Origin: Paludisphaera mucosa | Lineage (GTDB): Bacteria; Planctomycetota; Planctomycetia; Isosphaerales; Isosphaeraceae | Direction of reading: 5' to 3' | Length of the DNA stretch: 64,000 nt | NCBI RefSeq assembly: GCF_029589435.1 | Contig: NZ_JARRAG010000002.1 | Coordinates: 2,976,001-3,040,000, forward strand | Shown here: positions 1 through 64,000 of the stretch, piece after piece | How the letters are laid out: every line of letters starts with the position of its first letter | Position numbering within the stretch: the first letter of the stretch is position 1 | Made by a program: the position numbers and the translations under genes | Notes under the pieces: model-generated | Database searches by the model: none | The model's input: the letters and a program-made list of their open reading frames with translations, nothing else | What the model was told of the DNA's origin: nothing

Positions 1-464
1 TCGAGCCGATAGCGGCCGGAGCCGATCTCGGTCGCGACCAGGGCCCGCGCCCCGAGCCGTCGCGAGGTCGTGAGCTGCGAGATCCCGACCGTCGCCATCG
101 CCCGGCCGTCGGCGATCGCCCGCAGCCATTCGGCCGCCTTGGGGCGCTCGGCCACGGTCGTCAACCGCCGGACGGCCGCGTCGTGCTGCGACAGGATGAA
201 GACCGACGTCAGGCTCGCCTCGGCCAGCCGCGCGTAGCGCTCGACCAGCAGCGGCCGCGGGCAGGCCTCCCCCCCCTGCCCCTCGGCGACCGACCAGCGC
301 ATCGCGCCGGCGTCCTTGAGCAGGCCCCACAGCGTCGCCGGCCAGCCGCCGTCGAGGTCCGCCGGCCCGTCGGCCGCGCGGAGGGCGTCGCTGAGCGCGA
401 GGATCCGGGATTCCTCGGGGTCGCGTCCGGTCCAGAAGCCTTCGTGCACCGCCGCTTCGCCCAT
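1..464 (-). CDS. Acyl-CoA dehydrogenase family protein, truncated at the left edge
   Basis: The reverse strand reads from an ATG at 464 to the window edge without a stop, giving about 154 residues beginning MGEAAVHEGFW. The text fits the N-terminal alpha-helical domain of acyl-CoA dehydrogenases, and the stretch 'ATVGISQLTTSRR' near residues 122-134 resembles the segment leading into the middle beta domain that contacts FAD and substrate. Members oxidise acyl-CoA or acyl-ACP thioesters at the alpha-beta bond. The catalytic half is outside the window, so substrate and activity cannot be judged. The gene is divergent from the Nudix gene, with 67 bases between the two starts. The family call is an inference from partial sequence. 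Confidence 0.72.
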   Translation of the reverse strand, partial: MGEAAVHEGFWTGRDPEESRILALSDALRAADGPADLDGGWPATLWGLLKDAGAMRWSVAEGQGGEACPRPLLVERYARLAEASLTSVFILSQHDAAVRRLTTVAERPKAAEWLRAIADGRAMATVGISQLTTSRRLGARALVATEIGSGRYRL

Positions 465-531
465 GCTAACCTCGACCTCGTCGGTCCGGACGCGCCTATC
501 CTCACGTCATCGTCGCACAAGGCCGCGAACC

Positions 532-1110
532 ATGTCATCCCCGTATTGCTACAAGTACCCGCGCCCGGCCGTCACGACCGACCTGGTGGTCTTCGCCTGG
601 ATCGACCGCGCCCTGCAGGTGCTGCTGATCCTCCGCAAGCACGACCCGTTCGAAGGCCGGTGGGCGATCCCCGGCGGCTTCCTCGACATGGACGAGGCCG
701 CCGAGACCGGCGCGCGTCGCGAACTTGAGGAGGAGACCGGGCTGGTCGTCCCCGGGGCCGTCGAGCCCCTGGGCTTCTTCGCCGCGCCCGGCCGCGATCC
801 GAGGGGACGGACCGTCACCCTCGCCCACGTCGCCGTGCTCCCGGCAGGCGATCACGCGATCCGGGGGGGCGACGACGCGGCCGAGGCGGCCTGGCGGGCC
901 GTCGATCAGGCTCGGGACCTGGCGTTCGACCACGACGAGGTCCTGGCCCTGGCGGTCTCCTGGCTGCGCCGGAAGGTCCTCGCGAGGTCTCCCGAGGCCG
1001 TGGCGTTGTTCCCGCGGCCCGCCGCCGCGTCGGACGTCCGCATCCTCTTCAAAGCCCTCGGCATCCCCGCGCAGGCCGCACCGGCCTGGATCGCCGCGGC
1101 CGGCCGGTAA
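532..1110 (+). CDS. Nudix hydrolase
   Basis: A 192-residue protein with a complete Nudix box at residues 49-71 (G49, E55, then R63-E64-x-x-E67-E68-x-G70), the metal-binding signature of enzymes that hydrolyse nucleoside diphosphates linked to another moiety. The preceding 'WAIPGGF' and the early 'TTDLVVF' strand are typical of ADP-ribose pyrophosphatase-like members; the substrate is not determined. I chose ATG 532 because the domain begins directly after it; in-frame upstream codons read low-complexity shadow sequence. The C-terminal 50 residues fall outside the core fold and may be a helical extension. Confidence 0.9.
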   Translation: MSSPYCYKYPRPAVTTDLVVFAWIDRALQVLLILRKHDPFEGRWAIPGGFLDMDEAAETGARRELEEETGLVVPGAVEPLGFFAAPGRDPRGRTVTLAHVAVLPAGDHAIRGGDDAAEAAWRAVDQARDLAFDHDEVLALAVSWLRRKVLARSPEAVALFPRPAAASDVRILFKALGIPAQAAPAWIAAAGR

Positions 1111-1226
1111 GCTTCGGATCGGTCCGCCTTGCCGGATCGTCGACCAGGCGATACATTCCCGGCGCGTTCCGGGCGCCCTAGCGAGCGTGCGCCCTCCGCC
1201 GACGTCGCGCCAGGAAGGATCGACCG

Positions 1227-2087
1227 ATGAGCATTCTCGGACTGAAGGCGACCCGGCCCCGCGCGGCGGACGGGACCATCCCGATCCGGCCCGACCACCA
1301 GGCCGAGGCCGCCCTCATCCGCGAGCTTTGGGCGCGTCAGAAGGCTTCCGCGGCCGCGGACGTGCTCGACGAGGAAGAGCAAGGCTACCTCGACGCCCAT
1401 TTCGCCATGCCGCTCACGCTCCGCCGTCGTCTGGCGATGATCGACTGGCTGGCCCGCGAGATCCGGCCCGGCGACCGCGTCCTCGAATGGGGATGCCGGC
1501 ACGGCGTCGACTCGTGCATCTACCGACGCCGCTTCGGAAGCTCGTTGGAACTCCACGGCTGCGACTACGTCGAGCCCGAAGCCTATCGACCGTTCCACGA
1601 ATACAGCGGCCTGCAGTACCAGACGGTCCGCCACCCCTATCAGCTCGACTATCGCGACGGCTTCTTCGACGTCGTCACCAGCAACGGCGTGTGGGAACAC
1701 GTCCTGGACGAGGCCAATTCGCTCCCCGAGCTGTTCCGGGTGCTCCGGCCCGGCGGGCTCTTCCTCGTCGCCTGCCTGCCGAACCGCTACAGCTACACCG
1801 AGGCCCTCCAGCGCCGGCTGGGCCACGCCGCCCACGACCGCCTGTACACGATCGGCTCGGCGTCGGACCAGTTGCGGGCCTCGGGGTTCGAGGTGCTCGC
1901 GTGGGAGCGCCGGCTGCTCGTTCCGACGATGCTCAACGGCTTCCCCCGCCTCGTCAAGTCGGCCTACGGCAAGCTGCACGGGGCGGTCTGGGGCCTCAAC
2001 GGCGTCCTGGAACGGGTGTGGCCGGTCAACCTGATCGCCAGCAACCTCATGTTCGTCGCGCGCCGCCCGCGCTCGGCCGACGCCTGA
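1227..2087 (+). CDS. Class I SAM-dependent methyltransferase
   Basis: A 286-residue protein with Rossmann-type methyltransferase motifs: motif I 'VLEWGCRHG' at residues 85-93 (S-adenosylmethionine binding), an acidic post-I position in 'GCDYVEP', 'FFDVVTSNGVWEHV' at 146-159 and 'RVLRPGGLFLV' at 171-181. This is the Methyltransf_11/UbiE-like arrangement. The first 80 residues are an N-terminal extension likely involved in substrate choice. The substrate cannot be inferred: the neighbours (Nudix hydrolase, CPBP protease) do not form a pathway. An AGGAAGG ribosome site lies about 8 bases before the ATG. Confidence 0.87.
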   Translation: MSILGLKATRPRAADGTIPIRPDHQAEAALIRELWARQKASAAADVLDEEEQGYLDAHFAMPLTLRRRLAMIDWLAREIRPGDRVLEWGCRHGVDSCIYRRRFGSSLELHGCDYVEPEAYRPFHEYSGLQYQTVRHPYQLDYRDGFFDVVTSNGVWEHVLDEANSLPELFRVLRPGGLFLVACLPNRYSYTEALQRRLGHAAHDRLYTIGSASDQLRASGFEVLAWERRLLVPTMLNGFPRLVKSAYGKLHGAVWGLNGVLERVWPVNLIASNLMFVARRPRSADA

Positions 2088-2100
2088 GCGATCTCGCCGT

Positions 2101-3012
2101 TCAAGCGGCCGGATCTTCGGGGATGGGAGTCGGATCGATCTCTGCGGGAGCGGCCCCTTGATCAGGGGTCCAATCCTCGGGAACGACGCGACGGTGGCGG
2201 TCCGCCCGGAACTCGCGGCGGAGAAGCTCGATCGAGACGGCCGCCAGCGCGGTGAACCCGACGTGGACGAGGGGGTTCCCGTCGCCCAGGCCGCCGCCGA
2301 CGCCCTGGGCCAAGAGGATGCGCAGGATATAGCCGCTCCCGTTGGCCGCCATGTGGCCGAGGACGCAGCAGCCCAGGCTGCCGGTCCGGTAATAGATCCA
2401 GCCGAAGAAGCAGCCCAGGACGAAGGCCGTGACGAACTGCCAGGGATTCAGGTGGACGATCCCGAAGAGCAGGCTCGACGTCAGGATCGCGGTCGAGGGC
2501 CGGTACCGCCTCAGCAGGCCGTCGAGCATGACGCCCCGGAAGATCATCTCCTCGAAGATCGGCGCGAGGATCACGAAGTAGAGGAAGGTCGCCGCGCTCG
2601 TCTGCCCGACGAGGTCCTTCACCCCCTGGCCGATCGCGTCCGGCATGGGGATCAGGCTTTGCAGCGGCGTGATCACCCCGAACAGCAGCCCGACGGTGCC
2701 GACGACGATCGGAGGTCCCAGCCGCCACGATCCGATCGCGAAGTTGTAGCCCGAGCGGCCCAGCTTGCGTCGTCGGATGCCGTCGACGATATAGGTCGCC
2801 AGCCCGAAGGCGACGGCATAATAGGCCAGCATGGCCCCCTCGGGGCCGAGTAGTTGCGCCGAGAGGACGAGAGGCGAGCAGACCAACGTCGTCAACACCA
2901 CGATACCGGCGATCGCCCAGCTCTGGGCGATCGAAGGGTAAGGCTTCACCGGGGTCGGGACGATGGCCTCGGGCGGAAGGGGCTGCTCGGAATCAACGGC
3001 GTCGATGCTCAT
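2101..3012 (-). CDS. CPBP family intramembrane glutamic protease
   Basis: A 303-residue polytopic membrane protein with the three motifs of the CAAX-processing/bacteriocin-immunity (Abi/CPBP) family: E154-E155-x-x-x-R159, F183-x-x-x-H187 and H220-x-x-x-N224. These form the intramembrane active site known from Rce1-type proteases. About seven hydrophobic segments are visible between residues 33 and 265. The first 30 residues are hydrophilic and proline-rich. ATG 3012 is preferred over an upstream in-frame GTG because a GGAAGG site precedes it. Bacterial substrates are mostly unknown and nothing nearby identifies one. It converges with the methyltransferase, with 13 bases between the stops. Confidence 0.88.
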   Translation of the reverse strand: MSIDAVDSEQPLPPEAIVPTPVKPYPSIAQSWAIAGIVVLTTLVCSPLVLSAQLLGPEGAMLAYYAVAFGLATYIVDGIRRRKLGRSGYNFAIGSWRLGPPIVVGTVGLLFGVITPLQSLIPMPDAIGQGVKDLVGQTSAATFLYFVILAPIFEEMIFRGVMLDGLLRRYRPSTAILTSSLLFGIVHLNPWQFVTAFVLGCFFGWIYYRTGSLGCCVLGHMAANGSGYILRILLAQGVGGGLGDGNPLVHVGFTALAAVSIELLRREFRADRHRRVVPEDWTPDQGAAPAEIDPTPIPEDPAA

Positions 3013-3167
3013 GGCTCCGCCTTCCACAGTACGGCGACGTCGATTCGTCGAGCGAAGGGGCGGTGGGACGGACGACGAGCGCAACCCCTTCGACCGGCGT
3101 CACGCGGCGACGTGAGGGGCGACCTGGCCGATAACCGGCCACCTGGGCGCGGCATCTGCATCACGGT

Positions 3168-3659
3168 TCAATTGGAAAGGTCGGCCTCGCAGAGGATCTC
3201 GAAGCCCATGTCGTGCAGCGAGCGGCTGGCCTGCTCGTTGTTGTCGATGTGCATGGCGACCGAGGGTCGTCCGTGAGGCTGGACGATCAGCGGGTAGGCG
3301 TAGTGGATGTTGATCTCGGCCCGCAGCAGCGCCAGGCACATGTCGGCGAGCGACGACGCCGAGGCCGGCAGCTCGGCGGCCACCAGCTCGTTCTCGGCGA
3401 AGGCGTGCTTGTTCAGGGACAGGATCTCGCGACCCTGTTCCGGATGGCTGAGGATCAATCGGAGAATCGAGCAGTCGGCGGAGTCGGAGATGGTGAGCCC
3501 GACGATCTTCACCTTGCTCCCCTGGAACGAGCGGACGACCTCGAGCAACTGCCCGACGCGGTTCTCCAGGAAGACCGAGAACTGGGTCACGCTGGGCCAG
3601 TTGCGGCCGTGGATCGTCTCGACTTCGACCTCGCTGCCGCCGTCCTCGCCTAAGCTCAT
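3168..3659 (-). CDS. ACT domain-containing protein
   Basis: A 163-residue soluble protein. Residues 20-90 read as an ACT domain ('VTQFSVFLENRVGQLLEVVRSF'-type opening, then 'VKIVGLTISDSADCSILRLIL'), and a second ACT-like half follows at about 100-160 ('INIHYAYPLIVQPHGRPSVAM'). ACT domains bind amino acids and regulate metabolic enzymes; stand-alone tandem ACT proteins like this have no catalytic domain. ATG 3659 was chosen because it follows a GGGA site and the upstream in-frame start adds residues unrelated to the fold. The ligand and partner enzyme are unknown; it lies divergent from the CAP lipoprotein gene. Confidence 0.8.
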   Translation of the reverse strand: MSLGEDGGSEVEVETIHGRNWPSVTQFSVFLENRVGQLLEVVRSFQGSKVKIVGLTISDSADCSILRLILSHPEQGREILSLNKHAFAENELVAAELPASASSLADMCLALLRAEINIHYAYPLIVQPHGRPSVAMHIDNNEQASRSLHDMGFEILCEADLSN

Positions 3660-3784
3660 AGAGTCCCTCGCCTGCTCGCCAGGACCACCCAAGCCGACCG
3701 AAATCGCGCCTCTCAAAGGTAATGGGGTTCATCCACCCACGTCAATGAAAACTCGCCCCGGTTCGCACCCGGAGGAAGGCCTGT

Positions 3785-4645
3785 ATGAACTGCGCCGCTC
3801 TTTGGTCGGCCTGCCTGGTCGTCGCGTCCATCCCGGCCATGACGGGCTGCGGCGACGAGCCCGTGATCGATGAGACCGCCACGGCCTTGCTCAAGGCCCA
3901 CAACGCCGAACGCGCGGAGGCCAAGCTGGCGCCGATGACGCTCGATGACCTCTTGACGAAGGCGGCGCGTGGGCACGCTCAGGATATGGCCGAGCGTCGC
4001 AAGATGAGCCACGAAGGGGGCGACGGCTCTTCCCCTTTCGATCGCATCAAGCGTGAGGGCTATCATTACCTCAAGTCGGGCGAGAACGTGGCGGCGGGCC
4101 AGCGGAACGTCGCGTCCGTCATGCGGTCGTGGATGGACAGCCCCGGTCACAAGAAGAACATCCTGGGCGAGTTCACCCAGATGGGCGCGGCGCAGGCCAA
4201 GGACGACGACGGCGAGCCCTACTGGTGCGTGGTCTTCGGGACCCCCATTCCCAAACTCGACCCCGATGAGGCTTCCAAGGAGGCGTTCGAGAAATTGAAC
4301 GCCGCGCGGAAGGAGGCGGGCAAGGATCCGTTCAAGCTCGACCCCAAGGTGGCGGGGATCGCCCGCAAGCTCGCCGTCTCGGCGGCGGAGTCTGCGGGCA
4401 AGCCGGCCGAGGAGAAGAAGACGCCCGACCTGGGCGCGATGTTCCAGGAGGCCGGGGTCAGCTTCAAGAACCTCACCGAGAACCTGGCGGTCGGCGAGCC
4501 GACGGCCGAGGAACTGGTGAAGGCGATCCTCAAGGACGAGGCGCGCAAGGAGGTCGTGATGGGCCCCTTCGGGTTCGTCGGGATCGGTTATGCCCAGGGT
4601 GACGACGGCACGCCGTTCTGGTGCCTCCTGCTGGTGGAGGAATGA
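3785..4645 (+). CDS. CAP (SCP/PR1) domain lipoprotein with two CAP repeats
   Basis: A 286-residue exported protein. The N-terminus is a lipoprotein signal with the lipobox Cys at residue 22 ('AMTGC'). Residues 35-150 form a canonical CAP domain: HNAER at 39-43, His64, 'SHEGG' with His76, 'GENVA' with Glu100 and 'MDSPGHKKNIL' with His122. Residues 155-286 look like a second, degenerate CAP repeat: 'FEKLNAARKEAG' mirrors the first opening and 'TENLAVG' mirrors GENVA, but the His-containing segments are missing. CAP proteins are secreted and may bind lipids or peptides; the role here is unknown. The lipobox implies anchoring to the inner or outer membrane. Confidence 0.88.
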   Translation: MNCAALWSACLVVASIPAMTGCGDEPVIDETATALLKAHNAERAEAKLAPMTLDDLLTKAARGHAQDMAERRKMSHEGGDGSSPFDRIKREGYHYLKSGENVAAGQRNVASVMRSWMDSPGHKKNILGEFTQMGAAQAKDDDGEPYWCVVFGTPIPKLDPDEASKEAFEKLNAARKEAGKDPFKLDPKVAGIARKLAVSAAESAGKPAEEKKTPDLGAMFQEAGVSFKNLTENLAVGEPTAEELVKAILKDEARKEVVMGPFGFVGIGYAQGDDGTPFWCLLLVEE

Positions 4646-4893
4646 CGCGCGGCGAGGCGGAAAGTCCGGACTCGCGATGATTTCGCGCGAAGCCGCGGGT
4701 CCGTCGTGCCGAAGAATCTGAGGTGACGAGTTCGAATAACCGCGCGCCGGCGGTCGTCCCTTCGAGAGACGGCCACGACGGCCCGGATTCGCGAAGCTCG
4801 GTCGACGGATTCGGTCAAACGACGACGCATCAAGGGCCGGGAGCGGGGACGCCCCCCTTCGTCCGCGGCCTCGTCCAGAAAGGGAATACCCCC

Positions 4894-6255
4894 ATGCCGT
4901 GGCGACGCCTTCACCTGGTCCGGGCCCTCTCGGCCGCGGGACTGGTCAGCAGCTTGATGTTCCTCGGGAGCCCGCACGCGGCCGCGACGTCGAGCGACGA
5001 CGCCGAGCCCACGACGGCCCCGTCCGACGCGTCGACGACTGAGACCGTCGGCCTCCTCAAGGCCGCCCAGGCCGGCGACCTGAAGGTCTCTGCCCGCGGC
5101 CAGGGCCAGGACAAGGTCCGCCTGAACATCCAGAACACCTCCTCCAAGCGGCTCAACGTCATCGTGCCGCCCGGCCTGGTCGCGTCGAGCGGCGTCGGCC
5201 AGGGCGGCCGCGGCGGCGGCGGCTTCCAGAGCATGGGCCTGGGGATGCTCACCAACCGCCCCGGCAGCTTCGGCCAGTTCCAGGGCTCGTCGGCCGCGGG
5301 GCTCCGCTCCATGCCGGTCGCCGGCTCGGAGACCTCGGCGGTGACGATCCCCGCGGGCGAGACCCTCGACGTCTCGATCCCGGCCGTCTGCCTCAATTAC
5401 GGCGTCGCCACCCCCACCTCGCGCGACGCCTTCACCCTGATGGACGTCGACGACTTCACGCAGGACGTCCGCGTCCGCAAGGCGCTCCGGAGCCTGGCGC
5501 TCCTGGGGACCAGCCAGGGCGTGGCCCAGGCCTCGATGTGGCGGATCTGCAACGACGTGCCCTTCGAGGAGATGGCCTCGCGCGACTCCAAGTCCCTGAA
5601 CGACTACGAGATCAGCCTCGCTTCCCGGTTCGTCGACGCCGTCGACGCCGGCGGCTCCGAGGACCTCGTCAACCCGGCCCTGCTGACCGAGGGCCGCGTC
5701 TTCCTGCGGCTCCAGGCCGAGGGCGCGGCGATCCAGGACGACGCATCCCGCCTGGGCGCCAAGCTCGACGGCCTGAGGCTGCTGGGCCTGCCGATCCAGG
5801 TCGTCTCGGGCGAGGAGCCCCCGTCGGCCAACGCCCCCGCCCTGTACGTCAAGGTGGCCCTGAGCGAGTCGCAGGCCGGCGAGGCCGTGGGACGGCTGCA
5901 GGTCGGCTACACCCTGGTCGACGACCAGTGGCGTCCGCTGGGCAAGGCGACCTTCCGCGACCGCTCGTCCGCCGCCGTGCTCGACGCGCAGAGCCTCGTC
6001 CGCCTCGTCGAGCAGGAGCTGGTGGCGACCTTCGTGACCGTCAAGCCGGCCAAGCGGACCGTCAATAGCACGACGCTCCGGGTCGAGAACCGGCTGCCGT
6101 TCACGGTCTCCGGCCTTACCGTCCGCGCCGGGACGTCCGCCGGCTCGCCGATCGTCCCCTTCGACGCCGTCGGCATCGGCCCCGCCCGTTCCGCCCTGCT
6201 GCCGATCCAGGCGGGCCAGGCGCAGATCGCCGGCGTCGAGTTGAACGGCCTCTGA
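4894..6255 (+). CDS. Secreted protein of unknown function
   Basis: A 453-residue protein I do not recognise. The first about 30 residues (MPWRRLHLVRALSAAGLVSS..., ending near 'PHAAA') form a Sec signal peptide, so it is exported. Residues 55-80 ('LKVSARGQGQDKVRLNIQNTSSKRLNV') look like a beta strand-rich domain on how non-classical residues behave at a surface, followed by a Gly-rich stretch at about 92-130. The rest is mixed alpha/beta, with two further strand-rich segments ('LRVENRLPFTVSGLTVRAGT') near the C-terminus that echo the first domain. ATG 4894 is preceded by AAGGG at a good distance; an in-frame GTG at 4723 would place the signal peptide internally. A hairpin terminator follows. 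Confidence 0.75.
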   Translation: MPWRRLHLVRALSAAGLVSSLMFLGSPHAAATSSDDAEPTTAPSDASTTETVGLLKAAQAGDLKVSARGQGQDKVRLNIQNTSSKRLNVIVPPGLVASSGVGQGGRGGGGFQSMGLGMLTNRPGSFGQFQGSSAAGLRSMPVAGSETSAVTIPAGETLDVSIPAVCLNYGVATPTSRDAFTLMDVDDFTQDVRVRKALRSLALLGTSQGVAQASMWRICNDVPFEEMASRDSKSLNDYEISLASRFVDAVDAGGSEDLVNPALLTEGRVFLRLQAEGAAIQDDASRLGAKLDGLRLLGLPIQVVSGEEPPSANAPALYVKVALSESQAGEAVGRLQVGYTLVDDQWRPLGKATFRDRSSAAVLDAQSLVRLVEQELVATFVTVKPAKRTVNSTTLRVENRLPFTVSGLTVRAGTSAGSPIVPFDAVGIGPARSALLPIQAGQAQIAGVELNGL

Positions 6256-6291
6256 TCGAGGGCCCCGACACGACCGGAAAGCTCCGAACAG

Positions 6292-6321
6292 GGCGGCGGG
6301 CTCGCGACGAGTCCCGCCGCC
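6292..6321 (+). terminator. GC-rich hairpin, probable terminator
   Basis: A 9-bp perfect stem (GGCGGCGGG at 6292-6300 pairing with CCCGCCGCC at 6313-6321) whose loop can pair a further 4 bp (CTCG/CGAG). It sits 36 bases after the stop of the unknown secreted protein and is followed by TGGTCGTTTCG, a weak T-rich tail. Confidence 0.55.
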
Positions 6322-6505
6322 TGGTCGTTTCGAAGGATCGCGAGACCTGCAAAATCGGTCCCTCCGTCAAGTCGAAACGCCGGATCGTCGATCCTGATCG
6401 AGCTTCCCGCTGGAGTCGGCTGGGGCGTCACGACGCCGCAAGCCTCGCCGGAAGCAGACGCAAGTCGACGATGACGTCGACCCGACGATCAAGGAGGATC
6501 GATCG

Positions 6506-7567
6506 ATGCTGGAACTCGCATTCATGGCGGCCGCGTGGATAGGCCAGGCCGGCGCGCCGCCGCTGCCGGAATCGACCCTGCCGGCGACGACGGCGGACTC
6601 GCCCCTGTCCCAGGCGATGGACGAGGCGGGCGTCGCCGAGCAGCCCGTGGCCGTCTCGGCGTCTCCGGTCGCGGCGCCGGCCGCCCCACCGACCTACTTC
6701 GACCCGAGCTACGCCCCCGCCGCCACGGCGGCCGCCGACGCGGCCTTCCAGGAGCGTCGGCCGTTCGAGAGCGATCACGCCTTCGACGGCTTCGTCGGGC
6801 CGATGACCGACCCGATCCAGGCCAAGGACGCCCGGTCGCTGACCGAGGCCCGGTTGGTCTTTCTCGGCAACTGGGCGCGGCCGGGGACGCCCGTGATCGG
6901 TTCGGGGACCTACCAGGTCTACGCCTTGCAGCTCCGCCTGGCCCTGACCGAGCGGCTCCAGATCTTCGCGGACAAGGACGGCATCGTCCGCTTCTCGCCC
7001 AAGCCCGGCCGCTCCGTGACGGGCCTGGCGAACATCGCGGCCGGCGCCAAGTACGTCTTCATCCGCGACGTCGAGAACCAATTCCTCTTCAGCGGGGCCG
7101 TCCAGTACGAAGCCCCCACCGGTTACGCCAACATCTACCAGAACCAGGGGTCGGGCCTGCTGGGCGTCTACGGCATCTTCGCCAAGCAGTTCGGCGACTC
7201 GTTCCACGTCTCCGGGCAGTTCGGCCAGAACATCGCCATGCAGAACCAGCTCAACGGCTACTTCTACACCCACCTGCACACCGACTACCGGATCGGCAAG
7301 TTCGTGCCGTTCTTCGAGGCCAACTGGTTCTACTACAACCAGAGCTCGCACTACCTGCCGGCCTCGGTCGGGATGGAAGGGGCCGGTTACATCGACCTGG
7401 GCACGTCCGGATTCACGGGCAACAGCATCGTCACCCTGGCCCCGGGAATGAAGTACAACTTCAGCAAACACCTGGAGTTCGGCCTCTGTTACCAGTTCCC
7501 GGTCAGCCCCGACCACAAGTCGCTCTACGGCGACCAGGTCATCGCCGACCTGATCTGGCGGTATTGA
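6506..7567 (+). CDS. Putative outer-membrane beta-barrel protein
   Basis: A 353-residue protein with a short hydrophobic N-terminus ('MLELAFMAAAWIGQAGA') that may act as an export signal, a Pro/Ala-rich linker to about residue 75, and then alternating aromatic/polar segments ('FLFSGAVQYEAPTGYANIYQ', 'FVPFFEANWFYYNQSS', 'FGLCYQFPVSP') ending in 'IADLIWRY'. A C-terminal aromatic residue and alternating strands are typical of outer-membrane barrels, and the layout resembles the phenol-degradation-type transporter/porin families. The cargo is not known. ATG 6506 follows a GGAGG-type site (AAGGAGGATCGATCG). The barrel call is an inference from strand pattern. Confidence 0.65.
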   Translation: MLELAFMAAAWIGQAGAPPLPESTLPATTADSPLSQAMDEAGVAEQPVAVSASPVAAPAAPPTYFDPSYAPAATAAADAAFQERRPFESDHAFDGFVGPMTDPIQAKDARSLTEARLVFLGNWARPGTPVIGSGTYQVYALQLRLALTERLQIFADKDGIVRFSPKPGRSVTGLANIAAGAKYVFIRDVENQFLFSGAVQYEAPTGYANIYQNQGSGLLGVYGIFAKQFGDSFHVSGQFGQNIAMQNQLNGYFYTHLHTDYRIGKFVPFFEANWFYYNQSSHYLPASVGMEGAGYIDLGTSGFTGNSIVTLAPGMKYNFSKHLEFGLCYQFPVSPDHKSLYGDQVIADLIWRY

Positions 7568-7571
7568 GGGA

Positions 7572-7589
7572 CCGCGGCACCCGCCGCGG
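7572..7589 (+). terminator. Short hairpin after the barrel gene
   Basis: CCGCGGC at 7572-7578 pairs perfectly with GCCGCGG at 7583-7589 across a 4-base loop, five bases after the barrel stop. There is no T tract, so termination is only a possibility. Confidence 0.3.
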
Positions 7590-7680
7590 CCGGGCGAGGG
7601 CCGGGGAATTCGACGGCCGGGGCGAACCATCCCGCCGCGGCCGTCGTAGGAGCCTCGCCGCGTCCTCGCGCGTGGGGCCC

Positions 7681-7710
7681 TTGCCGGCCCCTCGCCGACG
7701 CGGCTACGAT
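7681..7710 (+). promoter_or_regulatory. Predicted promoter of the acylphosphatase gene
   Basis: TTGCCG at 7681-7686, an 18-base spacer and TACGAT at 7705-7710. The -10-like element lies 73 bases before the acylphosphatase start. It fits the pattern seen before several other genes in this window. Confidence 0.45.
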
Positions 7711-7782
7711 GAGTCGGTAGGTTTTCCTCGGCCAGGCGCGGCGTCCGGCCGCGAAGCACCCCGAGCGAGTCGCGCGGCCGGC

Positions 7783-8061
7783 ATGGGACTGGAACGAAGG
7801 CGGATCTTGTTCTCGGGTCGCGTCCAGGGCGTGGGCTTCCGGGCGACGACCAGCTGGCTGGCCCGGGGGTTCGAGGTCGCCGGATACGTCCGCAACCTGG
7901 CCGACGGTCGCGTCGAGGTGGTCGCCGAAGGGGACGACGCCGAGCTCGACAAGTTCGTCGAGGCCGTCCGCGGCGAACTGGGCGGCTTCATCCGCGACGT
8001 CGACGCCTCGCCGCTGACGACCGACGCCCCCCCGCTCGACGGCTTCGGGGTCCGTTATTGA
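7783..8061 (+). CDS. acyP: Acylphosphatase
   Basis: A 92-residue protein, the usual size of acylphosphatase, which hydrolyses carboxyl-phosphate bonds such as acetyl phosphate or 1,3-bisphosphoglycerate. The signature 'SGRVQGVGFRATT' holds the phosphate-binding Arg20, and the catalytic Asn is Asn38 in 'GYVRNLADGRVEV'. Both key residues are present, so the enzyme should be active. ATG 7783 was chosen because the fold starts within a few residues of it; no strong ribosome site is visible. It stands alone, followed by an ABC permease in the same direction after 87 bases. Confidence 0.92.
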   Translation: MGLERRRILFSGRVQGVGFRATTSWLARGFEVAGYVRNLADGRVEVVAEGDDAELDKFVEAVRGELGGFIRDVDASPLTTDAPPLDGFGVRY

Positions 8062-8148
8062 TCCCGAGGCCCGGCCGCCCGCCGACCTCCTCGCTCCGCG
8101 ATCATCGAATTCCGCATCCTCCGATCCTTATCCCCGAATCAGAGCACC

Positions 8149-8961
8149 ATGAAATCCATCACGATCGCCCTCGCGACGGCCAAGGAAACGATCCGCCAGC
8201 CGGCCTTCTTCGTGATCGCGTTCTTCGCCGGAGCGCTGCTGGTCGGCACGATCTTCGTGCCGTACTTCACGTTCGGCGAAGACATCAAGATGTACAAGGA
8301 CACCGGCCTGACCACGATCTCGTTCTTCTGCATGCTGCTGGCCCTGCTGACGGCCAGCTCGACGGTCGCGGAGGAGATCGAGGGCAAGACGGCGATCACC
8401 CTGCTGTCGAAGCCGATCAACCGCCGCCAGTTCATCGTGGGCAAGCTGCTGGGCATCCTGATGGGCGTCCTGGTCCTCTACCTGATCCTGGGCGGCCTGT
8501 TCGCGGCCGGCGTCTGGTACAAGATCCCCTACGACCTCCGCGAGTCGGCCGGCACGCTGGAGAGCGGCATGCGGCTGGGCCAGGTCTTGCAGGTGCTGCC
8601 GGGGCTGGTGCTGGGCTTCTTCGAGGTCACCATCCTCACGTCGGTCAGCGTCGCCCTGTCGACCCGGCTGCCGATGCTGGTCAACCTGATCGTCTGCATC
8701 ATGGTCTTCTTCCTGGGCCACCTGAGCCCGGTCCTGGTGACCGCGACCCAGAACGGCCAGCAGCTCATCCACTTCATGGCCCAGCTCTTCGCCTGGGTGC
8801 TGCCGCCGCTCGAGCTGTTCAACGCCGGCCCGTCGATCGCCACCGGCGCCGTCATCCCCTGGGCGGGCTACGTTCTGCCGGCGTTGGGCTGCTGCGTGTT
8901 GTACAGTGGAGCGGCGCTCTTTTTCGCCTTCCTGCTCTTCGAGGACCGCGACCTGGCCTGA
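8149..8961 (+). CDS. ABC-2 type transporter permease
   Basis: A 270-residue membrane protein with six hydrophobic segments (roughly 17-40, 60-77, 104-126, 150-176, 183-202, 240-263) in the pattern of ABC-2 permeases ('TASSTVAEEIEGKTAITLLSKPINRRQFIVGKLLG' region, the conserved stretch after TM2). Such permeases pair with a separate ATPase. No intact ATPase gene adjoins it here: the next gene, 157 bases downstream, has its own membrane domain and a degenerate nucleotide-binding domain. The substrate is unknown. The start is the only plausible ATG before the first membrane segment. Confidence 0.82.
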   Translation: MKSITIALATAKETIRQPAFFVIAFFAGALLVGTIFVPYFTFGEDIKMYKDTGLTTISFFCMLLALLTASSTVAEEIEGKTAITLLSKPINRRQFIVGKLLGILMGVLVLYLILGGLFAAGVWYKIPYDLRESAGTLESGMRLGQVLQVLPGLVLGFFEVTILTSVSVALSTRLPMLVNLIVCIMVFFLGHLSPVLVTATQNGQQLIHFMAQLFAWVLPPLELFNAGPSIATGAVIPWAGYVLPALGCCVLYSGAALFFAFLLFEDRDLA

Positions 8962-9118
8962 TCCCGGCCGGCCCGCGAGGTACGCGGCGGGCTCCGCCTC
9001 CTATTTCAGGCGGCGGCCCCGCCGACGGACGACCGACGTTCCGCAGGAGGTTGGTCCGAGGCGAGACGGAGCGCAGAACCGAATTCCGGCCCTGGACGCC
9101 TGGCGGGGAGCCTCCTGA

Positions 9119-11092
9119 ATGCAAGCCGAAGCGTATCTTCGTGCCAAGAAACTCCTCGCCGCCGGCCGGACCCCGCTGCTCGCCCGGGCGCTCGGCGTCA
9201 TCGAAGCCCTGCTGATCCTCCTCCTGCTGATCCTGGCCGCCCTCTTCGTGGGCCTGATGGCGTCGCGGGGCGAAGTCAGCATCTCCAGCGAGGCGGCGGC
9301 GACCCTGCCGACCTGGACCCTGAGCCGCCAGGTCGGCGACGCGAGCGGCTACAAGGAGTATTCCGACTCCGGCCTCTTCCCCCTGATCGGGTCGAACCTC
9401 TACAGCCCGAACCCCGTGCATCGGCTCGGGGCGCGGCTGCTCAACGGGCTGACCCGCGTCCTGCCGCCGCTCCGGAACAACATCGGGGCGCTCACGACCT
9501 TGCTGGCGCTGGGGCTGGCGCTGATCCTGCTCCTCTCCTTGGTGACCCAGGCGCGGCGGTCGGTGACTGCGACGATCGTGGCCGACCTGGCGACGAATCT
9601 GCGCAACCAGATCCACCGCCAGATGTACCGACTGGGCCAGTCGTCGCTGCCGACGGAGGGCGTAGGGCCGGTCGTGAACATCTGGACCCGCGAGGTCAAC
9701 GACATCCGCGACGCCCTGATCGTCGACTTTCACGTCATCCCCGGGATGATCGTCCTGGGCGTCGGCCTGGCCGCGATCGCACTCTCGACCTCGCCGATCC
9801 TCACGACCTTCCTCGCCTCGCTCGGCCTCCTGGTCTACTTGATCTCGCGGACGATGAATCGCGACGCGCGGACCGCCTACGACGTGGCGCTCCGCGACGC
9901 CTCGGTCCAGCTCTGCCTGCTCCACGAAGACCTGGGCCTGCTGCGGACGGTGCGGACCTACGGCGTCGAGGACTACGACCGCCAGCGGTTCGACGACCAC
10001 CTGGAACGCTACCGGACCGCAGACGTCCGCCGGATGCTCGCCCACCACAACCTGACCACGGCCTCGGCCCTGCTCTACGGCGCGGCGCTGGCGACGGCCC
10101 TGGGCCTGCTCGGCTACAACGTCCTGGTCAAGGACCGGATCTCGATCGCCACGATGCTGATCCTGATCGCCTCGCTCGCGGGGCTGGCCTTCCCGATCCT
10201 GCAATGGGTCAAGATGCGGCAGGCCGTCCGCCACGCCAACCGCTCGGCGGCCGAGATCTTCGAGTTCCTGGCGCGTTCGCCCGAGCTTCACCAGCACGTC
10301 GGGGCCGAGTTCCTGCCGCCGCTCCGCGAGAACATCGTCCTCGACGACGTGACGCTGGAGAGCCGGTCGGGCCGCCTGCTGCTCGACCACGTCTCTCTGG
10401 AGATCCCCGCCGGCGGGCGGACCGTCGTGGTGGGCGTCGACGAGGATTCGAAGCTGGCGCTCGCCTGCCTCATCCCCCGCCTGATCGACCCCCAGGCCGG
10501 CCGCGTGCTGATCGACGGCCGCGACCTGCGCGAGATGACCCTGGAATCGGTCCGGGCCCAGGCCGCCACGGTGCTCCAGGCGGACCTCGTTTTCACCGAC
10601 TCCATCCTGGTGAATATCGGCCTCGGCGACCCGCGCAACACCCTCCAGCGGGTGATCGAGGCGGCGAAGCTGTCGCACGCCCACTACTTCATCCAGGACC
10701 TGCCGCACGGCTACGACACCGTCATCGGCCCGCTGGGACACTACCTCCGGCCCGACGAGCAATTGCGGATCGCCCTGGCCCGCGCGTTCCTGCACGACCC
10801 CTCGATCCTGATCGTCGAGGAGCTGCCGACGGCCGTCGACGACGAGGTCAAGCTGCTGCTCGACGACACGCTCTCGCGCCTGTCCGCCGGGCGGACGGTC
10901 CTCGTCATCCCCCACCGGCTGTCGACGATCCGCTCGGCCGACACCGTCATCCTGCTGAACAACGGCCGGCTCGAAGGCGTCGCCACCCCCTCGAAGCTCC
11001 AGGCCGAGAGCAAGCTCTTCCGCCACATCCTCTACACCGAGTTCAACGAGTACGCCACCGGCGACATCGAGGCGGGCCAGGTCGCCGGCTGA
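9119..11092 (+). CDS. ABC half-transporter with a degenerate ATPase domain
   Basis: A 657-residue fusion: membrane domain (about 20-365, with a long extracytoplasmic stretch at 50-115) then an ABC nucleotide-binding domain (about 405-645) of the exporter type. The catalytic motifs are strongly altered. Walker A reads G439-V-D-E-D-S-K445-L where GxxGxGK(S/T) is expected; the signature reads L543-R-P-D-E instead of LSGGQ; the Walker B Asp is Glu567. The Q-loop Gln487, catalytic-position Glu568 and H-loop His599 remain. ATP hydrolysis is therefore doubtful. The reading frame is intact and surrounding fold residues are well kept, so this looks like a retained pseudo-ATPase and not a decaying gene. 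It may act as a partner or a sensor; that is inference. Confidence 0.85.
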   Translation: MQAEAYLRAKKLLAAGRTPLLARALGVIEALLILLLLILAALFVGLMASRGEVSISSEAAATLPTWTLSRQVGDASGYKEYSDSGLFPLIGSNLYSPNPVHRLGARLLNGLTRVLPPLRNNIGALTTLLALGLALILLLSLVTQARRSVTATIVADLATNLRNQIHRQMYRLGQSSLPTEGVGPVVNIWTREVNDIRDALIVDFHVIPGMIVLGVGLAAIALSTSPILTTFLASLGLLVYLISRTMNRDARTAYDVALRDASVQLCLLHEDLGLLRTVRTYGVEDYDRQRFDDHLERYRTADVRRMLAHHNLTTASALLYGAALATALGLLGYNVLVKDRISIATMLILIASLAGLAFPILQWVKMRQAVRHANRSAAEIFEFLARSPELHQHVGAEFLPPLRENIVLDDVTLESRSGRLLLDHVSLEIPAGGRTVVVGVDEDSKLALACLIPRLIDPQAGRVLIDGRDLREMTLESVRAQAATVLQADLVFTDSILVNIGLGDPRNTLQRVIEAAKLSHAHYFIQDLPHGYDTVIGPLGHYLRPDEQLRIALARAFLHDPSILIVEELPTAVDDEVKLLLDDTLSRLSAGRTVLVIPHRLSTIRSADTVILLNNGRLEGVATPSKLQAESKLFRHILYTEFNEYATGDIEAGQVAG

Positions 11093-11107
11093 CGCGACCC
11101 GGTCGGC

Positions 11108-11842
11108 TCAGTAAAAGTCGTCGACGGTCGGCGTGATGACCAGCTCGGGAACGCGGGCGCGGGGGTGGAGTTCGACGAGGAACTTCACCGCCGCGGCGAC
11201 GTCCTCGGGCTGGAGGATCGCGGCCTTGCGTTCGGCGGGCACGGGGACGGGCCGGGCGTCGAGGATCGGCGTGTTGACCTCGCCGGGATAGATGACCGTC
11301 GAGCGGATCCCCTCCTGGCGGCACTCGCGGCCCAGGGTCATGCCCAGCCCCGCCTGGCCGAACTTCGAGGCCGAGTAGCCCGCCCCGCCCAGGACGCTCG
11401 CGCGCACGCCGGCGATCGAACAGACCTGGACCACCAGGCCGTCCTTCCGCGCCCGCATCCCGGGCAGGATCGCGCGCAGGAGGTTGAACGGGCCCGTCAG
11501 GTTGGTCTGGATCAGCGTGTCCCAGTCCTCGGGCGTCAGGACGTCGAGAGCCCGGTTGCGGACGTTCGTGCCGGCGTTGCAGATCAGGACGTCGATCGCG
11601 CCGAAGGCCGATTCCACCTCGGTCGCCATCGCCTGCACCGCCGAGCCGTCGGCGACGTCGCAGGGGGCGACGATCGCGCGGTCGTCGGCGACGCCCAGCA
11701 GCGCCTTCGTGGCCTCGAGCTTGCCGCGGTCGCGGCCCACCAGCGCCACGCGCAGGCCCATTCCCGCCAGGGCCTGGGCCACGCCCCTCCCGATCCCGCT
11801 CCCCGCGCCCGTGACGACCGCGGTCTCCGGCTTCCGACTCAT
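11108..11842 (-). CDS. SDR family NAD(P)-dependent oxidoreductase
   Basis: A 244-residue classical short-chain dehydrogenase/reductase. The cofactor motif T11-G-A-G-S-G-I-G is at 11-18, 'NAG' at 89-91, and the catalytic Ser142, Tyr156 and Lys160 (YSASK) are all present. Classical SDRs reduce or oxidise carbonyl/hydroxyl groups with NAD(H) or NADP(H); the substrate cannot be told. ATG 11842 was chosen because the Rossmann fold starts at once after it; an upstream in-frame start would run into the hairpin. It lies downstream of the subtilase gene but behind a terminator, so is probably separately expressed. Confidence 0.9.
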   Translation of the reverse strand: MSRKPETAVVTGAGSGIGRGVAQALAGMGLRVALVGRDRGKLEATKALLGVADDRAIVAPCDVADGSAVQAMATEVESAFGAIDVLICNAGTNVRNRALDVLTPEDWDTLIQTNLTGPFNLLRAILPGMRARKDGLVVQVCSIAGVRASVLGGAGYSASKFGQAGLGMTLGRECRQEGIRSTVIYPGEVNTPILDARPVPVPAERKAAILQPEDVAAAVKFLVELHPRARVPELVITPTVDDFY

Positions 11843-11865
11843 GGCTGATCCCTCATCAAAAGACG

Positions 11866-11899
11866 AAGGCCCCGCGCTCGTCACCCGGCGCGGGGCCTT
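11866..11899 (-). terminator. Rho-independent-like terminator of the subtilase gene
   Basis: A perfect 12-bp stem, 11866-11877 with 11888-11899 (AAGGCCCCGCGC/GCGCGGGGCCTT), and a 10-base loop. Read on the minus strand it begins 70 bases after the subtilase stop and is followed by CGTCTTTTGATG, a short T run. Confidence 0.75.
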
Positions 11900-11968
11900 G
11901 AGGTCGTCCCGGATTGTAACCCGTCCCGGCCGTCGAAGCGATCGATGGCCGGGACGGGCTCGCTCGCC

Positions 11969-13657
11969 TCACTTCGTCGTCGTGACGCTCCAGGCGCGGA
12001 CCGACTTCGAGCCGTTGGAGCTGGCCCACTTGCTCATCGCCCGCAGCAGCTGGCCGACGTCGGCCTTCGCCAACTTGGTGGTCGAGGCGGCCTGGTCGAC
12101 CGACGTGGTCGTCAGGGCGTCGACCGCCTTGCCGTTGAGGTACACCGGCACTTCGAGCGTCGTCGGCGTGGGCTCGGCCTCGTCGTCGACCGGAGTCGTC
12201 GGGGTCGTCGGCGTGGTCGTCGGGGCGGCGGGGGGCGGCGTCGAGACGACCGGCGTCGTGACCGGGGGCGTCGGCGTGGAAGGGGCCTGCGCCGGCGGCG
12301 TGTAGTTCACGGGGATCGTCGGCGGCGTGAGCACCTGCTGGGCCGGCGGAGTGACGACCACGGGCGGCGTCACGACCACGGGCGGCGTCGGGGTTGCGGG
12401 CGTCGTCGGGGTGGTCGGGACCGTCACGACGGGGGTGCCGGGGACGAGGGCGGCCGAGCCGAGGACGTTGAGCCGGCCGATGTCGATGCCCGTGACGTCG
12501 TCGTGGATCGTCTTCGCGCCCTTCTCGAGCCAGCTCGTGAGCTGGTCGACGGTGGGCAGCGAGCCGAACCGCGACTTGTAGATCGACTGGAGCAGGACGA
12601 TCGATCCCGACACCAGGGGGGCGGCGAAGCTCGTGCCGTCGACGTTCGAGTAGTTCGAGCCGTCGATCAGGGCGGCGAGGCCCGAGCCGGGGGCGGCCAG
12701 GTCGGTGGCGGTGGCCCCGCCCAGGGCCGAGCCCAACCGCTGGGCGTTGGACAGGAGCTTGTCGGAGGAGTCGCTGGCCGTCACGCTGATGACGCCGTCG
12801 AGCACCGCCGTGAACCCTTCGCCCTGCTGGCCGGTGAAGCTGTTGCCGGTGGCCGCGACGACGGGGATGTTCAACGCCTTGAGCTGGCCCACGAGCTGCG
12901 TCATCCGCTGGCCCACGCCGCCGTCGGCGGCGAACCAGTTGCGGGCGTAGTTCTTGCCGTTGGACAGCGAGATGTTGACCACGCTGATGTTGTACTTGGA
13001 GTGGTTGTCGACGACCCACTGGAGGGCGTCGGCGATGTTGCTGGTGTCGGCGGTGTTGCTGGCGTTGGTGACCTTCAGCGCCACGATGTCGACCCCGGGC
13101 GCGACGCCCAGGTGGTTCGCGTCGCCGCCGGCGATCAGGCCGGCCACGGCCGTGCCGTGCTGCGAGGACGAGGCGATCGGGTCGGAGTCGTGGTCGCCGA
13201 AGTCGTAGCCGGCGACGACCCGGGCGTTGGGGCCGAAGCCGCCGCCGAGGCCGCCGTTGTTGTAGTTCACGCCCGTGTCGATCACGGCCACGGTCAGCCC
13301 CGAGCCGTCGACGTTGTACGCCTGGCGTGCCTGGGCGGAGCCGATGATCGGGTCGAAGGCGGTGGTGGCGCCGGACGCGACGGAGCCGGCGGGCGACTCG
13401 ACCGAGTCGGTCGTCGCGGTCCGCACGATCCTCAGGTTCTGGACGCCGGCCGCCGCATGGACGCGGGGCTGGTGGGTCGTGTGCACCGCCGCGGAACGCA
13501 TCCGCTGCACGGCCTCGGCTCGCCTGACGGCGGCCTGCTCGGAGAGGGCCCCTCCGAGCCCCGTCGAGAGCAGTCGGCGGACGTCGAGCTCCTCGAGCGC
13601 CGGGCGCTGCTTGCGTCGAGAATCTCGGCTGCGATGGCCAGTCAGGGTCCATGCCAT
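11969..13657 (-). CDS. S8 family serine protease (subtilase), exported
   Basis: A 562-residue protease. The N-terminus carries 'LEELDVRRLL' at 21-30, close to the LEPR-XLL motif common on exported planctomycetal proteins. The peptidase domain spans about 95-400 with the full triad: Asp127 (VAVIDTG), His167 (SSQHGTAVAG), oxyanion Asn272 (AATGNS) and Ser343 (DGTSFAAP). Residues 405-505 are a Pro/Thr/Val-rich linker containing an 18-base tandem duplication at 12351-12386, followed by a 60-residue C-terminal module of unknown role. ATG 13657 is preferred (GGGGAG site); an in-frame ATG at 13690 is the alternative. It should act outside the cytoplasm. Confidence 0.9.
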   Translation of the reverse strand: MAWTLTGHRSRDSRRKQRPALEELDVRRLLSTGLGGALSEQAAVRRAEAVQRMRSAAVHTTHQPRVHAAAGVQNLRIVRTATTDSVESPAGSVASGATTAFDPIIGSAQARQAYNVDGSGLTVAVIDTGVNYNNGGLGGGFGPNARVVAGYDFGDHDSDPIASSSQHGTAVAGLIAGGDANHLGVAPGVDIVALKVTNASNTADTSNIADALQWVVDNHSKYNISVVNISLSNGKNYARNWFAADGGVGQRMTQLVGQLKALNIPVVAATGNSFTGQQGEGFTAVLDGVISVTASDSSDKLLSNAQRLGSALGGATATDLAAPGSGLAALIDGSNYSNVDGTSFAAPLVSGSIVLLQSIYKSRFGSLPTVDQLTSWLEKGAKTIHDDVTGIDIGRLNVLGSAALVPGTPVVTVPTTPTTPATPTPPVVVTPPVVVTPPAQQVLTPPTIPVNYTPPAQAPSTPTPPVTTPVVSTPPPAAPTTTPTTPTTPVDDEAEPTPTTLEVPVYLNGKAVDALTTTSVDQAASTTKLAKADVGQLLRAMSKWASSNGSKSVRAWSVTTTK

Positions 13658-14330
13658 GGAACGAATCTCCCCAGACGGCCGCCATGCCATTGGCTCAGGC
13701 CGCCCCGCGATTCGGATGTGAACGCCCCCCATCCATGGCGGGCGCCGATCGCCCCCCCGGACGGATCCGGCGAGGCCCTCGGGCCCGGGGGACCCCGGCC
13801 GGGAGGGTTCCCGGACGCAGTCCCGCAGAGCGCGTGACAAGGTTGTTCGGCACGAGAAGGGGCTCGAGGGCGAGGGAGGGGCCGGGCCGAGCCGCGAGGT
13901 CCGGAGACCCCGCGACGACGACCGCTCCTCCTCCGCCACGGGCCCTTCAGCCCGGGCGCGGAGAATCGACGGCGGTCCGGTCGGTCGGCCGGGGGTCTGG
14001 GGACACCCTCGGCGCTCGGCCGGGACCATCGATTCGGCTTCGTCCTCCTGAGCGGCGGCCGGGCGCGTCCAGTACGCCCGACCCTTCCGAACCGTCCCTT
14101 CCGGGGCGGCCCGCCGACGCACGTCCTGCGGCGCCGGAGCGACGGGCGCGTCCGATCGGCCTCGACGCCGACCGCCACCGCCCGCCTCCTCCCGACCCGG
14201 CCCCATCCGCCTTGCGTCCCCTCTTGGGACGCACTAGATTGAGGTCGCCTCGGGAAGGTCCCGTTGGAGCTAGGGTCTCCTCCGGTGAGCCTTGTATCGG
14301 AATCGAGGCGAACCGAGGTCCGCAGGAAAA
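13658..14330. other. Intergenic region between the subtilase and kdsB genes
   Basis: A 673-base divergent spacer. Open frames here have no recognisable protein text. It should hold the subtilase promoter on the minus strand (not located) and the kdsB promoter near its right end. Nothing else is supported. Confidence 0.5.
14212..14240 (+). promoter_or_regulatory. Predicted kdsB promoter
   Basis: TTGCGT at 14212-14217, a 17-base spacer and TAGATT at 14235-14240. The element ends 90 bases before the kdsB start. Good spacing supports it; it has not been tested. Confidence 0.5.
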
Positions 14331-15089
14331 ATGGAAAATGTCGCGGTGATCCCGGCGCGGTTCGCTTCCACCCGACTGCCCGGCAAACCCCTCCTTTCCG
14401 ACACCGGGAAGACGCTGATCCAGCACGTCGTCGAGGCCGCGCGACGCGCGCGATCGCTGCAACGCGTCATCGTGGCCACCGACGACGAGCGGATCGCCGA
14501 CGCCGTGCGGGCCTTCGGCGGCGAAGTCGCCATGACCCGCGCCGACCACGCGACGGGCACCGACCGCGTGGCCGAAGTCGCCGCGACGATCCCGGGCGCC
14601 GGAATCATCGTCAACGTCCAGGGCGACGAGCCCGAGATCGACGGATCATCGATCGATCGCTTGATCACGCTTTTGGAGGACGACCCCGAGGCCCCGATGG
14701 CGACCCTCGCCACGCCGATCCGCGACGAGGCCGTCTACCGCGACCCCTCGTGCGTGAAGGTCGTCGCCTCGTCCCGCGGCCGCGCCCTCTACTTCTCGCG
14801 CAGCCCCATCCCCTGCCATCGCGACGGCTCGCCCGACTTCGCCGACCCGAAGTCCCCCGCCGCCTTCCTCCACCTGGGCCTGTACGCCTACCGCCGCGAC
14901 TTCCTGCTGAAGGTCGGCGCACTGCCCCGCTCGCCGCTGGAAGCCGCCGAGAAGCTCGAACAGCTCCGCGTCCTCGAAGCCGGCCTCCCCATCGCGCTGG
15001 GCTTCGTCGACGAGCCCAGCATCGGCGTCGACACCCCCGAGGACTACCGCCGCTTCGTCGAACGCTGGCGCGCGGCCAACCCGGGGTGA
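14331..15089 (+). CDS. kdsB: 3-deoxy-manno-octulosonate cytidylyltransferase (CMP-Kdo synthetase)
   Basis: A 252-residue enzyme matching KdsB: 'VAVIPARFASTRLPGKPL' at residues 4-21 is the nucleotide-binding opening with the conserved Arg and Lys, 'TDDERI' follows, and 'NVQGDEPEI' carries the metal-binding Asp. 'YFSRSPIP' and 'HLGLYAYRRDFL' complete the family pattern. It activates Kdo with CTP for attachment to lipid A, so its presence supports an LPS-containing outer membrane. ATG 14331 follows AGGAAAA at close spacing. The gene is monocistronic here; the converging ParD/ParE remnant lies directly downstream. Confidence 0.93.
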   Translation: MENVAVIPARFASTRLPGKPLLSDTGKTLIQHVVEAARRARSLQRVIVATDDERIADAVRAFGGEVAMTRADHATGTDRVAEVAATIPGAGIIVNVQGDEPEIDGSSIDRLITLLEDDPEAPMATLATPIRDEAVYRDPSCVKVVASSRGRALYFSRSPIPCHRDGSPDFADPKSPAAFLHLGLYAYRRDFLLKVGALPRSPLEAAEKLEQLRVLEAGLPIALGFVDEPSIGVDTPEDYRRFVERWRAANPG

Positions 15090-15104
15090 GAGGGTCGGGC
15101 CGAA

Positions 15105-15451
15105 AGACGACTCGCCTTCATCCTCGGCAAACAGGCGATCGAGGTCCCTCGCCCCGTGCAGGACGCGCAGGACCTCGATCCAGCCTTCGACGGGTCGATA
15201 GAAGATCAGATGTCGACGGAACCGACTGACCGGGTGGCGCCGGACGTCGCGAAGTTCCGGCGCGACGTCGACCCATTCCGTCCCGGCGCCGGGCAGTCGC
15301 GCCAGCAGGACGAGCGTCTTCTCAAGCTCGGCGACGAACCGGCGGGCGATCGAGTCGCTCCCGATCTCCGCCGATCCGTCGGCGATCTCCACAATGTGAT
15401 GTCCAGGAGCGCGGGCCTGAGCTTGAGGACCCGAGGCTTTCTTGCGGCCAT
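15105..15451 (-). pseudogene. ParE-family toxin, frameshifted
   Basis: An ATG at 15451, behind a GAGGAA site, opens 'MAARKPRVLKLRPALLDI', a typical ParE start. The frame then turns to nonsense. The rest of ParE ('VEIADGSAEIGSDSIARRF', 'RFRRHLIFYRPVEGWIEVL', 'HGARDLDRLF') continues in a different frame, which is that of the upstream ParD. The break lies near 15391-15402, where ACATC ACATT looks like a 5-base tandem duplication; removing five bases restores '...LLDIVEIAD...'. The toxin frame also has no stop after 'DLDRLFAED' and runs on antisense to kdsB. Toxin activity is unlikely as written; a sequencing error is the alternative. Canonical ParE inhibits gyrase. Confidence 0.75.
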
Positions 15452-15716
15452 TCCCGTTTCCTCGCCGCGCCGTTGCACGACGATCGAGTTCCGCCCGGAT
15501 CTCGTCCCAATCCGCCCCCGTCATCGGGGTCGGGGGGCCGCTCTCCAGGGCTTCGAGCAGCTTGTCGCGGACGCTGCTGCGTTGCCGTTCGCGCTCTTCG
15601 GCGTCGCGAAGCAGCGGACGGACGTATTCGCTCACCGTGGCGAACCCCCGCTTCGCCGCCTGCTGTTCGACGAAGGCCTTCATCTCTTCGGGGAGTGAGA
15701 CGTTCATCGTGGTCAT
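15452..15716 (-). CDS. ParD-family antitoxin, no longer ended by a stop before the toxin
   Basis: From ATG 15716 the frame reads 'MTTMNVSLPEEMKAFVEQQ', then 'GFATVSEYVRPLLRDAEERERQ' and 'MTGADWDEIRAELDRR', the ribbon-helix-helix DNA-binding domain and toxin-binding tail of ParD antitoxins (about 85-90 residues). ParD represses its operon and neutralises ParE. A GAGG site precedes the ATG. Oddly, no stop follows: the same frame passes into the body of ParE and continues to 14646. I give the end at the ParE start as the limit of recognisable ParD; the real translated product would be longer. The antitoxin domain itself appears intact. Confidence 0.7.
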
Positions 15717-15831
15717 GAAACGCCTCGCACCTGGTCGGCCGACGTGGTCTCAGCAGGCCTTCAGCATAACGGCTTTGGAAAGAGTGGCAAAACCACCCGC
15801 GGTGCCCGTCCGGATGGGCTGCCGAATCGAT

Positions 15832-18549
15832 TCAGCGGCCTGGTTCGCCGGCGCGGGCCAGCACCGCTTTGACAATCAGGTCGGCGAGCGCCTTCATGCC
15901 GCGGTCGCCGGGATGGCCGCCGACGCCGGCGTGTTTGTACGGGCGTTCCGAACGCGCGGCGTTGGCCTCGTCGCGGCCGAGGGGGCCGGCGTCGACGTAG
16001 ATCGTCCCGGCCTCGTCGCTCGCCTTGCGAAGCTGCCGGTCCTTGGCCTCGTCGGCCCAGAAGCCGCTCCGGACGACGACGATCGGCCTCCGCTTCGATC
16101 GCACGGCGGCTAGGATCTTCACGACGCCGCGGTGGAACTTGTCCGCGGCCTCGTCGGACGCGAGGGCCGGCACGTTCTCGCCGATGGCCAGCACGACGAG
16201 GTCGGCGTCGAACGCGACCAGGTCCTTCATCTTGGCGTCGACGTCGTAGGTCGCGTACTCGCGTTCGAACTCGGCGATGTTCCGCACCAGGATCTCGGGC
16301 GGCTTGCCGGTGTGCTTGCCGATGGCGGCGGCCACGAGGTGGACGTAGTCCTTCTCGGGGGCGGTCGCGGCCATCCCCCAGTCGCCGGCCCAGTCGATGT
16401 CCGGCTTGGGGCCGTGGTGGGTGATGCTGTTGCCCAGGAAGAGGATCTTGCGGACGTCGGCGACCCGGACCTCGGGTTCGGCGGCGACCGGGAACATGGC
16501 GATGCGGAACTTGCTGCAGCCGTAAGGGACTAGCGTGATCGCCTCCGATGGGCCCGATTTCGCGAAGGGCTCGGCCGGCAGCATCGGCGATTCGAACGAG
16601 GGGTTCCAGTCCACCGCGACCGCCTGGACCTTCAGCTTCAGCGGCGAATCGAGGGGCCAGTCCCACTTCGTGGGCATGGCGGACCGGACGACTTCGATCC
16701 GAGGCTGCTGCTCGTCCAGAGCGAACTTCCAGCGCGCGGCCGGGTCGGGGGTGTTGGGATCGGCGAGGTCGGCGATCGCCAGTGCGAACAGCAGCGGGCC
16801 GTACGACACCGTCGCGTACGGCAGGCCGCGCAGGTCGTCCTTCGCGGGGATCGACACCCGCGTGGGCGCGTGGACGCCGTTGAAGGGCCCTCGCGGCGCG
16901 GCGTCGCGACCCTGCTGCAGGCGGGGGGTCATCGGTAAGTGCAGCCGCACGCGGTCGCCGGGCTTCCAGGTCCGTTCGATCCGAACGAAGCCGTTCTCCG
17001 ACGGCTGAGCCGCGACGGGCTCGTCGTTGACGAACAGGCCGGGCGTCTCGCACCAGCCGGGGATGCGGAACGAGATCGGGAACGACGCCTCATGCGCCGT
17101 CTTGACGGTCATCGCGATCGTCTCGTTGAACGGGTAATCGGTCTCGCAGGTGATCTCGACCGGGACTCGCTCGCCCGCCAGCGCGGTCAGCTTGCAAGGG
17201 CCGTAGCAGGTGGCGGCCAGGCCGTCGTCGTTCGTGGCCATCCACATCGAGGTCGCGTACCAGGGGATGATTCGATTGAGCGCGGCGGTGCAGCAGAGCG
17301 GGTCGTGCTTGGCCTTGTACACGCCGCCGCCTGCCCCCGGGCCGTGGGGGAACGTGGGCGAGCCGGCGGCGAACCGATTGGGGCTCTGGAAGTAGACGTG
17401 GGTCTTGAAGTCACGCGAGACCGTGGCGGGGCCGGCGTTGAAGAGGGCCCGCTCGGCGCGGTCGGCCATGCGGCCGTCGCCGGTGACCGACAACAGGCTG
17501 AGCTGGCTCCACAGGTAGCCCGCGACGTCGCACGTCTCGCTCCCCCGGAACGCCCCCGTCGGCAGATACCATTCGTCGGCGACGGGGACGCCGTGGGGTT
17601 GCATCGCCACGCGGTCGAGCAGTTCGTGCCAGCCCAGGGCCGCCTTCAGATAGGTCTCGTCGCCCGTCCAGAGGTAGCCCACGGCCCACGGGGTCGTGCA
17701 TTCGAGGAACTCGACGACGTGGGCGTTGTCGACCTCGGCCCCCGGGGTCAGGTCGGGCGGCCTGCGGTAGCGGTCGATGGTCGGCACGAGCGAGGAGGTC
17801 CCCTCCCGGAACATGGCGTCGAGCGCCTCCGCGATCGCGGGGTCGCCCGTCCGGGTGTAGGCGTCGTACGCCGGCCAGAGGTTCGAGACGTTGCCGGTGA
17901 TCGATCGCAGGCCGTCGGGGTCGGCCCCGTAAGCCTGGATCATGGCGTCGAGGACCCGGCGGTCGCCGGTACCGGCGTAGTAGCCCGAGAGGGCGCGGCC
18001 GAGGAGGCCGCAGGTCCAGAGCGGCCAGCCTTCGAGCGCGGCCTTCACCGCCGCGCGGTCGCCCGGGTCGCTCCGGTCGAGCCACCAGAGGAAGAGGAGG
18101 CCCCGGTCGTTCATGTTATTCAGGACCGGGTCGAGGCGGGCCTTCGCCTGGCCGATCAGGGCGTCGTCGTGGAGGGCCAGGCCCAGGCGGGCGAGGCCGT
18201 CGAACCAGTAGCCGCCCCCCTCGTAGGGCCAGGCCCCCTTGTACCAGTAGAGCCCCTCGCCCTTCTGCCGGAAGTCGGCGGCCCATGCCTGGCGGAAGGC
18301 GACGTCGTAGTCGTCCATGTGGCCGGTATAGCCGTCGCGCGCGGCGATGCACCAGTCGCGCAGCCAACCCGCCGGCTCGACCGCCCCGGGGGGGAGCGGC
18401 AACAGGGCCGGGCGCTTTTTCGCCTCGAAGGGCCGCCCGTAGATGGGCCGTTTCGATTCGGCCCCTCTCGTCGCATTCGGTGTCAGGGCGGTCCCGAGGG
18501 CCATCGCGGCGAGGGCGATCCCGAGCCATGTCGAACGATTGCGTTCCAT
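15832..18549 (-). CDS. GH127-like (DUF1680) glycoside hydrolase fused to an SGNH hydrolase domain
   Basis: A 905-residue exported protein (Sec signal in the first about 30 residues). Residues about 50-690 read as a DUF1680/GH127 domain, a family including beta-L-arabinofuranosidases: 'GSETCDVAGYLWSQ' gives the Glu-x-Cys pair and 'DPLCCTAALNR' the Cys pair of the zinc site, although the additional Cys expected two positions before that pair is Pro here. From about 701 a second domain begins 'KILFLGNSITHHG', an SGNH/GDSL block I with Ser708, followed by 'LVVLAIGENV' (block III) and 'GGHPGDRGM' with His879. The usual Asp three residues before that His is not evident. A plant polysaccharide-degrading role is plausible inference. 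Confidence 0.82.
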   Translation of the reverse strand: MERNRSTWLGIALAAMALGTALTPNATRGAESKRPIYGRPFEAKKRPALLPLPPGAVEPAGWLRDWCIAARDGYTGHMDDYDVAFRQAWAADFRQKGEGLYWYKGAWPYEGGGYWFDGLARLGLALHDDALIGQAKARLDPVLNNMNDRGLLFLWWLDRSDPGDRAAVKAALEGWPLWTCGLLGRALSGYYAGTGDRRVLDAMIQAYGADPDGLRSITGNVSNLWPAYDAYTRTGDPAIAEALDAMFREGTSSLVPTIDRYRRPPDLTPGAEVDNAHVVEFLECTTPWAVGYLWTGDETYLKAALGWHELLDRVAMQPHGVPVADEWYLPTGAFRGSETCDVAGYLWSQLSLLSVTGDGRMADRAERALFNAGPATVSRDFKTHVYFQSPNRFAAGSPTFPHGPGAGGGVYKAKHDPLCCTAALNRIIPWYATSMWMATNDDGLAATCYGPCKLTALAGERVPVEITCETDYPFNETIAMTVKTAHEASFPISFRIPGWCETPGLFVNDEPVAAQPSENGFVRIERTWKPGDRVRLHLPMTPRLQQGRDAAPRGPFNGVHAPTRVSIPAKDDLRGLPYATVSYGPLLFALAIADLADPNTPDPAARWKFALDEQQPRIEVVRSAMPTKWDWPLDSPLKLKVQAVAVDWNPSFESPMLPAEPFAKSGPSEAITLVPYGCSKFRIAMFPVAAEPEVRVADVRKILFLGNSITHHGPKPDIDWAGDWGMAATAPEKDYVHLVAAAIGKHTGKPPEILVRNIAEFEREYATYDVDAKMKDLVAFDADLVVLAIGENVPALASDEAADKFHRGVVKILAAVRSKRRPIVVVRSGFWADEAKDRQLRKASDEAGTIYVDAGPLGRDEANAARSERPYKHAGVGGHPGDRGMKALADLIVKAVLARAGEPGR

Positions 18550-18937
18550 GGAAGCCTCTCTTCTGCGGGCGGGGTGGGTCGGGCGGGTCCCCGCATTATC
18601 CTCCTTCCGCAAAAGAAAGCATCAGGGGACCGCCGCAGCCGGCCGGCGCGTCGGATCGGTCCCGGATCGCGGTGGAGATCCCGGAAGTCGCCCGCGGAAT
18701 CTCCGCTCTTTGCGACCTTTCGAGACCACTGTAGAAACGGTGCGCCGTCGCGCGCGGGAACGAATCGACCGACGTTACGGTCGCAGAACCGGCCGGGAGG
18801 GAGTGAAAAAACGAAATGCAAATCGCGAAACGAACCCAATCGCCCAAGGCGCAATCCGATCCGCATCCCGAGCTTATGTCAAACCGATGCGCCGGCCGAT
18901 CCGCAAAGGAAGCCGAAGCGAAGCCGACTCGGTTGGG
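18550..18937. other. Intergenic region between the GH127-like and prs genes
   Basis: 388 bases upstream of the GH127-like gene and downstream of prs, both on the minus strand. The part around 18800-18850 is clearly less GC-rich than its surroundings (runs such as GTGAAAAAACGAAATGC). No coding text, hairpin or confident promoter was seen. Confidence 0.45.
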
Positions 18938-19930
18938 TCAATAGTTGAACAGCCGGCTCACGCTCTCGCGACGGTGGATGGACATGATGGCGTCGGCGAA
19001 AAGGCTGGCGACGCTCACGACCTTGCAGCAGGGGGCCAGGGGTTCGAAGCGGTAGCCGATCGTGTCGGTCATGACCAGCTCCTTGATCGGCGAGCGGGCG
19101 AGCTTCTCGGCCGAGCCCTTGGAGAAGACCCCGTGCGAGACGCAGGCGTAGACGTCCTTCGCCCCGCGCTCCTTGCAGGCGACGGCCATCTCGATGAGCG
19201 TGCCGCCCGAGATGGTGAAGTCGTCGACGATCAGGACGTTGCGGTCCTTGACCTCGCCGACGATGTCGAGCATCTGGGCCTTCTCGTCGTGGCCGCGGCG
19301 GACCTTGTTGCCGAAGACCACCGGGGCGTGGATCATCTCGGCGAACTTGTACGCCTGCTTGCCGAAGCCCACGTCGGGCGAGGCGACCACCAGGTCGGGG
19401 ATCTCCTTGCGCCGGAAGTAGTCGACCAGGACCGGCATGGCGTAGAGATGGTCGACGGGGATGCGGAAGAAGCCCTGGATCTGCGGGCTGTGCAGGTCCA
19501 TCGTCAGGACCCGGTCGGCCCCGGCGGCCTCGATGCAGTCGGCGCAGACGCGGGCGCGGATGGAGACCCGGGGCTCGTCCTTCTTGTCGCCCTTGGCGTA
19601 CGAGAAGAAGGGGATCACGGCCGTCACCTGGGTCGCGCTCGCCCTCTTGAAGGCGTCGATCCAGAAGAGCAGCTCCATGAAGTTGTCGTTGACCGGGTAT
19701 TCGGTCCCCTGGATGATGTAGACGTCCCGCCCGCGGACGTTCTCCAGGACCCGCACGAAGACGCAGCCTTCGCTGAAGGTGTGGGTCTCCGCCATCGCCA
19801 TTCCGGAGCCCAGGTGCTCGCCGATCGCTTCGGCCAGCGAGCTGCTGGCGCTGCCCGCGAAGACCTTCAGCTCGCCGTACGGATCGACCCGATCGGCCGA
19901 GGTGCAGATCAGGGACATGTCCTTGCTCAC
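18938..19930 (-). CDS. prs: Ribose-phosphate pyrophosphokinase (PRPP synthetase)
   Basis: About 330 residues. It makes PRPP from ribose 5-phosphate and ATP for nucleotide, His and Trp synthesis. Family text is clear: 'RGRDVYIIQGTEYPVNDNFMEL', 'GADRVLTMDLHSPQIQGFF' (metal and PRPP region) and the PRPP loop 'VLIVDDFTISGGTL'. The catalytic flexible loop reads 'YAKGDKKDEPRVSI' where bacterial class I enzymes usually have YARQDRK. I prefer GTG 19930 because AGGGCGG is well spaced before it; the ATG four codons later has a ribosome site too close. The PRPP made would feed the pyrimidine pathway encoded near 58-61 kb. Confidence 0.9.
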   Translation of the reverse strand: MSKDMSLICTSADRVDPYGELKVFAGSASSSLAEAIGEHLGSGMAMAETHTFSEGCVFVRVLENVRGRDVYIIQGTEYPVNDNFMELLFWIDAFKRASATQVTAVIPFFSYAKGDKKDEPRVSIRARVCADCIEAAGADRVLTMDLHSPQIQGFFRIPVDHLYAMPVLVDYFRRKEIPDLVVASPDVGFGKQAYKFAEMIHAPVVFGNKVRRGHDEKAQMLDIVGEVKDRNVLIVDDFTISGGTLIEMAVACKERGAKDVYACVSHGVFSKGSAEKLARSPIKELVMTDTIGYRFEPLAPCCKVVSVASLFADAIMSIHRRESVSRLFNY

Positions 19931-20224
19931 GTTGTCCGCCCTGTAGTCGGGAGTGGAATGAGTCCAGGACGTTCGTCGATCGCCGCCGCGGTCGCGACCG
20001 ACGGCCCCGCCCCCCGAAGCGGTCCGTCGACATACGATCTTAACACCCTCCGGGGGCCCCGGCCACCTTTCGACCCCCGGACGCATCGGCGGACGCCCGC
20101 GCGTCGGCCGCCCGGCCGGCTCGGGGTTCTTCCCGCCGCCGCCGATCGTTTACAATCCCCGGTGCGTGCGTCTCGCCCGCATCCTCCGACCCGCCTTGAG
20201 TTTTCGCGACCAGGAGCACCGACC

Positions 20225-21919
20225 ATGCAGCGCCGGCGATCGATGCGGATCCGGGACCTCGGCTGGCTCGCGCTGGCGGCAGGCGCGCTCGCCGTTTCCC
20301 TGTGGTATTCGAACCACACCGGCGCGTCTCGACGCCGCGAGGCCGACGCGGCCGGGCCGCGCATCCGGCGGATTTCCTACCCGCAGGCCGCCGCACCGAG
20401 CCTCGACGGGGCCGTCGGCTGGATCAATTCGGGCCCGATCGACCTGGCGTCGCTGAAGGGTAAGATCGTCCTGCTGGACTTCTGGACCTATTGCTGCATC
20501 AACTGCCACCACATCCTGCCCGACCTGGAGAAGCTCGAGAAAAAGTACAAGAACGAGCTGGTCGTCATCGGCGTGCACTCGGGCAAGTTCGACGCCGAGC
20601 GGAACACCGAGAACATCCGCCGCAAGGTGGCCGAGTACCGGATCAAGCACCCGGTCGCCAACGACGCCGAGATGGTCATCTGGGAGCGGTTCGACGTCCA
20701 CAGCTGGCCGACCCGCGTCCTGATCGACCCCGACGGCAAGGTCATCGCCTTCGGCCGCGACAACCAGGGGAACTTCGTGACCTCGATCGGCGGCGAGGGC
20801 CGATACGAGTTCTTCGACATGGTCATCGGCAAGGTCGCCGAGCAATTCCGCAAGGCCGGGAAGCTCAACGAGAAGCCCCTGACCTTCCCGACCGAGGAGA
20901 GCCAGTACGCGAACAAGCCCCTGCTCTTCCCCGGCAAGGTCCTGGCCGACGCCAAGTCGAATCGGCTGTTCATCTCCGACACCGGGCACAACCGGATCGT
21001 CCAGACCGACCTCGACGGCAAGAACCCCGTCGTCATCGGCGACGGCGGCCAGGGCTGCGTCGACGGCGGCTTCGCCAAGGCCCGCTTCAACCGTCAGCAG
21101 GGGATGTGCCTGGAGGGCGACGTCCTCTACGTCGCCGACACCGAGAACCACGCCATCCGCGCGATCGACCTGAAGGCGAAGACGGTCGCGACGGTCGTCG
21201 GCGACGGCAGGCAGGCCGACCGCGACCCGACCGAGCCCTTCGAGGGCCCCGGCAAGACCTCGTCGATCTCCAGCCCCTGGGACGTGATCCAGCTCGCCGG
21301 GTCGCGGACGATCTACATCGCCATGGCCGGCACCCACCAGATCTTCGCCTACGACCCCGAGTCGGGCGTCGTCCGCTGGTTCGCCGGCTCGGCCTTCGAG
21401 AACATCCTCGACGGCGCCCCCGCCGAGGCCCGGTTCGCCCAGCCCAGCGGCCTGGCGACCGACGGCGAAAACCTCTACATCGCCGACTCCGAGGTATCGG
21501 GCGTCCGGGTGATCACCGGCATCCCCGCCGGCCAGCCCGAAGTCGGCCGGGTCGTCGGCAAGGGCCTCTTCGACTTCGGCGACCGCGACGGCGCGGGGCC
21601 CGAACAGGTCCGCCTCCAGCACTGCCTCGGCCTGACCTACGGGGACGGCAAGCTCTACATCGCCGACACCTACAACAACAAGATCAAGCTCTGCGACCCC
21701 AAGACGGCCGCGGTCTCGACTTTCATCGGCACGACCGAGTCGGGCGACGCCGACGCCCCGCCCAAGCTCCACGAGCCCGGCGGCGTCAGCTATGCGGCCG
21801 GCAAGCTCTACGTCGCCGACACCGACAACCACAAGATCCGGGTCGTCGACGTCGCCACCCGCGCCGTCCGCACGCTGGAGATCCCCGACCTCACGCCGCC
21901 CGCCGCCCCCGCGCCCTGA
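20225..21919 (+). CDS. Thioredoxin/NHL-repeat protein, NHLRC2-like
   Basis: A 564-residue protein: N-terminal membrane anchor or signal (residues 12-28), a thioredoxin-like domain (about 55-215) and NHL beta-propeller repeats (about 230-550). The thioredoxin motif is 'WTYCCINCHHILPDL', with Cys90, Cys91 and Cys94; the CCINC form is the hallmark of NHLRC2-type proteins. Propeller blades repeat phrases such as 'LFISDTGHNRI', 'LYVADTENHAI', 'LYIADTYNNKI' and 'LYVADTDNHKI'. It is probably periplasmic, with a redox or protein-interaction role; the partner is unknown. ATG 20225 follows AGGAGC. A TACAAT -10-like element is at 20151. Confidence 0.88.
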   Translation: MQRRRSMRIRDLGWLALAAGALAVSLWYSNHTGASRRREADAAGPRIRRISYPQAAAPSLDGAVGWINSGPIDLASLKGKIVLLDFWTYCCINCHHILPDLEKLEKKYKNELVVIGVHSGKFDAERNTENIRRKVAEYRIKHPVANDAEMVIWERFDVHSWPTRVLIDPDGKVIAFGRDNQGNFVTSIGGEGRYEFFDMVIGKVAEQFRKAGKLNEKPLTFPTEESQYANKPLLFPGKVLADAKSNRLFISDTGHNRIVQTDLDGKNPVVIGDGGQGCVDGGFAKARFNRQQGMCLEGDVLYVADTENHAIRAIDLKAKTVATVVGDGRQADRDPTEPFEGPGKTSSISSPWDVIQLAGSRTIYIAMAGTHQIFAYDPESGVVRWFAGSAFENILDGAPAEARFAQPSGLATDGENLYIADSEVSGVRVITGIPAGQPEVGRVVGKGLFDFGDRDGAGPEQVRLQHCLGLTYGDGKLYIADTYNNKIKLCDPKTAAVSTFIGTTESGDADAPPKLHEPGGVSYAAGKLYVADTDNHKIRVVDVATRAVRTLEIPDLTPPAAPAP

Positions 21920-22041
21920 GCCCGTCGGTCCGATCGGAAATCGATTGAATATCGCCCGTATTTAGACGAACATCAAAATACAGGGTCATTCCGGCCGGGT
22001 ATTGGAGTGTGATCTCGAAGCCGAGAGGGGAGGACGCGACG

Positions 22042-23370
22042 ATGTTGCGGTTGCTGCCGATCTTGCTGATATCGACGACGGCGTGGGCGGGCGAGCCGAA
22101 GGACGACGCCCGCAGGTTCCTGGACCTGTGCAAGGCGTTGAAGTTCGAGGAGGCCCACGCGGCCTTCGGGCCGAAGATGGCCGCGGCCCTTTCGACCGAG
22201 AAGTTGAAGGCCGTCTGGACGGGGATCGAGAAGCAGCTCGGCCCGGTCACGGCGATGGGCGAGCCCCGCGAGGACCGCGTGGGCGCGTCGCGGCGGGTGC
22301 GGATCCGCTGCGAGTTCAAGACGACCCCGCTCGACGCCCTGGTCAGCTTCGATCCCGAGGGCAAGATCGAGGGCTTCTTCCTCACCCCCGCCGCGGCCGA
22401 CCCGAAAGCGCCGGCCGTCAAGAAACCCGACCCGCCCTACGTCGACCCGGCGAAATACACCGAGGAGGACGTCGTCGTGGGGGCCGAGGGCTGGCCGCTG
22501 GCCGCGACCCTGACCCGGCCGAAGGGCGTCGACAAGGCACCCCTGGTGATCCTCGTCCACGGCTCGGGCCCGCACGACCGCGACGAGACGATCGGCCCCA
22601 ACGCGCCGTTCCGCGACCTGGCCCACGGCCTCGCCGGCCGGGGGGTCGCGGTGCTCCGCTACGAGAAGCGGACGCACGCCCACAAGGCCCGCTACGCCGA
22701 CCCCAAGATCCTCGGCTCGGTCGGCGTCCAGGACGAGGTCGTCGACGACGCCCTGGCGGCCGCCGCCAAGGCCCGGGGCTGGAAGGGGATCGACCCCGCG
22801 CGGATCTTCGTCATGGGCCACAGCCTGGGCGGGACCTCGGCCCCGTTGATCGCCAGGCAGGACGGCAAGTTGGCCGGGATCGTCCTGCTCGCCGCCTCGG
22901 CCCGCCCCTCCGCCGACCTGGTCCGCGAGCAGATCGAGCACATCCGCAAGGTCGACCCCGAGCGCGCCAAGGGGCTCGTCGAGATCGACACCAAGCTCGA
23001 CGAGGTCCTCGCCCGGATGAAGGCCGGCACGGCGAAGGACGACGAGAAGGCGCTCGGCGCCCCGGTGCGTTACTGGAAGTCGATGGACGCCCTGCAACCG
23101 GCCAAGCTCCTGGCCGAGCTGCCGAATCTGCCCGTCCTGGTGCTGCAGGGGGGCCGCGACTACCAGGTCACCGAGGCCGACCTCGACCTGCTCCGCAAGG
23201 CCTTGAACGGACGGTCGAACGCGACCGTGAGGCTCTACCCCGACCTCAACCACGGCTTCCTGAAGGGCGAGGGCAAGGCCACGCCGGCCGAGTACGAAAA
23301 GCCGGGGTTCGTCGACGTGCGCGTCATCGACGACGTCGCCAGGTGGGTCGGGACGTTGCCCGTCCTCTAG
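22042..23370 (+). CDS. Exported alpha/beta hydrolase with N-terminal DUF3887-like domain
   Basis: A 442-residue protein with a Sec signal (MLRLLPILLISTTAWAG). Residues 20-115 resemble the small DUF3887-type domain that often precedes secreted esterases. The hydrolase domain follows with 'LVHGSGPHDRDE' at 171-182 (oxyanion region), the nucleophile Ser261 in GHSLGG, Asp373 in 'GGRDYQV' and His404 in 'NHGF', so the triad is complete. An esterase or peptidase activity outside the cytoplasm is likely; the substrate is unknown. Its TAG stop shares the palindrome CTAG with the stop of the converging Hsp70 gene. Confidence 0.87.
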   Translation: MLRLLPILLISTTAWAGEPKDDARRFLDLCKALKFEEAHAAFGPKMAAALSTEKLKAVWTGIEKQLGPVTAMGEPREDRVGASRRVRIRCEFKTTPLDALVSFDPEGKIEGFFLTPAAADPKAPAVKKPDPPYVDPAKYTEEDVVVGAEGWPLAATLTRPKGVDKAPLVILVHGSGPHDRDETIGPNAPFRDLAHGLAGRGVAVLRYEKRTHAHKARYADPKILGSVGVQDEVVDDALAAAAKARGWKGIDPARIFVMGHSLGGTSAPLIARQDGKLAGIVLLAASARPSADLVREQIEHIRKVDPERAKGLVEIDTKLDEVLARMKAGTAKDDEKALGAPVRYWKSMDALQPAKLLAELPNLPVLVLQGGRDYQVTEADLDLLRKALNGRSNATVRLYPDLNHGFLKGEGKATPAEYEKPGFVDVRVIDDVARWVGTLPVL

Positions 23371-26240
23371 GATGCGGTCGCTTCCGCCTCGCTCCGCAGC
23401 CGGAGGCCGATGGGGAGCGCGTCGCCCAGGGCCTGGCCGAGCTGGGCGGCCTCCAGCTCGTGGTACTCGCGGACGGGGAGCAGGGTCGCCTCGTCGGCGC
23501 CCAGCTTCGTCAGGGCTTCGAGGGCCCGGGCGCGGACCGGGTCGGAGAGGTCTCGGACGCGGTCGCCGGAATAGCGGGCGACCTGGCCGAGGGCGAAGAT
23601 CGCGTCGGCCGACTCGCGGCCCGGGGCGTAGGATCGGCCGGCGAGAGCCTCGACCCAGCGCTCCGCGGTCTCGCGGCGGACGACCGTGTTGGCCGGCCCG
23701 TACAGCGGCACGCGGGCGCCGAGCCGGCCCAGGCACCAGAGGACATATCCCGGGATCGCCGTTCGCGTCAGCTCCTTCGCCAGGGCGATCCCGAGCGTCT
23801 CCTTGACCTCGGCCCCGAGCCGCTCCAGGCCGGCGGCGCAGCGCCACATCTCGGCCATCTCGTGGGGCTCGGGCTTGGGCCGGCCGGCTTTCTTGGCGGG
23901 CGTCGAGCCCTTGGGCGGGTTGAGGAACGGGGCCAGCCGGCGGTGGACTTCCTCGTGGTGGGGCCGGGTCAGGCCGGCGGCGACGCGACGCCAGAGGATC
24001 CACCACTCGGCCCAGCACTGGACGTCCTTGATGTGCTTGACGCCCTGGTGGAAGACCGGCCAGAGGGCCTTGATTCGCAGCTCGTCGAGCGGGAAGCCTC
24101 GGCCCGGGCGGAGGGCGTAGCCCGCCAGGTTGTACCATCGCGACTCGTGCCGCGGGCTCTTGAGCCGCTGGTCGGCCAGGTCGCGGAGCGGCTCCCAGAA
24201 CGCCCGCAGCGCCGAGGGGGGCCAGCCGTCGCGGCCGACGTCCAGGACCTCTTCGAGCTTCTTGACGATCCGCGCCGGGCCGTCGTCGGCGTTCGCGGCC
24301 GAGGCCGGGGACAGGAACGCGGCCCGGATCGCCGCGACGGCCGCGTCCAGCTCGCCCTGCTCGACGACGATCCGGTCGGTCTCGGCGTCGGCCACCGGCT
24401 CGCGCGGCGAGTGCGTTTCGGCGGCGCCTCGAAGTTGAATCTGGAGCCGCCAGCGGCGGTCGTCGCTCCGCGACTGGCACCACAGCTCGATCGTCCCGAC
24501 CTCGGTGACGCGGGCCGCGATGTTGACCGCCGCGCGCTCGGCCTTGGCCTTGCGGCCGACCCGCATCAGGCTCTGGAGCGGAGGCAGCTCGCGGATCGAG
24601 TCGGGGTCGGCCGCCACCAGGTCGCCCGGCTTGTCGTCGGGGCGGACGGAGCTGCTCGCCAGCGGGAAGACCACCGCCTGGCCCATGAGCAGGTCGAAGT
24701 CGCGGCCCTTGATCGCGATCTCGTCCCCCTCCTCGGCGTCGCGGGGGACCACGCAGAGCCAGGGCTTCTCGGGCCGGTCGCTCTCCAGCCCGACGTAGAA
24801 CGACCGGGCCGTCCCGCCGCCGATCCGGATGCCGCCGCCGCGGCGGACGACGCCATAGTACGCCGCGCCATGGGCGACGGCCAGGTCGAGCGAGACGTTC
24901 GACAGCACGCGCGGGGCGTAGGCCGGGCCCGGGTCGTCGGCGAACCACGAGCCGACGACGTCGACGAGGCGCTGGCGGATCGTCTCGGGCGTGAGCGCGC
25001 CGCCGTTGAAGAGGATCGCGTCGGGCCGCGCGGGGCGGTCGTCCGGCGGATGAGCCCCCTGCCCGACCGCGTGGGTCTGATGCTTGCGGAGGAACGACGC
25101 CAGGTGCCGGGGCACGGCCGGGTCGGCGACGAACGGCAGGCCGAACTCCTGGAGGCCCAGCTTCGAGCCCTTCGCCGGCTCCTCGCCGCGGGCCGACTGG
25201 GGGAAGAAGCCGTCGAGCGCGATTCGCCGGACCTCGTCCCGCGACAGCTCCGACTGGATGCTGCCGCCGATGATCCGCGACCCCCGCCCGGCGATCGTGA
25301 CGGGCCAGCGCTCCAGCGGCGGCGACTGCGTCACCAGGAGCTTCTCCTTGGCCGTCCGGCAGGCGAACCGCAGGGCGCTCCACTGCTCGCCGTCGAGCTT
25401 CAGGCCGCCCAGTTTCTTCTCGACGTGATGCGCCAGCGCGAGGTCGATGTTGTCGCCGCCGAGCATCAGGTGGTCGCCGACCGCGACCCGGCGGAAGCCC
25501 GGCCCGGTGGGGGTCTCGGCCACGGTGATGAGGCTGAAGTCGGTCGTGCCGCCACCGATGTCGCAGACGAGGATCAACTCGCCGGCGCGGACCTCACGTT
25601 GCCAGCGCTCCTGGTGGGTGACGATCCAGCAGTAGAAGGCCGCCTGAGGCTCCTCCAGGAGCGTGACCGATTCCAGCCCCGCGCGACGGGCCGCGGCCAG
25701 GGTCAGCTCGCGGGCCGCCTCATCGAACGAGGCGGGGACGGTCAGGACGATCTCCTGCTTCTCCAGCCGCCGCGTCGGCTCGTCGCCGGCGATCGCGTGG
25801 TTCCAGGCGTCTCGGACGTGGATCAGGTAGTCCGCCGAGGCCTCGACGGGCGAGATCTTCCGGACCTCGGGAGGCGCCCCCCAGGGAAGGATGGCGGCCT
25901 CGCGATCGACCCCCGGGTGGCAGAGCCAGCTCTTGGCGCTGGAGACCAGCCGGCTCGGGACCTTCGCTCCTTGCAGCCGGGCGAACTCGCCGACGATCCG
26001 GTCGCCGCCGTCGCCCCAGGGAAGCTGAGCCGCCCCCGGCGGCAGTTCCGGCCCCCCCGCCAGGTAGACGAACGAGGGGAGCATCGCCCGCGGCGCGGTC
26101 TCCCCCGGCGCGACGAGCTGGGGGACTTCGAACGCCCGGATGTCCGCCGCCGGCCGCTCCTTCCCCTTCGTGTCGACGTACGACACGGCGCAGTTGGTGG
26201 TCCCCAGGTCGATCCCGACGATGTAACGTGATCGCGTCAT
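23367..26240 (-). CDS. Hsp70 family protein with long C-terminal extension
   Basis: A 957-residue protein. The first about 580 residues form an Hsp70/actin-like ATPase: 'VGIDLGTTNCAVSYVD' (phosphate 1), 'LVCDIGGGTTDFSLI' (phosphate 2) and 'LEEPQAAFY' (connect region). No classical substrate-binding domain is recognisable. Instead, residues about 650-957 form an alpha-rich domain resembling the DUF3731-type tail of YegD-like Hsp70s. In other bacteria such a long Hsp70 is usually adjacent to a short Hsp70 and a DUF2760 gene; here those two lie 20 kb away (46.6-48.9 kb). Its client is unknown. A good promoter match lies 57 bases upstream. Confidence 0.88.
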   Translation of the reverse strand: MTRSRYIVGIDLGTTNCAVSYVDTKGKERPAADIRAFEVPQLVAPGETAPRAMLPSFVYLAGGPELPPGAAQLPWGDGGDRIVGEFARLQGAKVPSRLVSSAKSWLCHPGVDREAAILPWGAPPEVRKISPVEASADYLIHVRDAWNHAIAGDEPTRRLEKQEIVLTVPASFDEAARELTLAAARRAGLESVTLLEEPQAAFYCWIVTHQERWQREVRAGELILVCDIGGGTTDFSLITVAETPTGPGFRRVAVGDHLMLGGDNIDLALAHHVEKKLGGLKLDGEQWSALRFACRTAKEKLLVTQSPPLERWPVTIAGRGSRIIGGSIQSELSRDEVRRIALDGFFPQSARGEEPAKGSKLGLQEFGLPFVADPAVPRHLASFLRKHQTHAVGQGAHPPDDRPARPDAILFNGGALTPETIRQRLVDVVGSWFADDPGPAYAPRVLSNVSLDLAVAHGAAYYGVVRRGGGIRIGGGTARSFYVGLESDRPEKPWLCVVPRDAEEGDEIAIKGRDFDLLMGQAVVFPLASSSVRPDDKPGDLVAADPDSIRELPPLQSLMRVGRKAKAERAAVNIAARVTEVGTIELWCQSRSDDRRWRLQIQLRGAAETHSPREPVADAETDRIVVEQGELDAAVAAIRAAFLSPASAANADDGPARIVKKLEEVLDVGRDGWPPSALRAFWEPLRDLADQRLKSPRHESRWYNLAGYALRPGRGFPLDELRIKALWPVFHQGVKHIKDVQCWAEWWILWRRVAAGLTRPHHEEVHRRLAPFLNPPKGSTPAKKAGRPKPEPHEMAEMWRCAAGLERLGAEVKETLGIALAKELTRTAIPGYVLWCLGRLGARVPLYGPANTVVRRETAERWVEALAGRSYAPGRESADAIFALGQVARYSGDRVRDLSDPVRARALEALTKLGADEATLLPVREYHELEAAQLGQALGDALPIGLRLRSEAEATAS

Positions 26241-26296
26241 CCGCAGCCTTCGCCCCGACTCGCCCCGCCCCGCACCTCTCCGACCGCCGCCGATCC

Positions 26297-26325
26297 ATCA
26301 TAGTCCGGCGGACGGCCCGCTCCAA
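26297..26325 (-). promoter_or_regulatory. Predicted promoter of the long Hsp70 gene
   Basis: On the minus strand TTGGAG (26320-26325), a 17-base spacer and TATGAT (26297-26302), ending 57 bases before the Hsp70 start. TATGAT matches TATAAT at five of six positions. Confidence 0.55.
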
Positions 26326-26364
26326 CGCCACCGACGATGGGACGGCCGAGACGCGGCCGATCGC

Positions 26365-27432
26365 TCAGGCCGCCGAGCCGACCGCCCGGGCCAGCCGAGG
26401 ACGGACGACCGACCAGACGCGGTCGGGGCTGACCTCGTCGTGGCATTCCAGGCGGTCGCAGGTCTTGAGGAAGCTCGGGGCGCACCAGACGCAGCTCCGC
26501 ACCACCGCCGCACGCGGCCCGTACGGACCGGTCAGCCTGGGATCGGTGCAGGTGTAGACCCCCACGACCGAGGCCCCGACCGCCGCCGCCAGGTGGAGCG
26601 GCCCGGTGTCGTTCGAGAGGTAGACGTCTGACCGCCTCGCCAGCGCCGCGAGCTGGAGCAGAGAGGTCCCGCCGCAGAGGTCCAGGACCGGCGTCTTCCC
26701 CAGGCTTTCGCGCAGGGCGTCGACCAGCTCGCGATCCTCGGGGGCCCCGACGGCGACCACCGCCGCGCCGAATTCGGCGACCGCCCGCCGCGCGATCTCG
26801 GCGAAGTTGCGGACGGGCCAGCGCTTGGTCAGCCAGCGCGAGCCGACGTTCAGGACCAGCCGGGGTCGCGGCACGCCGCCCAGGACGCGATCGGCCCAGG
26901 CCTCGTCCGCCTCGCCGACGGGGAGCGAGAACTGGGGCTCGGACGGGTGCCCGCCCAGGGCCTCGGCGACGACCATGACCCGGTCGACGGCGTGGACGCT
27001 CGCCCGGGGGGCGTCGACCGTATGCGTGTAAAACCAGCCGGCCCCCTCGCGGGCGTCGGCCAGGCCCACACGGATCGGGGCCCGCGTCGCGGCCGTCATG
27101 AGGCCCGAGCGCAAAAGCCCCTGGAGGTCGATCGTCAGGTCGAACCGCTCGCGGGCCAGCGCCGAGGTGAGGCTCGCGATCCCGCGTAGACCTTTCAGCG
27201 AGATCCCTGAAGGCCCCTTGTCGTAGGGGATGACGCGGTCGAGGTCGGCCCGGCCCTCGAGGAGGCTCCGGAACGACCGGCTCACGACCCAGCTCAGGTG
27301 GGCGTCGGGCCAGAGCCTGCGCAGCTCGGGGAGGATCGGCAGCGAGTGCACGACGTCGCCGAGGGAACTCGGCTTGATGATGCAGACCCGCCCCGGCGGC
27401 CGGCGGCCGAGGATTTCCGACAACGATCCCAT
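26365..27432 (-). CDS. Glycosyltransferase family 9 (heptosyltransferase-like)
   Basis: A 355-residue GT9 protein of the WaaC/WaaF/WaaQ type, which moves heptose from ADP-heptose to LPS core. Typical text: 'RVCIIKPSSLGDVVHSLPIL' near the start, 'FDLTIDLQGLLRSGLM', 'LNVGSRWLTKRWP' and 'DVYLSNDTGPLHLAAAVG' (sugar-nucleotide site). The C-terminal Cys-containing segment ('SCVWCAPSFLKTCDRLECHD') is common in this family. The sugar and acceptor are not certain. With kdsB and the LptD-like barrel it supports LPS assembly. ATG 27432 follows AAGGGAG. The gene is divergent from the hydrolase at 27530. Confidence 0.88.
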   Translation of the reverse strand: MGSLSEILGRRPPGRVCIIKPSSLGDVVHSLPILPELRRLWPDAHLSWVVSRSFRSLLEGRADLDRVIPYDKGPSGISLKGLRGIASLTSALARERFDLTIDLQGLLRSGLMTAATRAPIRVGLADAREGAGWFYTHTVDAPRASVHAVDRVMVVAEALGGHPSEPQFSLPVGEADEAWADRVLGGVPRPRLVLNVGSRWLTKRWPVRNFAEIARRAVAEFGAAVVAVGAPEDRELVDALRESLGKTPVLDLCGGTSLLQLAALARRSDVYLSNDTGPLHLAAAVGASVVGVYTCTDPRLTGPYGPRAAVVRSCVWCAPSFLKTCDRLECHDEVSPDRVWSVVRPRLARAVGSAA

Positions 27433-27473
27433 AGCCGGGGAACTCCCTTTCCCGTAACTTCCAGTGGGGCCGT

Positions 27474-27502
27474 AGCCTAGCCCGGACGCCGATTCCCGAC
27501 AA
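27474..27502 (-). promoter_or_regulatory. Predicted promoter of the GT9 gene
   Basis: TTGTCG (27497-27502) and TAGGCT (27474-27479) on the minus strand with a 17-base spacer, 41 bases before the GT9 start. Confidence 0.45.
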
Positions 27503-27529
27503 CCCGGCTTTCGCAGGGAGCACTCGCCG

Positions 27530-28531
27530 ATGTTCGTCGCTTCGTTGCTCTTAGGCTCGATCCTGGGCCTGGCCCCCCCCGCCGTCGAGCGCGGCGAGGT
27601 CGTCGTCCGCCCCGGCCCGAGCGAGGCGGCCGTCCCCGAGCGATTCCGGCTCCAACCGGCGACGTTCGCCTACGAATTGACGCCGGTGGACCAGCCCGGC
27701 CGGTGTCGGGTCTCGACGCTGACGTTCCCGTCGCCCGTCGAGACGCCCGACGTCGCCAACAACACAGTGCACGCCGAGTACTTCGAGCCCGTCGGCTTCC
27801 CGGGCCGGCGGCCGGCGGTCGTCGTGCTGCACATCCTGGGCTCGGACTTCCCGCTCTCGCGCTACCTGGCCGCCCGGCTGGCCGACCGCGGCGTCGCAGC
27901 GCTGTTCGTCAAGCTCCCCTATTATGGAGAGCGCCGGACGGCGAACGGCCCCGGACCGGTCCCCCGCAAGTTCCTCTCGGACGACATCGAGCGGACGATG
28001 CGGTCGATGCGCCAGGGGGTCTGCGACGTCCGCCGCGGCCTGCGGTGGCTGGCCTCGCGGCTCGACGTCGACCCCGAGCGGCTGGGGATGACCGGGATCA
28101 GCCTGGGGGGGATCGTGTCGTCGCTCGTCGCCTCGGTCGACCCCGACGTCAAGTCGGCCGCCCTGCTGCTGGCCGGCGGCGACCTCGCCAACGTCCTCTG
28201 GGAGATGCCCGAGACGGCCCCCTTCCGCAAGGCGTGGGGCGAGGCGGGCAAGACCGTCGCCGACCTCAAGGCCATGACCGACCCGTACGACCCCCTCACC
28301 TACGCCGCCGGCCTGGCGGGCAAGCGAGTCCTGATGATCGCCGGGAACGTCGACGAGGTGATCCCGCCGGCCTCGGCCCGGATGCTCTGGGAGGCCGCGG
28401 GGAAGCCGCCGATCGTCTGGTACGACTGCGGCCACTACTCGGCCGCCGGCTATCTGCTGCCTGCCATGCGGCGGGCCGTCGACTTCCTGGGGGGCGAGGC
28501 CCGGCCGGGCGCGGGGCCGGCCTCGGGCTGA
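27530..28531 (+). CDS. Alpha/beta hydrolase family protein
   Basis: A 333-residue protein with a weak hydrophobic N-terminus (MFVASLLLGSILGLA), possibly an export signal. The hydrolase fold shows 'VVVLHILGSDFPL' at 97-109, nucleophile Ser191 in GISLGG, Asp in 'AGNVDEVIP' and His in 'DCGHYSA'. It resembles the dienelactone-hydrolase/acetyl-xylan-esterase-like group within the fold; the substrate is unknown. It is unrelated in detail to the hydrolase at 22042, which has an extra N-terminal domain. The start codon is the first ATG after the divergent promoter region. Confidence 0.84.
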   Translation: MFVASLLLGSILGLAPPAVERGEVVVRPGPSEAAVPERFRLQPATFAYELTPVDQPGRCRVSTLTFPSPVETPDVANNTVHAEYFEPVGFPGRRPAVVVLHILGSDFPLSRYLAARLADRGVAALFVKLPYYGERRTANGPGPVPRKFLSDDIERTMRSMRQGVCDVRRGLRWLASRLDVDPERLGMTGISLGGIVSSLVASVDPDVKSAALLLAGGDLANVLWEMPETAPFRKAWGEAGKTVADLKAMTDPYDPLTYAAGLAGKRVLMIAGNVDEVIPPASARMLWEAAGKPPIVWYDCGHYSAAGYLLPAMRRAVDFLGGEARPGAGPASG

Positions 28532-28546
28532 GGCCGGCGGTCGCGA

Positions 28547-28575
28547 TTGTCAGAACCCAGGCTTGGGGGTATCCT
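28547..28575 (+). promoter_or_regulatory. Predicted promoter of the VOC gene
   Basis: TTGTCA (28547-28552), a 17-base spacer and TATCCT (28570-28575). The pair is close to the sigma-70 consensus and ends 56 bases before the VOC start. Confidence 0.55.
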
Positions 28576-28631
28576 GCCGCGGAATCCAGGGTCGAGATCG
28601 AGCCGTCGTATCATGCGGAAAGGGTCATGCC

Positions 28632-29045
28632 ATGGGGGCCTCCGTCACGAGCGTCTTCCTCTATGTAAAAGACGTTCGGCGTTCGCTGGAGTTCTACAAC
28701 GAGGTCGTGGGCGCCGAGATCCTGCAGGTCCACGCCGAGCAGGAGAACGGCCCCTACAGCCTGGCGATCCTGCGCATCGAGGCCTTCACGGTCATGCTCC
28801 ACGCCCAGGAGGCGCACGCCGAGGAGTTCGCCGACACCCGGCTCGGCGTGGGGATCCACCTCCAGCTCCAGGTCGACGACGTCGACGCCTTCTACCAGAA
28901 GTGCCTCGACGAGGGGGCCATGCTCAGCGTCTCGGGCGAGCCGGCCGACCAGGAGTGGGGATGGCGCGAGTTCGCCCTCCGAGACCCCGACGGCTTCGTG
29001 TGGTCGGTCTACCAGGACAAGTCCGAAGGTCAGTGGACCGCCTGA
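28632..29045 (+). CDS. VOC family (glyoxalase/bleomycin resistance-like) protein
   Basis: A 137-residue protein of the vicinal oxygen chelate fold. It shows two beta-alpha-beta-beta-beta modules: 'VTSVFLYVKDVRRSLEFYNEV' opens the first and 'HLQLQVDDVDAFYQKCLDEG' the second, ending 'RDPDGFVWSVYQ'. The fold serves glyoxalases, dioxygenases and antibiotic-binding proteins; the actual role is unknown. ATG 28632 was selected because the fold starts four residues later. Its stop overlaps the converging rsmE stop by 16 bases. Confidence 0.85.
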   Translation: MGASVTSVFLYVKDVRRSLEFYNEVVGAEILQVHAEQENGPYSLAILRIEAFTVMLHAQEAHAEEFADTRLGVGIHLQLQVDDVDAFYQKCLDEGAMLSVSGEPADQEWGWREFALRDPDGFVWSVYQDKSEGQWTA

Positions 29046-29743
29046 ACCCGGGCCAGGATCGCGGCGGCCCCGGCCAGGACGGCGGTCTCGATCCGCAGGA
29101 TCGACGCGGTCAGGCGGACCCGGATCCAGCCCGTCGCGACGGCCTGCTCGGTCTCCTCGTCCGTCAGCCCTCCCTCCGGGCCGACCACCAGGCGGACGGC
29201 GACGCCCGGCGCGATCGGCGGCCAGGCGTGGCACGGGACGCCCGCGGGGTCGGCGAGCAGGCGGAGGCCGTCGGCTCGTCCCAGGAACGCCCCCAGCGCC
29301 TCGGGAGGGGACAGATCCATGAGACGGCTGCGTCCTGACTGCTTCGAGGCCTCGACGATCGTCCTCCGGAGCCGATCGAGCTTCGAGCCGCGGGGATCGA
29401 CGACCGAACGCTCGGTGACCAGCGGCACGACCCGCGCCACGCCGATCTCGACCGCCTTCTCCACGAGCCAGTCGAACCGGTCCCCCTTGGGGACGGCCGT
29501 CCCGACCTCGATCGAGCAGGCGGACTCGCGGTCGGGGAGCGGCGGGCCCTCGGCTTCGAGCGCGACGGCGTCCTTGCCGGCCGTCGCGACCCGGGCGGCG
29601 ACGGCGAACCCCCGGCCGTCGAACAGCTCGACGAGGTCGCCGACCCCATGCCGGCAGACGCGGGTCAGGTGACGCGACTCGTCGGCGTCCAGGCGATAGC
29701 GGCCGTCGACCGGCGGCGTGGGGCAGTAGAAGCGTTGCGACAA
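29030..29743 (-). CDS. rsmE: 16S rRNA (uracil(1498)-N(3))-methyltransferase
   Basis: A 237-residue SPOUT-class methyltransferase. It methylates U1498 of 16S rRNA using S-adenosylmethionine. The C-terminal knot motifs are present: 'RLVVGPEGGLTDEE' and 'LRIETAVLAGAAAIL'. The N-terminal PUA-like part opens 'SQRFYCPTPP', as in RsmE. There is no ATG there; TTG at 29743, behind GGAG, fits the usual RsmE start. The 'AVPKGDRFDWLVEKAVEIGV' segment is the family substrate-binding loop. It converges with the VOC gene. Confidence 0.9.
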   Translation of the reverse strand: MSQRFYCPTPPVDGRYRLDADESRHLTRVCRHGVGDLVELFDGRGFAVAARVATAGKDAVALEAEGPPLPDRESACSIEVGTAVPKGDRFDWLVEKAVEIGVARVVPLVTERSVVDPRGSKLDRLRRTIVEASKQSGRSRLMDLSPPEALGAFLGRADGLRLLADPAGVPCHAWPPIAPGVAVRLVVGPEGGLTDEETEQAVATGWIRVRLTASILRIETAVLAGAAAILARVQAVH

Positions 29744-29806
29744 CGGGACGGCTCCGGGATGGCTCTTCAAGCTGGGGCGCGATCTCCAGGATAAAGGGGC
29801 GGGACC

Positions 29807-30580
29807 ATGTGGCGACACTGGGGGCTGAACCGGGACCCGTTCCTCGACCCGCCCGCGCGGTTCGTCCCGCTGGCCGAGCACCGCGAGGCCGTCGACCGCC
29901 TCCTGTACACGATCGAGGCCGGCCAGCCGCTGGCCGTGCTGACGGCGGCGGCGGGGGTGGGCAAGTCGACGATCCTCCGCCAGGCCCTCGCCGAGGCCCG
30001 CCGCGCGGACCGCCGGATCGCCCTGGTCGAAGACCCGATCGACGGCCCCGCGTTGCTGCGTGCGCTGGCCGATCGGCTGGCGGGTCCATCGTCCGGGCCC
30101 CTGGGCGACGACCGTGCGACGGCCTGGCGCGGGCTGGAACGCGCGGCGAAGGTCTGCACGCTCCAGGGGCGGCGCGTCGTGCTGGCCGTCGACGGCTGCG
30201 AGGGCCTCGACGCCGCTTCCCGTCCCGACCTGGAGCGGCTCGCCCGCATCGAAGGAGCCACGACCATCCTGGTTCGCCGCGACGAGGAGATCGAGGACGA
30301 CGCGCCCGCTCCCTGGACGCTGACGCTCCGTCTCTCGCCGCTGACCCGGACCGAGGCCCAGACCTACCTGTCGGACAAGTTGGCCGCCGCGGGCTGTCCC
30401 GACCGGATCTTCACCGACCGGGCCGTGGTCCGGCTGCACGCGGCGTCGCTCGGGGTGCCGAAGGGGCTCGGCCGGCTGGCCTCGCTGGCTATGGCCGCCG
30501 CGGCGTCGCGGGGGCTGGAGGCCGTCTCGTCCGAGGTCGTCGACGGCGTCGTCCCGGAATGCCGCGTCCCGCTGGGCTGA
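29807..30580 (+). CDS. ExeA/GspA-like AAA ATPase
   Basis: A 257-residue P-loop ATPase. The opening 'MWRHWGLNRDPFLDPPARF' followed by 'HREAVDRLLYTIEAGQP' is the signature start of ExeA/GspA-type ATPases. Walker A is 'AAAGVGKST' (Lys53) and Walker B 'VVLAVDGCE'. In type II secretion the family remodels peptidoglycan for assembly; many other members serve unknown envelope or DNA functions, and it lacks the peptidoglycan-binding tail of full-length ExeA. Its neighbours (RsmE and small membrane proteins) do not reveal a partner. Confidence 0.82.
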   Translation: MWRHWGLNRDPFLDPPARFVPLAEHREAVDRLLYTIEAGQPLAVLTAAAGVGKSTILRQALAEARRADRRIALVEDPIDGPALLRALADRLAGPSSGPLGDDRATAWRGLERAAKVCTLQGRRVVLAVDGCEGLDAASRPDLERLARIEGATTILVRRDEEIEDDAPAPWTLTLRLSPLTRTEAQTYLSDKLAAAGCPDRIFTDRAVVRLHAASLGVPKGLGRLASLAMAAAASRGLEAVSSEVVDGVVPECRVPLG

Positions 30581-30689
30581 GACCCGGCGCGGCGGGGTCG
30601 GGGTGGTGGCGAGGAGGCCGCCGATGCTAGAATGGTCGCACGTTTCCCGGTGACGAACACGCCGAATCCCCGCTCAGGCCCACCCCGAC

Positions 30690-31229
30690 ATGAGTGACAA
30701 CCCCGTCCCGCTCCGCGACCCGGCCCGGGCCGCCCTCCTCGCGTGGCTCGTCCCCGGCCTGGGGCACATGTACCAGGGCCGCACGGGGAAGGGGCTCCTG
30801 TACGCGTTCTGCATCCTGGGGCTGTACGTCGTCGGCTTCGCGCTCGGCGAGGGGAAGAACGTCTACTGGCGGTGGGTCAGCCCGTTCAACACCGACAAGT
30901 TCATGCTGCACTACGTCGGCCAGTTCTTCGTCGGCCTGCCCGCGCTGCCGGCCCTCATCCAGGCCACGATCCACCACTTCCGGCCCGACTCGAACTTCCT
31001 CTGGGGCTTCATGGCCGAGCCCTCTCCCAACGTGCTCAACCGCCTGCTCCTGGGCGGCAAGCCCTACGAGATCGGCCTGATCTACACGACCGTCGCCGGC
31101 CTGCTGAACGTCCTGGCCATCTACGACGCCTACGAGGGCCCCGCCTACGGTTACGGCGACGAGCCCGAACCCGAGGCGAAGGACGAGGCCGCCCAGGCGA
31201 CCGCCGTCCAGGCCGGAGGCGCGGCCTGA
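30690..31229 (+). CDS. Small polytopic membrane protein with a PGLGHxYQG motif
   Basis: A 179-residue membrane protein of unknown function. The first segment contains 'LVPGLGHMYQGRTGKG', a motif related to the TM2-type 'PGxGxxYxG' repeat. Hydrophobic segments lie near residues 15-30, 36-52, 75-95 and 128-145. The C-terminus is acidic and charged. Similar small proteins are common in planctomycetes, but I know no assigned function. It is coupled to the next gene by a TGATG overlap. A TAGAAT element at 30628-30633 is a possible -10, with no clear -35. Confidence 0.72.
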   Translation: MSDNPVPLRDPARAALLAWLVPGLGHMYQGRTGKGLLYAFCILGLYVVGFALGEGKNVYWRWVSPFNTDKFMLHYVGQFFVGLPALPALIQATIHHFRPDSNFLWGFMAEPSPNVLNRLLLGGKPYEIGLIYTTVAGLLNVLAIYDAYEGPAYGYGDEPEPEAKDEAAQATAVQAGGAA

Positions 31230-31417
31230 TGAACGCCCCGTCGCACATCTACTGGCTGATCCTGCCCCTGGTCGCCGCGATCAGCCTGGTCTACACAGCC
31301 TCGCGGTACGAGTCGTGGCCCGTCATCTGGATGCGCTCGATCCGCCTCTGCCTCTGGATCCTCGCCGCCCTGGTGGGGACGACGGCCGTCCTGCTGCTCA
31401 TCAACACCCAGAGCTGA
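31229..31417 (+). CDS. Small 62-residue membrane protein
   Basis: ATG 31229 overlaps the stop of the preceding gene (TGATG), which argues for translational coupling. The product 'MNAPSHIYWLILPLVAAISL...' has two membrane segments (about 8-23 and 37-57) separated by a short basic loop. Unknown function; it probably works with the upstream membrane protein. Its last 17 bases overlap the converging GT39-like gene. The clear operonic position makes it a real gene rather than a chance frame. Confidence 0.68.
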   Translation: MNAPSHIYWLILPLVAAISLVYTASRYESWPVIWMRSIRLCLWILAALVGTTAVLLLINTQS

Positions 31418-32888
31418 CCGTCGCCGCCGGGCTCGCCGGAGCAGGCTCGCCCCGACTCAACATCCAGGCCGCCCCCGTGACCTGGAACGCGACAAGCGGC
31501 AGGAATTGCACCCACTGCCAGCTCGCGGGCAGGCCGTCCAGGAACCCGCCCGCGGCGAGCCCGCCCAGGTTGCGCGTGAAGCGTTCGCCGGTCCACCACC
31601 GCGGCAGCGCCTCCAGCCCACGCCAGAGCGGCCAGACGACCTCGACCAGCGGGTCGGCCACGTCCTGCGGGAGTCGCGCGCCGACGCCCTGGAAGAGCAG
31701 CATTAGGACAGCCCCACAGAACCCCAGCCCGATCGCGGCCGCCGTCGCGAGCCGTCCCCAACGCCCCGACGCGGTCAGGACCGCCGCTACGGGGATCATC
31801 GCGAACGGCAGCAACGGGACCAGCAGGCGAGGCCCCGTCGACCAGCCCCCGGTCCACTCGGGATAGGCGAGGTTCACCCCCAGCACCGCCGCCGACGCCG
31901 CCAGCGACACGACCGCGTAACCCCACCGTCGCCCGGCGAAGAGGACGATCCAGCCCGGCGCCGCCAGCGCCAGGATCGGTGCATAGAAGAGGAGCCCGCG
32001 ATAACGTCCCCAAAGCAAGGGGACGAGCCGGCTCCAGTCCGGCCCTCCCAGGCCGAGGGGGTTCTCGCGGCTGTGGACCTTGGCGAACTGGGCCGTCGCG
32101 TGATGGAAATAGCCCATGTCCAGCGGGTTCCCGAACGCCAGCATGTTGTAGAGCAGCATGACGAGGGCCGGCAGCAAGGCTCCCAGGCCGAAATAGGCGA
32201 TCGCGTCCCAGCGTCGCGCCCTCGCCGCGCACTGGCCGAGCAGGTAGAACCCGAGCACCGCCGAAACCGGTCCGACCTGCAGCTCGATCACCGCCGCATA
32301 CGACGCCAGCAGCCCGGCCAGGAAGGTGCGGAGGCCGTCACGCCGCGTCGTCGGGCGAGCCAGGAGCGCGAACGAGGAGAGGAGCGCGAAGGCCGACGCC
32401 TGGTGGCCGTAGGCGAGCGTCGCGTAGACATACGCCGGCGTGGCCAGGCCGTAGGCCAGGGCGAACAGCACGGCCGCCCGTCGCGAGGCCCCCAGGTCGC
32501 GGGCGAGGCCCATCAGGACGACGGCCGCCGCCGCCGTCAGCAATCCCGAGGTCGCCAGCGTGATCCCGTAGTCGGAGGGCCAGAACGCCAACGCCGGGCC
32601 GTTCAACGGGTGCGGCCGCGCTCCCAGGACGCGCTGGACGGCGTAAGGCAGGGTCGCCAGCAGGGGGTAGCCGGGGAGCTTGTCGCTGAAGTAACGGCCC
32701 CGGAAATAGGCCCGGTCGCCGGTCTGGTTCTCCAGGCCGTCGATGGCGAGGCTGCCGCGATCGACGAGCGAGTACGTCAGCATCAGGCGGCTCGCGGTGT
32801 TCCAGTCTCGCGAGTGCCAGAAATACGCGTAGCTCGCCAGCAGGACCAGGAATACGCCCAGGCGCGTCCGCAGCCAGTCTCGGTCCAT
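31401..32888 (-). CDS. GT39-like glycosyltransferase/polytopic membrane protein
   Basis: A 495-residue membrane protein with about eleven hydrophobic segments. The layout resembles the dolichyl-phosphate-mannose mannosyltransferase-like (GT39/ArnT) superfamily: 'ASYAYFWHSRDWNTASRL' near the start and the loop 'YFRGRYFSDKLPGYPLLATL' after the first membrane segment. Such enzymes move lipid-linked sugars at the membrane. Its ATG overlaps the TGA of the upstream gene by one base (TGATG), so the two are coupled. The substrate is unknown. The call rests on topology and the loop rather than a strict motif. Confidence 0.72.
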   Translation of the reverse strand: MDRDWLRTRLGVFLVLLASYAYFWHSRDWNTASRLMLTYSLVDRGSLAIDGLENQTGDRAYFRGRYFSDKLPGYPLLATLPYAVQRVLGARPHPLNGPALAFWPSDYGITLATSGLLTAAAAVVLMGLARDLGASRRAAVLFALAYGLATPAYVYATLAYGHQASAFALLSSFALLARPTTRRDGLRTFLAGLLASYAAVIELQVGPVSAVLGFYLLGQCAARARRWDAIAYFGLGALLPALVMLLYNMLAFGNPLDMGYFHHATAQFAKVHSRENPLGLGGPDWSRLVPLLWGRYRGLLFYAPILALAAPGWIVLFAGRRWGYAVVSLAASAAVLGVNLAYPEWTGGWSTGPRLLVPLLPFAMIPVAAVLTASGRWGRLATAAAIGLGFCGAVLMLLFQGVGARLPQDVADPLVEVVWPLWRGLEALPRWWTGERFTRNLGGLAAGGFLDGLPASWQWVQFLPLVAFQVTGAAWMLSRGEPAPASPAATVSSGC

Positions 32889-34246
32889 CAGGTCGGCCCC
32901 ACCTTCGACTTGAGACCGACCAGCCGCCCCAGGGCGTCGCCGATCGCGACCAGGGCCGACGCCGCCAGGAGCGTGAACGGGGCCTGGATCGGCAGTTGAT
33001 ACCGGTCCCAGGCCATGGGGAGGTACGACGCGACCACGACCAGGGAGACGACGGCCCACGCCGCCGCCGCCCAGGCCGCCGGCGGCTCGCGCCGATGGAA
33101 CTGGACGAGGCCGATCGCGAGCGCGTAGCCCAGGCCCGCGAGGCACAAGGGGAGCCAGCCGAACGCCCCCCAGTCCTGCTCGAAATCGTACCGCCGGGTC
33201 GAGTCCGACTTCCGGGGTCCGAGCGGCCCGAACCGGCCGAAGCCCTGCGCGGCGACCACCTTGGCCCGCTCCAGCGGCGTCGTCAGGGCGTTGTGCGCGA
33301 AGGCCTGCTGCTGGCTCGCCGACATCGTCCGGCGGTGGTCGATCAGGAGCCGGAACCGCGCCCAGGCGCCCATCTCGGCGATTTGCTGCGCCTCGGGCCT
33401 CAGAGGCGGGGCCGGCCGGGCCGTCATGTAAGGATTCAGGGCGATGAACCCGGCGCCCGCCGCGACGACTGCGACGAGGGCCCCGCTGGCGAATCGGACC
33501 CAGCCCCAGGGCCCGCCGCGGGGGATCGCCCAGGCGAGCCCGACCCAGACGCCCAGCGTCATGAGCGTGAGCAGGCCGTTGAACTTGGCCAGCACCGCGA
33601 GGGCCGTCGCCAGCCCCGTCGCCGGCAGCCAGAGCATCAACCGCCACCCCGTCTCGGGCGCCAGCGCCCGTTTCCAGGCCGCGAGCGCCAGCGCGAGCGC
33701 GACCATCAGGAACGCCTCGCAGGGGGCTTCCGACATCGCCCGATGGGCGTGTAGCGCGTAGAGCGGGTTGAGCATCAGCAGGACCGCCGCGACGAGGCCC
33801 ACCCGCAGGTCGAAGGCGAGCCCCCCGATGACCGCGAGCGCGACGCAGCCGATTGCACCCAGGACGATCGACGGTGCCCGCGACACGGTCAAGACGCGCG
33901 GGGGGCCGTACCGGTTCGACGTGTCGCCGTACCACGCGCGGGCGGCCTCGGGACCAGGCCGGCGCTCGCCGGCGGCCCGCAGAGCCAGGCCGATGAGGTA
34001 CTTCGGCAAGGGCACGAGGTCATAGGCCGGGAAGTCGAGCCAGGCGGGGTCGTTGGTCCGGCCTTCGAAAAGGAGGTCGGCGTAGTAGCTCTGCGTGATG
34101 TAGGCGTACTCGTCGACGAACGGGACGTCGCCTAGGTTCCAGCCGAACACGACCAGCGCCAGCGCCCCGACGAGTGCGTGGGCCCCGAAACGAAACTTTG
34201 CCGGAGACGTAGACTCTGCCGGCGGCGCGGGTCGTCGAGGCGTCAT
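32888..34246 (-). CDS. GT39-like glycosyltransferase/polytopic membrane protein
   Basis: A 452-residue membrane protein and first gene of a two-gene operon. The first extracytoplasmic loop opens 'VPFVDEYAYITQSYYADLL', and acidic residues at that place are the catalytic site in GT39/PMT enzymes. About ten membrane segments follow. The two proteins may form a pair acting on a lipid-linked sugar, but only the family resemblance is supported. A strong promoter candidate lies 65 bases upstream. Confidence 0.75.
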   Translation of the reverse strand: MTPRRPAPPAESTSPAKFRFGAHALVGALALVVFGWNLGDVPFVDEYAYITQSYYADLLFEGRTNDPAWLDFPAYDLVPLPKYLIGLALRAAGERRPGPEAARAWYGDTSNRYGPPRVLTVSRAPSIVLGAIGCVALAVIGGLAFDLRVGLVAAVLLMLNPLYALHAHRAMSEAPCEAFLMVALALALAAWKRALAPETGWRLMLWLPATGLATALAVLAKFNGLLTLMTLGVWVGLAWAIPRGGPWGWVRFASGALVAVVAAGAGFIALNPYMTARPAPPLRPEAQQIAEMGAWARFRLLIDHRRTMSASQQQAFAHNALTTPLERAKVVAAQGFGRFGPLGPRKSDSTRRYDFEQDWGAFGWLPLCLAGLGYALAIGLVQFHRREPPAAWAAAAWAVVSLVVVASYLPMAWDRYQLPIQAPFTLLAASALVAIGDALGRLVGLKSKVGPT

Positions 34247-34793
34247 CGGGGCCGGTTTTCAGTCAAGCCTGGGAAACTTTACCGACTTAACGAACTGGAC
34301 TTACGCGCCCATTGTAGAAGTCCCCCGGAATCTTTGGCAACGCCAGGATCGTCGGCTAAGTTTCGTTGACGGCCCAGATCCACGGGGTCGTCGAGACGGT
34401 TGCACGCTCCGGTCACCCGGGGCGTCGGGCCGTGTGAGAGGCCGCCTCGGCGGGCGTCGTCCTCGGGGACGAGGGCCGCCGAAGTGGATCCGAACACCGG
34501 CCCGGACGCAATCGCCGCCAGCGTGCGGGAACCTTCGACCTCCTTGATCCGGCACCCGAGACATCCCGATGCGCGCTCCTTCCTCCAGGCCGTGGGCGGG
34601 CTCCGTCCAGTCATCAGGCGATGGTCCGTCGCGTCCCGAGAGGCGGCCGGATTCGATCCGTCGCCCCCTGACGAACCGGGCCGTCCCAGCCGAGGACGTC
34701 GGGGAAGCCCCTCCGACCGCGCTTCGATCTTCGAGGGGCGGGTCGCGAGGGGTGTTCGTGCATCGGGTCCACCTCAAACGGGAGATTCTTGCC
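34247..34793. other. Divergent spacer between the GT39-like operon and the lipoprotein gene
   Basis: 547 bases. The left part holds the minus-strand promoter at 34311-34340 and is less GC-rich than its surroundings. Frames in the right part show no protein-like text. The promoter of the lipoprotein gene was not located. Confidence 0.5.
34311..34340 (-). promoter_or_regulatory. Predicted promoter of the GT39-like operon
   Basis: On the minus strand TTGCCA (34335-34340), an 18-base spacer and TACAAT (34311-34316), close to the sigma-70 consensus and 65 bases before the start at 34246. This is the best match of the set. Confidence 0.6.
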
Positions 34794-36428
34794 ATGTTCA
34801 GCTTGAGCTGGTTGCGACAGCGCGGGCTCGCCCGCGCCCGACCGTCGGGTCGGAGGCGGTGGGCCAAGGCCCTCGCCCTCGGATCGCTGATGGTCGCCAC
34901 GATGCTCCAGACGGGCTGCCGCTCCGGCGGATTCGGCTCGGGCTGCAGCCTTTTCAGCCCCTGCGGTTTCCCCGCCCGCGCCACGAGCCGGATCATGTCC
35001 CCCTTCCGCAAGATCGGCGGCGGGTTCGGGACGTGCGGCGACGGCTGCGGCACCGCCGGCTGCGACTCCCCGGTCGAGTACGGCGCCCCGGTGGGCGTGG
35101 TCTCGCCGGCCGTCCCCCTCGGCACGTCGACCCCGACGATCATCCAGGGCTCGCCCGTGCCTTCGACCGTCCCCTCGTCGGACTCGGGGACGGGTCTCGA
35201 ACCGCTCCCCTCGGCGACCCCCGATTCCGCCCCCACTCGCAGCCGGTCGGGCACGAGCAGCGGCGTCCGCCAGCCGACCTCGAGCTACGAAACGCGACGT
35301 CCGGTCCAGAACCCGGGCGTCGACCTGACGCAATCGGTCGTCTCGTCGCCGGCCTCGCGGTCGACGACGGACGCGACCCGCACCCGGAGCCGTGCCAACG
35401 ACGCCGACCCGGGGAGCGTGCTCGACCACCTGCCCCCCCTCGACCTCCCGCCCGAGGTCGCCGAGCGGAGCGACAGCCCTCCGGTCGCCCCCGCCGCCGT
35501 GAAAACCCAGTCTCCCGCGTCGGCGTCCGCCCCCGCGGCCTCCCCGGCCGCGGCGACGACGCCCACCACGACGTCGGCCCCGGCGCACGACCCATCCGGT
35601 CGTGCGGCCGGCGACGCCGGGGCCCAGGCCCCGGCCGTCGCAGCCGCCGCACCCGCCCCGGACGTCGACGTCCCGACCAACGGGGCGCTCGGCGTCGCGC
35701 GGTTCGCCGCCGTCGACCTCAAGCTCGCCGGCGGCAGCGTCCCCTCGACCGTCGGCCTCGGCTGGCTGGCCGAGAAGGGCTACCGGACATTGCTCGACCT
35801 CCGCGACCCCTCGAAGATCGACCCCGCGTTCATCGGCGAGGCCGCGCGCCGGGGACTTCGCTACGTCTCGTTCCCGACCGACCTGGCCAAGCTCGACCGC
35901 GAGCACCTCGACCGATTCTCCTCCGAGCTGTCGCTCGACGCCGCACGTCCCCTCTACTTCTTCGACGAGGACGGCCGCGTCGCGGGGGCCCTCTGGTACA
36001 TCCGCCGCGTGCTGAACGACAAGATCGGCTGGGACGTCGCCCGCCGCGAGGCCGAGAACCTGGGCCTGAACGACGCCGCCTCGTGGAAGATCGCCCGAGA
36101 GTTCGTCGACTCCCGCGTCGGCGTGAAGCCCACCGCCGCCGCCCCGGCCGAGACGCCGAAGCCGGCCGCCGCCCCCGCCGCCAAGCCGCCCGTCCAGGCT
36201 CAGGTGGTCGAACGTCGCCTCGCCTTCGCGCCGACGCCGGTCCTCCCGACCGTCGCCGCCCCGACGCCGGCGCGCGCCGGCCTCGTCGGCTCGGACGTCT
36301 GGCAGCCGTTCGCCGCGATGCTCGTCACCGGCCTTTCGTTCCGCATGGCCTTCATCGGCCGCGCGTCGATCCCGACCATCCTGGCGAAGACTCGGGCCAG
36401 TCTGCCTGCACCGGCGCCTCGATCCTGA
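34794..36428 (+). CDS. Lipoprotein with a degenerate tyrosine phosphatase-like domain
   Basis: A 544-residue exported protein. The signal ends with a lipobox 'MLQTGC', lipid Cys42. Residues 43-290 are low-complexity (Gly/Ser/Pro/Thr-rich). Residues about 290-430 resemble the dual-specificity phosphatase-like fold seen in DUF442/beta-lactamase-hydrolase-like proteins: 'LGWLAEKGYRTLLDLRDPSK' and 'GLRYVSFPTDLAKLDREHLDRF'. The catalytic loop HCxxGxxR should follow but reads 'LYFFDEDGRVAGALW' (about 387-401): no Cys, though the Arg and the ALW helix remain. It is therefore probably not a phosphatase. Proline-rich tail. The stop overlaps the converging RluA-like gene by 77 bases. Confidence 0.72.
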   Translation: MFSLSWLRQRGLARARPSGRRRWAKALALGSLMVATMLQTGCRSGGFGSGCSLFSPCGFPARATSRIMSPFRKIGGGFGTCGDGCGTAGCDSPVEYGAPVGVVSPAVPLGTSTPTIIQGSPVPSTVPSSDSGTGLEPLPSATPDSAPTRSRSGTSSGVRQPTSSYETRRPVQNPGVDLTQSVVSSPASRSTTDATRTRSRANDADPGSVLDHLPPLDLPPEVAERSDSPPVAPAAVKTQSPASASAPAASPAAATTPTTTSAPAHDPSGRAAGDAGAQAPAVAAAAPAPDVDVPTNGALGVARFAAVDLKLAGGSVPSTVGLGWLAEKGYRTLLDLRDPSKIDPAFIGEAARRGLRYVSFPTDLAKLDREHLDRFSSELSLDAARPLYFFDEDGRVAGALWYIRRVLNDKIGWDVARREAENLGLNDAASWKIAREFVDSRVGVKPTAAAPAETPKPAAAPAAKPPVQAQVVERRLAFAPTPVLPTVAAPTPARAGLVGSDVWQPFAAMLVTGLSFRMAFIGRASIPTILAKTRASLPAPAPRS

Positions 36429-37053
36429 TCGCCTGGCCCAGCGTCGGATGCTGGAAGGTCAACTCCCGCGCGTGAAGCGCGATCCTCGGCTCGCCGTCCA
36501 GGGCACGCACCAGCCGTTTCGAGCCGTACTTCCGATCGCCGACGATCGGCATCCCCCTCTCGGCCAGTTGCACCCGCAACTGATGGCTCCTCCCCGTCGA
36601 GGGCCGGAGCGCCAGCTTCGTCAGCCCCGCGGCCGAGTCGAGCACCTCGAACGCCACCCTCGCGACTTTCCCTTCGCCTTCGCCGGTGGTCCGCACGCGA
36701 TTCGTGCGATGGTCCTTCTCCAGGTGGTCGACCCAGTCGCCCGCATCCTGGTCGGGCCGGCCCTCCACGATGGCCCAGTAGAGCTTGGAGACGCCCCCGG
36801 TGCGGAACTGGTCGGCGAGCCTCGCGGCGGCCTTGCTCGTCCTCGCCAGCAGCACCACGCCCGACGTGGGTTGATCCAGGCGATGGACCAAACCGACGTA
36901 GACGTTCCCGGGCTTGGCGTACTTCGCCTTCCAGTAATCGGCCGTCCATGTGACGAGGCTCGGCTCCCCCGTCTCGTCCCCCTGCGAGAGCATGCCCGCG
37001 GGCTTGTTGAGGACGAGGCAGTGGTTGTCCTCGAAGAGGATCTCGGGCGTCAT
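36352..37053 (-). CDS. RluA family pseudouridine synthase
   Basis: A 233-residue enzyme converting specific uridines in rRNA or tRNA to pseudouridine. The catalytic motif 'GLVHRLDQPTSGVVLLA' carries the nucleophile Asp60; 'LRPSTGRSHQLRVQLA' and 'GDRKYGS' are further family blocks. There is no S4 domain, as in the RluA/RluC short forms; the target site is unknown. Its ATG overlaps the TGA of truD (ATGA), so it is the last gene of the cinA-truD-RluA operon. Its final 25 codons overlap the lipoprotein gene. Confidence 0.9.
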   Translation of the reverse strand: MTPEILFEDNHCLVLNKPAGMLSQGDETGEPSLVTWTADYWKAKYAKPGNVYVGLVHRLDQPTSGVVLLARTSKAAARLADQFRTGGVSKLYWAIVEGRPDQDAGDWVDHLEKDHRTNRVRTTGEGEGKVARVAFEVLDSAAGLTKLALRPSTGRSHQLRVQLAERGMPIVGDRKYGSKRLVRALDGEPRIALHARELTFQHPTLGQAIRIEAPVQADWPESSPGWSGSTRGR

Positions 37054-38228
37054 GCGTCGGCCCCCACGGCCTCCGTCAGCCGCTTGACCAGCATGGTGGC
37101 GTAGGCCCCCTTCGGCAGGGTGAACTCCAGCCGGACCGCCTTCTTGCCCCGCTCGAAGCTGTCGTCGAGGACCTCTGAGCGGACGTCGTCGAGCGGGATC
37201 AGGGCCCTGCGCGAGCCCTTCGAGAAGAAGACGTCCTTGAGCTTCTTGACCCGCATGTCCGCCCAGGTCAGACCGAACGCGGCCAGCACGTCGGCCGCGA
37301 TCTCGCCGAGCGGGCCGTCCGGCAGCGGCGTGCGAGACGAAGGAAGGAGCAGCTCCGCCTCGTCGATCAGCCGCCGCTGGTCGGGGTCGAGGCCGACGGG
37401 GAACGGCAGGGCGCCGACCTTCAGGTCGACGAGCACGCGCTGCTCGGGGGTCGTGTTCCGCTCGATCCAGCCGGCGAGGATCAGGTTCCAGAGCCAGCTC
37501 TGGAAGGCCGAGAAATACAGCCCGCGCAGCTCCCGCTTGTGCCGCGAGAACGCGCCGGCGAAGTCGGTCGGGTGGTCGACGAGGTAGGTGACCAGGCTCC
37601 GTTCCGACGAACGGTCGAGCGCCGCCTTGGCCTCGGGCCAGTTTCCCCAGTGGGTGCGCAGGGCCGCCTTGCGGGCCTTGGTCTCCGAGCGGTCGAACGC
37701 GTTGGGCTCGGCCAGGGCCAGGCGCAGGGCCTTCTCGTAGTCGCCCTGGAGCCAGGCGTGGGCGATGAACTCGCCCGAGTAGCCCACCGAGCCGAAGCGC
37801 TGGTCGTCGAAATAGTTGGGCACGCCGTCGTTCGAGGCCGCGACGAGCTGCCGCCCGGCCTCGGCCGCCGCGCCGGCGGTCATGTCGCGGAGCACGACGA
37901 CGAAGCGGTTGCCCGAGAAGTCCTGGGGCCCGTAGGCGCGTTCGAGCTTCCCCAGCGGCTCCAGGTCGAGGTTGGGCTGATGGATCGCGTGGGCGGGCCC
38001 GTCGAAGATCGTCAGGTACTGCACTGTGACGGCGTGGCGGTCCTTGAGGCCGCCGTAGGCCACGCGGCCCCCCGGGATGTTCCAGCGCCGGCAGATCGCC
38101 TCGACGGCCTCGATGGTGCCGAGGTCGGTCTTCGAGAGCCGGTAGAAGGTGTACCGCCCGCGATCGGTCGCCGCGACGATGGGGAGTTCTTCGACCTGGA
38201 AATCCTCGGGCTGGCGTTTGAGCTTCAT
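37050..38228 (-). CDS. truD: tRNA pseudouridine(13) synthase
   Basis: A 392-residue protein matching TruD, which modifies U13 of tRNA. The catalytic Asp63 is in 'YGGLKDRHAVT'; 'NYFDDQRFGS' and 'DFSGNRFVVVLRD' are also typical. A 100-120 residue insertion domain of TruD is visible in the middle ('HKRELRGLYFSAFQSWLWN'). The ATG overlaps the TGA of cinA (ATGA), and its own TGA overlaps the RluA-family gene. The product probably works independently of RluA. Confidence 0.92.
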   Translation of the reverse strand: MKLKRQPEDFQVEELPIVAATDRGRYTFYRLSKTDLGTIEAVEAICRRWNIPGGRVAYGGLKDRHAVTVQYLTIFDGPAHAIHQPNLDLEPLGKLERAYGPQDFSGNRFVVVLRDMTAGAAAEAGRQLVAASNDGVPNYFDDQRFGSVGYSGEFIAHAWLQGDYEKALRLALAEPNAFDRSETKARKAALRTHWGNWPEAKAALDRSSERSLVTYLVDHPTDFAGAFSRHKRELRGLYFSAFQSWLWNLILAGWIERNTTPEQRVLVDLKVGALPFPVGLDPDQRRLIDEAELLLPSSRTPLPDGPLGEIAADVLAAFGLTWADMRVKKLKDVFFSKGSRRALIPLDDVRSEVLDDSFERGKKAVRLEFTLPKGAYATMLVKRLTEAVGADA

Positions 38229-39499
38229 CGCGATCCGCCGGCCTCGGGCCAGCTCTGGAGGGTCGTTCGGGCCCAGTTGAGGGCCTGTTTCGTGGAGCGC
38301 CGCTGGATGACGTCGCGGGGCTGTTCGGGGCCGACCTCGATGCGGCGGGTCTCGACGCCCTCGGGGGTCGCCAGGCCGAGGTAGACCAGGCCGACGGGCT
38401 TCTCGGGGGTGCCGCCGTCGGGGCCGGCGACGCCCGTCGTGCTGACCGCGAGGTCGACGCCGAAACGGGCCCGGGCCCCCTGCGCCATCGCGGCGGCGAC
38501 CTCCGGGCTGACGGCGCCGTGGGCCTCGATCAGTTGGGCCGGGACGTCCAGGAACTCGGTCTTGGCCCGGTTGGCGTAGCTCACGACGCCGCCGAAGTAG
38601 TTGGCGCTGACGCCCGGGACGGCCGTGATCTGCTGGGCCAGCAGGCCGCCGGTGCAGGACTCGGCCGTGGCGAAGGTCGCTCCGGTCCGGTTCAGCTCGG
38701 CCACGAGCGCGTCGACGACGTCGGTCGTCCCCTCGCCCAGGACCAGCGGGCCGAAGCGGCTGCGGATGAGCGCGGCGGTCTCCTCGGTCTGGGCCCAGGC
38801 CTCCTCTTGCGTCACCCCCTCGCCACGGATGCGGAAGCTGATGGTGGCGTCGTGGACCGTGATGCCGACCTCGGGGACGCGGCCCCGAGCCGTCAGGTCC
38901 AGCGCCTCGGCCTCGAACTCGGACTCGCCCTTGCCGAAGAGCGCGATCTTGCGGTGGACGATCACCCGCTCGACCCAGCGCCGCTGGCGGAGGCGGGGAA
39001 CGACCTGCTCCTGGAACATCTGCCGCATCTCGTAGGGGACGCCGGGCATCGCGGCGAAGGCGGCGCGGCCGACCTTCATCCAGACCCCCGGCGCGGTGCC
39101 GACGGGGTTGGGCATCGCCTCGGCCCCGTCGGGCAGCATGGCCTGGATCCTGTTCCGCTCGGCCATCGGCCGGTTCCGTCGCGCGAACAGGGCGGCGATC
39201 GCGGCCAGCGAGCCCGCGTCCTCGTGGAGCTTGACGCCGGCCGTGCGGGCCAGCGCATCGCGGGTGAGGTCGTCCTGGGTGGGGCCCAGGCCGCCGGTGA
39301 CCAGCACGAGGTCGGCGCGCTGGGAGGCTATCCGGAAGACCTGGACGTTGTCGTCCATGTCGTCGCCGATCGTGGTGTGGAAGGCGGTGGGGATCCCCAG
39401 GGCCCCCAGCTCGGCGCTCAGCCATCGGCTGTTGGTGTCGAGGCTCTGGCCGCTCACCAGCTCGCTGCCGATCGACACGATCTCCGCCTTCAGCGCCAT
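38225..39499 (-). CDS. cinA: CinA family protein (nicotinamide-nucleotide amidohydrolase domain)
   Basis: A 424-residue, two-domain protein: a MoaB/MogA-like N-terminal domain ('AEIVSIGSELVSGQSLDTN', 'VTGGLGPTQDDLTRDALA') that in relatives is ADP-ribose pyrophosphatase, and a C-terminal PncC domain ('TAESCTGGLLAQQIT', 'SYANRAKTEFLDV', 'TTGVAGPDGGT') that deamidates nicotinamide mononucleotide. Both domains appear complete. ATG 39499 follows GGAGGAAC. It heads a three-gene operon with ATGA overlaps. A TAGATT element on the minus strand at 39565-39570 is a possible -10. Confidence 0.92.
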   Translation of the reverse strand: MALKAEIVSIGSELVSGQSLDTNSRWLSAELGALGIPTAFHTTIGDDMDDNVQVFRIASQRADLVLVTGGLGPTQDDLTRDALARTAGVKLHEDAGSLAAIAALFARRNRPMAERNRIQAMLPDGAEAMPNPVGTAPGVWMKVGRAAFAAMPGVPYEMRQMFQEQVVPRLRQRRWVERVIVHRKIALFGKGESEFEAEALDLTARGRVPEVGITVHDATISFRIRGEGVTQEEAWAQTEETAALIRSRFGPLVLGEGTTDVVDALVAELNRTGATFATAESCTGGLLAQQITAVPGVSANYFGGVVSYANRAKTEFLDVPAQLIEAHGAVSPEVAAAMAQGARARFGVDLAVSTTGVAGPDGGTPEKPVGLVYLGLATPEGVETRRIEVGPEQPRDVIQRRSTKQALNWARTTLQSWPEAGGSR

Positions 39500-39637
39500 C
39501 GAGTTCCTCCCGGACGAGAAGGCCCGTCGCGCCGGAGCCGACCGGGGCGAGAGCCTTCTGCATCAATCTATCGTCGGCCACGAACTTGCGACAGCCCCGC
39601 CGGGTCTGGAAGGCGCCGCGGAAGGCGGGGGCGGTGG

Positions 39638-39668
39638 TTGCGGAGCCCCCCCGGCGGTCGGTTATCAT
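39638..39668 (+). promoter_or_regulatory. Predicted promoter of the HNH endonuclease gene
   Basis: TTGCGG (39638-39643), a long 19-base spacer and TATCAT (39663-39668), 84 bases before the HNH start. The spacer is at the upper limit, so confidence is modest. Confidence 0.4.
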
Positions 39669-39751
39669 GGGAGGCGGCAAGAGCTTCTCCTGGCTGAACG
39701 ACGCGGCATCCGTCCTCTTCGCAACCTCGGCGTGAGTGGAGAGCCTCGATC

Positions 39752-40354
39752 ATGGGGGTGAGCGTACTGCAACGGCCGACTCTCGTCCTGAATCGCCACT
39801 GGCAGCCGGTCCACGTCGCCCCGGTGGCGCGGGCCCTGGTGCTGCTGTGGAACGAGGCGGCGCACGTCGTCGATCCCGACGACTTCCAGCTTTACTCCTG
39901 GACCGACTGGGCCAAGATGGCCCCGCGCGACGGCGAGCCGTTCATCCGCACGGTGCGGTTCCGCCTCCGGGTCCCCGAGGTCCTGACGCTCACGCGCCAT
40001 GACCGGCCGCGGTTCAACACGGTGACGTTCAGCCGCCGCAACCTCTTCAAGCGCGACCACGCCACCTGCCAGTACTGCGGGGGCCGGCCGGGGACGGAAG
40101 AGCTGACCATCGACCACGTCCTGCCCCGCGCCCAGGGGGGCCAGACGACCTGGGAGAACTGCGTCCTGGCGTGCGTGGCCTGCAACTCGCGGAAGGCCAA
40201 CCGCACGCCCGACCAGGCCGTGATGAAGCTCAAGCGGCCCCCCTTCCGGCCGGCCTGGAAGCCGCTGTACGACGCCTCGACCGTGCGGATCGCGAGCTGG
40301 TCGCGGTTCCTGAGCGACGCCTACTGGAACGTCCCCCTGCTCGACTCCGACTGA
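39752..40354 (+). CDS. HNH endonuclease family protein
   Basis: A 200-residue protein with a C-terminal HNH nuclease module: 'CQYCGGRPGTEELTIDHVLP' followed by 'GGQTTWENCVLACVACNSRK', giving two Cys pairs (zinc) and the His and Asn of the motif. The N-terminal 100 residues are a conserved region seen in free-standing HNH proteins ('VLNRHWQPVHVAPVARALVL'). It may nick or cut DNA; restriction, repair or another role cannot be told, and no mobile element is adjacent. The gene is flanked by the cinA operon and an independent hairpin. Confidence 0.88.
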   Translation: MGVSVLQRPTLVLNRHWQPVHVAPVARALVLLWNEAAHVVDPDDFQLYSWTDWAKMAPRDGEPFIRTVRFRLRVPEVLTLTRHDRPRFNTVTFSRRNLFKRDHATCQYCGGRPGTEELTIDHVLPRAQGGQTTWENCVLACVACNSRKANRTPDQAVMKLKRPPFRPAWKPLYDASTVRIASWSRFLSDAYWNVPLLDSD

Positions 40355-40682
40355 CGCCCGGCCGATCGTCCGGCCCCCGTCCCGATCTCGCCTTGACCGG
40401 GACGGGGGGGCCGGATAACGTCCCCGGTGAACGTCCTTTCGCGTCCATGTCTCGACTGGAAACCCCGTTCCCATCTGGCGCCCGTATCGGGCGCGGCCGC
40501 GGGGAGAGCGACTTCCGAACGATCGCATCGACCGAATCGGTCGGTGCCGAGTGCGGGATCGCGCGTCGGGTCGAGACGGGGCGTCGGTTGATCGCGGAAC
40601 GGCCAAGGACGGCCGCCCGCCTCGTCACGTCGGTCGTTTCTCGGGAGGTACCGTGCGCGAGCACGACCAACCCAGACGTCAC
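40355..40682. other. Intergenic region before the LptD-like gene
   Basis: 328 bases. The left end holds a terminator-like hairpin. TTGACC at 40393 with GATAAC at 40414 is a poor promoter guess (15-base spacer). No coding text was seen. Confidence 0.45.
40374..40408 (+). terminator. GC-rich hairpin after the HNH gene
   Basis: CCCCCGTCCCG at 40374-40384 pairs perfectly (11 bp) with CGGGACGGGGG at 40398-40408 across a 13-base loop, 20 bases after the HNH stop. No T tract follows. Confidence 0.5.
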
Positions 40683-43600
40683 ATGCGGTTACGCGTGTGG
40701 TTGGGGTTCATCCTTGCGGCCTCGCTCCGCGGCCTCGCCGCCGCGGCCGACGACCCGCGCGCCGCCGCTCCGGGCCTCGCCGAGCCGATCGAGCTGGCGG
40801 CGACCCGCGCGATCGTCTGGGACGCGCCCGACGGCCGCTGGGTCGTCCTCACCGGCGCGGCGTCGGCCATCCAGGGGGGCCGCGGCGTCACCGCGTCGAG
40901 CCTCGTCGTCCGGATCACCAGCCAGGCGCTCGACGGCGCCCAGGTCTACCAGGCGGAACTCTACGCCGAGGGGGAGGTCCGCGCGCCGAGCCCGGACGCC
41001 GACCCCCGCAAGGAGGGCCGCGCCGTCCTCCAATCGGCGAAAGGCGTGAACGTGTCGCCGCACGTGGTCCGGCTGGACGCGGCCCCGCAGGGGCTGGACG
41101 TTCTCGCCCGCGTCGGCTTCCCCGCCCAGGCCCCGGCCGTCGCCAGGCCCCCCGGCCCGCTCCCCCGCGAGGTCGTCGAGCAGGCGGGCCGGCCCGTCGC
41201 CGCGCCGGCGGTCTCCGCCCCCATGCGGGCGGACGCGCAGGTCGTCGAGGCCCAGGCGCTCGTCCCCGCGCCCGAGGAGCCGCCGTCGGGCCGGCCCCCC
41301 CGCGACCCGGCCGTCGAGGCGGCCCAGGACGGCGGCCGCCCCGCGCCCCGCGCCGAGGTGCAGGATCCGCCCGTGATCGACCTGCCGCCGATCGAGGGCG
41401 AGACGCCCGAAGTCGAGGTCCCCAACCTGAGGGACGACTTCGACCCGTCCCCCGCCCCGGGCCTGGAACCCCTGCCGGGCGAGATGGAAGACGGCCCCGC
41501 GCCCCCGCTGCGCGCCGACGAACCCCACGAGCCGGCCCCCGAGGTCGACCCGCTCGCGGCCCCGCCGATGTTCCGGCCGCCGACGAACCCGGGTTCTCAG
41601 CGCGTGACCTGGATCAATCGCCGAAGCGGCCGGCCCATCGACATCAAGGAGTATCGCTCGGAAGGGACCCACACGATCATCGTCCGGGGCGGCGTCAATA
41701 TCGTCGCCACCACGCCCCAGTTCGGGACCATCGACATCGAGGCCGAGAGCGCCGTCATCTGGCGCCACCCCGACCCCAAGAAGGGCGAGGCCGTCGTCGG
41801 ATCCCAGGGCGAGCGGGTCGAACGACCGGACCAGCCGATGGAGGTCTACCTCGAAGGCAACGTCATCCTCCGCCAGGACGAGAACCAGTGGGCCGGCCAG
41901 GCCGACCAGAAGACCTTCCGCGCCGACAAGATCTACTACGACTTCGTCACCGACAAGCTGATGGCCGTCCAGGGCCAGGTCGACGTCTTCGCGCAGGGGC
42001 TCATCAGCCCGATGAAGCTCAAGTCGCCCCGGATCGAGCAGTTCCACGCCGTGATCCGCCAGCCCGACGGCTCGCTCGTCATGAGCAAGGACCCCGAGAT
42101 CCGCGCCGATCGGAGCATCTCGACCGGCAGCCGGTTCCCCGACCCGGCGTACAAGATCTACAACCGCTCGATCACCCTGACCCGGGCCTCGACCCAGGCC
42201 ACCAACCCGAACACGGGCAAGCGCGTGGGCGGGCCCGGCGGCCCGGCCGAGGAGAAGGTCTGGACCTACGACGCGCGGACCAACTTCTTCTACATGGGGC
42301 CGTTCCCGGTCTTCTACTGGCCGCGGTTCACCGGCGAGACCGACGACCTCGATCCGCCCCTGCGCATGGTCAGCTTCCGGACCAACAACTACTTCGGCCA
42401 GCAGCTGCTCACCGACTGGAACGGCTTCAAGGTGTTCGGCCTGCAACGCCCCAACCAGATCGACAACTGGAACCTCGACGTCGACTACCTGAGCGCGCGT
42501 ACCAAGACCTTCCCCGCGCTCGGCAGCGAGCTGGGCTGGTTCGGCTCCGACCTCATCAACGACGTGCTCGACCCGTACCACCGGAACAGGAACGTCGAGC
42601 AGAGCGTCACCCGCGACTACTTCGGCTACTTCGACGTCTGGGGCCTCCAGGACAAGGGGATCGACGTCCTGGGCTCGGGCCCGGCGATCGTCACCAACGG
42701 GCCCGCGGGCGCGGGGAGCAAGGGCTTTCAGCGTTCGGGGGTGCCGGCCTTCCAGGACATGCGGGGCCGGTTCAACATCCGCCACATGCAGCGGTTCCTC
42801 CCCGACGACGAGGAGCATCGCTTCGAGGACCTGCGGGTCCAGGCCGAGTTCGCCTACACGTCCGACCGCTACTTCCTGGAAGAGTACTACAAGCGACTCT
42901 TCGACATCGGCATGGACCAGGAGACCCTGCTCTACGGCCAGTGGCAGAAGAACAACTGGTCGATGAGCCTCCAGACCGAGGCCAACCTCCAGAACTTCAA
43001 CACCGAGTCGCAGTGGCTCCCCAAGTTCGACTACTACCGGCTGGGCGACACCCTGCTCGGCGACCGCCTCGTCCACTACTCGCACACGGGCGTCGACTAC
43101 GCGAACACCCACACCGACGTCATGGTGAACAACCCGAACCTGTTCGCCTACATGCCGGTCGACCCGATCTCGAACACCAGCGGCGTCTTCACGGCCGGCC
43201 GGGCGTACACCAACCACGAGCTGAGCCTGCCGATGAACTTCGGCGACATCGTGCGGCTCAACCCGTACGTCCAGGGCCAGCTCGAAGGCTGGAGCGACCA
43301 GATCGGCGGCGGCCCCAACCGCCAGCAGAGCACCGGGGCCCTGGGCCGGTACTGGGGGGCGGCGGGCCTCCACGCCGAGTCGACCATGTGGAAGATCTAC
43401 CCCGGCGTCGAGAACGAGCTGCTGAACATCCACGGCCTGAACAACAAGGTCAGCTTCTTCGGCGACTATCGCACGAGCTACTCGAACGTGCGGCTCAACG
43501 ACATCGCCATCCAGGACGACCTGGACGACAACGCCTACGAGCACGTCCGCCGCTACTTCGCGATCACGAGCTGGCAGAACGGGATCCTGCCGCAGCCCTA

Positions 43601-44330
43601 CGACCCCCGGCACCTGATGATCCGCCGCGCCTTCTCGCCGATCACCGGCCCGACCGACGTCCAGGCGTCGGTCGAGACCATGAACCTCGGGATCCACCAG
43701 CGGCTGCAGACCAAGCGCGGGCCCGAGGGCCGGCGGCGGATCGTCGACTGGATGACACTCGACGCCTCGACCACGTACTTCCCGTACGCCCAGCGCGACA
43801 ACTTCGGCAAGTCCTGGGGCCAGACGATGTACAACTACCAGTGGTTCCTGGGCGACCGGACCAGCATCATCTCGACCGGCGTCTTCGACTACTGGGACCT
43901 GGTGGGCAGCACGCCCCTGAACAACTACAACGTCCAGGGCTTCAACCCCCAGGGGCTGAACATCATCACGACCGGGATCTCGCTTTCCCGCCCGCCGCGC
44001 GGCAACATCTTCATGGGCTACAGCGTCGTCAACACGGGGCCGATCCAGACGTCGGCCCTGAACACGGCGATCAACTACTGGCTGAGCCCGAAGTGGTACG
44101 GGACGTACTCGACCTCTTACGACTTCGGCAACAAGATCTCGCTGGGCTCGATGTTCTCGTTCACCCGCATCGGGGCCGACTACCTGCTGTCGCTCGGCCT
44201 GTCGGTCGACCCCCAGCGGCAGAGTTACATGTTCGCCTTCCAGATCTCGCCGCGGCTCGCGCCGACGCTCCGGCTCGGCTCGGGCACGGGCCTGAACCAG
44301 TTCGACTCGCGCCTGGCGCCGGTCCAGTAA
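40683..44330 (+). CDS. LptD/OstA-like outer-membrane assembly protein
   Basis: A 1,215-residue exported protein with a Sec signal (MRLRVWLGFILAASLRGLAAA). Residues about 25-120 and 300-470 are beta-rich and resemble the OstA/LptA periplasmic domain ('FRADKIYYDFVTDKLMAVQGQVDV'; 'MEVYLEGNVILRQDENQ'). Residues 170-300 are a Pro/Glu/Ala-rich spacer. The rest (about 500-1215) has alternating strands with many aromatic residues, as in the LptD barrel, ending 'LGSGTGLNQFDSRLAPVQ'. LptD inserts LPS into the outer leaflet. This is a plausible functional counterpart; the Cys pairs of proteobacterial LptD are absent. Confidence 0.78.
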   Translation: MRLRVWLGFILAASLRGLAAAADDPRAAAPGLAEPIELAATRAIVWDAPDGRWVVLTGAASAIQGGRGVTASSLVVRITSQALDGAQVYQAELYAEGEVRAPSPDADPRKEGRAVLQSAKGVNVSPHVVRLDAAPQGLDVLARVGFPAQAPAVARPPGPLPREVVEQAGRPVAAPAVSAPMRADAQVVEAQALVPAPEEPPSGRPPRDPAVEAAQDGGRPAPRAEVQDPPVIDLPPIEGETPEVEVPNLRDDFDPSPAPGLEPLPGEMEDGPAPPLRADEPHEPAPEVDPLAAPPMFRPPTNPGSQRVTWINRRSGRPIDIKEYRSEGTHTIIVRGGVNIVATTPQFGTIDIEAESAVIWRHPDPKKGEAVVGSQGERVERPDQPMEVYLEGNVILRQDENQWAGQADQKTFRADKIYYDFVTDKLMAVQGQVDVFAQGLISPMKLKSPRIEQFHAVIRQPDGSLVMSKDPEIRADRSISTGSRFPDPAYKIYNRSITLTRASTQATNPNTGKRVGGPGGPAEEKVWTYDARTNFFYMGPFPVFYWPRFTGETDDLDPPLRMVSFRTNNYFGQQLLTDWNGFKVFGLQRPNQIDNWNLDVDYLSARTKTFPALGSELGWFGSDLINDVLDPYHRNRNVEQSVTRDYFGYFDVWGLQDKGIDVLGSGPAIVTNGPAGAGSKGFQRSGVPAFQDMRGRFNIRHMQRFLPDDEEHRFEDLRVQAEFAYTSDRYFLEEYYKRLFDIGMDQETLLYGQWQKNNWSMSLQTEANLQNFNTESQWLPKFDYYRLGDTLLGDRLVHYSHTGVDYANTHTDVMVNNPNLFAYMPVDPISNTSGVFTAGRAYTNHELSLPMNFGDIVRLNPYVQGQLEGWSDQIGGGPNRQQSTGALGRYWGAAGLHAESTMWKIYPGVENELLNIHGLNNKVSFFGDYRTSYSNVRLNDIAIQDDLDDNAYEHVRRYFAITSWQNGILPQPYDPRHLMIRRAFSPITGPTDVQASVETMNLGIHQRLQTKRGPEGRRRIVDWMTLDASTTYFPYAQRDNFGKSWGQTMYNYQWFLGDRTSIISTGVFDYWDLVGSTPLNNYNVQGFNPQGLNIITTGISLSRPPRGNIFMGYSVVNTGPIQTSALNTAINYWLSPKWYGTYSTSYDFGNKISLGSMFSFTRIGADYLLSLGLSVDPQRQSYMFAFQISPRLAPTLRLGSGTGLNQFDSRLAPVQ

Positions 44331-44409
44331 GCCGCCGCCGGACGAGTCCCGCTCGATTGAACCGTCCCGACCCGGCCCGCGGAGGAAGAGGCGATCCGCC
44401 GTCGATCCC

Positions 44410-44955
44410 ATGCCCGACTCCAAGCCCCGGAATCCCGGCCGGCCGAACTCGCCTCCGCCCCCTCCCCCGCTCCCCACGGCCCCGGCCGACGAGGAGCCGC
44501 CGAGGGGGAGGCTGCCGGTTCCCGAGTTCGACGAGCAACGGTTCCAGCTCCAGATGGACGACGCGCCCGGCGTCGCCTCGCAGGCCGACCGCCGGGGCAC
44601 CCGCGGGAAGCTGACCGCCGGCTTCCGGGGCCTGAAGCAGGCCGTCCGCGGCGACTCCAGCTTCTACGCGCACGTTTATCGAGGCGTGTTGATCGCCATC
44701 ATCGCCGGCCTGTTGCGGGTCGACCTCTGGGGCTGGTGCCTGCTGATCCTGGGGGGCAGCCTCGTCCTCCTCGCCGAGCTTTGCCACAGCGCCGTCGACA
44801 CGCTGGCCCGCGCCATCGGCGACCCCGACGAGCCCCGGCTCACCATCGCCCGCGAGATCGCCGCGGCCGGCGTGCTGGTCGTGGCCTTCACCTCGGGCGC
44901 CGTCACGACCGTCGTGCTGTCGACGAAGCTCGTCGAGCTGTTCGGCTGGCCGTGA
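44410..44955 (+). CDS. Diacylglycerol kinase (DgkA)-like membrane protein
   Basis: A 181-residue protein with a proline-rich hydrophilic N-terminus (1-65) and a DgkA-like membrane domain ('GFRGLKQAVRGDSSFYAHVY', then three membrane helices). Compared with E. coli DgkA, Glu69 is kept (Glu123 here), but Asn72 is His126, Glu76 is Asp130, Lys94-Asp95 are Arg148-Glu149, and the residue equivalent to Glu28 is His88. Several of these are needed for activity in E. coli, so kinase function is uncertain. It could act as a lipid kinase of altered specificity. It follows the LptD-like gene by 79 bases. Confidence 0.68.
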   Translation: MPDSKPRNPGRPNSPPPPPPLPTAPADEEPPRGRLPVPEFDEQRFQLQMDDAPGVASQADRRGTRGKLTAGFRGLKQAVRGDSSFYAHVYRGVLIAIIAGLLRVDLWGWCLLILGGSLVLLAELCHSAVDTLARAIGDPDEPRLTIAREIAAAGVLVVAFTSGAVTTVVLSTKLVELFGWP

Positions 44956-45110
44956 TCGGATGCAACACTTGATGAGAAGGCTCTCATAAACGTCGACCAC
45001 TCTTGAAATCTCGTAAGCGGGATTGCAGGATGTCGGCGCGAGCGGGCCCTCTCTCGGGATCGCGACCGATTGCCCCTCGCGGCGGAGAGACTCGACGAGT
45101 GGAGTCGCGC

Positions 45111-46595
45111 ATGCGCAGGTTCAGCCTCGGCGACGCGGTCGACCGCAAGGTCGTGGTGCTGGAGATCCAGGGGCCGACGCTGACGGTCGTCCGCCTCAAG
45201 CCCGACGGCTCGTCCAGCCGCCAGGAGCAATCCCTCCCCAGCGAGGCGGCCGCCCGCGCCGCCGCCGAGAAGGTCGCCCAGGAGCTGCTGGGGCGGGGGT
45301 ACGTCGAGCACGGCGCGGCGAAGCCGGCCCGGACCCAGCCCGCCGCCGCCAAGGCCGCAGCCGCCAAGCCCGCCGCAAGGCAGGCGGCCCCGAAGCGTCC
45401 GGCGCCCGCCCCGCGTGAAGAGCCGGACGGCGGGGGCCTCTTCGACGACCTCGAGCTGGTCGAGGCCTCGTCCCCGCCCCTCGCCCGCCTCGCCCCCCTG
45501 CCGACGGCCGCCCCTTCGAGCGAAGCGGCCCCCAAGAGGAAGGCGAAGAAGGCCGGCAAGAAGAAGAAAGGCCCGGGCGCCGCGAACCCCGACGCGCTCG
45601 ACAAGCGCGTGCTGGGGGCGGTCGCCGCCGTCGGCCTGGCGCTGGTCTGCGGGCTCGGATACATGGCCTACGACGCCTTCCTCAAGCCGCCCTCGATCGT
45701 CGGCGTCTGGAAGGGCTCGATGGTCGAGCACGAGATCGGCCAGTCGCTCACGCACACGGCGTACTCGCTCGCCCTCGACGAGATGAAACGCGCGACGATG
45801 TCGATCGACGGCGGTTCGGCCAACTCCGGGACCTACAGCGTCAAGGGTGGACGGCTGCTGCTCAAGTTCAAGGACGAGGACGGCGAGTCCTTCGAACGCA
45901 CGTACAAGATCAAGCTCGAAAGGGCCTCGCTGGCGCTCATCGACCCCGACTCGGGGAAACTGCTGGTCGACCTCATCCGCCAGTTCAGCCAGCCCGCGTC
46001 CGAGGCCCAGTCGGGCAAGGCGAAGGCGGCGGCCGTCAAGGACCTCGTCGACGACGGCGACAAGAAGGTCGACCCGGAGGCCGACAAGGCGCTCGCCTCG
46101 ATCGAGTTCGGCGCCAAGGACGGCGCGTTCAAGCTCCGCCACCCGCCCGGCTGGCAGGCTCAGACGGGCGCCCGGCCCGACAACACGTATTCGTACATCC
46201 TGCTCGACAAGGACCCCGCCAAGATCACGGTCTACGCCGACACGACGGGCTCGCTGATCTCCGGCTCCGACTCGGCCAATCCCGGCGACTTCCCCGAAGG
46301 GAGCGAGTTCGCCCCCGTCCAGAAGGCCCACGAGCACTACGCCAAGACGGGCACGGAGGACCTCAGCGGCTATCAGGAGGGCAAGGCCGAGGTCTTCAAG
46401 GATTCGGGCCTCGGCGAGGGCCGGATGTCGGTCTTCACGGCGTCGGCCGGGATGTTCGGCGGCAAGCTGAAGGGCTACCACGTCACGCTGCTGCTGAAGG
46501 ACCGCCGCGTCTCGGTCCTGGCGTACTGCCACGAAGAAGACTTCCCCAAGATGCGGCCGACGTTCCTGGCGGTCTGCCGCAGCCTCTCGCGGTGA
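45111..46595 (+). CDS. Membrane-anchored protein with an N-terminal WGR-like domain
   Basis: A 494-residue protein. Residues 1-66 resemble a WGR domain ('KVVVLEIQGPTLTVVRLKPDG', then 'SLPSEAAARAAAEKVAQELLGRGYVEH'), although the name-giving Trp-Gly-Arg is not intact. A low-complexity Ala/Pro/Lys-rich stretch (67-160), one membrane helix (167-190) and a C-terminal region of two parts follow: a strand-rich repeat (200-285, 'IVGVWKGSMVEHEI') and a final domain (330-494) unknown to me. The WGR module would face the cytoplasm and the rest the outside. Its stop is directly adjacent to the Hsp70 stop on the other strand. Confidence 0.66.
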   Translation: MRRFSLGDAVDRKVVVLEIQGPTLTVVRLKPDGSSSRQEQSLPSEAAARAAAEKVAQELLGRGYVEHGAAKPARTQPAAAKAAAAKPAARQAAPKRPAPAPREEPDGGGLFDDLELVEASSPPLARLAPLPTAAPSSEAAPKRKAKKAGKKKKGPGAANPDALDKRVLGAVAAVGLALVCGLGYMAYDAFLKPPSIVGVWKGSMVEHEIGQSLTHTAYSLALDEMKRATMSIDGGSANSGTYSVKGGRLLLKFKDEDGESFERTYKIKLERASLALIDPDSGKLLVDLIRQFSQPASEAQSGKAKAAAVKDLVDDGDKKVDPEADKALASIEFGAKDGAFKLRHPPGWQAQTGARPDNTYSYILLDKDPAKITVYADTTGSLISGSDSANPGDFPEGSEFAPVQKAHEHYAKTGTEDLSGYQEGKAEVFKDSGLGEGRMSVFTASAGMFGGKLKGYHVTLLLKDRRVSVLAYCHEEDFPKMRPTFLAVCRSLSR

Positions 46596-48413
46596 TCAGT
46601 CGGAGCCCGGCTCGCGGACGTGGAACTCCAGCTTCCAGCGGCGATCGTCGCGGGTGCTCAGGCACGAGAGTTCGAGCGTGCCGACCTCGTTGACGTGCGA
46701 GTGGAGCCGGACCGGGACCGTCGCGCCTTCGAGGTCCCCCTCGACCGCCAGGGCGGTCTCCAGGGGGGCCAGCTCCTGGATCTCCTCGGGATTCCATCGC
46801 TCGACGACGGTGCCCACGGCGTCGTCGCGGCGGGTCGTCGAGCTGAGGAAGCGGAAGACGGCGGGCTCGCCGACGACCAGCCCCAGGTCGGCGCCGGGCA
46901 CGTCGGCTTGCGTCCCCTCCTCCATCCCCATCGGCACGACGCAGAGGGCCTTCACCGCCGGCGGGACGCCCGGCACGGCCGGCGCGGAGGTCTCCAGGCC
47001 GACGTAGTACGACCGCGCCACGCCGCCCCGGATCCGCACCCCGCGACCGCGACGGACCTGCCCGTAATAGGCGGCCCCCCGCGCGACGGCCAGGTCCAGG
47101 TCGTTCGAGCGCAGCTCGGGCACCGCCTTGCCGGCCCACTTCGAGAGGACTTCCAGGATTCGCTCGCGGAGCACGTCGGCCTTGAAGACGCCGCCGTTGA
47201 AGAGGACGGCCGACGGCAGGATCATCGCGCCCTCCGCGTGCAACGAGCCGGCCTGACGCCCCAGGAAGCGCGCCAGGTGGCGGGTGATCGCGGGGTCGGC
47301 CGCGTAGGGGAGGCCGATCTCGGTCAGGCCCACGCGGCGGCCTCGCAAGGGCTGATCGGTGGGCTCGCAGGAGGGCAGGAAGCCGTCGACGAGGACCTTG
47401 TTCAGCATCTCGCGGTCCAGCTCGGTCTTGAGCGAGCCGCCGATGACCTTCGAGCCCCGTCCCAGGATCGTGACGGCGGCGGACTTCTTCTTGATGTCGG
47501 CGAAGAGGGTCTCCTTGGCGGCCCGACAGGCGTGCCCGAGGGCCACGCGCTGGGCGGCGTCGAGGCCCTCCATGCCCTGGGGGAGCGTTCCGGCCACCGC
47601 ATAAGCCAGCGCCAGGTCCATGTTGTCGCCGCCCAGGAGGATGTGCTCGCCGACGGCGAGCCGCGAGAGGGCGAGGTCGCCGTCCTCCTCGGTCACGGCG
47701 ATGAGCGTGAAGTCGGTCGTGCCGCCGCCGACGTCGCAGACGAGGACCACGTCGCCGACCTTGACCTGCTTTCGCCACCTGTCGCCGGCCTCGGCGAGCC
47801 AGGCGTAGAAGGCGGCCTGCGGCTCCTCCAGCAGCGTCACGTTCGCCAGGCCGGCCTTGCCCGCCGCCTCGACGGTCAGCTCGCGGGCCACGGCGTCGAA
47901 CGAGGCGGGGACGGTCAGGAGGACCTCCTGCTTCTCCAGTCGGTCCTCGGGCGACTTGTCCGCCACGCTCGCGTTCCAGGCGTCGCGGAGGTGCTCCAGG
48001 TAGGCGGCCGACGCCTCGACGGGCGAGACCTTGGCGACCTCGTCGGCCGCGGTCCAGGGCAACACGGCGGCGCGGCGGTCGACCCCGGCGTGCGAGAGCC
48101 AGCTCTTGGCCGAGCTGACCAGCCGGCCGGGGGATTTCGCCCCGTGGTCGCGCGCGAAGACGCCCACGGCGCGGTCGGCCCCGGCCTTCCAGGGGAGGTC
48201 GAGCGCGCCGGCGGGGAATTCCTTCGGGGCCGCCAGGTAGAGGAACGACGGCAGCAAGGGCCGGGGGGCGGCGTCGTTGAGGCCGACGACCTGCGGCACG
48301 GCGAGCTGCCGGATCGGCGTGGTCGCCGACGGGTCGCCGCCGGCCGCGGCCTCGGCGAAGGCCAACGAGGTGTTGGTGGTCCCCAGATCGACGCCGACGA
48401 CGTAACGCGCCAT
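46596..48413 (-). CDS. Hsp70 family protein (short form)
   Basis: A 605-residue Hsp70-like ATPase: 'VGVDLGTTNTSLAFAE' (phosphate 1), 'LVCDVGGGTTDFTLIA' (phosphate 2) and 'LEEPQAAFYAW'. The rest aligns with the ATPase half of the long Hsp70 at 23.4-26.2 kb over its full length, including 'SSAKSWL', 'ILLGGDNMDLALA' and 'YYVGLET', but the long alpha-rich tail is missing. It lies 34 bases after the DUF2760 gene, in the same direction, as in the conserved YegD-like cluster of other bacteria. Client and J-protein are unknown. Confidence 0.88.
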   Translation of the reverse strand: MARYVVGVDLGTTNTSLAFAEAAAGGDPSATTPIRQLAVPQVVGLNDAAPRPLLPSFLYLAAPKEFPAGALDLPWKAGADRAVGVFARDHGAKSPGRLVSSAKSWLSHAGVDRRAAVLPWTAADEVAKVSPVEASAAYLEHLRDAWNASVADKSPEDRLEKQEVLLTVPASFDAVARELTVEAAGKAGLANVTLLEEPQAAFYAWLAEAGDRWRKQVKVGDVVLVCDVGGGTTDFTLIAVTEEDGDLALSRLAVGEHILLGGDNMDLALAYAVAGTLPQGMEGLDAAQRVALGHACRAAKETLFADIKKKSAAVTILGRGSKVIGGSLKTELDREMLNKVLVDGFLPSCEPTDQPLRGRRVGLTEIGLPYAADPAITRHLARFLGRQAGSLHAEGAMILPSAVLFNGGVFKADVLRERILEVLSKWAGKAVPELRSNDLDLAVARGAAYYGQVRRGRGVRIRGGVARSYYVGLETSAPAVPGVPPAVKALCVVPMGMEEGTQADVPGADLGLVVGEPAVFRFLSSTTRRDDAVGTVVERWNPEEIQELAPLETALAVEGDLEGATVPVRLHSHVNEVGTLELSCLSTRDDRRWKLEFHVREPGSD

Positions 48414-48447
48414 GCCTTCGCTTCCCCCTCGTAGGACCGTCGTCGCC

Positions 48448-48924
48448 TCAGGGAATCTCGACCTCGGCCGGCGAGAGGACGGAGGAATCGTCCCTCGCGG
48501 CGGGCAGGACCGGCAGGTGGACCGAGCGGACCCGCCAGCCGTGGTGCTTCAGCACGCCCAGGAAGGGCGGCGAGCCGTCGACGTTGCCGATCAGGCGGAC
48601 CGCGGCGGGGTCGAAGTCGGCGGGCACGCGCACCTGGGACTCTTCCAGGCCGTCGAGGATCGGCTCGATCGTCAAGTAGTCGTGAAGGGTCTTGCGGCAG
48701 CCGCGGTGGATGTCGCGGACGGCCGCGCCGATCTGGCCGTCGGTGTAGCCGTCGATGTCCTCTTCGAGGAAGTCCACCAGCCGGCCGTCACGTTGCAGGA
48801 CCGCCAGGATCCGCAGGTCCGGCCCGGTCGGTCGGTCCGAGAAGAGGGGCTCGACCCGCGCCGCGAAATCGGCCTCGGTCAGGGTCCGCCAGAAGGTCCG
48901 AAGCGCTAGCCATAAGCGATTCAA
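48448..48924 (-). CDS. DUF2760 domain-containing protein
   Basis: A 158-residue protein starting at TTG 48924, the only start fitting the reading frame (a GAGGGA site lies 7 bases upstream). Text such as 'RILAVLQRDGRLVDFLEEDI', 'AAVRDIHRGCRKTLHDYL' and 'LKHHGWRVRSVHLPVLP' fits DUF2760. In many bacteria it is encoded next to Hsp70 paralogues, as here. The function is not known; it may act with the chaperones. It precedes the short Hsp70 gene by 34 bases, probably in one transcript. Confidence 0.85.
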   Translation of the reverse strand: MNRLWLALRTFWRTLTEADFAARVEPLFSDRPTGPDLRILAVLQRDGRLVDFLEEDIDGYTDGQIGAAVRDIHRGCRKTLHDYLTIEPILDGLEESQVRVPADFDPAAVRLIGNVDGSPPFLGVLKHHGWRVRSVHLPVLPAARDDSSVLSPAEVEIP

Positions 48925-49284
48925 GCGTGATCCCTCGCAACGACGGGGACGGCGGCGACGGGCGGGACGCCCGCGCCCCGGCGATTCCGCCGGGCGTCGT
49001 CGTCGCCGACCCGGCGGACGGACGATCTTAACATTCTACCGCGGTTGAGAAAACGCTCCGTCCCGCCCCGGAATCATTATGCTAGACTCATCGAATTGCG
49101 GATGGGTAAAAGCGTGCGGTAAGATGGAGTCGGGAACCCATGCGTTCCCGGGCGGTCCCCCGCATTCGAACGGGGCCGCCCCAGATTCCGACGCGGCGGA
49201 CCGTCCCCAGCCGGCCTCGCTCGCGGCTCGGGACTTCGAGGCGGGATCAGGTCGAGGCGCGTCGCCGGAGGAGCTGTCGTCGTT
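48925..49284. other. Divergent spacer between DUF2760 and STAS genes
   Basis: 360 bases. It holds two -10-like elements on the minus strand (TAAGAT at 49025-49030 and TAGAAT at 49033-49038) and TAGACT on the plus strand at 49083-49088, without strong -35 partners. A block around 49030-49090 is less GC-rich. No gene was seen. Confidence 0.45.
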
Positions 49285-49647
49285 ATGAGCACATTCAGCA
49301 CGCGTGACGAATCGGGCGTCCTGATCATCGCCTTCACCGATCCTTCCGGGCTCAACGACTTCCGGAACACGCCCCTGCGCGACGCGCTCTTCGAGTTCAT
49401 CCAGACTCGCCAGGAGCCGCGGACCGCGCTGGACATGAGCAAGGTGGACTACCTCTCCAGCTCGGGCGTGGCCATACTCGTCGGCCTCAAGCGGCGGATC
49501 GAGACCCGCGAGGGCAAGATCGCCCTGTTCCAGCTCCAGCCCGCGGTGCACGACCTGCTCCAGGTCATGAAGCTCGACCGCTACTTCCTGATCGTCGCCG
49601 ACGAGGCGAGCGCGGTCTCCCAGCTCCGCCCCACCCCCGTGGTGTAA
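49285..49647 (+). CDS. STAS domain protein (anti-sigma factor antagonist-like)
   Basis: A 120-residue single-domain protein of the SpoIIAA/RsbV type. 'ALDMSKVDYLSSSGVAILVGL' at 48-68 aligns with the SpoIIAA phosphorylation region 'DSSG': Ser59 corresponds to the phosphorylated Ser, with Ser58 in place of the preceding Asp. Such proteins bind an anti-sigma kinase in a partner switch. No anti-sigma kinase or phosphatase gene is in this window, so its partner is elsewhere. The gene is transcribed alone, followed by a 301-base spacer. Confidence 0.87.
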   Translation: MSTFSTRDESGVLIIAFTDPSGLNDFRNTPLRDALFEFIQTRQEPRTALDMSKVDYLSSSGVAILVGLKRRIETREGKIALFQLQPAVHDLLQVMKLDRYFLIVADEASAVSQLRPTPVV

Positions 49648-49948
49648 CCGTCCCCATCGCTGTCCTCGATTCCCTCGTCTTCCGAGACGCCCCATCCTCC
49701 CGGGCCGCATGAAGTCGGTGCGGCGGCATCGCCGAACAAGAGAGTCGTAAGCGAGTCGCGGCGGAGCGACGGGACCTTTCCCCCTCGATGAGCGGGGAGG
49801 CGTCCGGCCCTGCGGCGAGTCGCGCGTCTGTCCGTTCGGCCGGATGACCAACCGAATCACGGAGGGTGGCCCGAATGGGGCGTCGCCGCTCGGTCGCGAG
49901 ACCGAGGGCCGCGCCCGAGGATCGGGCCGCTGGGGAAGGGAGTCTTCC
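49648..49948. other. Intergenic region before the 601-residue exported protein
   Basis: 301 bases between two genes in the same direction. An in-frame upstream ATG at 49844 exists but its text is not protein-like. No hairpin or confident promoter was seen. Confidence 0.4.
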
Positions 49949-51754
49949 ATGGGAAGCACGCGGAGAGGGTCCAGCCGGTCCGCCACGGCCCGGCGCGGCC
50001 GGTTCCAGGGTCTCGAAATCCTGGAGGGCCGGCAGTTGATGGCGTCCAACATCGCGAGTTATCTCTCGCCGTACGTCCCGTCGGACCTGTACGTCCGGAA
50101 CCCGGTGACCAACGAGAAGGAAGTCGTCTCCGCCGCTTCCCTCTATCGGATCCACGACGTGAACAACCCCCTCGACAGCAACGAGGGGAAGATCGTCAGC
50201 GGCAAGGACCGCTCCGGCAACGAGTGGACGATCACCGTCCACGGCCCGGGCAAGGTCATCGTCACCGACACGACCCCCAACGACGGGGCGCTCGACGACG
50301 ACATCGCCACGATCCAGATCGTGGGCTCGAACATCAATTCGACCTACGTCACCGGCTCGACGGTCGCCTCGACGCGGGTCACGACCAGCGGCACGGTCCG
50401 GTTCAACCGCCTGATCGCCGCCGACGGCGTGCGCTCGATCCAGCTCAACGGCTTCGACCTGACGAGCATGGTAACGCCCGCGGTCTCCGACTCGACGGGC
50501 GTCTTCCTGCTCGGCGGGGCCCGGTCGCTCGAGTTCCACGACGTCATCGGCCTGTTCGACACCGCCGGCGACCCGACGCCCTACCAGATCCAGGTCGGCC
50601 AGGCGAACTACCCGTCGAAGGTCAAGACCTCGATCTACCTCGACTCGATCTACAACTCCGTCTACAACAGCGAGGACTCGACGATCCCGACCGGGCCGGT
50701 CACGACCCCGTGGGTCCAGTTCTCGGTCAACGGCGTCGTGCAGGACTTCAGCATCGTGTCGACGACCCAGTCGGCGGTCGCGCCGAACTACGTCACGGGG
50801 ACGCAGCAGGGGACGGTCGAGGTCTGGAGCGGCGTGCCGATCTCGGGCCCGGCCCCGGGCGCCTACCAGTTCTTCTACAACGTCGTCGGCACCACCGGCC
50901 GGACCTCGCTGCAGGCCGTCGGCGTCGACAACCTCAAGGTCCGCGGCTCGGCCAAGAACTTCACGGCCCAGCGCGACACGACCCCCTTCACCACGTCGAC
51001 GAGCGGCCTGACCCACCTCCGCCGCGCCGACTTCGGCGGCGTGGCCGACGGCGTCGCCCTGGACGTGAACGGGGCGATCGGCAAGCTGCGGTTCCGCCGC
51101 GGGCTCGGCGACCCGACCGGCGTCTTCACGGCGTCCACCCAGACGCCGTCGACCGACCAGAACTCCGACACGCAGACGATCCTGCTGCCGGCGACCAGCT
51201 ACGGCATCCCCGCGGGGAGCACCGGCTACCCCGCGGCCGGCCTGCTGGGCGGGGCCGTCCGGGCCCGCCGCATCGGCTCGCTCAAGGCCCAGGCCGCCAA
51301 CGTCTCGACGGTCACGGCCCAGAACCCCGACTTCGTCGCCCTGCGGCGGATCGGCTACCCGACCTACGCCGTCGCCCCGGGCTCGGCGATCACCAACTCG
51401 TCGATCACGACGACCGGCTCGATCGGCCAGGTCGGCGTGAACGGCAACCTGCTGAACAGCGAGATCGCGACGGGCTTCGACTACCAGGCGTATCGCCAGG
51501 GGTTGCAGGCCACCCGCAACGCCAGCCACATCTCCTCGTACCAGCAGCGGGGAGACCTGATCAACAGCGCCGTCTCGGCCTCGACGATCCCCAAGAACCA
51601 CGACTACTCGACGGGCGCCACGTTCGGCAACGGCTCGATCACCGGGCACGTCACCGGCAAGGCGTACGACACCGGCGGCCGCAACGCGCTGGGGAACTTC
51701 GGCGCGGGCGTCTTCGCCCGCCGGAAGGTCGGCCGCCTGCCGATCGCCCCCTGA
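49949..51754 (+). CDS. Exported planctomycetal protein with LEPR-XLL-like N-terminus, unknown function
   Basis: A 601-residue protein. The basic N-terminus followed by 'LEILEGRQLM' (22-31) resembles the LEPR-XLL export motif, as in the subtilase at 12-13.7 kb. The rest is Gly/Ser/Thr/Asn-rich and consists of short beta repeats ('GTVRFNRLIAADGVRSIQLNGF', 'SIGQVGVNGNLLNSEI', 'GSITGHVTGKA'), compatible with a beta-helix surface protein. No catalytic motif is recognisable. I chose ATG 49949 (AAGGGAG site) over an in-frame ATG at 49844. It ends with a strong terminator hairpin. Confidence 0.72.
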   Translation: MGSTRRGSSRSATARRGRFQGLEILEGRQLMASNIASYLSPYVPSDLYVRNPVTNEKEVVSAASLYRIHDVNNPLDSNEGKIVSGKDRSGNEWTITVHGPGKVIVTDTTPNDGALDDDIATIQIVGSNINSTYVTGSTVASTRVTTSGTVRFNRLIAADGVRSIQLNGFDLTSMVTPAVSDSTGVFLLGGARSLEFHDVIGLFDTAGDPTPYQIQVGQANYPSKVKTSIYLDSIYNSVYNSEDSTIPTGPVTTPWVQFSVNGVVQDFSIVSTTQSAVAPNYVTGTQQGTVEVWSGVPISGPAPGAYQFFYNVVGTTGRTSLQAVGVDNLKVRGSAKNFTAQRDTTPFTTSTSGLTHLRRADFGGVADGVALDVNGAIGKLRFRRGLGDPTGVFTASTQTPSTDQNSDTQTILLPATSYGIPAGSTGYPAAGLLGGAVRARRIGSLKAQAANVSTVTAQNPDFVALRRIGYPTYAVAPGSAITNSSITTTGSIGQVGVNGNLLNSEIATGFDYQAYRQGLQATRNASHISSYQQRGDLINSAVSASTIPKNHDYSTGATFGNGSITGHVTGKAYDTGGRNALGNFGAGVFARRKVGRLPIAP

Positions 51755-51776
51755 TCACGAGGCCTCGAAAACGCAC

Positions 51777-51816
51777 GCGAGGCGTCCCCGCCGCACCATC
51801 GGCCGGGACGCCTCGC
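51777..51816. terminator. Terminator hairpin between convergent genes
   Basis: A perfect 12-bp stem (51777-51788 with 51805-51816, GCGAGGCGTCCC/GGGACGCCTCGC) and a 16-base loop, 22 bases after the 601-residue protein's stop and 34 bases beyond the fabH stop on the other strand. It can serve both directions; TCGTTTCG follows on the plus strand. Confidence 0.7.
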
Positions 51817-51850
51817 TCGTTTCGAATCCGACCCCCTCGGCGAGCCGGGC

Positions 51851-52936
51851 TCACCAGCGGAAGAGGACGGTGCCCCAGTTCAGGCCCGAGCCGAAGCCCG
51901 AGGTGAGCATCAGGTCGCCGCTGTCGAGCTTGCCGGCGCGATTGATCTCGTCGAGCGCGATCGGCACGGAGCCCGCCGAGGTGTTGCCGTAGCGTTCCAG
52001 GTTCTTGAACACCGCGTCGCGGTGGAAGCCCAGGACGTCGCTGGCGGCGTGGATGATCCGCACGTTGGCCTGGTGCGGCACGAACCACTTGACGTCGCCG
52101 ACGGTCTGGCCGGCGTGGCCCAGCACGGCCAGCGTGGAGTCGGCGAGGATCCGGACGGCCCACTTGAAGATGGCCCGGCCGTCCATGGTCAGGTAATGCA
52201 GCCCCTGCTCCACGGTCTCGATCGTCGGCGGCATGCGGCTGCCGCCCGCGGGGCGGGTCAGCAGGTCCGAGCCCGAGCCGTCCGAGCCGATCTGGTAGGC
52301 GAGCAGCCCCTGGTCCTTGGTCCCCGGCCCGAGCAGGACCGCGCCGGCGCCGTCGCCGAACAGCGGATAGCTCTTCTGGTCGCCGGGGTTGATCACCCGG
52401 CTGTTGCAGTCGCCGCCGATCACCAGGCAGCGCCGGCTGTTGCCGGTGGCCACGAATTGCGAGCCGATGACCAGGGCGAAGACGAAGCCGGCGCAGGCGG
52501 CCTGGATGTCGAAGCCCGCGCAGTTCAGCTTGAGGCGGTCCTGGACCAGGTTGGCGGTCGACGGGAAGGCCATGTCGGGCGTGAAGGTCGCCAGCACCAG
52601 CATGTCGACGTCGGCCGGGTCGCAGTCGGCGTTCTCCAGGCAGCGCGCGGCCGCCTCGACGCAGAGGTCGCTGGTCGCCTGGTGAGGCAGGGCGAAGCGG
52701 CGCTCGTGGATGCCCGTGCGGTTGACGATCCACTCGGGGTCGAAGCCCAGCGAATCCTGGAGGTCCAGGTTGCTGACGACCCGCTCCGGCACGTAGCTGC
52801 CGGTGCCGAGGATCTGGACGCCGGTGAGGGAACGCGTCCGGGGCGCGATGTGCGCCTGTCCGTTGCTCGACGTCGCGGGACGGGGCTCGGACACCGCCAA
52901 TCGGACTCCGCCGATCTCACCATTGGTACCGGCCAT
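51851..52936 (-). CDS. fabH: 3-oxoacyl-ACP synthase III (KASIII)
   Basis: A 361-residue condensing enzyme that joins acetyl-CoA to malonyl-ACP to start fatty acid synthesis. The catalytic triad is complete: Cys148 ('QAACAGF'), His288 ('VPHQANVRI') and Asn318 ('YGNTSAGSVP'). The first 38 residues are an extra hydrophilic N-terminal extension absent from typical FabH (about 320 residues). Alternative starts within that region are not evident. It is not next to other fatty acid genes. The ribosome site is poor (GAGAGAAACG). Confidence 0.93.
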   Translation of the reverse strand: MAGTNGEIGGVRLAVSEPRPATSSNGQAHIAPRTRSLTGVQILGTGSYVPERVVSNLDLQDSLGFDPEWIVNRTGIHERRFALPHQATSDLCVEAAARCLENADCDPADVDMLVLATFTPDMAFPSTANLVQDRLKLNCAGFDIQAACAGFVFALVIGSQFVATGNSRRCLVIGGDCNSRVINPGDQKSYPLFGDGAGAVLLGPGTKDQGLLAYQIGSDGSGSDLLTRPAGGSRMPPTIETVEQGLHYLTMDGRAIFKWAVRILADSTLAVLGHAGQTVGDVKWFVPHQANVRIIHAASDVLGFHRDAVFKNLERYGNTSAGSVPIALDEINRAGKLDSGDLMLTSGFGSGLNWGTVLFRW

Positions 52937-53107
52937 ACGGCTTCGTTTCTCTCAAGGATCGGTGCGACGGGACTTGGGGGGCATGGCACCGCCCCGGTCG
53001 CGAGAAGCAGAGGAATCGGCTCACGAGCGCCGGCACGCCTCGGTCCCCGGCCCAACTCACAGCGCCGATTTTGACGAGGGTGACTCAGGGAAGAACCAGA
53101 ATATACT

Positions 53108-53123
53108 GGTTATCGGCATAACC
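53108..53123. promoter_or_regulatory. AT-rich inverted repeat, possible operator
   Basis: GGTTAT at 53108-53113 and ATAACC at 53118-53123 form a perfect 6-bp inverted repeat with a CGGC centre, within a wider palindromic stretch (CCAG-AATATA-CTGG at 53096-53109). This AT-rich patch is unusual here and lies between the divergent fabH and 53194 genes. TATACT at 53102-53107 is a -10-like match. Binding by a regulator is only a guess. Confidence 0.35.
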
Positions 53124-53193
53124 GGCCAGACCAATGCGGAATTTGCCGACTGCGCCGAAGGCCGGAAATGGCCTTGGGAAGGGGTGTCGCGAC

Positions 53194-53631
53194 GTGCCCG
53201 AACATGCAATCCGACTCCGCGCCGGGTGGGAGGCCCGCGACCCCGACGACGCCTCCGCGCCGCCCAGGCGCGTGAACCTGCCCATCGAATGGACCGACCT
53301 CTTCCGGCTTTCCGACGTCCCGTCGGTCCGACTTGAACTCGTCCGCCGGTTCGGCCGGCCGATCGGCCTGGACCCCGCCGGCCCGGGATCCCGGGGCCGT
53401 CTCGTCATCGAAGCGGGCGAGGGAATCCGGGCGATTCGGGTAAACGGGGAGATCGTGGCGTTTCGTTCGGACGCCCGCGGAAGACTCGTCGTCGACCTGC
53501 CGCCGCTGCAAACTCGGAACGCCGTGGCGATCGAGGTCGACCTCGCCGCGGCCCGACTTCAGCCGGGAGCCTGGGGCGAGGTCGCGATCGTCTTCGGCGA
53601 CGTCGAGGCCGAGGCTGCGGACCCGGCTTGA
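53194..53631 (+). CDS. Small beta-rich protein of unknown function
   Basis: A 145-residue protein starting at GTG 53194 behind GGGAAGGGG; an upstream in-frame ATG at 53134 is possible but adds atypical residues. Text such as 'VNLPIEWTDLFRLSDVPSVRLELVRRFGRP' and 'GEGIRAIRVNGEIVAF' suggests a beta-sandwich/jelly-roll protein resembling the small galactose-binding-like proteins common in planctomycetes. No known function. It is monocistronic and divergent from fabH. Confidence 0.6.
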   Translation: MPEHAIRLRAGWEARDPDDASAPPRRVNLPIEWTDLFRLSDVPSVRLELVRRFGRPIGLDPAGPGSRGRLVIEAGEGIRAIRVNGEIVAFRSDARGRLVVDLPPLQTRNAVAIEVDLAAARLQPGAWGEVAIVFGDVEAEAADPA

Positions 53632-53636
53632 GGGGC

Positions 53637-53666
53637 TTGGCGGGGCGAGTCGTCGCGGGGTACGAT
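53637..53666 (+). promoter_or_regulatory. Predicted promoter of the 53728 gene
   Basis: TTGGCG (53637-53642), an 18-base spacer and TACGAT (53661-53666), 61 bases before the start at 53728. Confidence 0.4.
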
Positions 53667-53727
53667 GGCCCGGTCGCTCGCCTGGATGTTCCGGCTTCCT
53701 CCGACCCTCACAGGGCCGAGCCGCCCC

Positions 53728-54525
53728 ATGATCGACCCACGAATCGACTACCTGAAAACCTATCGGTTATGCCGCCTCGGCTTCTTCCTGCTGGCGGCCG
53801 GGCTGATCCCCGCCTGCTTCCTGGAAATCTGCTGGTTCGTCGGCATGCTCGGCGACCTGCGGTTCCTCTTCTTCTGGATTGAGCGATCCGGCCTGGCGCG
53901 GCTGGTCGCCACGTTGACCCCCTGGGCGACCCTCGCCGGGGCCTCGGTCCTCTGGGGCGTCTGGGACGTCCGGAGTTGGCACCGTCGGGCCGGCCTGCTG
54001 ATGACGATGTGCCTGGTCGACGTCGCCTGCTGGTTTTTGGACCAGGGCGACCCCCAGATGCACGGCGAGCACGCCTGGTTCCGACTCCAGCTCGGCGCGG
54101 CCCTGGGCTGGGCCGAGTTCGCGCTGCTGGCGAGCCTGTCCGGCGACATGCTGGCCCACCTCGGCGTCGAGCAGGCGGAGGAATCGGCCAACTCGACGCG
54201 GTCGCTGGCGGCCACGGGCGCGGTGGTCTGGCTGCTGCTCTTCTGCGAGACGGCCGACCTTCAAGGGGGCTGGCCCCTGCAGCGCAATCCCCGCGTCTCG
54301 CCGTCGGCTCAACTGCTCTGGATGGGTAAGGAGCTAATCCAGACCATCTGCCTGATCCAGGTCACGGCGCTGGTCGTCGCCGCGGTCCGCCGCCTCAACG
54401 GCGAACTCCGTCGGATAGCGGACGAGGAGCAAGTCGCGCCCGATGGTTCGGGGCAAAATCTCGCCGGCGCGGCCGACCCGTTCGCCGGGCCGGAATTCCA
54501 GGCCGACGCCCGAGCATCGAGATGA
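53728..54525 (+). CDS. Membrane protein of unknown function
   Basis: A 265-residue protein with about five hydrophobic segments (roughly 16-40, 60-78, 88-104, 120-138 and 165-180). Text includes 'IEVRSWHRRAGLLMTMCLVD'-like charged loops; I recognise no family. ATG 53728 is preferred to in-frame GTG/ATG upstream because the latter would place non-protein-like residues first. It converges with ispH, with 18 bases between the stops. No operon partner is apparent. Confidence 0.62.
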   Translation: MIDPRIDYLKTYRLCRLGFFLLAAGLIPACFLEICWFVGMLGDLRFLFFWIERSGLARLVATLTPWATLAGASVLWGVWDVRSWHRRAGLLMTMCLVDVACWFLDQGDPQMHGEHAWFRLQLGAALGWAEFALLASLSGDMLAHLGVEQAEESANSTRSLAATGAVVWLLLFCETADLQGGWPLQRNPRVSPSAQLLWMGKELIQTICLIQVTALVVAAVRRLNGELRRIADEEQVAPDGSGQNLAGAADPFAGPEFQADARASR

Positions 54526-54543
54526 CCGGCGACGGCCGGCCCG

Positions 54544-55506
54544 TCAGGAGCGGACGTGGGCCGTCGACTCGCCGCCGGCGATCAGCTCGCGGAGCGACTT
54601 GGGGAGGGGGAAATGGACGTCCTCCTCGCGGACGACGGCCTCGTCGATCGTCGCCCCGCAGGTCCGCTGAAGGTACTCGACGCACTCCTGCACGACGTTC
54701 TCGGGGGCGCTCGCGCCGGCCGTGATCAGGACGGTGTCGACCCCGTCGAACCAGGACGCCTGGATCTCGGCGACGCCGTCGATCAGGTGCGACGGAATGC
54801 CCATCGACAGGGCGATCTCGGCGAGGCGGCGGCTGTTCGAGCTGTTCTGGCTCCCCAGGACGATGACGACGTCGGCCCGCGCGGCCAGCTCGCGGACGGC
54901 CACCTGGCGATTCTGCGTCGCGTAGCAGATGTCGTCCTTCGGGGGATTGTTGATGCTCGGGAACTTGGCCCGGAGAGCGGCGATCACGATGTTGGCGTCG
55001 TCGACGCTGAGGGTGGTCTGGGTGAGGTAGGCGACCTTTTCGGGGTCGGGAAGCTCCAGGCGCTCGACGTCCTCGGCGGTCTCGACGAGCACCATCTGCT
55101 CGGGGGCCTCGCCCATCGTGCCGATGACCTCGTCGTGCCCCTCGTGGCCGATCAGGACGATGGTGTATCCGGCCTTGGCGTACTTGATCGCCTCCAGGTG
55201 GACCTTCGTCACCAGGGGGCAGGTGGCATCAATCGCCAGCAGGCGGCGGGCCTTCGCCTGGCGGCGGATCTCGGGCGAGACGCCGTGGGCGCTGTAGAGC
55301 AGCGGCGAGCCCTCGGGCACCTCGTCGAGCGACTCCACGAAGACGGTCCCCTCGCGGGAGAACCGGTCGACCACGTACTTGTTGTGGACGATCTCGTGAT
55401 AGACGTACACCGGCGCCCCGAAGAATCCGAGCGCCCGTTCCAGGCATTCGATCGCCATGTTCACCCCCGCGCAGAAGCCTCGGGGATTGGCCAGGAGGAT
55501 TTTCAT
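54544..55506 (-). CDS. ispH: 4-hydroxy-3-methylbut-2-enyl diphosphate reductase
   Basis: A 320-residue iron-sulfur enzyme, the last step of the methylerythritol phosphate isoprenoid pathway (HMBPP to IPP and DMAPP). The three [4Fe-4S] cysteines are present: Cys12 ('GFCAG'), Cys96 ('DATCPLV') and Cys194 ('DICYATQNRQ'). 'HNKYVVDRF' and 'SAHGVSPE' are typical. Start ATG 55506 gives the standard length. No other MEP genes are in the window. Confidence 0.94.
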   Translation of the reverse strand: MKILLANPRGFCAGVNMAIECLERALGFFGAPVYVYHEIVHNKYVVDRFSREGTVFVESLDEVPEGSPLLYSAHGVSPEIRRQAKARRLLAIDATCPLVTKVHLEAIKYAKAGYTIVLIGHEGHDEVIGTMGEAPEQMVLVETAEDVERLELPDPEKVAYLTQTTLSVDDANIVIAALRAKFPSINNPPKDDICYATQNRQVAVRELAARADVVIVLGSQNSSNSRRLAEIALSMGIPSHLIDGVAEIQASWFDGVDTVLITAGASAPENVVQECVEYLQRTCGATIDEAVVREEDVHFPLPKSLRELIAGGESTAHVRS

Positions 55507-55625
55507 CGGGGGGCAGGCTCCTCGTCGCGGTCGGTTGTCATCGGCCCTCATCCTACAGGACAAAGTCGGCTCCCGGGAAGGCGGATCGGAGGGGGGGCCC
55601 CTCGCCGCCTTCGAAGTTCGCGTCC

Positions 55626-56162
55626 TCAGCGTCGGAGGTGCGGTTGCGGCTCGTCGCCGACTCCGCCCGTCGCGCCACGGATCAGTTTCACGAGCAGCTC
55701 TCGCAGGCAGACGGCCTCGGGGGGGTCGAACCGCGAGGCGCCGAGACTGTAGACCGTCCGGGACGCTCGCCTCCGGTGCTTCGGGGCGTAGGTAAGGAGG
55801 TCTTCCTCCCGGCCGGCGTCCAGGGGCGATTCCCCGCCCGGCTGATCGAAGCAGGAGAGGCCGACGTGCCCGAGGCGAGGCGTTCGATGGATGCTGTACA
55901 GACCTCGAATCGCTTCGACGTCCCCGGACTGGAGGGTCCGATCGACCTCCTCCGTCATCTTCCGTTCCGACGACGGCCACCCGAACACGGTGCAAAATGG
56001 TAAGCCGGACAGCGGGGTTTCGGACGTCGTTTCCGACGGGATCGCCTGGGCCTTGAGGATATCAACCACGCGGATTTCCCAATCCTCCCAGGCCGCATAG
56101 CGCCGCAGTTCCGATGTGCCCAGAGCGGGCACCAGCGTGTAGACGATCACCTCATCTGCCAT
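55626..56162 (-). CDS. Unknown protein, tandem paralogue 1
   Basis: A 178-residue protein I do not recognise. It is a paralogue of the next gene: shared features are 'LRRYAAWEDWEIRVVDIL', 'FGWPSS', 'DVEAIRGL', 'GREEDLL' and the C-terminal 'GVGDEPxxxLRR'. No catalytic motif, signal or membrane segment is seen; probably cytosolic. Both genes point the same way with 84 bases between them. The DNA around them is less GC-rich than the flanking genes. No function can be inferred. Confidence 0.65.
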   Translation of the reverse strand: MADEVIVYTLVPALGTSELRRYAAWEDWEIRVVDILKAQAIPSETTSETPLSGLPFCTVFGWPSSERKMTEEVDRTLQSGDVEAIRGLYSIHRTPRLGHVGLSCFDQPGGESPLDAGREEDLLTYAPKHRRRASRTVYSLGASRFDPPEAVCLRELLVKLIRGATGGVGDEPQPHLRR

Positions 56163-56246
56163 GGAACCTCCCCGTCCTACGGTCGCGACTTTCAGACACG
56201 GATCGACCGACCTGGCCCGCGCATCCGACGTACGCAGTCTGACATT

Positions 56247-56768
56247 TCAACGCCTGAGGTCCGAAGCCGGCTCGTCGCCGACGCCGTTGGATGCGCACCG
56301 AACCTGCTGGTCCAGCATCTCCCTCAGACGGGTCGTTTCGTCGTCGATGCTATAGGTCGTGATCGTGTATCGCGTCCGGGCGCGATCCTTTCGGGCTCCC
56401 GGGGGCAGGCAGAGGAAGTCCTCCTCGCGCCCCGGCTGGATGAACGAGTCGTCGGTCGGCAATTCCAGGAAGCTCAAGCTGCAGAAGGCGACGCGAGGGA
56501 CGTGCCAATTCGCCATGAGTCGACGGATCGCCTCGACGTCCTCCTCCCGCAGCGTGCGATCGACGTCCGCCATCGTCTCCGGGTCCGACGAGGGCCAGCC
56601 GAACACGCCGTAGATCCCCGGCGGGGCCCAGTCGAGGAACCTCTCCGGGATCGGCCTGTCCAGTACGTCGACGAACCGGATCTGCCACCCTTCCCAGTCG
56701 GCATACCGCTGCAGCTCCGGCAGTCGCAAAGCGCGCGTCGCGGAGTAGATCGATATCGCGTGGGTCAT
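56247..56768 (-). CDS. Unknown protein, tandem paralogue 2
   Basis: A 173-residue protein, paralogue of the preceding entry, with 'LQRYADWEGWQIRFVDVL', 'FGWPSSDPETMADVDRTL', 'DVEAIRRL', 'GREEDFL' and the same 'GVGDEPxxxLRR' ending. ATG 56768 is chosen because paralogue 1 starts at the matching place; an upstream start would add 33 residues with no counterpart. A tandem duplication is the simplest explanation. The function is unknown. Confidence 0.65.
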   Translation of the reverse strand: MTHAISIYSATRALRLPELQRYADWEGWQIRFVDVLDRPIPERFLDWAPPGIYGVFGWPSSDPETMADVDRTLREEDVEAIRRLMANWHVPRVAFCSLSFLELPTDDSFIQPGREEDFLCLPPGARKDRARTRYTITTYSIDDETTRLREMLDQQVRCASNGVGDEPASDLRR

Positions 56769-57116
56769 GCCGCCCCCGGGGGCCGAAGTTCGCGAACGAG
56801 CGGAAGTGATGAGCTTCCAGAGTCGCTCGCGGTTCGGGACGCGACAAGCGTTTTCCGCTTCGTTCACCGGGAAAGCACAGCCCGCGCGACGGGGGCGCGA
56901 CCGACTTCACGATCCGTCGCGCGCTCGTCCCCTCGCATCTCCACGACCTCAAAGCGCGAACAAGAGACCCGCCCGGTGGGCGAGAACAGCCTGTGTTTGC
57001 GTCGATTGCAGACGAGCAACGGCCTGAGTGGGTAAGGTCATGAAGCTTCTCATCGGGCCTGGTTGACCGATCTCATGGGCTTCTCTTGAAACGAATCATC
57101 CCCTCGGGAGCGAGTC
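56769..57116. other. Spacer before the small membrane protein
   Basis: 348 bases with no coding text. It contains the left copy of an imperfect 86-bp direct repeat (56851-56936). The right part (about 56990-57100) is less GC-rich; no convincing promoter pair was found. Confidence 0.45.
56851..56936 (+). repeat. Imperfect direct repeat, copy A
   Basis: An 86-base stretch about 80% identical (about 70 of 87 aligned columns by eye, two one-base gaps) to 57788-57873. The best-conserved core reads GGAAAGCACA and GATCCGTC. It lies outside recognised genes. Confidence 0.65.
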
Positions 57117-57653
57117 ATGCCCGCACAATCGGGACGCAGAACGTCGATCGCCGAGTTCATGATGCTGACCGGGGGGATCGGCTCATCGCTCGGCTGTTGG
57201 CTTTATTTCTTCCGTTCCATCAAGCCTCGCTTCGCCGACGAATGGCCGCCGTGGATCGCGTACCAGGCCATGGGGGCGACTTACCTTCTCTTGCCGCTGA
57301 GCCTCACGCTGCTCGCGTGTTCCATGAAGCGCTCCAGGCGTCGGATGAGTTCGCATCCGGCCGCAGCGCTCGGGCTCACGGCATTTTTTGTCGGGGCCGT
57401 CAACGGACTGCTGGTTGTGATGCGTCTCCCTTACGCGAACCTGGCTCAGCCTTACGAGATCGAGGTTTTGGTCCAGGGGTATAGCGCCTGGGTGGCACAG
57501 CAGACCGCCATGGCGGCTTCGACCAACGCTTTTATCCAGGCTGTGAGCGGCCGACTCCGGAGGCCGCGAGCGTGGCTCGACGTCTCGGTATGGGCATTGG
57601 GCGTCTGCTGGGTGGTTGTAGCCCTCGCACCCCAATTCCTCTTCTTCCTTTAG
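57117..57653 (+). CDS. Membrane protein of unknown function
   Basis: A 178-residue protein with four hydrophobic segments (about 16-32, 50-68, 84-101 and 156-175). ATG 57117 follows GGGAG at 8 bases. No recognised family. Its base composition is lower in GC than most neighbours, and it is bracketed by the two 86-bp direct repeats, suggesting that it arrived or was duplicated separately. Origin and function are unknown. Its stop overlaps a short minus-strand frame. Confidence 0.6.
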   Translation: MPAQSGRRTSIAEFMMLTGGIGSSLGCWLYFFRSIKPRFADEWPPWIAYQAMGATYLLLPLSLTLLACSMKRSRRRMSSHPAAALGLTAFFVGAVNGLLVVMRLPYANLAQPYEIEVLVQGYSAWVAQQTAMAASTNAFIQAVSGRLRRPRAWLDVSVWALGVCWVVVALAPQFLFFL

Positions 57654-57787
57654 CTTCTCAGCGCCTGCATCGATCCGCGACCTGAATCGACACCTCGCTG
57701 GACCCACCGCTCCCAGGCGTCGAGGCTCGGGAATGGGGTGAAATGTCGACCCTTCAGGATCATCACCGGCTGCGGGCGCTAAAATCG

Positions 57788-57873
57788 ATTTCCGTTTCGT
57801 CGACCTGGAAAGCACATCCCTCGCGACCGGGCGCGGCCGACGCCGCGATCCGTCACGCCGCTTGTCCCCCCGC
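57788..57873 (+). repeat. Imperfect direct repeat, copy B
   Basis: The partner of copy A, 937 bases further right. Its right end overlaps the -35 element of the predicted pyrR promoter. Confidence 0.65.
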
Positions 57874-57891
57874 GGATCGGTCTGCTAGACT
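57862..57891 (+). promoter_or_regulatory. Predicted promoter of the pyr genes
   Basis: TTGTCC (57862-57867), an 18-base spacer and TAGACT (57886-57891), 48 bases before the pyrR ATG. No PyrR-type attenuator was recognised in the short leader. Confidence 0.5.
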
Positions 57892-57939
57892 TCCGACTGA
57901 CGGACGGACTCGCCTGACGCCGAGACTGGGGTGGGCCTG

Positions 57940-58488
57940 ATGAGCTCGGAAGAGGTGCAGGAATGCGACGCCGGCGAGACCGGCGCGCTGATCAAGGCGA
58001 TGGCCGGGCGGATCTGGGAAGGATCGACGCCCTCCTCGCCCGTGCGGCTGGTCGGCGTGCGTTCCCGGGGCGTGCCGCTGGCCGAGCGGCTGGCGGCCGA
58101 GGCGGTCGCCGGGGGCGCGGTCGGGGCCGTCGACATCACGCTCTATCGCGACGACCTCGACCAGGCCCGGCGCTGGCCTGTGCTCCGCGGCACGGAGATT
58201 CCGTTCGACGTGGACGGGGCCGACGTCGTACTGGTCGACGACGTGCTGTTCACCGGCCGGACGATCCGCGCGGCCATCGACGCCATCTGCGACCTGGGCC
58301 GGCCGGCGCGGATCCGCCTGGCCGTCCTGGTCGACCGCGGCTGGCGCGAGCTGCCCATCCAGCCCGACGTCGTCGGCCTGAAGCTCAAGACCGATCGCTG
58401 CGACCGCGTCCGGGTCCGCCTCCGACCGATCGACCCGGTCGAGGAGATCGTCCGGATCCCGGCGGCCCCCCGCCTCTCCCCTTCCTGA
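57940..58488 (+). CDS. pyrR: Bifunctional pyr operon regulator/uracil phosphoribosyltransferase
   Basis: A 182-residue type I phosphoribosyltransferase. 'DVVLVDDVLFTGRTIRAAID' is the PRPP-binding loop of PyrR, and 'GVRSRGVPLAERLA' and 'DITLYRDDL' are also family text. In Firmicutes PyrR regulates pyr genes by RNA attenuation and has weak uracil phosphoribosyltransferase activity; the regulatory role is assumed here from its position before pyrB and pyrC. ATG 57940 was chosen; an in-frame GTG at 57931 is the alternative. Confidence 0.92.
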   Translation: MSSEEVQECDAGETGALIKAMAGRIWEGSTPSSPVRLVGVRSRGVPLAERLAAEAVAGGAVGAVDITLYRDDLDQARRWPVLRGTEIPFDVDGADVVLVDDVLFTGRTIRAAIDAICDLGRPARIRLAVLVDRGWRELPIQPDVVGLKLKTDRCDRVRVRLRPIDPVEEIVRIPAAPRLSPS

Positions 58489-58501
58489 GAGGAGCCCTCG
58501 C

Positions 58502-59509
58502 GTGTCGACCGCAACGCCCGCCGCAGCCAGCCCGCGGATCCCCCCCGCCGACGCCCCCGGGTCCGACCCCGCGCCGACGGCCTGGACCCGCAAGCACCTG
58601 CTCGGCCTCGAAGACCTCTCGCGCGAGGAGATGACGGCCGTCCTCGACACCGCCGAGTCGTTCTCGGAGATCTCCAAGCGGAGTCGCAAGAAGGTCCCCG
58701 CGCTCCAGGGGCGGATCGTCTTCAACCTCTTCTTCGAGAACTCGACCCGGACCCGCACGAGCTTCAGCCTGGCCGCCAAGCGGCTCTCGGCCGACACCCA
58801 GGACTTCACCGCGAGCGTCTCCAGCCTCTCCAAGGGCGAGACCTTCATCGACACCGCCAAGAACATCGAGGCCATGGGCTGCGACGTGATGGTCGTCCGC
58901 CACCCGACCCCGGGCGCGCCCCACCTGCTCTCGCAGCACGTCTCGTCCTCGATCATCAACGCCGGCGACGGTGCCCACGAGCACCCCACGCAAGGGCTGC
59001 TCGACCTGATGACGATCCGCCGGGCCAAGGGGAAGATCGAGGGCCTGACCGTGGCCCTGCTGGGCGACATCGCCCACTCCCGCGTCGCCCGGTCGAACAT
59101 CTGGGGCTTGCTCAAGTTCGGCGCCAAGGTCATCCTCTGCGGTCCGCCGACGCTCGTCCCCCGGTCGATGGAACGCCTCGGCTGCGAGGTCGCCTACCGG
59201 CTCGAAGACGTCTTGCCGCGGTGCGACGTCATCAACGTCCTGCGGATCCAGTTCGAGCGCCAGCAGGGCGGGATGTTCCCCTCGGTCGGCGAATACTCGC
59301 AGTTCTACATGATGACCCAGGAACGGGTCCGCAAGGCCAAGCCCGACCTGCTGATCCTGGCCCCCGGGCCGATCAACCGGGGCGTCGAGCTGACCCCCGA
59401 GGTCGCCGACGGCAAGCACTCGGCGATCCTCGACCAGGTCACCAACGGCCTGGCCGTCCGCATGGCCGTGCTCTACCTGGTCAGCGGCAAGATGCCGGCC
59501 GGCGAGTAA
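58502..59509 (+). CDS. pyrB: Aspartate carbamoyltransferase catalytic subunit
   Basis: A 335-residue enzyme that condenses carbamoyl phosphate with aspartate. 'FFENSTRTRTSF' (carbamoyl phosphate site) and 'HEHPTQGLLDL' are diagnostic. Residues 1-28 are a hydrophilic N-terminal extension. It starts at GTG 58502 behind GAGAGGAG, 13 bases after pyrR, and precedes pyrC by 45 bases, forming the pyrRBC cluster. No pyrI regulatory subunit is present in the window. Confidence 0.94.
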   Translation: MSTATPAAASPRIPPADAPGSDPAPTAWTRKHLLGLEDLSREEMTAVLDTAESFSEISKRSRKKVPALQGRIVFNLFFENSTRTRTSFSLAAKRLSADTQDFTASVSSLSKGETFIDTAKNIEAMGCDVMVVRHPTPGAPHLLSQHVSSSIINAGDGAHEHPTQGLLDLMTIRRAKGKIEGLTVALLGDIAHSRVARSNIWGLLKFGAKVILCGPPTLVPRSMERLGCEVAYRLEDVLPRCDVINVLRIQFERQQGGMFPSVGEYSQFYMMTQERVRKAKPDLLILAPGPINRGVELTPEVADGKHSAILDQVTNGLAVRMAVLYLVSGKMPAGE

Positions 59510-59554
59510 ACGACTCCCTTTCCCACAAGGCCCCGCTCCACGAGGACTCTCGCC

Positions 59555-60871
59555 TTGCCGACCATCCAGATCACCGGCGGAAGGATCATCGACCCCTCCC
59601 AGAATCTCGACCAGGTCGGCGACCTCTGGATCAGCCGCGGCCGGATCCTGCCCAGCGGCGGCGGCAACGAGGAGGCCGAGATCGTCGTCGACGCGCGGGG
59701 CCTGATCGTCTGCCCCGGCCTGATCGACGTCCACGTCCACCTCCGCGAGCCCGGCAACGAGGAGGACGAGACGATCGCCACAGGCGCGGCCGCCGCGCTC
59801 GCGGGGGGCGTCACCTCGGTCGCCTGCATGCCGAACACGATCCCGCCGATCGACACCCAGGCGGCGGCCGAATTCGTGGTGCTCCAGGGCCGGCGGGCCA
59901 AGCAGGCCAACGTCTTCCCCGTCGGGGCCGTGAGCAAGGGCCGCAAGGGCGAGGAGCTGGCCGGGCTGGGGCAGCTCGTGGCCGGCGGCGCGGTGGCCTT
60001 CACCGACGACGGCTCACCGGTCTCCAACGCCGGCCTGATGCGGCGGGCGCTCGAATACTCGAAGATGTTCGACCTGGTCATCATGCAGCATTGCCAGGTC
60101 ATGGAGCTGACCGCCGGCGGCGTGATGAACGAGGGCTTCGAGTCGATGCGGCTGGGCCTGGGCGGGATGCCCGCCGCCGCCGAGGACATCATGGTCGCCC
60201 GCGACATCCGCCTCGCCGAGATCACCGGCGGCCGGCTCCACATCCAGCACATCTCCACCGCCCGGGCCGTCGAGCTGGTCCGCGAGGGCAAGCGCCGGGG
60301 GATCCGGGTCACGGCCGAGGCCTGCCCCCATCACTTCAGCCTGACCGACGAACGGCTGCGGAGCTTCGACTCCAACTACAAGATGAACCCCCCGCTCCGC
60401 ACGGCCGAGGACGTCGCCGCCGTGATCGAGGGGCTCAAGGACGGCGCGATCGAGATCCTCTGCACCGACCACGCCCCCCACGCCCGCGAGAAGAAGATGC
60501 GCGAGCTGGACCAGGCCCCGTTCGGGATCGTCGGCCTGGAGACGCTGCTGCCGATCACCGTCACCCACCTGATCGAGCCCGGCCACCTCAGCTGGTCCGA
60601 GGCGATCCGCAAGATGACGATCAACGCGGCCAACCTGCTGGGCCTCTCCAAGGGGACGCTCCGCCCCGGGGCCGACGCCGACGTGACCATCATCGACCCC
60701 TCGACCTCCTGGACGATCGACGCGTCCCAGTTTCGCAGCAAGAGCCGGAACACCCCCTACGACGGCTGGGAGGTCCGCGGCCGCGCCCACACCGTGGTCG
60801 TCCACGGCGAGGTCCGCTACACCCTGGGCGGCATCGTCCAGGAGACCCCCGCCGGGGCGTCGCCCTCCTGA
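59555..60871 (+). CDS. pyrC: Dihydroorotase (class I)
   Basis: A 438-residue zinc amidohydrolase making dihydroorotate from carbamoyl aspartate. 'DVHVHLREPG' gives the metal-binding His pair, 'MPNT' and 'CTDHAPHAREKK' the further motifs, and 'EACPHHFSLTD' the other His. TTG 59555 is preceded by GAGGACT and gives the standard start. It may associate with PyrB, as in other class I systems; the adjacency supports this but does not prove it. Confidence 0.93.
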   Translation: MPTIQITGGRIIDPSQNLDQVGDLWISRGRILPSGGGNEEAEIVVDARGLIVCPGLIDVHVHLREPGNEEDETIATGAAAALAGGVTSVACMPNTIPPIDTQAAAEFVVLQGRRAKQANVFPVGAVSKGRKGEELAGLGQLVAGGAVAFTDDGSPVSNAGLMRRALEYSKMFDLVIMQHCQVMELTAGGVMNEGFESMRLGLGGMPAAAEDIMVARDIRLAEITGGRLHIQHISTARAVELVREGKRRGIRVTAEACPHHFSLTDERLRSFDSNYKMNPPLRTAEDVAAVIEGLKDGAIEILCTDHAPHAREKKMRELDQAPFGIVGLETLLPITVTHLIEPGHLSWSEAIRKMTINAANLLGLSKGTLRPGADADVTIIDPSTSWTIDASQFRSKSRNTPYDGWEVRGRAHTVVVHGEVRYTLGGIVQETPAGASPS

Positions 60872-60908
60872 CCGCACCGATCCGCGCAAGTCGCGGAGGA
60901 TCCGCGAC

Positions 60909-60936
60909 TTGAAAGCACGCCCCGCGCCCGTAGACT
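60909..60936 (+). promoter_or_regulatory. Predicted promoter of the NYN-domain gene
   Basis: TTGAAA (60909-60914), a 16-base spacer and TAGACT (60931-60936), 44 bases before the start at 60981. Confidence 0.5.
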
Positions 60937-60980
60937 GATTAAGGGTCTTTGATCGAACGGCGTTACGGGTGCGCGCGTCC

Positions 60981-61682
60981 ATGCGATGGCTGATCGACGG
61001 GTATAACGTGATGCACGCGGCCGGCGTCGTCGACTCGAAAATGGGTCGGCACCAGTTCCGCGGCGCGCGCAAGCGGTTCCTCGACAGGCTGGCCGCCGCG
61101 CTCAAGGATCTCGCCGCCGAGACCACGATCGTCTTCGACGCCAACCAGCCGCCGGCGGACTTCCCGATCGAGTCGAACTACCGGGGCATGACCGTCATCT
61201 TCGCGGTCGCCGACGCCGACGCCGACTCCCGGATCGAGCGGATCCTCGCCCACCACTCGACGCCCAAGTCGCTCACGATCGTCTCCAACGACCGCGAGGT
61301 CCGCCAGTCGGCGACCCGCCGCAAGGCCCGCGCGATCAAGGCCGACGACTTCCTCGACCGGCTGCCGACCCTCGCCTACGAGGCTCGCCCGCCCGTCAAA
61401 CCCGCCTCCGACCCCGAATCGTCCCGCGCCGCCCCCGCCCTCGACGACGCCGAGCGGGCCTACTGGCAGGAAGTCTTCGGAGCGATCGAGGTCGAGCCCG
61501 TCGACCGCGCGCCCCCCCGGCCCCGCAAGACGCCGACGAACGCCGCGCCGCCGGCCCCCGACCGCCGCCGGGTCGAGAAGCCGCGCGACCTGGTCGTCCG
61601 GGACGTCCCCAGCCTGCGTTCCGCCATGCTGACCGACGCCGACATCGCCGCGATCCGCCGCGAGATCGATCTGGAAGGATGA
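60981..61682 (+). CDS. NYN domain (YacP-like) ribonuclease-related protein
   Basis: A 233-residue protein with a PIN/NYN fold: 'MRWLIDGYNVMH' at the start with Asp6, 'TIVFDANQP' and 'DADSRIERILA', 'IVSNDREV' with acidic residues placed as in YacP/DUF901 RNases. The C-terminal 90 residues are low-complexity and charged. YacP-type proteins act in rRNA or tRNA processing. ATG 60981 fits the fold; an in-frame GTG at 60969 is the alternative. Confidence 0.85.
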   Translation: MRWLIDGYNVMHAAGVVDSKMGRHQFRGARKRFLDRLAAALKDLAAETTIVFDANQPPADFPIESNYRGMTVIFAVADADADSRIERILAHHSTPKSLTIVSNDREVRQSATRRKARAIKADDFLDRLPTLAYEARPPVKPASDPESSRAAPALDDAERAYWQEVFGAIEVEPVDRAPPRPRKTPTNAAPPAPDRRRVEKPRDLVVRDVPSLRSAMLTDADIAAIRREIDLEG

Positions 61683-61854
61683 GCCGACCGTCGCCATCGG
61701 GCCGGCCCCCGGCGTCGGTTCCGGCGCCCGCGTCCCGGCCCCCCTTGGCGTCGAAGAAGCCGGCGCGGTACAAACGAGCGTATAAACGTCCGCTGGTGAA
61801 CCCGGCGCTGGCCGCCGTTCCCGTCCTAACTTCTTGGTAACAGGGCCGTTTGGA

Positions 61855-63108
<1,254 letters not shown>

Positions 63109-63190
63109 CCGCCGTCCCACCCCACACGACGCCCCCGGCGGCCCCCCCGATCGCCGGCTTCCTCCCGAACGCATCCACGGAATCGAATCC

Positions 63191-64000
63191 ATGAGCATCC
63201 TGGTCGGAAAAGACACCCGCCTCATTTGCCAGGGGATCACCGGCAAGTCGGGCGGGTTCCACGCGGAGAAGTGCAAGGAATACGGCACGAACCTGGTCGG
63301 CGGCGTGACGCCCGGCCGCGGCGGCGAGACGGCCGTCGGCGGGCCGGTGTTCGACACCTGCCTCGAGGCCGTCGCGGCCACCGGCGCCAACGCCACGATG
63401 ATCTTCGTCCCGCCCCCGGGCGCGGCCGACGCCATCATGGAGGCGGCCGACGCCGGCATCCCGGTGATCATCGCCATCACCGAGGGGATCCCCGTCGTCG
63501 ACATGGCCCGCGCCGTGGCCTACCTCAAGACGTACCACCCCGAGGTCCGCCTGATCGGCCCCAACTGCCCCGGCGTGATCACGCCCGGCGAGTGCAAGAT
63601 CGGCATCATGCCGGGCTATATCCACAAGCCGGGCCGGATCGGCGTCGTCAGCCGCTCGGGCACCCTCACCTACGAGGCCGTCTGGCAGCTCACGAACCTG
63701 GGCATCGGCCAGAGCACCTGCGTGGGCATCGGCGGCGACCCGGTCAACGGCACCAGCTTCGTCGACGTCCTGGCGATGTTCGAGGCCGATCCCGACACCG
63801 ACGCCGTGCTCATGATGGGCGAGATCGGCGGCAACGCCGAGGAGCAGGCGGCCGAGTTCAAGGCCTCGGGCAAGTTCACCAAGCCGCTGGCGGCGTTCAT
63901 CGCCGGCCAGACCGCCCCGCCGGGCAAGCGGATGGGCCACGCCGGCGCCATCATCTCGGGTGGGTCGGGCAAGGCGTCCGACAAGATCGCCGCGCTCGAA
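63191..64000 (+). CDS. sucD: Succinate-CoA ligase alpha subunit, truncated at the right edge
   Basis: 270 residues to the window edge (full length is about 290). '[24 protein letters not shown]' is the CoA-binding start, '[20 protein letters not shown]' and '[10 protein letters not shown]' are typical, and the phosphorylated catalytic His is His250 in 'MGHAGAII'. It pairs with sucC directly upstream. Only the last residues are missing; no defect is seen. Confidence 0.94.

Follow-up and report, generated by a model that had tools for sequence, protein, structure and literature searches.

A conserved ABC exporter-fold family of the Planctomycetia that very probably does not hydrolyse ATP

In a 64,000-nucleotide stretch of the Paludisphaera mucosa genome (the window), we describe a gene for an ABC exporter-fold protein in which all three diagnostic ATPase motifs are degenerate. 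Judged from its sequences, the protein belongs to a single-origin family of ABCB/MsbA-like membrane proteins found in the Planctomycetia, with one copy per genome where found. This conserved family is very probably non-hydrolysing, its nucleotide-binding domain (NBD) is probably the working module, and the ABC-2-type permease encoded directly upstream is a tentative candidate for its partner. Taken as a whole, the best explanation, which we hold with middling confidence, is a non-hydrolysing exporter-fold protein in which the rebuilt NBD would have a binding or regulatory role, with the upstream permease as its most probable target.

An exporter-fold family spread across the class, in which no member examined has a canonical ATP site, amounts to a natural experiment on what NBDs and coupling loops do without ATP. 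Its members carry Pfam ABC transporter domains and are for that reason easily mistaken for ATP-driven transporters. Planctomycete envelopes are unusual, and a conserved membrane protein there would be tractable where strains can be manipulated genetically. Searches of the open literature for planctomycete or fully degenerate ABC exporters, which leave most subscription papers outside their scope, yielded no description of such a family, and the words 'ABC' and 'transporter' do not occur in the available main text of a study of essentiality in Planctopirus limnophila (PMC10632474).

The gene and its product

The open reading frame of the pseudo-exporter begins with an ATG and continues through 657 codons to a stop, with zero internal stops, which bears out the long intact frame of the original prediction. 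The GC content at its first, second and third codon positions is 0.70, 0.42 and 0.95, and this profile identifies the plus-strand frame as the coding one. An antisense frame at 8852-11026 was considered as a gene in its own right and ruled out by the third-position GC of 0.95 and by the conservation of the plus-strand frame; it looks like a shadow of the latter. The features of the gene and of its immediate upstream neighbours are collected in Table 1.

Table 1. Features of the pseudo-exporter locus, with positions counted from the first letter of the window
Feature	Position	Strand	Basis
Acylphosphatase gene, upstream of the permease	7783..8061	+	PF00708; conserved context, 37/77 loci
ABC-2-type permease gene, 270 aa, directly upstream; candidate partner	8149..8961	+	PF12679 above cut-off; adjacency in 65/77 loci
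Pseudo-ABC half-exporter gene, 657 aa	9119..11092	+	ORF, Pfam, alignment, orthologues
Membrane domain, residues 18-395 (long helices; coupling loops by position)	9170..10303	+	PF00664 match, residues 126-356; model helices
Weakly conserved long insert that follows the first helix, residues 50-118; presumably extracytoplasmic	9266..9472	+	Model; column conservation 0.54
Pseudo nucleotide-binding domain (pseudo-NBD), residues 405-640	10331..11038	+	PF00005 match, residues 422-568; conservation
Degenerate acidic Walker A, G439-V-D-E-D-S-K-L446	10433..10456	+	Alignment
Q-loop Gln487, kept in the Paludisphaera protein	10577..10579	+	Alignment
Degenerate signature, L543-R-P-D-E-Q-L-R550	10745..10768	+	Alignment
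Walker B, I563-L-I-V-E567-E568, Asp replaced by Glu; E568 in 83/83 loci	10805..10822	+	Alignment
H-loop His599, kept in the Paludisphaera protein	10913..10915	+	Alignment

Pfam assigns the 657-aa protein to ABC_membrane (PF00664; 49.1 bits against a cut-off of 28) and to ABC_tran (PF00005; 35.6 bits against a cut-off of 25). The fusion of a transmembrane domain (TMD) to an ABC_tran domain, which defines the fold family of the ABC type IV exporters, is found both in the Pfam matches and in the structure model. Its score stays under the cut-off for each of the 25 NCBIfam families shown, and the equivalog cut-offs for MsbA (216.2 against 602 bits) and HepA (232.6 against 725 bits) are not reached.

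We modelled the pseudo-exporter as a monomer with AlphaFold2, using alignment A1 (57 sequences). The model has a mean pLDDT of 86.6 and a pTM of 0.70, places the helices and the NBD in exporter order with the long membrane helices all modelled, and shows a helix at residues 442-451 that comes soon after a strand at 434-439. Its best solved matches in Foldseek include ABCB10, MsRv1273c/72c, TmrAB, TM287/288 and MsbA, and a protein of this fold would be expected to dimerise.

Loss of the ATPase motifs across the family

We compared motif states in two overlapping sets of loci. The first holds 83 distinct family loci, from which L026 (the same gene as L057) and the canonical rows L099 and L109-L111 were dropped; the second is a collection of 80 loci, made up of 66 family members (65 from planctomycete taxa and one labelled 'Bacterium') and 14 other exporters. 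Alignment A1 contains 57 of 84 non-canonical loci, picked for diversity, and the diverged copies of genus g6, described below, are in neither A1 nor the 83-locus set.

The motif changes named in the original prediction, with GVDEDSKL for Walker A (residues 439-446), LRPDE for the signature (543-547) and Glu567 in place of the Walker B Asp, are exact in the alignment, and its suggested search among orthologues for the altered motifs gives a uniform answer. The Walker A pattern GxxGxGK[S/T] occurs in 0/83 and 0/66 family loci, against 14/14 of the other exporters in the same alignment. At the signature position LSGG[QE] is likewise missing from all 83 and all 66 family loci and present in nine of the 14 canonical exporters, the exact pattern being a non-strict test that the other five canonical proteins fail too; in L167 the pattern was found once, outside the signature position. 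The Walker B Asp position is occupied by Glu in 78 of the 83 loci, by Ala in two, by Gln in two and by Asp in one (L076), and Asp is found there in 1/66 loci of the second set (L173) against 14/14 canonical exporters. No orthologue with canonical motifs was found among these loci, the nearest being L076 and L173, which have lost Walker A and signature, retain the Walker B Asp and could be intermediates or reversions. The canonical exporter of the same genomes has intact Walker A and signature patterns in 19/19 other genomes checked and in the own-genome copy L109, and set against 0/83 in the family this makes the motif loss, as far as these alignments reach, more than chance.

Glycine is absent from P-loop position 442 in every member of both sets; position 441 is Asp in 47 and Glu in four of the 57 A1 rows; and at least one acidic residue stands between P-loop positions 440 and 446 in 83/83 and 66/66 family loci, as against 1/14 canonical exporters. 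Over 13 aligned pocket positions, the 57 members carry a mean of 5.5 acidic residues, and the 14 canonical exporters 2.1.

Remnants of an ATP site persist beside these changes. The catalytic Glu (E568) is retained in 83/83 and 66/66 loci, the Walker A Lys (K445) in 49/83, the first P-loop Gly (439) in 51/83 and the second signature Gly (546) in 36/83, and an aromatic residue occupies the likely A-loop position 413 in 18/83 and 32/66 loci (Phe in the 14 canonical rows). Since the K445 position and E568 are still present, the ATP site has not been wiped out entirely, and these remnants, together with the Asp of L076 and L173, mean that weak nucleotide binding is possible. The predicted retention of the Q-loop and H-loop stands for the Paludisphaera gene (Q487 and H599) and fails as a family trait, Gln being present in 36/57 and His in 37/57 rows.

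Distribution and single origin

A profile search with A1 matched 188 of 297 Planctomycetia genomes at E <= 1e-150, with one place each among the rows listed; absence here means a score below that threshold, so that diverged copies may be missed. Inside the match, 145 of the 150 listed matches are stop-free, and one or two stops occur in each of the other five (G174, G290, G146, G116 and G119). In G001, one TAG lies in a match that reaches residue 656 and is absent from the slightly shorter match of the A1 profile search. Families f5, f7 and f11, presumably Pirellulales, have no genome among the 188 matching ones, and presence in family f3 (Gemmataceae) is patchy.

Within the Isosphaeraceae, the family of Paludisphaera, the gene has a match at E <= 1e-62 in 40 of 45 genomes, mostly at full length and with 46-84% identity, the exceptions being G033 (a match split over two contigs), G012 (partial) and G024 (35% identity). 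The five genomes without a match are four of genus g6 and G029. A total absence from genus g6 proved wrong, as each of its four genomes carries a more strongly diverged copy immediately downstream of the permease. These copies (L230, L232, L233 and L234) are far diverged at 252-279 bits and keep both the EE pair and their location downstream of the permease; L230, the copy compared with Pfam, scores under the ABC_tran cut-off.

In a scan of 294 genomes from the phylum, 17 of the 21 Planctomycetia genomes score 625.6-844.1 bits, and the remaining four of the class (G040, G045, G049 and G054) and the 273 genomes of other classes reach at most 470.5 bits. Motifs were inspected in the best 30 places, of which 17 are degenerate and 13 canonical. 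No family member was detected among the 273 genomes of other classes, where the best match, at 470.5 bits, has canonical motifs.

Trees were built from 29-31 family members and 26 canonical exporters, and split supports were read from the unrooted trees. The split between pseudo-exporters and canonical exporters has a support of 100 with 520 columns, of 100 with the motif columns masked (463 columns) and of 100 with the NBD, and a moderate support of 79 from the TMD alone. On these trees the pseudo-exporter family is monophyletic, and the motif losses are best explained by one ancestor, not by repeated decay.

Selection on the degenerate domain

With near-identical pairs set aside, the 14 closest give an omega between 0.044 and 0.237, the mark of purifying selection, and it is lower for the NBD than for the TMD in 11 pairs and higher in three. 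As a control we used the canonical exporter orthologous to G000:C2:4754189, for which 20 stretches were fetched and 19 used, L288 (genus g6) being dropped. Over the same 20 genomes, mean pairwise identity is 0.521 for the TMD and 0.664 for the NBD of the pseudo family, against 0.746 and 0.746 in the canonical family, whose domain borders, placed by register from Walker A, are approximate; the ratio of NBD to TMD divergence is 0.70 in the former and 1.00 in the latter. Block by block, conservation of the pseudo family in these genomes is highest at 0.78 in the first coupling region and 0.76 in the NBD, and lowest at 0.55 in the first helix and 0.54 in the insert that follows it. The new P-loop is itself conserved, with D441 in 18, E442 in 16, D443 in 19 and K445 in 17 of the 20 genomes.

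With the pseudo-NBD less diverged than the TMD, the supposedly dead domain is the part that selection holds most. Purifying selection acts on the pseudo-NBD and on the coupling regions alike. Such a conserved 'dead' engine suggests that it was rebuilt for another job. The earlier reading of the gene as a retained pseudo-ATPase is well supported at the level of sequence, by losses that are family-wide, a single origin and purifying selection.

An orphan permease upstream

Of 77 loci, the window's among them, 65 have a permease gene as the immediate upstream neighbour on the same strand, and the other 12 show no upstream permease. The gap to the pseudo-exporter is 157 nt in the window and 23-609 nt in the 64 other loci, in a survey that relied on mechanical ORFs of at least 90 aa and in which the choice of start codon affects the gaps. 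The permease is present in 287 of 297 Planctomycetia genomes, at one place in nearly all of them; it occurs in many genomes without the pseudo-exporter, and in G090 the two genes are megabases apart. We regard the adjacency as a lead, not as proof of a complex; it is the single lead towards the role suggested in the original prediction, a possible regulatory partner of another transporter or a sensor.

By motif scan, a canonical ABC ATPase is encoded in the fetched stretch at 4 of 76 family loci. An ABC ATPase of the permease's own was looked for as well: the scan found none in the 13 permease stretches L270-L282 (11 from outside the class and two from inside), and one among the ten stretches L226-L235, where the ATPase in L233 belongs to a canonical exporter, unrelated and about 10 kb distant. 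By these scans the permease is an orphan ABC-2 permease, near-universal in the Planctomycetia, with a canonical ABC ATPase rarely encoded nearby.

The C-terminal tail of the permease has the consensus LLFEDRDLA, with F264, R267, D268 and A270 invariant in 34 aligned rows. In L226, L227, L228, L229 and L282, all from genomes without the pseudo-exporter at E 1e-150, the permease has an N-terminal extension of about 210-260 residues, which looks like transmembrane segments plus an extracytoplasmic part.

Proposed mechanism and alternatives

According to the available text of PMC7756269, each site in an ABC dimer combines Walker A and Walker B from one chain with the signature from its partner. 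With all three motifs degenerate in one chain, a homodimer of the pseudo-exporter would lack a canonical ATP site and in a heterodimer both composite sites would be damaged, and with both dimer forms damaged we infer that no ATP hydrolysis cycle would take place. We propose that the family gave up that cycle, and that the pseudo-exporter may have become a homodimeric membrane scaffold or regulator. Its pseudo-NBD and coupling loops would then provide a working surface for binding or regulation, and the protein may act on the ABC-2-type permease encoded directly upstream. In a more specific version, an electrostatic switch would replace the ATP switch, with a cation or a basic partner opening and closing the NBD dimer and so gating the neighbouring permease. 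A divalent cation or basic partner in place of ATP is suggested by the acidic pocket, by the P-loop acids found in all members examined and by the invariant Glu at the Walker B site, and we consider this version very unlikely. If true, it would be an ABC machine run without nucleotide.

Four other explanations compete with a binding or regulatory module. Decay of a pseudogene, or an assembly error, might be read from the motif losses taken alone, from the stops inside the match in five of the 150 listed genomes and from the TAG in G001; it is scarcely credible beside the 145 stop-free matches, an omega of 0.04-0.24 and losses shared by all members examined, and a recent decay or assembly error is ruled out by the intact frames, the purifying selection and the family-wide pattern. 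A heterodimer, in which the degenerate half would pair with a canonical half-exporter of the cell as in TmrAB or TM287/288, is a more serious candidate, as Foldseek ranks such halves among the best matches and the genome encodes other ABC exporters, for example G000:C2:4754189 with full motifs. It is nonetheless unlikely, for the known heterodimers treated in the available part of PMC7756269 keep one composite site canonical whereas here both would be hit, and the scan of the fetched stretches, which covers linked genes alone, found a canonical ABC ATPase at so few loci.

An ATP-independent transporter, lipid scramblase or channel would retain the membrane path of an exporter and lose the use of ATP, and both the complete set of modelled long membrane helices and the kdsB-like gene of the lipopolysaccharide pathway, about 3 kb downstream in Isosphaeraceae, are consistent with it. 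Conservation runs opposite to what a selected transport path would lead one to expect, however, being lowest in the first helix and the insert and highest in the pseudo-NBD and the first coupling region, and we judge such an activity improbable. A protein that binds nucleotide, and perhaps hydrolyses it slowly, would use K445, E568, Q487 and H599 in a non-canonical pocket. The retention of these residues and of the aromatic at position 413 speaks for it, as does the degenerate site of Pdr5, which has similar changes and still matters (PMC7756269, available text). The Lys, Gln and His are missing from many members, however, and a P-loop that lacks Gly442 throughout and carries acids in every member would be unfavourable for phosphates, which leaves this alternative, too, with a low probability.

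Comparison with known systems

The nearest relatives by fold are the type IV exporters (ABCB, MsbA and ABCB10-like), which have the same membrane domain and NBD fold and the same pair of Pfam domains; the family differs from them in having no Walker A or LSGGQ in its 83 and 66 loci and a Walker B Asp in L076 and L173 only. The common view is that an ABC exporter requires at least one functional ATP site. TmrAB, TM287/288, TAP, Pdr5 and ABCG5/G8, exporters in which one site is degenerate, resemble the pseudo-exporter in that degenerate motifs occur in working proteins, but they keep one canonical composite site, whereas a single chain of the pseudo-exporter carries all the losses. The available text of PMC7756269 describes the degenerate site of Pdr5 as having the signature LNVEQ and a lost Walker A Lys and as mattering for function nevertheless, and LNVEQ recalls the LRPDEQ of the pseudo-exporter.

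SUR/KATP and ABCB8 offer an analogy, and an analogy only, for an ABC fold that serves as a regulatory subunit of another membrane protein. In SUR/KATP the ABC fold is used in just this way, and the database name of ABCB8 is 'mitochondrial potassium channel ATP-binding subunit'. SUR still binds nucleotides, and the permease is as yet a candidate partner of the pseudo-exporter.

The wider neighbourhood

Beyond the permease and the pseudo-exporter, the outer neighbours vary from family to family. A NAD kinase gene occurs in f3, a gene of the inositol-phosphatase family in f3 and f8 and an HD-domain gene in f2, and in the Isosphaeraceae the outer neighbours are an SDR gene, a subtilase gene and a kdsB-like gene; they point to no single pathway. 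The 90-aa cut-off of the survey leads to an undercount of short genes, the acylphosphatase among them. Upstream of the acylphosphatase, a 453-aa frame with no Pfam match (4894-6252 of the window) is conserved in 26 of 77 loci.

Downstream in the window, the kdsB-like cytidylyltransferase gene (14292-15089) lies about 3 kb from the pseudo-exporter and is conserved mainly in Isosphaeraceae. Its placement, we presume, recalls the msbA-kdsB neighbourhood of E. coli; because it is conserved mainly in that family and genes on the opposite strand lie between, we do not count it as main evidence for lipid A export. On the minus strand at 11969-14206, a subtilase (PF00082) holds in its N-terminal part the sequence LEELDVRRLLS, which we take to resemble the LEPRxLLS-type motif of planctomycete exported proteins.
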